From positions 760 to 28,831 of IMG/VR virus record IMGVR_UViG_3300012006_000022: a stretch of 28,072 nucleotides of DNA. One strand, given 5' to 3'. The translations under genes were made by a program, and so were the position numbers. The notes beneath the pieces are model-generated. The model searched no databases, was not told the origin of the DNA, and saw nothing but the letters and a program-made list of their open reading frames with translations. Numbering within the stretch: the stretch's first letter is position 1; every line of letters begins with the position of its first letter. Shown in pieces: positions 1 to 28,072 of the stretch. The DNA is from a virus.

Positions 1-869
1 TCAATCGGTTCATCCTTATTTTCAAAATAAGCATTAGGCATATAAACTTTGATTTGTGGAGGAGGTAATACCTGACCGCTAAATGAAAATGTTAATGAAG
101 CTGGTATATAACCTAATTCAATGAATGCAGTCTGATTTGATGAAAGCGAACTTTTTTCAAAATCAAGAACTATACTTGATGAAAAGTCATCGGTAGTAGT
201 ATATGTTGCGTTTCCACCAAAACCTTCATACCATAAAGGGCCAAATTTAGATACAAAAGTAATAACTGCTGTTGGTTTTTGGTATACAGTACCATCACTA
301 TAATCCATAAAATAAAACGCTATTTGTGCGTATAAATCAAAAGTAACACCACCAGAAGTATACTGGCCAATCAAAAAAAAATTTGTGTTTAAAGCTCCAT
401 TATAATTTATAGCAGTAAACATTTTAAGTGTTCTAGTCTCACCCATATAACTAACAGTTGCTAGATTAGGAAAATTTGTATCAACCTCTGGCACTGGTGG
501 ACAGCAAACCACATTTTCTAATTCTGCTGCGCCTGGATGCCAGCAAGTGAGTGCCGGATAAGTGTAAACAGGAAAGTAAACATAGAACAAAGTGCCACTG
601 GCAGTGGTTGCAAAATCCACTGGGCTTGTCTGCGCCTCTGCATCTGCTAGGGTTGTATAAATTTTGATTACTGAACTTGATATCCTGAGATAATAAATCG
701 TCTGCACTTCCACTTCAACAGGTAGATCCAAAACATACTTGGTAAAAAACACCTGATAAATAGTGCCTGCTGTAATAGTTACCCCAGATATGGTCAGGGC
801 ATTGGTGCTGGCATTAATAGCGGTGCATGATGCGACTGGGATTCCTGCGTGACCAGTTGAGAATTGCAT
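1..869 (-). CDS. tail fibre or tail-tip protein, partial (runs off the left edge)
   Basis: An open frame runs without a stop from ATG at 869-867 to the window edge, about 289 codons. The start overlaps the stop of the preceding gene as TAATG, so it is the next gene of the tail operon. The product starts MQFSTGHAGIPVASC and is rich in Thr, Ser, Tyr and aromatic residues without Lys-rich or enzymatic motifs, as is usual for beta-structured virion proteins. It holds a CC pair (VVCCPPVP) near residue 125. The part encoded by about 1-480 is clearly more AT-rich than the part nearer the start, which suggests a mosaic gene whose distal domain was exchanged. A receptor-binding or fibre role is inferred from position after the tail genes; no family is recognised. 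Confidence 0.75.
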   Translation of the reverse strand, partial: MQFSTGHAGIPVASCTAINASTNALTISGVTITAGTIYQVFFTKYVLDLPVEVEVQTIYYLRISSSVIKIYTTLADAEAQTSPVDFATTASGTLFYVYFPVYTYPALTCWHPGAAELENVVCCPPVPEVDTNFPNLATVSYMGETRTLKMFTAINYNGALNTNFFLIGQYTSGGVTFDLYAQIAFYFMDYSDGTVYQKPTAVITFVSKFGPLWYEGFGGNATYTTTDDFSSSIVLDFEKSSLSSNQTAFIELGYIPASLTFSFSGQVLPPPQIKVYMPNAYFENKDEPI

Positions 870-1972
870 TATGCACCTTCCAGTGCCACTACTCTAGCTG
901 TTAGGGCTGTGATGCTGTCTAACATGGCTTGAATGTCTACTGCTGTATATGTCAAACCAGTTCCACCACTGTTCACCTTTACAAATTTTCCACCATGACC
1001 TGTGGTTGAAGGGAAATCTGTAAGGGCTGTTAGCTGTAAAGTTCTGTAACCCTTGACCCCTGCTGATGTGGTTCCATACACCCGATTATTCCCTGGGCTT
1101 GTTTCATCATTTAGTAAACTTAGTGCAACATAGGCAGGGTCGTTTGGATTACCACCGCCTGACAAGCTTTTTGTTGTGGTGATGTTGTTTGCTGAGAAGG
1201 TAACGGATGCGCTACCAGATCCTACAGTTAGAACCTTGTAGGCATTGCTGCCGTAAACTGATGGGGTATCAGATAGAGCAATAAAGGTGGTATATTCAGC
1301 ATCGACTATAGGGCCAAATTCCAGCCCAGTTGCTGCATCATTAACCTTTACCACTCTGCCCTGATTAGCGGTGTAGGATTTTGCCGTGACATCACTGAGC
1401 GCAAGAAAATTTCTTATTACTGCGTTATCGTAATCAGCACCTGAAAAAGTAACTGTGCTTAGGGTTAAACCTTCTGGACCACATTGCACATCAGTTACCA
1501 CATCGATCACTGCAGAACCACCACCAGAACTTGCACTGCTAACAGGTGGCAGACCTATCAGCACCCTTGGCTGTTCAGATCCGTTGTAGTCAAAAATGGT
1601 GCCTAGATAGAATCCTTTGCCTATGCTGGGTGCTGCCTGATCAGATGCAAGCTTTGGTGTGAAAGTCGTGCAGGTAATCCCACCTGTCACGATCCCATCA
1701 CTATTATTTTTGCCCCATTGCATTAGTCCATTTGCATCCACACCTGAGTTGATCGGATAACAGGTTACAGCACCACCAATGATCCAAGCTTTGACTGTGG
1801 CATCATAGGTGCAAGTTACTGTGGCTGGAACATAAGCCCAAATAAATGCAGGTGCATGATCTAAGGGGATGGAATCATCAATTTCTGAATTGAAGGTGCC
1901 ATCCTTGGACTTTTTCAAAAGTCTTAATAATGACTTAGCTGTTTCAAATTCAAAAGCTACTGGATCTGGCAT
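869..1972 (-). CDS. tail fibre/tail-tip protein with repeated beta units
   Basis: A 367-aa virion protein, probably part of the tail tip or a side fibre. The C-terminal half shows at least three related units with the pattern xALSDxxxxxxxxxxxxxVxxV: FLALSDVTAKSYTANQGRVV, then FIALSDTPSVYGSNAYKVL, then LTALTDFPSTTGHGGKFVKV. Units of this kind are common in phage fibres, where they give short beta repeats. The last 20 residues (SITALTARVVALEGA) look like a short trimeric coiled coil. A Ser/Gly linker (SSASSGGGS) near residue 150 separates the N-terminal half, which may attach it to the tail. The gene starts by TAATG overlap with the upstream gene and ends by the same overlap with the next, so all three are probably translationally coupled. 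Confidence 0.7.
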   Translation of the reverse strand: MPDPVAFEFETAKSLLRLLKKSKDGTFNSEIDDSIPLDHAPAFIWAYVPATVTCTYDATVKAWIIGGAVTCYPINSGVDANGLMQWGKNNSDGIVTGGITCTTFTPKLASDQAAPSIGKGFYLGTIFDYNGSEQPRVLIGLPPVSSASSGGGSAVIDVVTDVQCGPEGLTLSTVTFSGADYDNAVIRNFLALSDVTAKSYTANQGRVVKVNDAATGLEFGPIVDAEYTTFIALSDTPSVYGSNAYKVLTVGSGSASVTFSANNITTTKSLSGGGNPNDPAYVALSLLNDETSPGNNRVYGTTSAGVKGYRTLQLTALTDFPSTTGHGGKFVKVNSGGTGLTYTAVDIQAMLDSITALTARVVALEGA

Positions 1973-2943
1973 TAGAAAAATCCTAGTCCTGGTAAAGCTG
2001 CAAAGTTAAGGGTGCCGTAAACATCGGAACTAGAAAAAACTATATAGCTATTAGCTGCATTCGCTGCAGCTTTTTTCCCTGCTCCATTAAGTCGAACTGG
2101 CTGAGTTATTTTAACCCCACCCTCAAAAATAGGTGCGCGCTCGTTATCATCCTTCTTGATCCGATATCCCATATCTAAAAGATACATATCCCACCCAATA
2201 ACCGTGGTGTTATCAATCGGGCTAACACTGGTGTTAATCTCGATTTCATAAGTTAAGCGCCAGTATTGAAAGCTGCCCTCTAACAATAGTTCCGTGTTGA
2301 TGTTCTTAATCTTTCCAGTCTTAGCTGGGATCGATAACACACAACCAGTGCCTGTGGTAAAAGTCACACTACTGCTGTTTACCTTGCCAATGTAGACTGC
2401 TAAATCATAGGAATTAATCGAGCTTACATTGCACCCAATGCTAAACACTGGCCTGAATCGTTCCACTGTAATAGGTGGCACAAAGGGATCGCCTGCACTG
2501 TTGTTAATTTCTGGGACTATGTAAGGAAAACTAACAAAGTTTACTTTAAAATCGGGTGGTCTTAAGGTGGGTTCTGCTTCACGATCTGCAGGTTTTTGCC
2601 CTGCCTGTTGTGTTTCTACTGCGGGTGGTGGGGTGCTTCCACTGGGTGATGATGAAGCTGCATCTGGGTTGCTGCTGTACTCTATGGTGACTTTCCAAGT
2701 CTGTGGATCATCCTGTTCGGGTGAGATGTTTACAGACTGGGCATAGCTGTCATCATCCCCAGGGAAAAGATCCCCAATCTGAGGGCAACTACCATGGGCA
2801 TAAATTGCATCATAGATACTAATATCAGTCTGTTCTAGGGTGTCGGTGTGAACAATAAAGGATCGCGAAAAAGTATTCTGGTAGCTCTTATCCAGAGTTC
2901 CTTTTCTCTCCTGCCATAGCTCCTCAAAGATATCAATTGCCAT
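1972..2943 (-). CDS. tail protein downstream of the tape measure, unknown family
   Basis: A 323-aa protein encoded 10 bases after the tape measure gene, where siphoviruses usually place distal tail or baseplate proteins. The ATG at 2943 has an AAGGA Shine-Dalgarno sequence seven bases upstream. The N-terminal 90 residues are acidic and soluble; residues about 98-135 form a Pro/Ser/Gln/Glu-rich linker (SSSPSGSTPPPAVETQQ); the C-terminal part is beta-rich with a hydrophobic Gly/Phe end (LPGLGFF). No catalytic motif is visible. The position supports a structural tail role, but I do not recognise the family. It could be a planctomycete-phage-type baseplate protein or an adaptor for the fibres encoded next. 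Confidence 0.65.
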   Translation of the reverse strand: MAIDIFEELWQERKGTLDKSYQNTFSRSFIVHTDTLEQTDISIYDAIYAHGSCPQIGDLFPGDDDSYAQSVNISPEQDDPQTWKVTIEYSSNPDAASSSPSGSTPPPAVETQQAGQKPADREAEPTLRPPDFKVNFVSFPYIVPEINNSAGDPFVPPITVERFRPVFSIGCNVSSINSYDLAVYIGKVNSSSVTFTTGTGCVLSIPAKTGKIKNINTELLLEGSFQYWRLTYEIEINTSVSPIDNTTVIGWDMYLLDMGYRIKKDDNERAPIFEGGVKITQPVRLNGAGKKAAANAANSYIVFSSSDVYGTLNFAALPGLGFF

Positions 2944-2953
2944 GGTTATTTCC

Positions 2954-5900
2954 TTATGGGTTCACTGCAACAGCAATGGCTTGGGGTCTTGGCATTAGTC
3001 CTGGTAAATTTTGGATAGCTGTGGCAATTTCTTGCGCTGCAATAAGTTGCTGTTGCTCGATCTCAGCAGCAGCTTCCATCAGTTGTCTGATTTCTTCTTG
3101 GACATTCTTGGCTTTGCCCATCTCATCCACACGGACTTGGAATTCTGCAGCCGATCCAGCCTGCACTGCGGATGCAAACTGCTGAGGACCGCCTAGGCCA
3201 GTGGCATCTTTTAGCTTCTTAATAGCATTGGCAGAACCAAGCGCAAAAGCCATGGCACCTTCTCTGGTTCCATCTAACATGCCCCTAAGTTTTGCTAGTT
3301 CATCTTCATACTGTTGCAGGGGTGTAATGTTGTCGGCAAAAAATTTCTTCCACCCTGGTTCTTCTATGCGTAATGGCTTTTTAACTTCATCAGCTAATTG
3401 TTGCCACTGCTTATCAAAGTCTGCAAGTTCCATTGCAGCTAATTGGGCTTCCTCTTCAATTGCACTTAGCCAAGTTCCACCCCCACCAGATGCAGGTTGT
3501 AACATATCATTCATGTTTGCCCCTGCTCCAAAATCTCCACCAATTCCACTGCTAGTTGTATCAACTAAATTTTGGGCATTCTGCGCTGCAAGATCAAAAG
3601 CCCCTGCAAGGTTATTTGCAGCATCGGTTGCTGCCAATGTATTATTTCCGATTGTGGTTACACCATTAGCTGCATCTGTTAAACCTAATCCCCAATTTAC
3701 AGTTGCTGCCCCTGCATCAGATATTGGATTAAGTATGTTGTCCTGAATAGCCTGTGCCCAGGTGTTGCCCTTCTTTAAAACAGTTCCACCAACCTTTATG
3801 AAATCCACTGTGAATCCAATGATCGTTGAAAGCGCATCAATCATCGGCTTAAGATCTTCTAGCATTTGTGATGCTGCGTTTTTAACTGACTGCAACATTT
3901 CATCAATCGTCATTTTTTCAGTGAATATTACCCACTCATCAATAACACCAGCTAAATTATCCATCACCATCCCAGTGGTGGTGGAAACAAATGCGCCTAT
4001 CTTTTGTAATAGTGGTTCTAGATCATCAGCCTTTTTGAAGACTGAATCAAAGAAGTTTGTAACGGAATCACCAAGGTTGACTAATCCAAAACCCTCTAGA
4101 AGACTGGTGCCAAGCTTTTGCATCAGGACTTCAATATTATTGGTAACCCTGCTCCAGACTCCTGAAAAACTATTGGCAGATTCCTGTGCTGCTGCTGCCA
4201 TGTTTGGCATTGCTGCTGCATCTTGTAAACCCACCGCTGCATCCGTGACAGATATCAGCCCTGCAGCTACTCTGCGTTTTAATTCATCAACACTGATTCC
4301 CATCCTGCTTGCCATGGCTTCAAAGATCGGGATACCCTCTTCTGCCAACTTGCCCAGGGCAGACATAGTTGCCACACCCTCACTAGCCATATCAGCAAGT
4401 TTGTCTGTGATCAGGGCTACAATCTTTTCGGGATTTCCTAGGGCTACACCCAGTCGGTTAAAGTCCTTGATTAATCCAGTAACTACATCGGGTCGGAATT
4501 TCATTTGGCTTAATCGGGTAGCAGCTTCACCCAGTGCATTAAAGCTGGCACTTGGGCCAGTGGTCATAATTTGCTGAAGTCCTTTGGCTATCCCTTTAAA
4601 TCCGGTGAGTGCTTTAAGTCGGTTATCTAATTCTTGGAACTTACTTCCAGAATCAATAACCTTGGCCCCTAGATCAATCACAGAGGATGTGATTTTAGTT
4701 ACCAGATTCAAAGCACCATCAAAGATCTTGCTGAATGCGGATGTGAAGAATCCTATCCCTAGCATGTCGGTGATTTTCATACCACCTTTAGCTTTTTTCT
4801 CTTCTGGTGGTTTTCTAATTCCTAATTTTATTTCAGTGTCATGCAGTTTCTTTTCAGCCTTTTCCAATGCCGATAATTCCCTGGCTAACTTAGCAGCACT
4901 ACCATCAGCAATCATCATCTGCCGAGATTGCATATCCAGTTTCTTATTAAGTATGTCTGTTTCTGCAGACATCTTCTTTGCATTGGTGACATAGGCAGCC
5001 GTGTTTTTATTCTCTGGAATCGGTGGTGGCTTGATCGGTAGTGGTGGGGGAATTCCCCTGGCCTTATTCTCTGCAGCAATTAACTTCTGTTCGATCTGCT
5101 CCAACCTGACCATTTCATCATGAAGCTTTTTAGTAGCCCCTGAATCAATGTTCATTTGTCGTGCTTGCAGTTCCAAAGCCTTGGTTGCTAGATCTGTTTT
5201 AGACTTTAGGTTGATTTGTTCCTGGACAAACTCAGGTGTGTTGGTATCCACCTTGGGTGGTTCTACCACTGCGGGTGGTTCGATAATTGGAACTGGCTGA
5301 TTTATACCCTTTACTTTATCTTCAGCTAATGCCAGGGCTTTTTCCTGTTCCTCTAATTTCACTAACTCATTATGAAGGGCTTTGGTTGCCCCAGTATCCA
5401 ACATCATCTGTCGTGCTTGAATCTCAAGCTTTCTAGCATTGATGTCTAATTCTGCATTCAATGTTTTGGTGCTAGCTGCATAGCCTATAGCCTGATCATC
5501 CACAGCCATCATGGATGCAACCACATTCTTATTTTCTAATGCTAATAGCTTTTGCTTCTGGGTGTTCAACTCGATCAACAGCGTATTATTCTTGAATGCT
5601 GCATCAGTCTTCATCAGATTGTTTTCAAGCTCTTTATAGCCTGTCTGAAGTTTAGCAGTCTGGAATTGAAGTTCGTTTTCATCCTTCATCAACAACAGGG
5701 TTGCGCCATCTAATAGCACCATCTGATCCACTGCCAGCTTAGCTGCTGCAGAGGTCTGTTTAAACATGGTCGCATTGATGGAACCTGATGCTGCTGCCTG
5801 TTGGAGCTGCTCGAGCGATAGCGTTACCTTTTCCGTTGCGGTGGTAACCTTATTGGCATCCATAGCTGCAGCTACACTGCTACTACCAAAGGCTTGAACT

Positions 5901-5989
5901 TTTGTGGATGCTGTGTCTAGGGAAGATGTGAAGCCTGAAAGATCTGCTGTAACACTTAGACTGGCTCTTCCTAGAGATGTATCTGCCAT
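2954..5989 (-). CDS. tape measure protein
   Basis: A 1011-aa protein, the longest in the window. It sets tail length and is held inside the tail tube. The first ~400 residues are mostly helical; they contain three related coiled-coil units joined by Pro-rich linkers (see the repeat entry). Residues about 440-600 resemble the tape measure N-terminal domain (TIGR02675 type), with FQELDNRLKALTG, a segment on MTTGPSASFNALGEAATRLS and EEGIPIFEAMASRMGIS. Short hydrophobic stretches follow (about 660-760), then a further helical part with Ala-rich segments. The start has AAAGGA upstream, overlapping the end of the tail chaperone T frame, and the gene is directly after the G/GT pair, the classical order. 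Confidence 0.92.
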   Translation of the reverse strand: MADTSLGRASLSVTADLSGFTSSLDTASTKVQAFGSSSVAAAMDANKVTTATEKVTLSLEQLQQAAASGSINATMFKQTSAAAKLAVDQMVLLDGATLLLMKDENELQFQTAKLQTGYKELENNLMKTDAAFKNNTLLIELNTQKQKLLALENKNVVASMMAVDDQAIGYAASTKTLNAELDINARKLEIQARQMMLDTGATKALHNELVKLEEQEKALALAEDKVKGINQPVPIIEPPAVVEPPKVDTNTPEFVQEQINLKSKTDLATKALELQARQMNIDSGATKKLHDEMVRLEQIEQKLIAAENKARGIPPPLPIKPPPIPENKNTAAYVTNAKKMSAETDILNKKLDMQSRQMMIADGSAAKLARELSALEKAEKKLHDTEIKLGIRKPPEEKKAKGGMKITDMLGIGFFTSAFSKIFDGALNLVTKITSSVIDLGAKVIDSGSKFQELDNRLKALTGFKGIAKGLQQIMTTGPSASFNALGEAATRLSQMKFRPDVVTGLIKDFNRLGVALGNPEKIVALITDKLADMASEGVATMSALGKLAEEGIPIFEAMASRMGISVDELKRRVAAGLISVTDAAVGLQDAAAMPNMAAAAQESANSFSGVWSRVTNNIEVLMQKLGTSLLEGFGLVNLGDSVTNFFDSVFKKADDLEPLLQKIGAFVSTTTGMVMDNLAGVIDEWVIFTEKMTIDEMLQSVKNAASQMLEDLKPMIDALSTIIGFTVDFIKVGGTVLKKGNTWAQAIQDNILNPISDAGAATVNWGLGLTDAANGVTTIGNNTLAATDAANNLAGAFDLAAQNAQNLVDTTSSGIGGDFGAGANMNDMLQPASGGGGTWLSAIEEEAQLAAMELADFDKQWQQLADEVKKPLRIEEPGWKKFFADNITPLQQYEDELAKLRGMLDGTREGAMAFALGSANAIKKLKDATGLGGPQQFASAVQAGSAAEFQVRVDEMGKAKNVQEEIRQLMEAAAEIEQQQLIAAQEIATAIQNLPGLMPRPQAIAVAVNP
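4817..5419 (-). repeat. three diverged ~80-codon repeats inside the tape measure gene
   Basis: Residues 191-229, 275-313 and 354-391 of the tape measure protein align as one unit with the pattern QxRQMxxxxGxxxxLxxExxxLExxEkxLxxxExKxxGI. Repeat starts are 84 and 79 residues apart. Each core is followed by a Pro-rich linker (for example PVPIIEPPAVVEPP and PPPLPIKPPPIP). The copies are diverged at DNA level, so this is an old internal triplication rather than a recent one. Confidence 0.8.
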
Positions 5990-5991
5990 GT

Positions 5992-6312
5992 CTATTTCCT
6001 TTTCTTAGTAACTAACCCACCTAACATTGCTGCTAACTGTGCTGGGGTTTGTTTTTGCTCTGCTCTCTCACCTAACCAATCAGGGATAAAATCAGATAGC
6101 TTGTGTTTGCTGGTTGATGTGCATGCCACTTGGGTATGCTGAACACTCCCAGCTAAGAAATCTAATCGGGCATCCCCTATGGGTTCGATCTTGGCAAATG
6201 CGACCCACTCCATGAATTCAGAGTGGCTCATATCCTGCTCGATCTCGGACACCATCTTTTTTAAATGACCAGCCAATCTAAATAAAAATAATCTAGATGG
6301 GCTTTCCCTTAG
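5992..6312 (-). CDS. tail assembly chaperone T frame (made as GT by -1 frameshift)
   Basis: This frame encodes the T part of the tail assembly chaperone. It has no good start of its own: the first candidate is a TTG at 6276 without a clear ribosome site. Entered from the upstream gene by a -1 shift after the AAC codon at 6314-6312, it is open from CTA at 6312 to the stop at 5992 and adds 106 residues (total 223). It contains MSHSEFMEWVAFAKIEPIG and DFIPDWLG, a pattern typical of T-like chaperone domains (xxEFxEWxxxxxIEPxG). In lambda-like phages G and GT bind the tape measure and recruit tail tube subunits. The tape measure gene follows two bases later, as expected. Confidence 0.85.
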   Translation of the reverse strand, partial: LRESPSRLFLFRLAGHLKKMVSEIEQDMSHSEFMEWVAFAKIEPIGDARLDFLAGSVQHTQVACTSTSKHKLSDFIPDWLGERAEQKQTPAQLAAMLGGLVTKKRK

Positions 6313-6318
6313 TTTTTT
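6271..6318 (-). promoter_or_regulatory. -1 frameshift signal of the tail chaperone genes
   Basis: On the minus strand the G frame ends GAA AAA AAC TAA. The heptamer A AAA AAC (6318-6312) is in the X XXY YYZ phase for a -1 slip. Eight bases later a stem-loop follows (6303-6271): AGCC and ATCTA pair with TAGAT and GGCT around one mismatch, with a 13-base AT-rich loop. The -1 frame is open straight into the T frame. Slippery heptamer, spacer and stem-loop together match a programmed frameshift site of the G/GT kind. Confidence 0.88.
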
Positions 6319-6662
6319 TCCGCATCCTCTACTGCACCTGCTCCAATGCGATTGATTTTCAAGATCGCATCAAAGATCTTCTCTAAGATCGTTGCAGGTA
6401 ACACATTTACTTCTGCTATATCGGCTTCTGTGAATAGCGGTTTTCCTAATTCATCGCAGCACCCCTTGATTAACATCCTTGCTCTAAGGTTGTCAGGGGT
6501 TTTACCCTTAGTTCGTGCTGAATTGAATTCGTTATCTATGCTGTCTCGTTCACCAACTGTCAGACTTCTGACCCAAACAGATCCTTCCCACTCGGGCACC
6601 AAAACTTCCTGCCTAGGCAGATTGTCTTTTTTTGCAAGGATCTGTGATCTTGATAAAGCCAT
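6309..6662 (-). CDS. tail assembly chaperone G
   Basis: A 117-aa protein directly after the tail tube gene and before T and the tape measure, the usual place of the gpG-like chaperone. It starts at ATG with GGGAG eight bases upstream. The sequence has a basic N-terminus, VWVRSLTVGERDSID and RARMLIKGCCDELGKPLF, with an acidic C-terminal end (AVEDAEKN). The pattern of an N-terminal strand (exWxGsVwVRsLtvgE) followed by helices is common in tail chaperones. The last codons carry the slippery site from which the longer GT form is made. Confidence 0.85.
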   Translation of the reverse strand: MALSRSQILAKKDNLPRQEVLVPEWEGSVWVRSLTVGERDSIDNEFNSARTKGKTPDNLRARMLIKGCCDELGKPLFTEADIAEVNVLPATILEKIFDAILKINRIGAGAVEDAEKN

Positions 6663-6674
6663 GAATAAACTCCC

Positions 6675-7070
6675 TTAGTCTGGGTAGCAAATACCCGAGA
6701 CTTTAACAGTGAAAGTACACTTGATAAGTTCATCACCAACAGCAATGGAACTAATACCCCTGCTGGTAATAAATCCATTAACAGTAACTGAAAAAGATAT
6801 GGGTGCAGGAATTGCAATTACAAAAGCTGATTCCGTTCTGGCTACTGCGATTGCATTTAATGCTGCAAAATTCGCAGAGGTCAGATTGCATTCAAAGCTC
6901 ATTTCACCTGCATCCTCTAATCCAGCTATGAATTCATGAGCTTGATTAGATGTGCTTAAGTTAGTCACCTGAATCGAACCAATTTTGCTAACTGGTGGAG
7001 TGATCGAAATCACTTCAGCAACAGCAGAACCAGCAGTAAGGGTAACACCATAAGTAGATTGAACAGCCAT
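6675..7070 (-). CDS. major tail tube protein
   Basis: A 131-aa protein starting MAVQSTYGVTLTAGSAVAEV. The ATG at 7070 is preferred over a TTG 15 bases upstream because GGAGG lies eight bases before it. The protein is almost all beta with Ser/Thr/Val, contains FECNLTSANFAALNAIA and ends in KCTFTVKVSGICYP. Small size, composition and position between the tail terminator (DUF3168) and the G/GT chaperones identify it as the tube subunit, which forms hexameric rings around the tape measure. No C-terminal Ig-like domain is present. Confidence 0.85.
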   Translation of the reverse strand: MAVQSTYGVTLTAGSAVAEVISITPPVSKIGSIQVTNLSTSNQAHEFIAGLEDAGEMSFECNLTSANFAALNAIAVARTESAFVIAIPAPISFSVTVNGFITSRGISSIAVGDELIKCTFTVKVSGICYPD

Positions 7071-7074
7071 AGTT

Positions 7075-7497
7075 TTAGCCTCCAAAAAAGTCGGTTACAG
7101 TTTCAGTAAATAAGACCACCACATCAATCGTTGCTCGGTGGATCCCAGTATCCTTTGCAGATTCCAGATCCCACCCCACATCCTCAGAATCTAATCTGGA
7201 CTGATGGATGTAAGTGGTGTTCCAGTTCCCCTGAAACCCATCTACCCTTAGTCTAATTGATTCCACTATCGATTCGCAAACTGTACGGCTTGCAGCGAAA
7301 ATGTCACAGGTGATCCTTGCAGTGCATACCCCTGTTGCCCCACGCAAAGTCAATTGCCGATCTACAGAAGTTTTTTCATACACCAAAAGTGGGAGTATTG
7401 CATTTTGAGGGCTGGCATCTGGATAGATCCTAGTTCCTAGCAGTGCTGTGATGGATCCTTCACCTGTCAGGTATGAATAGAAATCGGATTCAATCAT
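7075..7497 (-). CDS. tail terminator / tail completion protein (DUF3168 family)
   Basis: A 140-aa protein matching the DUF3168 pattern: MIESDFYSYLTGEGSITALLG at the start (family: short helix then LvG.RiYP), RIYPDASPQNAILPLLVY, and a late IHRATIDVVVLFTE strand. These proteins cap the tail tube at the end that joins the head. It overlaps the preceding gp10-like gene as ATGA and precedes the tube gene, as in HK97-like phages. Confidence 0.85.
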   Translation of the reverse strand: MIESDFYSYLTGEGSITALLGTRIYPDASPQNAILPLLVYEKTSVDRQLTLRGATGVCTARITCDIFAASRTVCESIVESIRLRVDGFQGNWNTTYIHQSRLDSEDVGWDLESAKDTGIHRATIDVVVLFTETVTDFFGG

Positions 7498-8081
7498 TTC
7501 TTTACCCCTATTTTAGAGATAATTTCAGCCATCTTTTCTGAGAATCTGTTGAATATCTGTGACCCAGCAGCAGCAAGTGCAGTCTTCATGAATGGTTTTG
7601 CCGTTGCTCCAGGATGCTGCCAGCTTTTAAATCTCCCAGGCATAACTGGACCCACAAAGCTTTTCTGTTTTTCTTTGCGCCTTGGTGAAATTGTGTGGGG
7701 TGCTGCCCCTCTTTCTACTAAGTGAGCATATCTGAATGGCTCAATTTTAAGACCGTTTTTTAATGTGATCGATGTACTAAACTTTGGTCCTACCAGTCCT
7801 AATATTTTCTTTTTACTTCCCCTGCCAAACTTTTTAGCCTTAACTGCAATTGATTTTCTTAGTAGTCCAGTTCTACCAGACTTGTTTTTGTTGCTTCTTT
7901 GTTTGGGTGCATTTGCCCTGACTTGCTTTTGCAAGGGCTGCAAGGCATAGCGCATGGCTGACACCAGCTTGCCATCACTCTTCCCACCCGTTAAATCTTT
8001 AAAGGTTTGCAATAGGGCATCTAGACCCTCTATTGAAACCTTGCCTTTCTTAATCAAAAGTGATTTATCTAGTTTGCTCAT
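7494..8081 (-). CDS. HK97 gp10-like head-tail joining protein
   Basis: A 195-aa, strongly basic protein. It starts with a Lys-rich segment, then VSIEGLDALLQTFKDL (the usual gp10-family opening, in which a Leu-rich helix follows vkGldeL), ALQPLQKQVRANAPK, GLLRKSIAVKAKK and, near the end, HPGATAKPFMKTAL, matching the family pattern (hPG..a.PFl..A). It is longer than usual gp10 proteins by a basic internal segment. The gene overlaps both neighbours (TAATG upstream, ATGA downstream). The role in the neck is inferred from family and order. Confidence 0.87.
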   Translation of the reverse strand: MSKLDKSLLIKKGKVSIEGLDALLQTFKDLTGGKSDGKLVSAMRYALQPLQKQVRANAPKQRSNKNKSGRTGLLRKSIAVKAKKFGRGSKKKILGLVGPKFSTSITLKNGLKIEPFRYAHLVERGAAPHTISPRRKEKQKSFVGPVMPGRFKSWQHPGATAKPFMKTALAAAGSQIFNRFSEKMAEIISKIGVKK

Positions 8082-8401
8082 TAGCTCACCACCTCAACAC
8101 AGTCCACCTGCAAAGTATGGTTGCCCTCATCCACATTAATGATGGATGCAATATCAAAGATTCGCGCATCCATTTTAATCCGGTGCCCATGCTCCAAACC
8201 ATCAAACCATCTCAGGGTAATTCGGTGGGATAGTTCTGGCCGTACTGATTTTGCAAAGAATCCTTCTCTTGAAGTTAGTGGCATTACACCTGCCCAGCGT
8301 GTTTGAGTGGTTTTCCAAGTGTTCACAGGCTGACCCATGGCATCACTTGTAGATGTTGATTGCTGAATCTCCACCCTATACTGCAATAGTCCTGGGCGCA
8401 T
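8081..8401 (-). CDS. head-tail adaptor / head closure protein (SPP1 gp16-like)
   Basis: A 106-aa beta protein with the head closure pattern: MRPGLLQYRVEIQQ at the N-terminus, WAGVMPLTSREGF (family: vWA.v.p..g.E), SHRITLRWF and DARIFDIASIINVDE (family: G.ryeI.si.n). These proteins close the connector after packaging and bridge to the tail. It is coupled by TAATG overlaps to the connector gene before it and the gp10-like gene after it. Confidence 0.9.
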   Translation of the reverse strand: MRPGLLQYRVEIQQSTSTSDAMGQPVNTWKTTQTRWAGVMPLTSREGFFAKSVRPELSHRITLRWFDGLEHGHRIKMDARIFDIASIINVDEGNHTLQVDCVEVVS

Positions 8402-8976
8402 TAGTGGTAGATCCCTGAGGTGTACTGTTGGATGATAGATTCCACAGCCATAGGAACTTCTTTAAGGTCACCATCTGTGACCGCTGATCGGTTTTCATAG
8501 AGATGGGCCACATAGAACAACATCCCAGATTTCAGCAATTTAGGCACCATGCTTGGGGTGCTGTAGCCAGTGGTGTAACTTACCTGCACAGCATTCAGCA
8601 CTTCTGCGGTTGCTGGCCATGACTGACCAAAGGCAGGGGTGATTCTAGCTGGATTACTTACTAAGTCTTCTATCCAGTCATCCATATATTGTTGATTGTT
8701 TTCTGAGTCTGCGTAGCTGATATCTTCTACTGATTGGACTGGGCCTCTTGGCAGATAAACAATGTCATCGAAAGAATCCAAAGCCAGTAGGAGTTCTTGA
8801 CTGGCTATGGATATTTCGCACTGCGATTCAAAGTACATCCTTGCACTTGTGATGCAGCTAGATAAAAGCGCATCATCATAATTGCCATCAACTCTTAGAT
8901 GGTTTTTTACCTCTTGCAGTGTCAGAGGTTCGGTTGTCGGTGGTGTCACTACCTGAATTCTGCCCTTGATTTCCAT
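8401..8976 (-). CDS. head-tail connector protein (gp6-like)
   Basis: A 191-aa helical protein with the gp6 pattern: PPTTEPLTLQEVKNHLRVDG, then a helix on DDALLSSCITSARMYFESQC, VYLPRGPVQSVEDISY and VSYTTGYSTPSMVPKLLKSG. The family forms a ring under the portal. ATG at 8976 has GAGGT about eight bases upstream. The gene begins inside the end of the small ORF that follows the capsid gene (89-base overlap), unlike the 1-4-base overlaps elsewhere. Confidence 0.92.
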   Translation of the reverse strand: MEIKGRIQVVTPPTTEPLTLQEVKNHLRVDGNYDDALLSSCITSARMYFESQCEISIASQELLLALDSFDDIVYLPRGPVQSVEDISYADSENNQQYMDDWIEDLVSNPARITPAFGQSWPATAEVLNAVQVSYTTGYSTPSMVPKLLKSGMLFYVAHLYENRSAVTDGDLKEVPMAVESIIQQYTSGIYH

Positions 8977-9154
8977 GATCTCTTACCTCAGGTATGACTT
9001 TGGAACTGGCCTTTTCTTTAGCTGCTGGTGTGGCAGGAGTGGCATAACCAATCCTGCACCATTCAGCACCTACATCGTCAGGCACATCTATGATTAGGCC
9101 AGCGTTGGTGTCTTCCCAAGCACTGGCCACACTGATTATCATTTTTATTTTCAT
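8888..9154 (-). CDS. small protein after the capsid gene, unknown function
   Basis: An 88-aa frame whose ATG overlaps the capsid stop as TAATG, which supports coupled translation. The first ~50 residues read like a small folded phage protein (NAGLIIDVPDDVGAEWCRIG, then YATPATPAAKEKA). The last ~40 residues are Ser/Thr/Asp/Gly-rich and lie in the region that overlaps the start of the connector gene, so their sequence is constrained by another frame. It could be a small accessory head protein. No family is assigned. Confidence 0.65.
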   Translation of the reverse strand: MKIKMIISVASAWEDTNAGLIIDVPDDVGAEWCRIGYATPATPAAKEKASSKVIPEVRDHGNQGQNSGSDTTDNRTSDTARGKKPSKS

Positions 9155-10479
9155 TAGCTTGCTGCCATTAATAGGGACCAGATTGGGTTATAGGTGGTCG
9201 TGTTCCCAGTAAGGACACAACCATCAAACCTACTGAACGCTACCCATCCAATTTGAGCAAGTGCTGCATAGGTTTCATTTTGGCGAACCAAAGTTAAACC
9301 ACCAGAACCTACTACAGTTCGGACCGTATAAGCTGACAAGTCACCAAAGATGATAGGCTTGGTTCCAGCAGCAGCAGATGCCATGTTGTTGTTAAGAACA
9401 ACAGGATATCCAAGGATGGTAGGAAGTCGGCCAGAGGCATCAACATAATTGGAAACCAAGATAGGACGGCCAGCCGTATCTAGGATAGATGCAATCTGAT
9501 TCATGGTGGTACTGTTCATCATGAATGCACATTTAGGACTGGCCCTATGTGCTGGATCAACATTACCAATTAAGGTCATGATGTTGGCCACAGTGATTGC
9601 AGTGGTACTAGCAACAGCAGTGGAAGCATTGGCACCCACCACGATCCCAGTAGGCTGGCTTGATCCAGTTCCGGTACTCATGTGAGTTTCAGTAATTCTC
9701 CCCAATCGTGTGCCTGCCACCTTTGCTACAAGGCTTTCAATGTCAATCAAAGAATCTTCAAACAATTCATAGGAAGTCAGAATCTGTTTGGAAGAATACT
9801 TATAGGCGTTCAAGGTCTTGGTTGCAGTGGTGAACGCAGTCTGAGCTGATGCACTGTTTTCTGCTAGCAGTTCACCAGTCACACCAGTTTCATCAAGCAA
9901 TGGGAAATTAAGTGCTGAGCCAGTGCTGGTACTGATAACAGTAGCAACCTGCATAACTGAGTTATAATCTCTCAGGGCTTCTGTGAGGGTGTCATAAAAA
10001 CCAGAGTTAGTGAGTGCGCCACCGATGCCAGCAGAGCCAATGCCCTGGGCAGCTCGGGTAGCTCCAAGATCAAGGGTATTGCTGTTGAGGTCCAAGCCAG
10101 TTTCATTAGCAGCAGTAGCGAATTCATTTCTGAATGCAGGTGTGCCTTTGGTGAACCAACCTCTAAGAGCGTTGGACTGATTAGCTTTGGCTTTGCGGTC
10201 TGAAACATCAGCTACAAAATTGGGTGCTGCAATCGGTGCAGATTTTCTTACACTGCGTTTGACAGCTTCCAGCTTTTCCGAATTATGTTGAATGCCAGCA
10301 GCACCAGCAGCAGCATCTTCTAAGAGCATCAATCTGCTATCGATATCTGCAACAGATGCTGCAAGATTATCAAAGCTGGTCTGCTCTTCTGGGGTCAATG
10401 CTCGAACTGCCATGGCTTCCATGGAGTTGACTTTCTCGATCCGATCAAGCTGCAAAGCTTTGATTTCACTAATACTCAT
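9154..10479 (-). CDS. HK97-family major capsid protein
   Basis: A 441-aa protein with the HK97 architecture. The first ~110 residues are a charged helical delta-like scaffold segment (MSISEIKALQLDRIEKVNSM, ALTPEEQTSFDNLAASVADI), expected to be removed by the prohead protease. The fold follows, with GFYDTLTEALRDYNSVMQVA, ALNFPLLDETG, a segment on SSKQILTSYELFEDSLIDIE (spine helix region), RLGRITETHMSTGTGSSQPT and PIIFGDLSAYTVR before the C-terminal QIGWVAFSRFDG. It has its own promoter and a structured leader that can mask its AAGGA ribosome site (separate entries). The small TAATG-coupled gene follows. Confidence 0.95.
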   Translation of the reverse strand: MSISEIKALQLDRIEKVNSMEAMAVRALTPEEQTSFDNLAASVADIDSRLMLLEDAAAGAAGIQHNSEKLEAVKRSVRKSAPIAAPNFVADVSDRKAKANQSNALRGWFTKGTPAFRNEFATAANETGLDLNSNTLDLGATRAAQGIGSAGIGGALTNSGFYDTLTEALRDYNSVMQVATVISTSTGSALNFPLLDETGVTGELLAENSASAQTAFTTATKTLNAYKYSSKQILTSYELFEDSLIDIESLVAKVAGTRLGRITETHMSTGTGSSQPTGIVVGANASTAVASTTAITVANIMTLIGNVDPAHRASPKCAFMMNSTTMNQIASILDTAGRPILVSNYVDASGRLPTILGYPVVLNNNMASAAAGTKPIIFGDLSAYTVRTVVGSGGLTLVRQNETYAALAQIGWVAFSRFDGCVLTGNTTTYNPIWSLLMAAS

Positions 10480-10581
10480 AGGTATTGTTCCTTGAAAAAG
10501 AGTTCTTCAAGGTGCCCGCTTGTACGCAGTGGCACCTACTGGAATGCTCCAGCGGCCACCTTGCGTAAATACTGCAGGGCT
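10480..10581 (-). promoter_or_regulatory. structured capsid mRNA leader with two exclusive folds
   Basis: Three pairings can be read on the minus strand. Fold A (10567-10523): TACGCA/TGCGTA, GTGGC/GCCAC and CTGGA/TCCAG stack into a 16-bp hairpin with loop GCAT and small internal loops. Fold C (10512-10490): CCTTGAA pairs with TTCAAGG, and the second arm contains the AAGG of the capsid ribosome site (AAGGA, then 9-10 bases, then ATG at 10479). Fold B: AGGTGCC (10537-10531) pairs with GGCACCT (10516-10510). B overlaps A at 10531-10533 and C at 10510-10512, so A+C and B exclude each other. This is the geometry of a translational on/off switch. Function is inferred. Confidence 0.6.
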
Positions 10582-10587
10582 AACCCC

Positions 10588-10615
10588 ATTTTCACATGGG
10601 TTTAAAATGTGTCAA
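10588..10615 (-). promoter_or_regulatory. sigma70-like promoter of the capsid gene
   Basis: A perfect TTGACA (10615-10610) is followed after 16 bases by GAAAAT (10593-10588, four of six to TATAAT) on the minus strand. Transcription would begin near 10581, just before the structured leader of the capsid gene. An imperfect inverted repeat (TAACCCCAT / ATGGGTTTA, 10581-10604) covers the -10 and spacer, so a repressor or activator could bind there. The promoter lies downstream of the terminator at 10770-10800, so the capsid operon can be expressed apart from the packaging genes. Confidence 0.5.
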
Positions 10616-10675
10616 ACTGTATGGAATGATGGAAAACAGCGCATGCTGAATGGCTTGTTTAATAGGCTTTTGCCT

Positions 10676-10705
10676 TTTGATCACGAAACAGATTGCGTGA
10701 TCAAA
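10676..10705. repeat. perfect 10-bp inverted repeat upstream of the capsid promoter
   Basis: TTTGATCACG and CGTGATCAAA are perfect inverted copies separated by ten bases. The element is about 60 bases upstream of the -35 box of the capsid promoter and about 65 bases past the terminator. It has no T-tract, so it is not a terminator; an operator or activator site is the simplest reading. The rest of the interval 10616-10769 holds no coding frame that I can support. Confidence 0.55.
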
Positions 10706-10769
10706 TCTATATTGCACCCAGCCTATGATATGGATGGGTTAAGGTTGCATGTTGTAGCGTGACAGCAAT

Positions 10770-10800
10770 AAAAAAAGCCCCTAGGGATTAGCTAGGGGCT
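10770..10800 (-). terminator. rho-independent terminator between packaging and capsid operons
   Basis: A perfect 9-bp stem (AGCCCCTAG / CTAGGGGCT, 10800-10792 and 10784-10776) with a 7-base loop is followed on the minus strand by seven T residues. It stands 17 bases after the small membrane protein gene and upstream of the capsid promoter. Confidence 0.92.
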
Positions 10801-10816
10801 AAAGGTTGGATGGTTG

Positions 10817-11077
10817 TTATCTTAACCAGGAGATATTACTTTTCAGGTAAATATAAACTGGTGACAATATAAGAAAGACAATAAAACCTGCAATGAATAT
10901 TAGAACCACCCGAATACACAATCCAATTAAATGACCTATGTTTTGCGGTGGTGCAGGTTCCTTGTTCTTATTAGCAATCGTTGCATAGATTACATGCAAT
11001 GGGATTGTAATAAACAACCCAAACACGCCACACATTAACGCTAAGAAGTGAAGCACAATAAAAACAGCATGACCCAT
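10817..11077 (-). CDS. small membrane protein, unknown
   Basis: The likely start is ATG at 11077, which has GAGGA seven bases upstream; an ATG at 11110 without a ribosome site would add 11 residues. The 86-aa product has two clear membrane segments, about residues 3-33 (FIVLHFLALMCGVFGLFI) and 52-74 (VVLIFIAGFIVFLIL), linked by a polar loop with KNKEPAPPQN. It lies directly after the HAD frame and before the terminator. Holins may have two membrane segments, but nothing else indicates lysis here. Function unknown. Confidence 0.7.
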   Translation of the reverse strand: MGHAVFIVLHFLALMCGVFGLFITIPLHVIYATIANKNKEPAPPQNIGHLIGLCIRVVLIFIAGFIVFLILSPVYIYLKSNISWLR

Positions 11078-11114
11078 GGTTCCATCCTCATCAAAGAGTA
11101 ATGAAACCATGCTA

Positions 11115-11390
11115 TCAGATCACTTTTGGGATACCTAGATCTTTATACATTTTCTTTGCTTCTAGATTATCTTCAAAGGCCATCACCACCTGTGATGCTA
11201 TTGGTTCAACATTTTCTTTTTTGGATTGGATCTGCTCTTCTTTGGATGGTCCTACATTGTTCATCAAGAGTTTATCAAACAAAACACCAGCAGCTTTGAG
11301 ACTACTGGTGGTAATTTGTCTCTGACTTTCCATCCTTCCAGTGACTACATAAATCAAATGCAGTTTGGAAAGCTCATTCAACTGATCTAC
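11115..11390 (-). CDS. HAD phosphatase C-terminal part, read by -1 frameshift from the protease gene
   Basis: This frame carries the later motifs of a HAD phosphatase: motif II in HLIYVVTGR, a Lys-containing segment (SKEEQIQSKK, motif III region) and the acidic motif IV in VVMAFEDN, ending DLGIPKVI. Motif I with the nucleophile (VVSDIDNTLLVNG) is missing here but is encoded at the end of the protease frame. A -1 shift at AAG (11392-11390) joins them with no stop between: KKK then VDQLNELSKL. The frame's own start would be a TTG at 11381 without a good ribosome site. The overall pattern resembles phage HAD proteins of the polynucleotide 3'-phosphatase or acid phosphatase type; the substrate is unknown. 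The fusion would be 307 aa. Confidence 0.75.
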   Translation of the reverse strand, partial: VDQLNELSKLHLIYVVTGRMESQRQITTSSLKAAGVLFDKLLMNNVGPSKEEQIQSKKENVEPIASQVVMAFEDNLEAKKMYKDLGIPKVI

Positions 11391-11396
11391 TTTTTT
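11361..11396 (-). promoter_or_regulatory. candidate -1 frameshift site, A AAA AAG plus stem-loop
   Basis: The protease frame ends GTA AAA AAA AAG TAG. The heptamer A AAA AAG (11396-11390), the same as in E. coli dnaX, is in the correct phase. Five bases later a stem-loop follows (11384-11361): CAGTT and GAA pair with TTC and AACTG, with a 2-base bulge and the 6-base loop TGAGCT. The run is nine A; one extra A would fuse the frames directly, so slippage by RNA polymerase or a sequencing indel are alternatives. Confidence 0.65.
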
Positions 11397-12037
11397 TTTA
11401 CTGGTTGAGTTCCATTCACTAACAAAGTGTTGTCAATGTCTGATACTACGATTCCTGATTTAGCTCGAGCAGATAACTTCATCAATTTAACCTGATTAAG
11501 TCGTTTTTGAATCTCTGCTAACTCATCCTGTTTTTCTGCTAAAAAACTTGACAGACTTCTCAGCCCTATTTCAGTATTCAGGTAGGCAGGGTAGGTAACT
11601 GCTGACACATCGTGCAAATCTACATCGAGCAGGGTTCGGATGTTCTTATCCCCCTCTTTATCCCATGCATCCTTCTTGGTGATGAAAGCAAATGACATCT
11701 GGGTAACATCACCCCTAGACATACTAACCATAAGATCCCTTGCATAAGAAGTATCAGGTGGGGTTATCTCGACCAACAGCCCTTCAGAATCAACTGAAAG
11801 ATTAAGGGTGCCACTGGTGGATCTGCCAAGGATTAGGTTCTGATCATGGTTAATAAGTGCGCGAACATCTGCACCCTGTGCCAGTGATCGGCTGAAAGCT
11901 TTTGGATCTATCTGTTCAAGGAATCCACCTAGATCCTGAGACCTATTAGGACTGAACTTGGCAGCATAACCCACCAGTTTCTTCCCATCTTGCTCCACCC
12001 TGAATTCAGTGGTGAATCGTGTTTCTAGTTTAACCAT
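11387..12037 (-). CDS. HK97-family prohead protease with HAD motif I tail
   Basis: A 216-aa capsid maturation protease. Residues 20-165 carry the family pattern: LVGYAAKFSP, the catalytic His in LINHDQN (H64), the catalytic Ser in TQMSFAF (S115) and DVDLHDVSAVTYPAY, where the third residue may be D143 in place of the more usual Glu. It cleaves the delta segments of the capsid protein. After a Lys/Glu-rich helix (165-190), the chain ends with VVSDIDNTLLVNG, a HAD motif I (D200 and D202) that makes no sense in a protease alone and continues into the next frame by the shift. The gene overlaps the portal gene by 13 bases. Confidence 0.93.
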   Translation of the reverse strand: MVKLETRFTTEFRVEQDGKKLVGYAAKFSPNRSQDLGGFLEQIDPKAFSRSLAQGADVRALINHDQNLILGRSTSGTLNLSVDSEGLLVEITPPDTSYARDLMVSMSRGDVTQMSFAFITKKDAWDKEGDKNIRTLLDVDLHDVSAVTYPAYLNTEIGLRSLSSFLAEKQDELAEIQKRLNQVKLMKLSARAKSGIVVSDIDNTLLVNGTQPVKKK

Positions 12038-13662
12038 GTGACTTTCTCCCAGTTAGCATGTGTTTCAATCCAGTTTACTAATTTAGCATCGGCCAAAAGT
12101 TTTAGATTTCTAGGTGTGGCACTGCCAGCAAGATCCAACCATTCTGCTTTGAGAGCTTCACAATGATCTGCAGCAGCTCGGACACCACCACCCGATTCCG
12201 GCTGAATGAATTCCATAACAGGTTCAAGGATGATTTGCACCCTCTCCTGATGGGCTTCCAAAAACTTCTCAAGTGCTGTAATAAAATCCCCAGGCTTATT
12301 AGAAATTCTTCCAAGGTGGTTTGCTTCAATCTTGCGGATTTGTTTCCTAGCTGCTTCCAGAAGTTTAGCAAAGCCAAAGGTGTTTTGTTGGGTGGCAGGT
12401 GCTGGGATTGGATCAGGTGTGGGTGGGGTTGGCATCTGGCCTAAAGTTTTTGCCTGATCTACTGCTGCTGGTGTTTGTCCTGGTCCAAAGGCAGGATCCA
12501 TATTCTTTGGAACCATGTAGGCATCACCACCTTCAAAAGGTGGAAGGTTCTCCAATGCTCGGACATCATTTCTAGATAACCATCCCCAACTAAGCGCACT
12601 TGCATAAAATGCTGATCTACCTGCAGTGTCACCCCTAAGAAGTGCATCTTGATTGTGTTCAGCATAAAGCTGGTCAAGCGAGCTGATCAACTTGAAGTTA
12701 ATTTCCTGCTCCCATCGGATTAACCATGGTCTCAAAGTTTCCTGAAGGAATGCTAGGTTGTCCTGTTCTAAACTGCTGTAAGTTCCTGCACCTGCTCCTA
12801 TTTTGCTGGCTGGAATCTTGAACCACCTAGCCACTTCTTGAAGTTGAAACTGCCTAGAGGCTATCCACTGTGCATCATCGGGTGGGGTGCCGATTGTTTG
12901 ATAGGTTACACCATTCTGCAGGATAGCTACTCGATGTGCATTCTTGACTGTCGCATGCATATCCTCCCATGATTTCCTCATGTTCTGGATAGCTTCTGAA
13001 TTAAGCTTGCCAGGAACGCTGATGACCCCAGCAGGTTTTCCACCTTGACCAAAGAAGGTTGAGCCGAATTCTTCTACAGCCATTCCAAGACCGATTGAAT
13101 TTTTAGCCTGGGCAATTACGCTATACCCTTTCACACCGTCAAAGCTCAAGCCCTTGATGTGCAAAATCTCAGTGGGTAAAAAGATCACTGATCCGTATTT
13201 GTAAAACAGTTCCCCTTTTTCATCTCGCACAGGTTCAACCTGTGAAGGATCGAGTGGCCAGAGTTGTTGTACCCTGCCAGAGTTTTTATCTCTGACGATT
13301 TCTGCATAGCCATTACCCCATACCAAAGCATGACCCATGAGGGTTTCACGAAAAGTTAATGCAGACATTTCTGGGTTTGGCTGGTCGTGCAGGATTCTAT
13401 AAAGTGGATGATCATTAGCCTTTGATCTTGAACCATCATGACCCCTGCGGAATACTTGCAATGGCAGACTGGCTACACCTTCAGAGATAGCCCGAACTGC
13501 TGCCCACACTGCGGAATAAGTCATCGATGATGCCTGATTAACATTCTGGCCAGTGGTAGAAATGCCTGTGTAGGTCCATGATCCAGAGTCGGTGACCAAA
13601 CTATATCCAGCAAGTTTGTTTACAGTGTTTGCAAATAAAGATCTGATGGATTTAAATGGCAT
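12025..13662 (-). CDS. HK97-family portal protein
   Basis: A 545-aa protein, the dodecameric DNA channel at the special vertex. Typical motifs are ASSMTYSAVWAAVRAISEGV, SLPLQVFRRG, HPLYRILHDQPNPEMSALTF, GNGYAEIVRD, QLWPLDPSQVEPV, LPTEILHIKGLSFDGVKGYS and KIPASKIGAGAGTYSSLEQD followed by LRPWLIRWEQEIN. The family core ends near residue 400. An unusual C-terminal extension of about 145 residues follows: a Pro/Thr-rich linker (TPPTPDPIPAPATQQ), then a helical Lys/Glu-rich segment that may be a head scaffold-like or TerL-contacting part. It follows terL by three bases. Confidence 0.95.
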   Translation of the reverse strand: MPFKSIRSLFANTVNKLAGYSLVTDSGSWTYTGISTTGQNVNQASSMTYSAVWAAVRAISEGVASLPLQVFRRGHDGSRSKANDHPLYRILHDQPNPEMSALTFRETLMGHALVWGNGYAEIVRDKNSGRVQQLWPLDPSQVEPVRDEKGELFYKYGSVIFLPTEILHIKGLSFDGVKGYSVIAQAKNSIGLGMAVEEFGSTFFGQGGKPAGVISVPGKLNSEAIQNMRKSWEDMHATVKNAHRVAILQNGVTYQTIGTPPDDAQWIASRQFQLQEVARWFKIPASKIGAGAGTYSSLEQDNLAFLQETLRPWLIRWEQEINFKLISSLDQLYAEHNQDALLRGDTAGRSAFYASALSWGWLSRNDVRALENLPPFEGGDAYMVPKNMDPAFGPGQTPAAVDQAKTLGQMPTPPTPDPIPAPATQQNTFGFAKLLEAARKQIRKIEANHLGRISNKPGDFITALEKFLEAHQERVQIILEPVMEFIQPESGGGVRAAADHCEALKAEWLDLAGSATPRNLKLLADAKLVNWIETHANWEKVTWLN

Positions 13663-13665
13663 GAT

Positions 13666-15213
13666 TTACAGGAATTCTATCCCTGCTCCTGTGGTTTCAG
13701 TGTGTGTTTCAGCTCCTGCCGTAACCATCCACCTGCCTAGCCCCATGACTAAAGCTATAATCCCATCGATTTTATCACGGCTCTTCTTTTTAGACAATTT
13801 GTAGTTATTGTTATCATCTAGACTCACTGAGATGTTGCCAAGATTCCATCTCAAAACAGGGTTTCCATTGTGCGAAATCTGCTTTGCAAGGATCCATTCC
13901 TCTAGCTTTTTGGTGGGTGGTGATAGGTTGGCAGGGGTCTGCCCAAACTTAACCATGGTGAAATCATCTGAAAGCTCATGAACGATCTGATCAGAGTGCC
14001 AAGGATCGTAAGCAATCTCTTGAATCTTGTAGATTTCACCAAGTGCCATGATATCCCTTTTGATCTGACGATAGTCCACCCGATTACCAGGAGTAGCTGT
14101 TATTTTTTTTGACTTTACCCATGGCTTAATTCTGAATCGGTTTAGTCTTTCTCTTAACTTATCAGCTTCTTCAGGTGCCCAATAAAATGGCAAGACATAG
14201 TGTGGCTCATCTTCATTTTCACTGGGGAAAAAAAGTGTAAGCGCAGTCATATCCATAGTCGCACTAAGATCCAGTCCAGCCCAGCATTCACGCCCAGTAA
14301 GATCTGGACTTGGTATCTGGCATTCATCCCACTTAAGTGGACTAATCCATCTAACATCGGTTTCAATCCACTGATTAAGATGGTCCCTTCTGAAAGCTGC
14401 TTCCAGTGCTGGATTATCTTTACATTCCTGCACCTTTTGATGAAAGTATGCTTCCTTAACGGTGACACCAAACCCAGGGTTAGCCTTGCGCCAAGTTGCT
14501 TCACTGGTCCAGTCATCATCCAAATCAGCAGCAAAGATTTTGCCATAGAATGTTTTGTCAACGATGGTTCCATCTAGCCACTTCTGGCAATGGGAATGCA
14601 TGTCGTGACAGAAACTAGTTCGATCACTTCCAGCAGTCGTGATCATCACACACAATGGTTGCCTTCTAGCCAGAGTTCCAGTCATCAAAGTGTCATAAAG
14701 TTCGCGCGATTTCTGCGTATGCAGTTCATCAATGACAATTCCATGAGGGTTTCCACCATGCGCTGTGTGAGCATCCGCTGAAATGGACTTATAGAATGAT
14801 TTTGTGTCAGGGTAGATGATTGTATTTTTAAAAGGTTGAAGCTTTGCAGCTAGTGGTGGGCAAGCTTCCACCATGTTTTTAGCTGAATCAAAACAAATGT
14901 GGGCTTGTTCTCTGGAAGCTGCTGCACTGTAGATCTCTGCACCTGGTTCACCCTCTATCAAAAGCCACAGAGCTATGGCTGATGCAAGGGTGGTTTTGCC
15001 AGCTTTTCTCGGAACCTCAAGGTAGACCTGCCTGATAATCCTGTTCCCATGCTTGTCAACCTTACCAAATACTTCACGCAATATTTCCTTCTGCCATTCT
15101 TGAAGGGCAAATCTCTTCCCTGCCCATTCACCCTTGTGATGTTTCAAGGCTCGTTCGATGAATGGAATGATCAATGGATCTGCAGGTTTTTTCTTTGGTT
15201 TCTTAATCGCCAT
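13666..15213 (-). CDS. terminase large subunit (HK97/phage Terminase_1 type)
   Basis: ATPase and nuclease that packages DNA. The ATG at 15213 is chosen because it sits inside the end of terS (11-base overlap) and because the 69 residues that a longer start would add are only out-of-frame terS sequence. The 515-aa product begins MAIKKPKKKPADPL. The Walker A-like motif is EVPRKAGKTT (66-75), Walker B GIVIDELHT (158-166), and the coupling motif ITTAGSD. The nuclease part has WAGLDLSATMDMTALT and, later, KIDGIIALVMGLGRW with acidic residues expected to hold metal ions. With the P27-type small subunit and an HNH gene nearby, this matches phages with cohesive ends. Confidence 0.96.
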   Translation of the reverse strand: MAIKKPKKKPADPLIIPFIERALKHHKGEWAGKRFALQEWQKEILREVFGKVDKHGNRIIRQVYLEVPRKAGKTTLASAIALWLLIEGEPGAEIYSAAASREQAHICFDSAKNMVEACPPLAAKLQPFKNTIIYPDTKSFYKSISADAHTAHGGNPHGIVIDELHTQKSRELYDTLMTGTLARRQPLCVMITTAGSDRTSFCHDMHSHCQKWLDGTIVDKTFYGKIFAADLDDDWTSEATWRKANPGFGVTVKEAYFHQKVQECKDNPALEAAFRRDHLNQWIETDVRWISPLKWDECQIPSPDLTGRECWAGLDLSATMDMTALTLFFPSENEDEPHYVLPFYWAPEEADKLRERLNRFRIKPWVKSKKITATPGNRVDYRQIKRDIMALGEIYKIQEIAYDPWHSDQIVHELSDDFTMVKFGQTPANLSPPTKKLEEWILAKQISHNGNPVLRWNLGNISVSLDDNNNYKLSKKKSRDKIDGIIALVMGLGRWMVTAGAETHTETTGAGIEFL

Positions 15214-15685
15214 TGGCACCAATATCCACACCACAAAGATCCTTGATCCAATTCCCCTGGGTAACCACAGGATCACTGACCATCTTGGATCTGGCCATGG
15301 GAGATAGCCCAAGAGATTTTCCAAGGGTGGAAAGTCGCGCTGAAAGACTGGTGAGCTGATCCACTGCGGGATCTGATTTCTTGGGTCGGCCAGTTTCCTG
15401 AATGAATCCACCAGATTCATTAATCTGTTTCTGACATCTCACCACCTGTGAATACATCGCACAGTAAACAGCAATCGCATCAGCATCAACTGATGACAAA
15501 ATAGCCATGGGCTTTAGACCTGTCAGAAGGTCGTGCCACTTTTTCTGACCAGTTTCATCTAACCAGTCTGGCATTCTGGGGTCGTTAACATCCCATGCAA
15601 CAGGACTTGGGTTTACTGTCGATGGTCTTGGGTTTGGATTCAAAGATAATAGTTGTCTCTTATTAGGTTTTCTACCTCTAGTCAC
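15203..15685 (-). CDS. terminase small subunit (P27 family)
   Basis: A 160-aa DNA-recognition subunit of the packaging motor. The start is GTG at 15685 with GAGGTG six bases upstream. The pattern is that of the P27 family: TRGRKPNKRQLLSLNPNPRP, DPRMPDWLDETGQKKWHDL, LSSVDADAIAVYCAMYSQVV, GGFIQETGRPKKSDPAV and LGKSLGLSPMARSKM near the end. The GTG overlaps the stop of a 49-aa gene as GTGA, and the C-terminal codons overlap the start of terL. Confidence 0.95.
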   Translation of the reverse strand: MTRGRKPNKRQLLSLNPNPRPSTVNPSPVAWDVNDPRMPDWLDETGQKKWHDLLTGLKPMAILSSVDADAIAVYCAMYSQVVRCQKQINESGGFIQETGRPKKSDPAVDQLTSLSARLSTLGKSLGLSPMARSKMVSDPVVTQGNWIKDLCGVDIGANGD

Positions 15686-15831
15686 TTTATCACCTCATTT
15701 TGCCCTAAAAAATCATGCAAAAATCCTGAAATTTGCGAGAAGGTACTCCCGCCCCCCGGCTGGATTTGTCGATCCCCCCCTACCTGCCGATCTGTCATGT
15801 GGTTTTTCCCTGAGATTTTGAAGGTTTTCAT
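15682..15831 (-). CDS. small 49-aa gene between HNH and terS
   Basis: A short frame fills the whole interval between the HNH gene and terS. Its ATG overlaps the HNH stop as ATGA (15831-15828) and its TGA overlaps the terS start as GTGA (15685-15682), a fit that is unlikely by chance. The product begins MKTFKISGKNHMTDRQVGG, has a Gly-rich middle (QPGGGSTF) and ends FLHDFLGQNEVIK. The two G-runs visible in the DNA (seven and six G) are glycine/proline codons here. No family is recognised. It may assist the terminase or the HNH nuclease. The end of the HNH frame also has an in-phase A AAA AAG (15840-15834) whose -1 frame is this one, so a minor fusion is possible. Confidence 0.65.
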   Translation of the reverse strand: MKTFKISGKNHMTDRQVGGDRQIQPGGGSTFSQISGFLHDFLGQNEVIK

Positions 15832-16121
15832 TTCTTTTTTCCCCAAGTCTCATGCCATGTTTTGCTGTTGTGGCAGCTAACACACAAAGGTTGCAGGTTT
15901 GTCTTGTGGTTTGTGCCACCTTGTTTCAAAGGTTGGATATGGTCAACACAGGTGGCTGGCCCTTGGCATCCTCTGCACAAGGGTTCCTCTCTGAGGATGG
16001 CTAGCCTAATCTTTTCCCATGCTCGACCATAGCCTCTGCGGTGTGGTGATGGTCGGTCTGTGCGCCTGCCCTGGGCTGGTCTTGGATTGTGTTTCTTGTG
16101 GTCGTGATCTGATGGCATCAT
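15828..16121 (-). CDS. terminase-associated HNH endonuclease
   Basis: The start at 16121 gives an ATGA overlap with rusA and has AGG upstream; an ATG at 16145 would add eight residues. The 97-aa product has a basic, His-rich N-terminus (HDHKKHNPRPAQGRR), the helix RGYGRAWEKIRLAILREEP and the HNH core: CRGC, then CVDHIQPLKQGG with the catalytic DH, and NLQPLCVSCHNSKT with two more Cys. HNH proteins encoded next to the terminase cut DNA with the terminase at cos sites in HK97-like phages, so this is probably a packaging protein rather than a homing nuclease. Confidence 0.92.
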   Translation of the reverse strand: MMPSDHDHKKHNPRPAQGRRTDRPSPHRRGYGRAWEKIRLAILREEPLCRGCQGPATCVDHIQPLKQGGTNHKTNLQPLCVSCHNSKTWHETWGKKK

Positions 16122-16501
16122 GCACCTGCTATCGTTAGGTGGCATTCTGCAGGTCTACCATCACCCTTGGCATAGGTGACCACCAATCGGGTGATATGTT
16201 GGCAGTTGTCCTCTTGAATGATTCCCACATGCTGTAACAGATCCAGCACTGGTTTCCAGCAGTTATCCAAATCGCGATCTTTGCGCCAACCTGACCCACC
16301 AATAATGGTCATGGTTATGGCATAGGGTGGATTGATTACCTTGCCCTTCTTGGTGAGCATTGCCATTAACTCTGCAGCTTTGTGCCAGTCTGTATATTTC
16401 TTGGACCTATAGACCTGACCCCTGCGGGATGCCCGAAAGATATGGTTTGCGCTCGGTGGTATTGGAAGCTCTAGCCTCATACCCCCATTTTTGCCCATCA
16501 T
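16118..16501 (-). CDS. rusA: RusA-family Holliday junction resolvase
   Basis: A 127-aa nuclease that resolves branched DNA before packaging. The RusA pattern is clear: LPIPPSANHIFRASRRG (beta strand and N-H), KKYTDWHKAAELM and the acidic catalytic site in RKDRDLDNCWKPVLDLLQ followed by GIIQEDNCQHI (family D.DN..K...D.L...g.i.DD). Ile-Ile-Gln-Glu-Asp replaces the commoner DD pair. The start may be ATG at 16501 or an internal ATG at residue 8; no strong ribosome site distinguishes them. Neighbours are a zinc-ribbon gene upstream and the HNH gene downstream. Confidence 0.93.
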   Translation of the reverse strand: MMGKNGGMRLELPIPPSANHIFRASRRGQVYRSKKYTDWHKAAELMAMLTKKGKVINPPYAITMTIIGGSGWRKDRDLDNCWKPVLDLLQHVGIIQEDNCQHITRLVVTYAKGDGRPAECHLTIAGA

Positions 16502-16518
16502 GTGCTAGATACAAAATC

Positions 16519-16737
16519 TCAAGGACTGGATTTAGCCCTAGCCAGCTTAGCCTTGGCAGTCTTTAGCTGAAACTTTAGCAGCCTTCTTTCATGCCTTAGC
16601 TGTGCAATCATGGCTTTCTGTTTACCTAATAAGACCATCATCTGAGTGGCAGTGCGGGCTTCAGATCCGCAGTAACCACACACACCATACCTAAGAAGCC
16701 TTATCCTTAAACAACTTCTGCAAGTTCCTGCTGTGAT
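16519..16737 (-). CDS. small zinc-ribbon protein without a canonical start codon
   Basis: A frame of up to 72 codons reads VITAGTCRSCLRIRLLRYG, then VCGYCGSEARTATQMM and a Lys/Arg/Leu-rich helix to the stop at 16519. Two CxxC pairs at normal spacing (TCRSC and VCGYC) and the basic coiled-coil tail look like a real DNA- or RNA-binding protein. Between the upstream stop in this frame and the first Cys there is no ATG, GTG, TTG or CTG. AGGAG lies seven bases before an ATC (16737-16735), so ATC could be the start. Alternatively the ATG at 16752 (ATG GTA GGA GAA TAG) was the start and one base is missing, by mutation or sequencing error. Coordinates assume ATC. Confidence 0.55.
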   Translation of the reverse strand: MTAGTCRSCLRIRLLRYGVCGYCGSEARTATQMMVLLGKQKAMIAQLRHERRLLKFQLKTAKAKLARAKSSP

Positions 16738-16747
16738 AACTATTCTC

Positions 16748-17296
16748 CTACCATTTGAGTGTTTCGGGTGGGGTTAAAAACTCTTGCTCAATGGTAATCC
16801 GGTGCAGCCCTTCATGCCACCAGTGGTGCTTAAGTCGGTCAACAACTTCACCATGGATGGATCCAATGATCTCAACTGATACAGTCTCAGGTTTGCTTGG
16901 ATGTTCACTTTGAACCACACACAGCACATACCTAACCTTGGTATCTAATTTGTGTGGGGTAATAATTAGCCAGGGAATTGGGTCAGTGATAAGATCACGG
17001 GTCTTGACATCCAGCCCTGGCATATCCGTTCCACCATCCGTCAGGGATTGGGATTCATGAAGGTTGGCCTGTTGCTCCCAGAATCCTGACAGGTCACCAT
17101 ATAGCCATTCCCACAGAGCTGCTTCACCACACAGACCACAAAACTGGTTATAGGTTCTAGCTTGCTCTTCACTGATACCAAACTTAGTCATTCTCTGAAT
17201 ATGAATAGGCCAGTTGTTTTTCTTAAACCATACCGATTTTGCTTCACCAATTCGCCAAAGTAAATTTGTTGTATGTGGACCAAAATCAATTAGCAT
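16748..17296 (-). CDS. putative PD-(D/E)XK-fold nuclease
   Basis: A 182-aa protein with AAAGGA eight bases before the ATG. Its order of motifs resembles small restriction-fold nucleases: a helix with Glu in CGEAALWEWLYG (E58), then DGGTDMPGLDVKT (D87, D91, D96, K98, the D..DxK site), the strand KVRYVLCVVQS and VEIIGSIHGE. These families often read G.xxE.A...lg, DGG.D......DVKT, YVLv and v.ivGwi. The substrate cannot be told; a role in recombination or host DNA degradation fits the place between replication and rusA genes. The assignment is by motif only. Confidence 0.55.
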   Translation of the reverse strand: MLIDFGPHTTNLLWRIGEAKSVWFKKNNWPIHIQRMTKFGISEEQARTYNQFCGLCGEAALWEWLYGDLSGFWEQQANLHESQSLTDGGTDMPGLDVKTRDLITDPIPWLIITPHKLDTKVRYVLCVVQSEHPSKPETVSVEIIGSIHGEVVDRLKHHWWHEGLHRITIEQEFLTPPETLKW

Positions 17297-17336
17297 GGAT
17301 TCCTTTTCCGGTTGCGGGATCCATCCCTATAAGATT

Positions 17337-18005
17337 TCAGCCGTAAGTTCTAACCGATGCATCTACAATCATTCTTGGTGGTTCTTCCTCTGGTGCTTGA
17401 AATCGTTTGACGATCCTGTCTAGAATCTCATTTAGTTCTTTGTTGGCATTGGGTGTCAGGTCATTAATGGTTTTAGCCAGGTTGCGCTCGGACTCTTCAG
17501 CCTGCGCCATGTGTCGCATCCAGTTTGGGTTCCTTAGTTCGTATAACTCCAAGGTCATGACTGATTTTTTTCCCTCACCTGATGCAGTGGTTTTAAATGG
17601 CAGAGAGTTGATGCAGATGCAGCTCACCCAGCTTTTAATCTTAGATGTCCAGATCCCATCTTTCACATGCGCTAGGAATGGCACCAAAACCAAACCAGTG
17701 CCACGACACATCGAGCAGTCAGCCACCTCAGGTTTAACAGTCCTGCGGTAGTTATCCCTGCGGATTCTTAAAGCCTTTTCAAGTTCGTAAATGGTTTCTT
17801 CTCGTTTAAATATTTTGACCCCTGTCAAATCCTTGGAAGCCGCCAAAAGTTCCTCAGGTCCATAACCTTCACCTGCAAAATAGGTCGACCAAGCTAAAAG
17901 CATTTTCAGTTCCCTTTCTTGATCCCAGCCATAGAAGGTGGAGTGAAACTGAATCCAATCGGGCCAGTCAAAATAAGGTTGGTTTGCATCGATAGTGATA
18001 TTCAT
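17337..18005 (-). CDS. protein with CxxCxGxG-type zinc site, unknown
   Basis: A 222-aa protein whose ATG overlaps the end of the replication protein gene (ATGA). The N-terminal half is acidic and aromatic (DWPDWIQFHSTFYGW), followed by a helical part ending in RIRRDNYRRTVKPEV. A DnaJ-like zinc half-site CSMCRGTG follows near residue 117, with a second Cys pair later (VSCICIN). The C-terminal ~70 residues are helical and charged. By position after the initiator-like gene it may assist replication, for example as a helicase-loading or primase-like factor, but no family is recognised. Confidence 0.65.
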   Translation of the reverse strand: MNITIDANQPYFDWPDWIQFHSTFYGWDQERELKMLLAWSTYFAGEGYGPEELLAASKDLTGVKIFKREETIYELEKALRIRRDNYRRTVKPEVADCSMCRGTGLVLVPFLAHVKDGIWTSKIKSWVSCICINSLPFKTTASGEGKKSVMTLELYELRNPNWMRHMAQAEESERNLAKTINDLTPNANKELNEILDRIVKRFQAPEEEPPRMIVDASVRTYG

Positions 18006-18796
18006 GGTTGAATCCTTTGTGGTAACTGAAATCCCCTGGGCATGGCTGATAAAGCTGCCTGCAGATCAGGCTTGGCTTTGCCGTTGGTTTGAAAGGTTCT
18101 TGGTTGCGCTGGCCTATCTGTTTGCGTTGCCATCCATCTGGACAGAAATGATGGCATTCCCTTTGCCGTTTTTCGCTTAGATGTATTGGTCTCTGTCCAA
18201 AGCTTGGCTTTTTTAATCCAATCCAAAATAGGGGCATCTGGATAGGCTTCTTGGATCTGATCAAATAGCTTTTGAGTTAGTGACCATGTCTTGGGATTTC
18301 CTACACATGGAAAGATCATTTCAGGTTGGTAAAGTTCTGGACTGGTTGGCTCAGAGATGGGAACCAGCTCAGAGCAGGTGTCTGCCTCTCCTCTTCTCTC
18401 TCTCTCCTCTGTCTCTTCCTCTTCTCTTCTCTCCTCTACTCTAGGCACTGTTTTGCACACATCTGCTTGCAGGTTGCTAGCATCTGCTTGCATAGTGCTA
18501 GCATCAACTTCAATAATTTGAAATAAACCTTTATCCAGTAATGACTTAATACCTTTTAGGCATTCAGCATCAGTAACCCTCAACACCACTGCAATGTCTT
18601 CAATGCTGTAAGGTATGTGTCCATCTGTATAGGTACTGGCTAAAATCCACAACATGGGGCAAAGTGACCTCCCAAACACATCTAGCCTAAGAAATGCAGG
18701 GTCCATCAGGCAACCTCTGTGCAGTTTTATCCAGGGTGGATTCCTGTTCTTGTAGTGTTGAAAGTTGGACCAGTTTTTAGGTACTAGAAATTGCAT
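18002..18796 (-). CDS. replication-initiator-like protein (phage O/DnaD-type organisation)
   Basis: A 264-aa protein. The N-terminal ~95 residues look like the winged-helix domain of phage replication proteins: NRNPPWIKLHRGCLMDPAFL, a helix on LCPMLWILASTYTDG, IPYSIEDIAVVLRV and LKGIKSLLDKGLFQII. A low-complexity linker follows: two near copies of an ADAS/QADAS unit (about 98-112), then EERREEEETEERERRGE encoded by an almost pure purine tract. The C-terminal part has AYPDAPILDWIKKAKLW and KGMPSFLSRWMATQ, the usual end motif of such proteins (T.kg...fl.rWl). It probably binds the phage origin and loads the host helicase; the origin may lie in the repeated linker DNA, as in lambda O (inference). 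Confidence 0.7.
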   Translation of the reverse strand: MQFLVPKNWSNFQHYKNRNPPWIKLHRGCLMDPAFLRLDVFGRSLCPMLWILASTYTDGHIPYSIEDIAVVLRVTDAECLKGIKSLLDKGLFQIIEVDASTMQADASNLQADVCKTVPRVEERREEEETEERERRGEADTCSELVPISEPTSPELYQPEMIFPCVGNPKTWSLTQKLFDQIQEAYPDAPILDWIKKAKLWTETNTSKRKTAKGMPSFLSRWMATQTDRPAQPRTFQTNGKAKPDLQAALSAMPRGFQLPQRIQP

Positions 18797-18815
18797 TTTT
18801 CTCTCTTTAGTTATA

Positions 18816-18835
18816 GGTGGGGTAATTCCCCCACC
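18816..18835 (-). promoter_or_regulatory. hairpin in the leader of the replication gene
   Basis: A perfect 7-bp inverted repeat GGTGGGG / CCCCACC with a 6-base loop ends about 20 bases before the ATG of the replication protein. It has no T-tract. It may be an operator or a mRNA structure affecting translation of the initiator. Confidence 0.45.
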
Positions 18836-18841
18836 CTGTTA

Positions 18842-18910
18842 TAAAAACCCCATTGCAAATGTTAAACCCCAGCATCAACAACAAGTCTTAGCTGGCATCA
18901 TTGCAATGGG
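18842..18910 (-). terminator. long stem-loop with T-tract after the early genes
   Basis: Immediately after the stop of the 83-aa gene, CCCATTGCAA (18910-18901) pairs perfectly with TTGCAATGGG (18858-18849), followed by GTTTTTAT. The 42-base interval holds an inner stem CCAGC/GCTGG. It reads as a nested hairpin terminator or attenuator separating the recombination genes from the replication gene. The large loop makes it weaker than a classical terminator. Confidence 0.5.
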
Positions 18911-18911
18911 A

Positions 18912-19163
18912 TTACTCCTGCAAATTGGTTGCTTTGGCGATAGCTGCCCTAGCTGCTTTTTCAATTTCGAGCTTTATACCACTGGCATTCGGCCATTCGT
19001 TGGTAACATCATGTTTCAGTTCCCATGCGATAAGGGCAACTGCTCGCTCCAAAGCTTGGAGTAGTTCGGGTGCTGCTGCATTAAGCTTTGCGGTGTTGTT
19101 AAATTCTGCAACTACCCATGTCTTTGGATCGTTTATAATGTTGTCAAGTTCTTCTGGGGTCAT
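18912..19163 (-). CDS. small phage protein, unknown
   Basis: An 83-aa acidic helical protein: MTPEELDNIINDPKTW, then LNAAAPELLQALERAVALIA and KAARAAIAKATNL. The AAPELL-ALE and ARAAIAKA segments are common in small phage proteins of the Ea22-like kind, whose function is unknown. The start overlaps the previous stop as ATGA. Confidence 0.65.
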   Translation of the reverse strand: MTPEELDNIINDPKTWVVAEFNNTAKLNAAAPELLQALERAVALIAWELKHDVTNEWPNASGIKLEIEKAARAAIAKATNLQE

Positions 19164-19462
19164 ACCTTCTCCTTTAAACTGTTTGCTATCGCCAGATAAG
19201 CAGCAGCATCTTCCAATGAATCCTGATGATGCCCTTTAGACAGTCGCGCGATTTTAAGCAGTGCCATCATGATTGCAACATCATAGGGAGTGGTTTTGCA
19301 GTCGGTGTAGGTCTGCCAGTACAAAGCAATTTTAGCCAGGCTAATTGCTGGGGGTTCATACTCAGCAGCTCGTTCCCTAATCAGGTCATAACAGCGTTCA
19401 AAGAATGCTGAAATGTTTTCATGTTCATCTGGTGGTAGATGTGGGATGGGTTCGTAGGTCAT
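19160..19462 (-). CDS. DUF6378-like small phage protein
   Basis: A 100-aa protein with the pattern LAKIALYWQTYTDCKTTPYD, then VAIMMALLKIARLSKG, EDAAAYLAIAN near the end. This order (Ia.lW..yl....t..Dva.mM.llKiaR....D...D.agY.a) is that of the DUF6378 family of phage proteins, whose role is unknown. It overlaps both neighbours by ATGA. Confidence 0.75.
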   Translation of the reverse strand: MTYEPIPHLPPDEHENISAFFERCYDLIRERAAEYEPPAISLAKIALYWQTYTDCKTTPYDVAIMMALLKIARLSKGHHQDSLEDAAAYLAIANSLKEKV

Positions 19463-20043
19463 TGGGAATCACCTAACATTTCAAGAAGTGCGTTTTTTAT
19501 TGCCCAAGATTTTGAAGATGTTTTATTAATTCCACCAGCAATAGGATGGAAATGAACAGATGTTTTAGCAAGCCACTTGTTTAGAATTTCTTTTGAAAAA
19601 GGAATTCCAGTATCACACAATCTTTTAATTAATAACTCTAATGGTTTTATAGATTTGTTATTCCAGAATGTTCCATACACATTACCATGGTCATCCTTTA
19701 TCCATTCAAAAACAAATTTACTATCTAACACATCTGGCATTTCACAATGACATCTAGAGCATAACGGAATAATGTTACTTGGATCATCATTACCACCTAA
19801 TGATTGTGGGATAATATGGCATTTGTGGAATGGAGTGTTACAACCACATCTCCAGCAATAAACATCAGCCTCACACCAATCAACACCTAGGAAACTTTCA
19901 TCAATTAACTTGGACCAATATTCAATGCTTTCATGAATCCATTTAAAAGCTGTTCTATTATGCTTATTTCTTTGCTCAATAAATCTTCTATCTTCTCTTG
20001 GATCTTTAGATAATGGCATCTTTTCCAGTTGTTGTAGGTTCAT
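19459..20043 (-). CDS. HNH endonuclease, AT-rich insert
   Basis: A 194-aa protein with an HNH core: VYCWRCGCNTPFHKCHIIPQ (Cys pairs and catalytic H), SLGGNDDPSNIIPLCSRCHC. The flanks are helical and Lys/Trp-rich without another known domain. The gene is clearly more AT-rich than its neighbours, with AAT/AAA/TTT codons, which suggests recent transfer, yet its start and stop overlap the adjacent genes as ATGA. It is not split by or inserted in a conserved gene, so a free-standing homing nuclease or an accessory nuclease are both possible. Confidence 0.8.
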   Translation of the reverse strand: MNLQQLEKMPLSKDPREDRRFIEQRNKHNRTAFKWIHESIEYWSKLIDESFLGVDWCEADVYCWRCGCNTPFHKCHIIPQSLGGNDDPSNIIPLCSRCHCEMPDVLDSKFVFEWIKDDHGNVYGTFWNNKSIKPLELLIKRLCDTGIPFSKEILNKWLAKTSVHFHPIAGGINKTSSKSWAIKNALLEMLGDSQ

Positions 20044-20273
20044 AGTGGTGCTGCCCCTTGGTTTTCATAGTTGGTTCCACCAGATGCCAAGAACTTTTCC
20101 AAGTCAGCAATTAGCCATCTTGGATTCCTTTTTCCCAAGGGAATTGGTTTAGGAAACTGACCTTCATAAAGCAGTTTAAATACCTGTGACTTTCCAATTC
20201 CTAGCATTTTGGCAACTTCTCTAGCAGATACTGCCAACCTTACTGGGTTTGGTAGGTGTATTTTTTCATTCAT
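20040..20273 (-). CDS. AlpA/MerR-like helix-turn-helix protein (excisionase-like)
   Basis: I choose ATG at 20273, with GAAGGA eight bases upstream, giving 77 aa. The core VSAREVAKMLGIGKSQVFKL is a winged HTH, and GQFPKPIPLGKRNPRWLIAD matches the AlpA pattern (FP.pi.lg.r...W...dl..wl). Such proteins act as excisionases or as transcription activators. A GTG at 20462 would add 63 residues, but it lacks a ribosome site and the DNA there holds a hairpin and a candidate promoter, so the 204 bases 20274-20477 are treated as noncoding. Confidence 0.8.
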   Translation of the reverse strand: MNEKIHLPNPVRLAVSAREVAKMLGIGKSQVFKLLYEGQFPKPIPLGKRNPRWLIADLEKFLASGGTNYENQGAAPL

Positions 20274-20305
20274 CTGATTAATCCTTCTTAGAATTGTGTG
20301 TGTTT

Positions 20306-20333
20306 TAAATATCAGGCTGGCTAGTTCTGACAA
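20306..20333 (-). promoter_or_regulatory. possible promoter before the AlpA-like gene
   Basis: TTGTCA (20333-20328) and TATTTA (20311-20306) are 16 bases apart, about 35 bases before the ribosome site of the AlpA-like gene. Upstream, CCACAG/CTGTGG forms a 6-bp hairpin just after the SSB-like gene. The match to sigma70 boxes is moderate. Confidence 0.3.
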
Positions 20334-20477
20334 CAAGTCAGGTGTGTTACTGGCCATCTCAACTGGCACAAACCAACCTGATAAGCGCATAAATATTAAT
20401 GATGCTGGTGGGTGGGTAACAGCATCCCCATCGAAACCCCACAGAAGATTAACTGTGGCCACCCCAGATGGGTTGGT

Positions 20478-20930
20478 CTAGAAGGGCAGGTCATCCAGTT
20501 CAGCCTGGAGTTCTGCATTGGATTCTGATAGTTCATCAAGACCAATGGCAGGGTAACCATTAGAGGTGGTGCTTTTATGGAAACTCAGGATGTGATTGGT
20601 CAAAGTTTCACCTGCCTTGATTAACTCATTTTCGTAAGGCTTATTAAACTTTGGACCCCATGCATTAACATCAAAGCCAATCCTACCCAAGCTGGTTAGC
20701 AGTCTTCTGAAATCTGCATCAGTCTTTAGCCAATAAGTTATCTGAGTTTCTACCCCTGCCAACATCACTTTGATCTGATAGGTCTGTTTTTTCTCACCAG
20801 TTTCCTTGATGGTTACCTCAACAAAACCAGCAAAAGAAATCTTGCCAGAATACTTTCCATCTGGAAGATCATTAGCCTTGGCAAACTTTGATTGCTGTTT
20901 CAGATCTTGCTGCACATTCATAAAATCCAT
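20478..20930 (-). CDS. single-stranded DNA-binding-like protein with DDLPF tail
   Basis: A 150-aa protein (AGGAG eight bases before ATG). The first ~110 residues are a beta-rich domain: LPDGKYSGKISFAGFVEVTI, GEKKQTYQIKVMLAGVETQI and TYWLKTDADFRRLLTSLGRI, of the DUF669-like type found in phage ssDNA-binding proteins. The chain ends in an acidic tail whose last residues are DDLPF, close to the DDDIPF tip by which bacterial SSB binds partner proteins. It lies in one run with Gp157 and an annealing-type protein, so it probably coats ssDNA during phage recombination and replication. Confidence 0.7.
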   Translation of the reverse strand: MDFMNVQQDLKQQSKFAKANDLPDGKYSGKISFAGFVEVTIKETGEKKQTYQIKVMLAGVETQITYWLKTDADFRRLLTSLGRIGFDVNAWGPKFNKPYENELIKAGETLTNHILSFHKSTTSNGYPAIGLDELSESNAELQAELDDLPF

Positions 20931-20941
20931 GAGTCATTCTC

Positions 20942-21466
20942 CTATTTAATTCTTAAAGAAGTTCCGCGCTGTAGTAATTTGACACCCTCAATTTCAGTTC
21001 CCATTTCCAAAGCTTTCCTAATGCTGGCGTTATCAGCTTCAATCGTGACCTTCTGGAATTGAACTGGTAACTGATCTGCTGGAAGATCCACCTGAAGTGG
21101 TTGAACTCCACCATTATTGGCTATGCTTACCTTGAAGGTTTTGCACTCAAGCTTTTGAATCGATTGAGCTTCAAAGAAAAACTTTAATCTTTCCTTTAAA
21201 CTCTTAACCATGTTTTCATTAGTCAGGGCCAAGTTCCTAATCCTTTTGGCTTCAGTCTGCCTAACTAAAGCCCTGGCCTCTATCTCCCTAATCAGCCAGC
21301 AGTAGTTTTCCACTTTGGATTCAATGGATCCTTCAAGCTCTTTCAACAGGTCATCAATGGTGGTATCAATTTCACCTGTCATTTCCCCTGCATCATCCGT
21401 CTTGGCTTCTGTTTCCATCCAAAACTTCATAATGGCTGTGCTAGCAGATAAATCAAATAAGCTCAT
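20942..21466 (-). CDS. siphovirus Gp157 family protein
   Basis: A 174-aa coiled-coil protein: MSLFDLSASTAIMKFWME, SIESKVENYCWLIREIEARA, a helical segment with KSLKERLKFFFEAQSIQKLE, then KTFKVSIANNGG and FQKVTIEADNASIRKALEMG with the end RGTSLRIK. The order (K.enY...i..le, l.e.mea...kkl.t..f.i.i..n......ik.al..g..i.ga.l....slri) is that of Gp157 proteins, found beside ssDNA-binding and recombination genes; the family was first linked to phage resistance in Streptococcus thermophilus. Start overlaps as TAATG. Confidence 0.92.
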   Translation of the reverse strand: MSLFDLSASTAIMKFWMETEAKTDDAGEMTGEIDTTIDDLLKELEGSIESKVENYCWLIREIEARALVRQTEAKRIRNLALTNENMVKSLKERLKFFFEAQSIQKLECKTFKVSIANNGGVQPLQVDLPADQLPVQFQKVTIEADNASIRKALEMGTEIEGVKLLQRGTSLRIK

Positions 21467-22194
21467 TATTTAGCCCCTCCCATCTTCTTGGCTATTAGCT
21501 TTTCAGCATCGATCCGTTGAGCTTCTACCAATTCATCAACTGAATTAACTTTGTAATGTTTTAGCATCCCCTTCATGGTGCCAGGGAAAGCATGCTCCAC
21601 TGCATTGCAAGCTTCTTGGAATGTTTCCATGGGCTTCTGCTCATCCACTACTACTGCCACTGGTGCTGCCAGAGATGGTAAAGCAATCCTAGTTTGTAGC
21701 TGTAACTGGGGTTCAACTTCAGTTTCATCCAGCCAACCAAGACCGCAGATAGATAAAGTAACCCTGCGCTTAGCCTTAGTCTCAGCACACATAATCTTGT
21801 TAGATCTGGCTTCACCCTGCAAACCCTTCAAACTGACTACCCCACAGGATTCATCATTCCTTCCAGTCATGTCCTCTGCTCGAGCTGTTACTGTGTAGAT
21901 GTCTTCCACCAGTTCCCTGCTTAGGATCTGGATGCTGACTCCATGAAGTTTCCTAAGCTGATCGCTGCAAGCTCGGGTTGCGTATAACTTCAACTTCCCA
22001 CCCAATGGGATAAACTCAAAAGGCTGGGTATGTGGATTCAGGCCAAGACTTTCACAGACCCGCATATAGTAGGCACTGCGTTGATCTTCACTTAGGGTAG
22101 ATAGATCGCCCTGGATAAGGACCGCATCTGTTTTTACTGCCTCTAGCTCAGCAGGTCTCACACTGCTATTTTTTGTCTTCAAAATTGTTGTCAT
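21466..22194 (-). CDS. putative single-strand annealing protein (RecT/Red-beta-like)
   Basis: A 242-aa protein. YYMRVCESLGLNPHTQPFEF and LGGKLKLYATRACSDQLRKL resemble the opening of RecT/Red-beta-type proteins (c...gLNP....f.....gg......y), and MCAETKAKRRVTLSICGLGW with LDETEVE is a conserved block in phage recombination proteins of this type. The C-terminus is helical with a basic end (AEKLIAKKMGGAK). Neighbours (Gp157 and SSB-like) fit a recombination module. A different family of phage recombination or repair protein cannot be excluded without a search. AAGGA precedes the ATG; it overlaps csrA by 29 bases. Confidence 0.6.
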   Translation of the reverse strand: MTTILKTKNSSVRPAELEAVKTDAVLIQGDLSTLSEDQRSAYYMRVCESLGLNPHTQPFEFIPLGGKLKLYATRACSDQLRKLHGVSIQILSRELVEDIYTVTARAEDMTGRNDESCGVVSLKGLQGEARSNKIMCAETKAKRRVTLSICGLGWLDETEVEPQLQLQTRIALPSLAAPVAVVVDEQKPMETFQEACNAVEHAFPGTMKGMLKHYKVNSVDELVEAQRIDAEKLIAKKMGGAK

Positions 22195-22357
22195 CTAACA
22201 TTTCCTTGCGAAAGATTTTAAAGTTCCTTGGCCCATCAAAACCTAATTGATAGGATCCATCCACTGCTCGCTTAAGGGTGACCACCAGAATCTTGTTCGG
22301 GTCGGATTCATCCCAGATTAATACCGATTCATTGAATTTTCTTTCTAGTATCAGCAT
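22166..22357 (-). CDS. csrA: CsrA-like RNA-binding translational regulator
   Basis: A 63-aa protein that follows the CsrA pattern from end to end: MLILERKFNESVLIWD (family MLILtRk.gEs..I.d), strands VVTLKR and YQLGFDGPRN, and FKIFRKEML (family ..v.V.R.Ei). The C-terminal Arg of the RNA-binding edge is present (R50); Thr5 of the usual start is replaced by Glu and two residues are inserted after DESD. CsrA dimers bind GGA in mRNA leaders and block or expose ribosome sites. AAGGAG eight bases before ATG, at the end of the previous gene, drives it. It may regulate phage or host genes. Confidence 0.85.
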   Translation of the reverse strand: MLILERKFNESVLIWDESDPNKILVVTLKRAVDGSYQLGFDGPRNFKIFRKEMLDDNNFEDKK

Positions 22358-22362
22358 CCTTG

Positions 22363-22560
22363 CTACTCCTTGTCTGTGGGTTCATCGTCATGTAAGACCG
22401 CCATGTACTCAGCCAAAACTTCTAGGTGTCGTTTCACCCTCCCTTCAATGTGCTTCTGTTGTCGTTTGGTGTTCTCAGGGTGTAACTGGGAACTGAAATC
22501 CAAGACTTTGGACATCTGATCCAGTAACAGGTTCGCCATTTGTTTGGTCATCCTTGCCAT
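22363..22560 (-). CDS. small early protein, unknown
   Basis: A 65-aa helical protein with GGAGG seven bases before ATG (MARMTKQMANLLLDQMSK...). It is charged, with HIEGRVKRHLEVLAEYMAVL and an acidic end (HDDEPTDKE). It is the first gene after the repeat-rich operator-like region and is followed five bases later by csrA. No family is recognised. Confidence 0.65.
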   Translation of the reverse strand: MARMTKQMANLLLDQMSKVLDFSSQLHPENTKRQQKHIEGRVKRHLEVLAEYMAVLHDDEPTDKE

Positions 22561-22609
22561 GTGTTCCTCCTATAAACTTATCCTATCCGAAATGTTTACA
22601 GTTGTCTGT

Positions 22610-22647
22610 CTGACACCTGCCTGACATCTGCCGTCAGAAGTCTGACA
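22610..22647. promoter_or_regulatory. operator-like cluster of TGTCAG repeats
   Basis: CTGACA occurs at 22610-22615, 22621-22626 and 22642-22647, so the copies are 11 and 21 bases apart, one and two helical turns. GTCAGA and TCTGAC form an inverted repeat with a 2-base spacer at 22633-22646. The cluster lies between the winged-helix-like gene and the early genes on the minus strand, the expected place of an operator for a regulator of the early operon. No clear -10/-35 pair was found. Confidence 0.5.
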
Positions 22648-22650
22648 TGG

Positions 22651-22938
22651 CTATCTGTTGATTTTGTAACCACCCTTAGCTCTGATTAGAATCATGCGCT
22701 CGACCATGTTGGACAGGCATGCCCTGAAGCTGCTGCTGTTTTCAAGCTGCATTAGATTTGCTATTTGTTGGGCTGATATGATTTCTTTTTTAACAGACCT
22801 AATCACTAGCAGTTCAAGCTCGGTAAAGAACCGCCAGTGGGAAGGTCGTTTTTTCTTCTTAGGTGTTAAATGGGCATCCTGCCCTGATTGTTCATCCTGA
22901 ACTAGCTTAAACTGTTTCGCATCGTCTTGATTATTCAT
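22651..22938 (-). CDS. small winged-helix-like protein, possible regulator
   Basis: A 95-aa protein with AAAGGA nine bases before ATG. After a polar, Lys-rich start (HLTPKKKKRPSH), the segment FFTELELLVIRSVKKEIISA, then QQIANLMQLENSSSFRACLS and NMVERMILIRAKGGYKINR, reads as a winged HTH: helix, recognition helix, beta wing. It is encoded just after the integrase and just before the repeat-rich operator-like cluster, so it may bind there. Family not recognised. Confidence 0.65.
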   Translation of the reverse strand: MNNQDDAKQFKLVQDEQSGQDAHLTPKKKKRPSHWRFFTELELLVIRSVKKEIISAQQIANLMQLENSSSFRACLSNMVERMILIRAKGGYKINR

Positions 22939-22974
22939 GGTTAGAATCCTTTCTAATGAGTTTTGTCTGAAGTG

Positions 22975-23883
22975 TTAGTTTTGAATCTCAAGGTTAAGTC
23001 CACCAATAAAATCACCACTGGGGATAGGTGTTCCCGCATAGTGACTAGTCATCCGCTGATCAGTATGACCCAGCAATATTCGTGCAGACTCTAGACCATG
23101 CAATGTCTGCATGTGTCTTGCTCGGCCAGAGCGAATACCTCTGATAGTCCATTCAGGTGGGTGCTTTAGAATTCCATTCTTAATTAATTGTAGTGTACAT
23201 TTTTTCACTACTCGCTGGTAGGTTAGCCTTGTTAAAAATCCCTCAATATTTTTTTTACTTGGAAATAGGAATCCTTTTGAGTCTGGTTCAATCTGCTGAA
23301 CAATCCTAATTGCATCAGCCCCAAGGTATAGCTGGCGATCTTGACCCCTCCATGCGCCCTTATGGTCAGGTAAAGTCCAGATCCATAGGTCAGGCTTAAC
23401 TTTGGAAAAGTTGTTGGAATTGATCTGCACGATCTCGCATGGCCTAGCTGCGGTCAGCCAGTGCAGTTGGATCAGGTTAGAAAGATATGTAGGTAAATGT
23501 GGTAGAAGCTCTGCGATTTGTAACCATGTGACAGATTTAGTCCTGACTGGTGGTCTACCCTGCCTTGGGTTTGGCATCCACATAGACTTGCAAGCTAGGT
23601 AGGTTGCTTGTGAAACCTTGCCCTGCTCCCAGCAAAAACCTACCCACCTAATAATCCGGTGTAGGTATTCCCTGATGGTCTTCCTAGCTAAGCCCTGAGC
23701 GATCATGTGATCTCGGAACTTCCGCAGGTGGGTTACAGCTAATTTCTTGGGATCGGGTAAACTGACACACTCTAGGAACTTAGCCTGGGCGCATCTGTGG
23801 GTGGTTAACTCGGTTGAGTTTTGTAGATAGGTCTGGAGGTAGTCCAGAAAATTACGAAACGAAATGGTTACTAAACTTTTCAT
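22975..23883 (-). CDS. int: tyrosine recombinase (phage integrase)
   Basis: Integrase that joins attP to a host tRNA gene. I choose ATG at 23883 (AGGA nine bases upstream) over a TTG at 23907. In the 302-aa product, residues 1-100 are the SAM-like N-terminal domain, and the catalytic domain has Arg I in AARPCEI (R147), a Lys region at LPDHKGAW, the box RGIRSGRARHM (R251; the usual His of HxxR is Arg here), LGHTDQRMTSHY with H273 and the nucleophile Y282. The tail is short. The gene lies 60 bases from the tRNA-derived core. Confidence 0.92.
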   Translation of the reverse strand: MKSLVTISFRNFLDYLQTYLQNSTELTTHRCAQAKFLECVSLPDPKKLAVTHLRKFRDHMIAQGLARKTIREYLHRIIRWVGFCWEQGKVSQATYLACKSMWMPNPRQGRPPVRTKSVTWLQIAELLPHLPTYLSNLIQLHWLTAARPCEIVQINSNNFSKVKPDLWIWTLPDHKGAWRGQDRQLYLGADAIRIVQQIEPDSKGFLFPSKKNIEGFLTRLTYQRVVKKCTLQLIKNGILKHPPEWTIRGIRSGRARHMQTLHGLESARILLGHTDQRMTSHYAGTPIPSGDFIGGLNLEIQN

Positions 23884-23943
23884 AGGTATCCATCCTAATA
23901 AGGGCAATTAAAAACCTTATCTAGGACAAACCACTTATGCGAG

Positions 23944-23990
23944 TCGGGGAGACAGGATTCGAACCTGCGACTTCTTGGTCCCAAACCAAG
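23944..23990 (-). other. attP: attP core: 3' half of tRNA-Pro(TGG)
   Basis: The minus strand from 23990 has the anticodon stem and loop CTTGG TTTGGGA CCAAG with anticodon TGG, a variable region AAGTC, the T-arm GCAGG TTCGAAT CCTGT and the 3' acceptor CTCCCCG with discriminator A at 23944. The 5' half is absent: no CGGGGAG acceptor or D-arm lies upstream, where the 133-aa gene ends at 24009. A half tRNA next to an integrase gene is the usual attP of phages that integrate in tRNA genes and restore the tRNA 3' end. Phage genes on both sides show the unintegrated form. It is not a functional tRNA gene. Confidence 0.88.
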
Positions 23991-24008
23991 CGACTTTGTA
24001 CTAGATAA

Positions 24009-24410
24009 TTAGAAGTCTAGTGGATCATCCTCTGGCATGTCAAGGGTAATTCTTCTAGGTGCCCAATTATTTGATAACACACCCTTGCGTTTCTTCATCG
24101 ATCCATCTGATTTAAAAAAACAATCCGGTGTTAATGCTGCATCATCTGGATGGTGGATTTCCCTTCCATCTTGAAGCCTCTGCGCCATTACTTCCATCTT
24201 TTCATTGGATCCTGGTAGATACTCAGTCGGGTGATCAGCTAATCCAGTAGGTGTAAATATTGACTGGGTGTCTCGCTCTACCCTGTGTCTGGTTTCAATC
24301 TTTAATGGGTCGGATTCTGGCCTCTGATAACAGGCTAGGCAGAGGTTTCTAGATTTGTGTGGTTTCGTTTGTCCGCATAATAAACATTCAATCAGCCGGA
24401 CTGTAGGCAT
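24009..24410 (-). CDS. zinc-ribbon protein with acidic DDPLDF tail
   Basis: A 133-aa protein (AGGA before ATG). The N-terminus has a zinc ribbon, ECLLCGQTKPH then NLCLACYQ (CxxC...CxxC). The centre is polar, and the C-terminus is acidic, ending DMPEDDPLDF, which resembles the SSB-type tip that recruits DNA repair proteins. It is the last gene before the attP core. It may be a small DNA-binding or adaptor protein; the family is not recognised. Confidence 0.65.
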   Translation of the reverse strand: MPTVRLIECLLCGQTKPHKSRNLCLACYQRPESDPLKIETRHRVERDTQSIFTPTGLADHPTEYLPGSNEKMEVMAQRLQDGREIHHPDDAALTPDCFFKSDGSMKKRKGVLSNNWAPRRITLDMPEDDPLDF

Positions 24411-24434
24411 AGAGGATCCTAGTGCGGATCCATC

Positions 24435-24755
24435 CTAAGGTCTGGTTTCAATCTTCTTATAATACCTGACACAGTCCATCCTAACATCTTTATTATGACT
24501 CTTCCAGCTCAGCAGATGACCATGGACAAAGTGACAGCGACCACTACCCATGCAGAGGGTAATCATATTTTCAAAAGATAGTTCTAGGGATCTGTCAAGG
24601 TGGTATGGAATGACATGGTGAACCTCTAGCTTATCACTGCTACCACATGCAGCGCAAAAGGGATTCAACTTTAGAAACTGGGTTCGGACCCCAGGCCATT
24701 TAGATGACCTAGGGATTCCAAAACATAATCGATCTGGCTGCCTAGAGTGCAGCAT
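24435..24755 (-). CDS. HNH endonuclease
   Basis: A 106-aa HNH protein: SSKWPGVRTQFLKLNPFCAA (helix and CxxC), SDKLEVHHVIPYHLDRSLEL with the catalytic HH and NMITLCMGSGRCHFVHGHLL, then WKSHNKDVRMD. The block R...WP.vR..fl...p.Ca.Cg with EVHH.iPyHl and CHf.hGHl.nWks.N is a pattern I associate with Planctomycetes and their phages. It overlaps the upstream gene by 14 bases. Since the terminase HNH is elsewhere, this one may be an accessory or mobile nuclease. Confidence 0.88.
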   Translation of the reverse strand: MLHSRQPDRLCFGIPRSSKWPGVRTQFLKLNPFCAACGSSDKLEVHHVIPYHLDRSLELSFENMITLCMGSGRCHFVHGHLLSWKSHNKDVRMDCVRYYKKIETRP

Positions 24756-25071
24756 TAATGATCATCTTGATCAGGACTTTCAGAACAATTGCCCAGGGGA
24801 TAATGCCAAGCTCAACTGGTGCGCCCTCTGCGGGTCGTTGATACTCACCCTTAAGCTTTTCTAAAAGGGCTACCACCTCATCATCCGAGATGGGGTAGTC
24901 TTGCACAGGTTCAGCCTCTGCGCTTTTCACTGGAACTTGAGTAGCAGCGTAACCTGCCAAATTCCATGCAGCGTTCAAAGCTGTTTGCAGGGGAATAGGT
25001 TTGCCCCTGAGTCTGTCGATTAATATTCCAACACCCTCTATAGGTAGGTCTTGCGGGAATGGTAGTAACAT
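24742..25071 (-). CDS. unknown protein with C-terminal hydrophobic helix
   Basis: A 109-aa protein (TAATG overlap with the upstream gene). It has LPIEGVGILIDRLRGKPI, an acidic centre (QDYPISDDEVVALLEKLKG) and a C-terminal hydrophobic helix (IPWAIVLKVLIKMIIN) that may enter a membrane. The context of small membrane proteins and a peptidase suggests a lysis or envelope role, but the family is unknown. Confidence 0.6.
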   Translation of the reverse strand: MLLPFPQDLPIEGVGILIDRLRGKPIPLQTALNAAWNLAGYAATQVPVKSAEAEPVQDYPISDDEVVALLEKLKGEYQRPAEGAPVELGIIPWAIVLKVLIKMIINAAL

Positions 25072-25346
25072 TATTTCTTCTCCTGTGATTCCAGAGAATC
25101 TGAAATCTTTTGTGTAAGGTTAATAATTTGACTGCTTTGATCGTGCTGGGTTTCAACGATCCTACTGATGCCAGCTTCTAACCTGTCTAGGAATACTAGG
25201 TGCCTTTGATGGATTGGCATTAGGATGTTGTTTCCTAACCATCTAGCAGAGTTGTGCAGGCCATAACCAATTGCTATAAGGGCCACACATGGTAGCCCTA
25301 ATCGATCAATGATAGTTAGCCAGTCAAAACTATACACAGCGACCAC
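25071..25346 (-). CDS. small membrane protein with C-terminal coiled coil, holin-like
   Basis: A 91-aa protein. The start may be GTG at 25346 or, with AAGGGG about eight bases before it, GTG at 25337 (88 aa). One membrane segment (LGLPCVALIAIGYGLH) is followed by a cytosolic-type coiled coil (RLEAGISRIVETQHDQSS, then IINLTQKISDSLESQ). Single-span holins and phage membrane anchors look like this, but so do spanin-like or pore-control proteins. It overlaps both neighbours. Confidence 0.6.
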   Translation of the reverse strand: MVAVYSFDWLTIIDRLGLPCVALIAIGYGLHNSARWLGNNILMPIHQRHLVFLDRLEAGISRIVETQHDQSSQIINLTQKISDSLESQEKK

Positions 25347-25512
25347 CCCTTTTAAATTTGCCTTTGATTCTTAATCGGTCTCGGGTGATTTTCTTTACTG
25401 GTCCGGTGTAAACTGCTGCACCAGATACACAAGATTTAGAATAGCGTTTGCATTCTTCACAGGAAGAATCTACTGGGGTCATCGCCAAGATTGCTGCTAC
25501 GATAAAATACAT
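25330..25512 (-). CDS. small secreted Cys-rich protein
   Basis: The ATG at 25512 is preferred, with AGGAG five bases upstream (a longer start at 25536 lacks one). The 60-aa product begins MYFIVAAILAMTPVDSS, a short signal peptide, then CEECKRYSKSC with three Cys, and ends basic (KGKFKRGGRC). It lies between the peptidase and the holin-like gene. It may be a secreted partner in lysis; unknown family. Confidence 0.55.
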   Translation of the reverse strand: MYFIVAAILAMTPVDSSCEECKRYSKSCVSGAAVYTGPVKKITRDRLRIKGKFKRGGRCV

Positions 25513-25523
25513 ACTGACTCCTG

Positions 25524-26438
25524 TTAAATTAACCAATCGAGTTTCTGTACTGGGAAACCCTCAAAATTAGATAGGGAAAACACTTCCCCATCCTTACAGA
25601 TCCATTCCATATCTTTTGCTGTGATCCAAAAACCACCTTCTGGTTCATGGTAATGTCCTGGGCTTTTGCCATGACAGACACCCCATGAATTCTGAATCCA
25701 GAAAATATCTTTAAGCTCGGGATGATCGGCCCACCCAAGACAGCACATCTGATGACCCCACTGGGTCACCCTTCTATTTAAGATGACTGCTGGATTTCCT
25801 GTGATGGGTGGGGCCATTTCTCCACCCCAGTTGCTAGCACAGGTTAAGGGATACCCATTGATCAAAGCTGCCTTGGCTTCTTGCCATGACTTGATTCTGG
25901 CTGATGTTTGCAGAGTGTATTTTTTACTCTGTAGAAGGAATGCAGGTTTGATTGCTGCACCATCTGACCACTGCATTTCAGCAGCTTCCCCCCATGTCCA
26001 TGCACCATCTACTAATTTGGGTTTGGGTACTGATGGATCATCGGATGGAAGGGTGCCAAATTTCATCAAGGCTTCAATAGCTGCACTACCGAAACTGCCC
26101 TCACCCTTACCAGACATCCCAGCGAGTTCGCGCGATTTTCCATAAGGCAATAACCAGAATGGACAGACTGGATTTTCAAGCTGACCGAGTTGGTTTACTT
26201 CAATCGATTCAAGGCACCACAAAGCCATTCCTAGGCCATTTCCTACACAACTTCCTGTCATCTGATAGAAGGGTTTATGATCGTAAATAAAGCGATAAAG
26301 AAGGGCTGAGGTGGGTTCTTTGTATTTGCCCCTGATCTTAAAGGGTTCCCATCGAGATTGAATTTGGGAATCCAGTTCTATCTGTTCTGATGTGCGGTCA
26401 CTGGGTGGAATCCATCCTAGATTGGTTGGTCCGGTCAT
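25524..26438 (-). CDS. papain-fold (C1-like) cysteine peptidase
   Basis: A 304-aa protein with the C1 order: oxyanion Gln and nucleophile in QMTGSCVGNGLGMAL (Q59, C64), the catalytic His in QWGHQMCCLGW (H229) and Asn in FWIQNSWGV (N250), the usual NSWG. No signal peptide is seen. It could be a virion-carried or cytosolic protease that cuts host or cell-wall-associated protein, or an endolysin-like enzyme acting after membrane disruption, because the following genes are membrane proteins. A pre-neck Pro/Trp-rich segment (GWIPPSDRT) may be a binding part. ATGA overlaps link it to the gene before. Confidence 0.82.
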   Translation of the reverse strand: MTGPTNLGWIPPSDRTSEQIELDSQIQSRWEPFKIRGKYKEPTSALLYRFIYDHKPFYQMTGSCVGNGLGMALWCLESIEVNQLGQLENPVCPFWLLPYGKSRELAGMSGKGEGSFGSAAIEALMKFGTLPSDDPSVPKPKLVDGAWTWGEAAEMQWSDGAAIKPAFLLQSKKYTLQTSARIKSWQEAKAALINGYPLTCASNWGGEMAPPITGNPAVILNRRVTQWGHQMCCLGWADHPELKDIFWIQNSWGVCHGKSPGHYHEPEGGFWITAKDMEWICKDGEVFSLSNFEGFPVQKLDWLI

Positions 26439-27097
26439 TTAGTTATTCGTTCCAATGCCTTAGATATTTCCAGAAATTTCCCAGATATCATCTTTTTTAT
26501 TTTTTCATCCAGTTTTGCATCTGGATCAGTTGGGAAATTTACTAGCTCTGATTGTATCCTTACTCTTATTTCTCGCAAATCTGAAGGGCTAAGCACCCTT
26601 GCCACTGCTTCTTTGCATAGCCCTAATAACTCCCCTGCGGTTTGGACTTCCTCACCCTTCACAGTGCTGGCAAAGCTGGCATAAAGGCTGGATAGTTTGT
26701 TCACTTTCCCTTGTTTGTCATCCTCTGTGAGTGACACATAAAGGGATTTTAATTCCTTCTGAAGTTTGCTAGTTGTTTCATCGGGTGTGGGTATTGGTTC
26801 GGGTGGATCCCCAATAATGACAGTAGTGATGACTGGCTTAGATGCTGCATCACCTTTGGCAGCATAGGCCAAGACTCGATACTTACCAGGGTTGTTTGCA
26901 GATACTACTGCGGTGGTGGTATCCCTGAGAAGCTCCACTGGGAAAAGGTTTAGACCTGAATCCAGCACCACCCATTGAACGGACTTGCAATCGGTGACTG
27001 ATGGGATGCTGATAAAAGCTCCAGGCTGACCATGGATTTCTTGTGGCAGAGTAACCTGCTGACCTAGGGCTAATAGTAGAATGGGTATTAGGTTCAT
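26435..27097 (-). CDS. exported protein with PKD/Ig-like domain, unknown
   Basis: A 220-aa protein that starts MNLIPILLLALGQQVTLPQE, a short signal peptide. Residues about 20-95 form a beta sandwich-like domain: GQPGAFISIPSVTDCKSVQW, ending in KYRVLAYAAKGDAASKPV, with the typical linker GDPPEPIPTPDE. The rest is helical and Lys/Glu-rich (LQKELKSLYVSLTEDDKQ, ISGKFLEISKALERI). It overlaps the peptidase gene by ATGA and may be exported to act with it. Similar short PKD-like exported proteins are common in planctomycetes. Confidence 0.65.
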   Translation of the reverse strand: MNLIPILLLALGQQVTLPQEIHGQPGAFISIPSVTDCKSVQWVVLDSGLNLFPVELLRDTTTAVVSANNPGKYRVLAYAAKGDAASKPVITTVIIGDPPEPIPTPDETTSKLQKELKSLYVSLTEDDKQGKVNKLSSLYASFASTVKGEEVQTAGELLGLCKEAVARVLSPSDLREIRVRIQSELVNFPTDPDAKLDEKIKKMISGKFLEISKALERITK

Positions 27098-27297
27098 GGT
27101 TGCGCCTTGAGTAATTTTGTTTCTGGTTCCACATACCCCATAGAAACTACCGCAGTTTCTCTATCTGTAAACCAAAACCACCCTTCTACTGGGTAGGTGT
27201 ATTCTTCATGCTGGTTTTCATACAGTGCGTAGTCTGGCCCCTGCACCGTAGTAGGAGCTTCTAGTAATTCGCTGCCGTCTATTTTGTAAAATGGCAT
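27094..27297 (-). CDS. small protein, unknown
   Basis: The start is taken at ATG 27297 (AAGGA six bases upstream), giving 67 aa: MPFYKIDGSELLEAPTT, then YALYENQHEEYTYPVEGWFW and FTDRETAVVSMG. Acidic and aromatic, without Cys or membrane parts. It follows the fibre-like gene, and its stop overlaps the next start as ATGA. It may be a tail fibre chaperone or an accessory fibre part. Confidence 0.6.
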   Translation of the reverse strand: MPFYKIDGSELLEAPTTVQGPDYALYENQHEEYTYPVEGWFWFTDRETAVVSMGYVEPETKLLKAQP

Positions 27298-27306
27298 AGT
27301 CAATCC

Positions 27307-28072
27307 TTAGAAAGTAACAGTCCATCCCTTGAGAGTGGCGATAGTGGAATTTAAAACTCTTGCCGTGACGGTGGTTGCACCGGATGCGGATGCTGGCACA
27401 CTCAGCGTAATATTGGTGTTGGTGGTAATAGCTGTAATCGTGGTTGGATAATTCACCGTACCACTGCCGTCTGTGGTTAGTGCGATTGCAACACCGCCTA
27501 CGGTTAACGCTAATTGAAATGTGTTTGCTGCTGTTGAAATAACATAGTAGGTGGTGTTGATAATCACGCCAGTGGTTGTGACTATGGTTGCAAAAGAAAC
27601 TGGTGTTCCGTTAGCGAGTCCGTGTGCTGTCCTAGTCACGGTGTCACCTGTGTCTTGAAGCGTTACCGCTACTGCGTCTGAAACGCCTGTCGTGCCGGTG
27701 ACATACATGCCAACGGTGTAGCCTGTGGTGGATGCCATTGTTACGGTGGTTGACCCTGCTGTCCTTGTTCCAGATAATGCGATTGCTGTGACTACACCAT
27801 AGTTTCCGGTAACGGTAATTGTCTGCGATGCCCCTGCACCTAGATTGGTAAACACTTCTTCCAGTCGAGCCTTGGAAAGTTTGCATGATGCGTAGGAGAT
27901 CGTAAACTTTGTGTTTGTCATTGCGTTTTTTGAAAGCTGGCTGCAAGTGTTAAATATACTTGCAAAGTTTCCAGTCGTAACCGCTGCCGTATTAAATAAC
28001 GGTACGGCTTGCAGGGCTGAGCAATTCTGAAACATGCTAGTCATATTGGTTGCTGCTGCCGTATTAAATAAC
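27307..28072 (-). CDS. BspA/DUF285-like repeat fibre protein, partial at right edge
   Basis: The frame is open to the window edge and its 5' end lies outside. The visible N-terminal part shows BspA-type leucine-rich units with a period of about 24: LFNTAAATNMTSMFQNCSAL then LFNTAAVTTGNFASIFNTCS. A typical BspA end follows (KARLEEVFTNLGAGASQTI), then beta-rich repeats with the phage tail pattern TAHGLANGTPVSF, INTTYYVISTAANTFQLALT and GSGTVNY, and the end LKGWTVTF. DUF285 repeats mediate binding to surfaces; here they probably form a receptor-binding tail protein. Confidence 0.75.
   Translation of the reverse strand, partial: LFNTAAATNMTSMFQNCSALQAVPLFNTAAVTTGNFASIFNTCSQLSKNAMTNTKFTISYASCKLSKARLEEVFTNLGAGASQTITVTGNYGVVTAIALSGTRTAGSTTVTMASTTGYTVGMYVTGTTGVSDAVAVTLQDTGDTVTRTAHGLANGTPVSFATIVTTTGVIINTTYYVISTAANTFQLALTVGGVAIALTTDGSGTVNYPTTITAITTNTNITLSVPASASGATTVTARVLNSTIATLKGWTVTF

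Follow-up and report, generated by a model that had tools for sequence, protein, structure and literature searches.

The window analysed here, a stretch of 28,072 nt from the IMG/VR virus record IMGVR_UViG_3300012006_000022, carries on its minus strand the gene for an HK97-type major capsid protein, and the region of interest lies on the same strand between this gene (10479-9154) and an intrinsic terminator-like hairpin (10800-10776; Table 1). The leader is preceded by a sigma-70-like promoter (10615-10588). A TTGACA/TTGACG-like box occurs at a comparable position in most of the relatives described below, and TTTGCCA is found in some members of class II. Promoter matches are no commoner in the region than expected by chance (8 found, 10.9 expected), and the promoter call therefore rests on conserved position. 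In the relatives examined, the closest recognised head gene upstream of the leader is that for the prohead protease. An earlier reading of the window, made from the sequence only, had suggested that an RNA element in the leader could set the timing of capsid synthesis or its ratio to the protease, and the terminator and promoter that intervene support a decoupling of the capsid from the protease. Between the protease and the capsid promoter lies a 97-aa protein (window 10817-11110) without family match, in which long hydrophobic stretches were noted by eye and which is 87% identical to a protein of a class II phage (L206:1872-2165). The window capsid is a mosaic, that is, its N-terminus and leader are nearly identical to those of the L014 type whereas its body is nearer to the L010 type, and the leader plus the first 150 nt of the capsid gene make up an exchange module.

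Table 1. Features of the capsid leader region and of the CsrA-like gene (window positions; SD, Shine-Dalgarno)
Feature	Position	Strand	Description	Family evidence
HK97-type major capsid protein	9154-10479	-	441 aa	Phage_capsid PF05065, E 6.7e-46; phrog_10
SD of capsid gene	10489-10493	-	AAGGA
Hairpin C (segments 4:5)	10490-10512	-	10 bp; buries SD
Segment 4	10510-10516	-	GGCACCU, 3′ strand of pairing B; CCU also begins the anti-SD strand of C
P0, 3′ strand	10514-10519	-	GCGGGC
Hairpin A (segments 2:3)	10523-10567	-	U10567 to A10523; lower stem UACGCA/UGCGUA, middle GUGGC/GCCAC, apical CUGGA-GCAU-UCCAG with strong covariation
Segment 3	10531-10537	-	AGGUGCC, 5′ strand of pairing B
H5 (segments 1:2)	10555-10580	-	alternative 5′ hairpin: lower stem, bulged A10573, GU/AC pairs, NUUH tetraloop
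P0, 5′ strand	10574-10580	-	outer stem, GCCC.GC; also segment 1
Sigma-70-like promoter	10588-10615	-	TTGACA-16-GAAAAT, TG ahead of second hexamer
Intrinsic terminator-like hairpin	10776-10800	-	followed by T run; upstream of capsid promoter
CsrA-family protein	22166-22357	-	63 aa; co-occurs with leader	PF02599, 33.6 bits (cut-off 27)

The sequence-only reading had described two mutually exclusive RNA folds in the leader, with hairpins A and C able to form together and a pairing, B, that overlaps both and would free the ribosome site. All three pairings were confirmed at the positions listed in Table 1, and the outer stem P0 and the alternative 5′ hairpin H5, which were absent from that reading, are added here. 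In hairpin C, CCUUGAAGAA (10512-10503) pairs with UUUUUCAAGG (10499-10490), and the SD lies within the latter strand. The minimum-energy fold of the window leader consists of P0, A and C and has a predicted energy of -40.9 kcal/mol, compared with a mean of -27.0 (SD 2.8) for shuffled leaders (z = -4.9), and none of 200 shuffles matched the native energy. The z score was -4.0 for a class III leader and only -0.7 for the fold of the adjoining stretch 10400-10501. Furthermore, in a comparison of 34 window genes the capsid SD lies under the longest stem, 10 bp (the next are 9 and 7; P = 0.007 against shuffles), and pairing B in the window exceeds what is obtained when segment 4 is shuffled (P = 0.023). 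The SD (UAGGGG) of a second window gene, near 7497, could be buried under a 9-bp stem.

Relatives were collected from IMG/VR by capsid search, and DNA patterns added further leaders. The leader-bearing relatives have capsids 97, 95, 72, 64, 60, 55, 50 and 39% identical to that of the window, and the carriers form a group of uncultured, mostly freshwater phages. In all, 75 distinct leaders were obtained, falling into about four sequence classes: class I, which includes the window and a divergent subgroup Ib (L010, L012, L119); class II (L204-L215, L273, L287, L315, L317); class III (L220-L240, L243 and kin, except L227); and class IV (L227, L242, L319-L327). Every class starts with a near-invariant G-Y-A-G-U-N-U-U-H-A-C-G-C, within which YAGUNUUHACG belongs to H5. 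The core motif was found at 91 distinct places in the fetched DNA, 75 with a leader and 16 without the structure, and 73 of the 75 leaders are followed by a capsid N-terminus; one of the other two (L278) ends at the contig end, and the other (L305) is followed by a capsid start with an early stop. The start in L305 reads ATGACCTAA, and since its class III leader and gene are otherwise normal, either a sequencing error or another start may be involved. Each of 23 larger records has exactly one copy of the core motif per genome, while a reversed control pattern gave no match, and in the relatives the leader is located exclusively ahead of the major capsid gene. Seven chance matches to a mis-spaced DNA pattern in IMG/VR served as controls. 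The element was not seen in the leaders L039-L054, whose capsids are the most distant (28-40% identical). Moreover, the leader had no match at the DNA level among the isolated phages of INPHARED, and no family of Rfam 15 matched it at the gathering score, sub-threshold Rfam matches being at chance level and nearly all outside the structured stretch.

A lack of conservation or covariation in relatives had been named beforehand as what would speak against the idea of two folds. The idea survived this comparison: each class retains A and B with compensating base changes, and C is retained in three of the four classes, and the claim of two exclusive folds, one of which buries the capsid ribosome site, found support. 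The apical stem of A provides the strongest case. It occurs as CUGGA/UCCAG, CCGGA/UCCGG, GCGGA/UCCGC, ACGGA/UCCGU, CCAGA/UCUGG, CCAGG/CCUGG, CAGGG/CCCUG or CAAGG/CCUUG, its five pairs are all formed in 17 of 17 class I and II leaders, with up to three pair types each, and its covariation is significant (P < 0.001) under a phylogenetic null that preserves the tree together with each column's substitution count. In Ib the middle stem of A reads GUUGCC/GGCAAC in place of GUGGC/GCCAC (P = 0.04). For B, in alignments anchored by hand, the core GGUG/CACC is formed in 16-17 of the 17 aligned leaders; a U-A pair becomes G-C between classes I and Ib, and one class III pair is G-C, A-U or G-U. The rival pairing of the anti-SD strand is retained in the relatives, with covariation that is marginal under the phylogenetic null (P = 0.03-0.07), and the complementarity of segments 3 and 4 exceeds that of shuffles in 20 of 20 leaders from the four classes (P from 0.04 to <0.0005). 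Hairpin C is built from different letters in different classes, CCUUGAA/UUCAAGG in I and Ib, CCUAAUA/UAUUAGG in III and GAUCCUU/AAGGAUU in IV, and always lies over the SD. Against shuffles, the P values for C in classes I, III and IV lay mostly between 0.003 and 0.05 and reached 0.07, whereas in class II the hairpin is weak or missing (P = 0.15-0.70), and in L242 too it is unconvincing. In the default fold, the SD is buried in the window and in classes Ib, III and IV but not in class II.

Two properties of the data set limit how this conservation should be read. First, the core stems are invariant inside class III, so that their support comes only from differences between classes; strong covariation within that class was found for an extra hairpin, hp2 (P < 0.001). 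Second, near-identity in class I extends over the leader and the opening 150 nt of the capsid gene, the remainder of which differs, and this near-identity partly reflects recombination. Module exchange between phages inflates apparent conservation, and the argument therefore rests on the differences between classes. A higher conservation of the leader than of the capsid was discarded as proof of selection by itself, the first 150 nt of the gene having an equally high identity.

In the closed fold, the letters of the H5 segment join P0 and A, and H5 competes with the lower stem of A. The lower stem of H5 differs from class to class while remaining paired: CCcUGC/GCAuGG in I, CUGUGU/GCAUAG in Ib, CCAUGC/GCAUUGG in II, GUGC/GCAC in III and UCGCGU/GCGCGA in IV. 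Across the 20 distinct sequences compared, pairing holds in 94% of the cells and two pairs are changed on both sides, and only two to three of 500 shuffles scored as high on three of the five measures. Taken separately, Ib, III and IV are better than shuffles, class I is borderline, and most class II leaders are not significant. Pairing of the GU and AC loop letters with each other occurs in H5 only, which suggests that H5 itself may be the recognised element, with the bulged A10573 and GUNUUUAC as the proposed recognition features. A partner in trans for the H5 loop was sought within the phage and rejected, as GTAAANACT is found at the element's own complement and at one more place, which is chance level. 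One class IV leader (L242) has tandem H5 hairpins at 2351-2420, with loops CUUU and CUUA, and the partner strand of A follows the second only.

The segments, their conservation and compensating changes, their single copy per genome and their exclusive position ahead of the capsid gene are thus established by comparing the leaders. From this comparative evidence, together with the thermodynamic predictions, we consider it rather likely that the capsid leader is a two-state translational switch whose H5-bound state opens the SD. The leader would work as a chain of five segments, in which 1:2 forms H5, 2:3 forms A, 3:4 forms B and 4:5 forms C. In the default, closed state, 2:3 (A, closed by P0) and 4:5 (C) would be formed and the capsid SD would be buried. 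In the open state, H5 (1:2) would be held, the lower stem of A would be unable to close, and 3:4 (B) would form, leaving C incomplete and the SD open. As segments 1 and 2 are transcribed first, H5 could form ahead of A during transcription. A factor acting in trans, for which an RNA-binding protein of the phage or the host is the likeliest candidate, may then bind H5 co-transcriptionally and tip the RNA towards the open state, by which capsid translation would be timed or boosted late in infection; control could also have the opposite sign, with a factor that favours the closed state. The nature of the binder, the sign of control and its timing are what we infer from the arrangement of the segments. 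As one design, spelled differently, recurs ahead of the shell gene throughout the group, the leader is probably a real but undescribed on/off control of shell-protein synthesis.

The sequence-only reading had proposed weighing the folding energies of the state with A and C against those of the state with B. The closed state, with P0 added to A and C, is the predicted ground state in the window, and the closed fold is so in nearly all leaders, whereas reaching the open state with H5 is predicted to cost 0 kcal/mol in L206, 4.4 kcal/mol in L001, 5.8 kcal/mol in the window and as much as 15.5 kcal/mol in class IV. Such costs would require a strong binder or kinetic trapping. In L206, a class II leader with weak or absent C, the open state is the predicted ground state. 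In the best folds predicted with H5 imposed and an open SD enforced, 16 of 16 leaders formed the 3:4 helix; imposing H5 alone had a modest effect on SD opening (0.24 to 0.37 in the window).

The predominance of the closed fold in nearly all leaders, and the presence of strong 5′-proximal structure right after the promoter, would also be expected of a static leader, in which hairpins shield an abundant mRNA against decay at its 5′ end and fix a moderate level of translation, the alternative pairings being by-products. This seems unlikely to us, since a stabiliser would need neither the 3:4 complementarity, which beats shuffles in every class with differing letters, nor the H5 pairs that are retained across classes; moreover, the single-stranded loop letters are near-invariant.

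A mechanism that follows up the CsrA matches pointed out in the sequence-only reading, in which the phage CsrA would bind the apical GGA of hairpin A and the GGA of the SD and repress capsid translation early, fared less well, and we regard it as improbable. The apical GGA is base-paired in the stem and unconserved, being lost or altered in class II (CCAGA-GCAU-UCUGG), and in the window it does not form an A(N)GGA site. The SD GGA is the only site in most leaders. Classes I, III and IV and L204 have an A(N)GGA that coincides with the SD or lies close to it, the other class II leaders do not, and most of class II has no such site. Known CsrA targets have at least three sites (PMC4066749), and the leaders lack the combination of at least three sites and pairs within 60 nt used as target criteria in that study. 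Besides, the most conserved letters of the leader, YAGUNUUHACG, are no CsrA motif. What the capsid leader does share with CsrA/RsmA leaders is an SD, AAGGA, that fits A(N)GGA in classes I and IV and a phage-encoded CsrA-family protein, which in the window retains an RNA-binding arginine equivalent to R44; too few sites and the lack of a conserved loop GGA set it apart. The CsrA-family gene is present in 9 of 22 leader-bearing records (7 of the 7 over 31 kb), plus the window, and in none of 29 unrelated viral records, a co-occurrence that could be due to shared ancestry. CsrA could act on the open SD. The start of the CsrA-like gene itself (window 22166-22400) reads ACAAGGAGUAGCAAGGAUGC. It contains two A(N)GGA sites and a near-consensus CARGGAUG, a start region such as autoregulation by CsrA would predict, and the leader of this gene carries ACAAGGAGUAGCAAGGAUG. 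Near this gene and a Mu Gam-like gene (20942-21466), the window has a region with weak tyrosine-recombinase similarity (22975-23907; Phage_integrase, 23.5 bits, under the cut-off of 27.1).

The operator of phage MS2 combines a bulged A on the 5′ side with two base pairs and a loop of four bases, and the predicted geometry of H5, with its bulged A, two pairs and tetraloop, is the same; in addition, H5 lies solely ahead of the capsid gene and in one copy per genome. By analogy with the operator role, and the bulged A, of the coat-protein operator in MS2/R17 (PMC4751978), the capsid or another head protein might bind H5 or the GUNUUU joint and tune its own synthesis. Such feedback appears doubtful to the same degree as repression by CsrA: the loop is NUUH and not ANYA, the phage is a dsDNA phage whose capsid is of the HK97 type (PF05065), unrelated to the leviviral coat protein, and H5 is placed ~65-80 nt upstream of the SD instead of over it, its bound state being predicted to open the SD and not to close it. 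To our knowledge, HK97-fold capsids are not known as RNA operators. Least probable of all is a transcription-level element at the 5′ end of the late operon, i.e. a nut/put-like antitermination site or an attenuator, for which a conserved 5′-proximal single strand followed by a hairpin, the sequence AGUCUUUA, which we take to resemble boxA in part, and a T run after hairpin A in class III would speak, but classes I, II and IV have no such T run, the C of the boxA-like stretch is any base in classes I and II, and the common 3′ end of three classes is the SD-burying hairpin.

As a two-state translational switch, the leader has one of its closest counterparts in the ermB/ermBL attenuators, where, in a chain of overlapping hairpins, the one formed by default masks the region in which the gene starts and a rival hairpin frees it (PMC11264731). 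These features are shared by the leader; it differs in that the sensor is an upstream hairpin with a near-invariant loop and the controlled gene is that of a phage capsid. No conserved leader peptide or stalling site was seen when leaders of classes I-IV were inspected by eye, and a short AUG...UAA frame in class III, considered as a leader peptide, was rejected because it has no SD and is not kept in L234, L236 and L243. We therefore read the leader as a translational attenuator in which a hairpin with a near-invariant loop replaces the leader peptide as sensor. The attenuator topology is already known from erm leaders; as far as we could find, the literature has no description of it on the capsid gene of a tailed phage, where a near-invariant 5′ hairpin would serve as the sensor. 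Conserved, structured, riboswitch-like RNAs do occur in phage genomes, as with manA and wcaG of cyanophages, but these are associated with metabolic genes, and a capsid motif is unmentioned in the study describing them (PMC2864571).

More broadly, the leaders may represent a new family of RNA switches that sense a protein or a ligand and are devoted to the major capsid gene in HK97-type dsDNA phages, H5 being read by a phage or host factor and strand exchange timing the onset of capsid translation, a proposal that we put forward tentatively, as having slightly less than an even chance of being correct. It would then be an RNA family that neither Rfam nor, as far as we could find, the open literature contains. 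The excess and late timing of capsid production in tailed phages are usually ascribed to promoters and strong ribosome sites, and a dedicated RNA switch retained across capsids that are only 39% identical would add a post-transcriptional layer. The reason for the presence of a CsrA-like gene in these phages could then also be tested readily.

An H5-like sequence was also noticed ahead of an unrelated capsid family (L332, phrog_9953) and dismissed as a coincidence, being kept in only 5 of 80 relatives. The phages with phrog_9953 capsids (L352-L431) have another apparently conserved structured capsid leader, seen at about 830-960 of L354 and also in L360, L375, L392 and L409. It has no Rfam match and consists of GGGUAGC, a stem and GUCC, then GGGCAGGC. 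Capsid leader RNAs may be common.

Follow-up and report, generated by a model that had tools for sequence, protein, structure and literature searches.

Organization of the genomic locus

The stretch of DNA analysed here (the window, 28,072 nucleotides) makes up the greater part of an IMG/VR record of 28.8 kb, from a bacterial virus known only from environmental DNA, and encodes a terminase, a capsid protein of the Phage_capsid family, an integrase and a Gp157-type protein. Together with a replication gene on the same contig, these bear out the phage origin put forward in the original prediction. Terminase matches are mixed as to host, and no tRNA genes were found in the window. A csrA-like gene lies on the minus strand within a compact module, listed here from upstream to downstream:

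22975–23907, minus strand: tyrosine integrase, upstream of the module (PHROG 1 integrase, E = 9e-20)
22651–22938, minus strand: 95-aa gene at the head of the module, no confident family (open reading frame; profile searches)
22363–22560, minus strand: 65-aa gene upstream in the same operon, no confident family (open reading frame; profile searches)
22166–22357, minus strand: csrA-like gene encoding a 63-aa protein, by sequence a CsrA-family RNA-binding protein (open reading frame and profile matches)
21466–22194, minus strand: 242-aa gene, sharing 29 nt with the 3' end of csrA, no confident family (open reading frame)
20942–21466, minus strand: Gp157/Gam-like gene, downstream in the same module (Pfam Sipho_Gp157, E = 1e-31; PHROG 253)

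The gene content supports the earlier placement of csrA among genes that are presumably early. Codons 2–4 of the 65-aa gene carry GCAAGGATG, and many relatives have GCACGGATG. Searches of accessory proteins against plasmids and phages gave no matches, and PADLOC run on csrA and three neighbouring genes gave none at E <= 0.01.

A divergent CsrA-family protein

The csrA-like frame starts with ATG and encodes MLILERKFNESVLIWDESDPNKILVVTLKRAVDGSYQLGFDGPRNFKIFRKEMLDDNNFEDKK. Residues 1–55 match Pfam CsrA (PF02599) with an E-value of 3.9e-8 and 33.6 bits, above the gathering cut-off of 27 bits, and the protein also matches PHROG 9500, annotated as CsrA-like regulator (E = 7e-4). The 63-aa CsrA-family frame that had been predicted at these positions, with no strand given, is thus confirmed and assigned to the minus strand. 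The same Pfam profile matches all 11 tested members of the family (E <= 0.001), and a profile-profile comparison (hhalign) of the window family with CsrA from E. coli and from phages gave 94% probability and an E-value of 1e-7. However, the protein scores only 35.4 bits against the NCBIfam equivalog for the carbon storage regulator (TIGR00202, cut-off 70.1), and we therefore consider it CsrA-like rather than a CsrA orthologue. The earlier statement that the frame follows CsrA throughout is generous in view of this low score and of an identity to E. coli CsrA of 25%.

With E. coli CsrA and Pseudomonas RsmA/RsmE the window protein shares a length of about 60 aa, the N-terminal MLIL-R strand, and residues L4, R6, P37, R44 and E46. 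It differs from them, besides its low TIGR00202 score, by the substitutions T5 to E, A36 to G and H43 to F, and by an insertion that lengthens the loop joining strands 1 and 2. The Glu at position 5 and the small insertion had both been noted before and are real, the latter amounting to six residues in the profile alignment. Seven positions (E. coli numbering) do not vary across three phage clades (see below) and E. coli CsrA: L2, L4, R6, E10, P37, R44 and E46. These include L4 and R44 (R50 in the window protein, kept with L4 and R6 throughout), which have been named as particularly critical for RNA contact by CsrA (PMC7652899). Three further positions that are constant in nine CsrA sequences compared, T/S5, G33 and A36, are lost in some or all phage clades; the window protein retains G33, which its relatives have lost. 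Two single-chain AlphaFold models are of low confidence (pLDDT 65 and 74) and predict strands 1–4, the dimer lying outside what they show. In Foldseek searches, CsrA chains were among the weak matches of the first model (E about 1), and only one CsrA chain was among the matches listed for the second.

Divergence within one genomic slot

The csrA-like gene is encoded by 31 further IMG/VR contigs, 25 belonging to the clade of the window and six to a second, distant clade that is about 49% identical to it and has K5 and D7; these counts include close relatives and do not represent independent events, and the E-values of the related-locus search are relative to candidate stretches. Within the clade of the window, dN/dS is mostly 0.06–0.30 for well-estimated pairs. 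The presence of the frame in 31 other contigs and these low ratios indicate that it is more than a chance open reading frame, and that the gene is under purifying selection.

In the records checked, csrA occupies the same slot, between a small gene without assigned function and the 242-aa gene, upstream of the Gp157-type gene. A third clade (seven contigs found) has in this slot a 66-aa protein that is 37–39% identical to the window protein. Representatives of it (L085:799-999 and L098:3217-3417) gave no Pfam match at E <= 1. By hhalign the clade pairs with the window family at 98% probability and not with typical CsrA, being recognizable through that family only. The series from recognizable to unrecognizable CsrA within one slot means that profile surveys can miss members. 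In two related records (L096:2387-2719 and L093:2387-2719) the slot lacks csrA and the 242-aa gene is preceded instead by an HTH_17-like gene, which indicates that csrA is accessory. Matches to Omnitrophota genome contigs (L014–L016) were rejected, as only the peptide DGPRNFKIF is common to them, inside a longer unrelated reading frame resembling flagellar FlgA.

Such divergence could mean that a CsrA fold has drifted away from GGA recognition and now recognizes a different RNA or a protein. Glu or Lys at position 5, Gly for A36, the change of K7 to Asp in one clade, the loss of the otherwise constant T/S5, G33 and A36, and a divergence in one slot that reaches the point of no Pfam match would all fit a changed ligand. 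However, L4, R6 and R44 are invariant throughout, and a site of CsrA consensus is kept at the gene start in two of the clades (see below); we regard this explanation as improbable.

A candidate CsrA site over the start codon

Two features overlap the translation start of csrA:

22366–22371, minus strand: csrA Shine-Dalgarno AAGGAG, also an ANGGA motif (sequence; overlaps the end of the upstream gene)
22352–22365, minus strand: predicted CsrA-type hairpin over the csrA start codon, candidate autoregulatory site (fold and conservation)

The start region reads AAGGAG-UAGC-AAGG-AUG-CUG, the ANGGA of the Shine-Dalgarno and the GGA of the start codon being 10 nt apart, start to start. A fold of 70 nt (-40 to +30) predicts the 14-nt hairpin UAGC[AAGGAU]GCUG, whose hexaloop AAGGAU (22361–22356) is closed by a C-G pair, while longer stretches preferentially fold with the start codon in other, competing pairs. 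The consensus obtained by SELEX for CsrA is RUACARGGAUGU, with the GGA in a hairpin loop (PMC7652899). At the equivalent position the second clade has AAAAC[AGGGAU]GUUA, with the predicted loop again closed by C-G, so the motif is conserved in two clades. The second stem pair differs on both sides between them, G-C in the window and A-U in the second clade, which is a compensating change, although one sub-clade retains just two stem pairs. The sites read CAAGGAUG in the window and ACAGGGAUGU in the distant clade, and the corresponding hairpin stretches UAGCAAGGAUGCUGA and AACAGGGAUGUU. No such site is present in the third clade.

Based on the motif and its conservation, the csrA start codon is the best candidate phage target that we found, and the phage CsrA may limit its own translation through this hairpin. 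There are precedents in E. coli, where CsrA represses its own translation via four leader sites, one of them over the ribosome site, and binds rpoE at the initiation codon (PMC7652899). The window gene would share with E. coli csrA a leader that holds CsrA sites (PMC7652899), and differ from it in the position of the candidate site, which lies over the start codon itself.

The conserved CARGG-AUG could also be a by-product of purine-rich ribosome-site sequence, in which case the protein may still be a CsrA-type regulator but one that does not control itself. The 14 nt before the AUG (22371–22358, minus strand) form the longest invariant run of leader and gene in 24 contigs, in which, among the 16 degenerate third positions in codons for invariant residues, only three are unchanged. 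However, several other leaders of these phages are equally invariant, and leader conservation alone is for this reason weak evidence for autoregulation. Moreover, ANGGA coincides with the Shine-Dalgarno sequence, and GGA/ANGGA motifs are not enriched across the window (221 versus 247 expected), nor are ANGGA motifs presented in hexaloops (6 versus 8.3 expected). On the other hand, the gene already has a ribosome site elsewhere, the AAGGAG at -14 to -9, csrA is the only one of 44 gene starts in the window with ANGG directly before ATG, and the motif persists in the second clade, in which these bases also form part of the upstream reading frame. Ordinary leader conservation is a serious contender, to which we give a little less than an even chance.

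The explanation that we favour, with modest confidence, is that of a phage CsrA-family regulator that acts as an RNA-binding dimer, limits itself through the start-codon hairpin, and probably has other targets too. The protein would be expressed from a presumably early operon comprising genes without assigned function, csrA, its overlapping downstream gene, the Gp157-type gene and replication genes, and would act as a small dimer on GGA-bearing mRNA hairpins. Since the start codon is part of a predicted CsrA-type hairpin, and the ribosome site forms a second ANGGA, accumulated protein would most likely block its own translation, and other phage or host mRNAs would probably be regulated as well. 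More tentatively, and with less than even odds in our view, such a self-limiting CsrA may have evolved fast within its one slot, giving rise to relatives that escape Pfam and keep only the RNA-contact residues. If this were true, hidden CsrA-like regulators would be commoner in phages than surveys with Pfam profiles suggest.

Comparison with known phage and mobile-element csrA genes

Published work bears out the earlier remark that only some phages have CsrA-like genes: one study reported csrA alleles in 30 of 2,517 phage genomes (PMC7366521), and another csrA/rsmA in numerous phages as well as in IMG/VR contigs (PMC8450108). Consistently, we found matches to E. coli CsrA in 85 of 50,697 phage records. 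Like the window gene, those of the Pseudomonas phage F116 group (RsmM), Vibrio phages, Burkholderia phages DC1 and CSP3, and PTXU04 (gp28) are CsrA-family homologues on tailed-phage genomes, sited near other early or regulatory genes. In CSP3, csrA lies upstream of the capsid gene (PMC10269572), and the csrA of Vibrio phage VvAW1 and the end of an exonuclease gene overlap, an arrangement reminiscent of that in the window. However, the phage CsrAs compared are 43–77% identical to E. coli CsrA and have T or S at position 5, against 25% and E5 in the window protein. The start-codon ARGGAU hairpin of the window gene was absent from 11 sampled GenBank phage csrA genes, and the window protein also differs from the phage CsrAs compared by its six-residue loop insertion. 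csrA is also carried by plasmids and ICEs (Legionella, Sinorhizobium pMBA19a, Methylophaga; PMC7366521), and the best plasmid matches are just 35–46% identical to the window protein. The latter is therefore a divergent addition to the phage csrA genes published since 2020; its lineage is set apart by the start-codon site and by the divergence found in a single slot.

The start-codon hairpin provides a concrete candidate for a phage target. A role directed at the host has been proposed for phage RsmA/CsrA, based on the repression of CRISPR-Cas by RsmA and the co-occurrence of phage and host CsrA (PMC8450108), and knock-down of the PTXU04 csrA homologue leads to small plaques (PMC11879866). In the window phage, the protein might likewise act mainly on host mRNAs, or dilute host CsrA by forming mixed dimers with it or by competing for decoy RNAs, changing host physiology or lowering CRISPR-Cas defence, with the start-codon motif being incidental. 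An identity of 25% to E. coli CsrA and a third clade without Pfam match are unlike mimicry of a conserved host protein, and we consider a mainly host-directed action rather unlikely. Concerning the takeover of host carbon storage or motility suggested in the original prediction, no analysis here points to it. An Rfam search of the window returned nothing, hence no known Csr decoy RNA family.

Other candidate RNA sites

Apart from the start-codon hairpin of csrA, one further candidate site was identified:

22940–22955, minus strand: leader hairpin UUAGA[AAGGAU]UCUAA, 5 bp, second candidate CsrA site (fold)

Its loop holds the ribosome site of the 95-aa gene. The sequence is conserved in the clade of the window; the distant clade keeps the loop sequence but not the stem. 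An excess of CARGGATG (seven sites versus 3.2 expected, with two of 100 shuffles as high) was too weak to be used.

The capsid leader, previously proposed as a target, was rejected: its 337 nt (10480–10816) contain a single ANGGA, which is the ribosome site itself and is partly paired in a hairpin. This leader has several inverted repeats, including AGCCCCTAG/CTAGGGGCT, which resembles a terminator and precedes a T-run, and a 13-nt repeat, TTTGATCACG; part of the capsid ribosome site is paired in a hairpin.

Finally, the gap between the 22651–22938 and 22363–22560 genes contains, at 22608–22647, three copies of GTCTGACA, one of them with a mismatch. These repeats, found in many relatives of the clade of the window, are operator-like and possibly represent a repressor site for the module.
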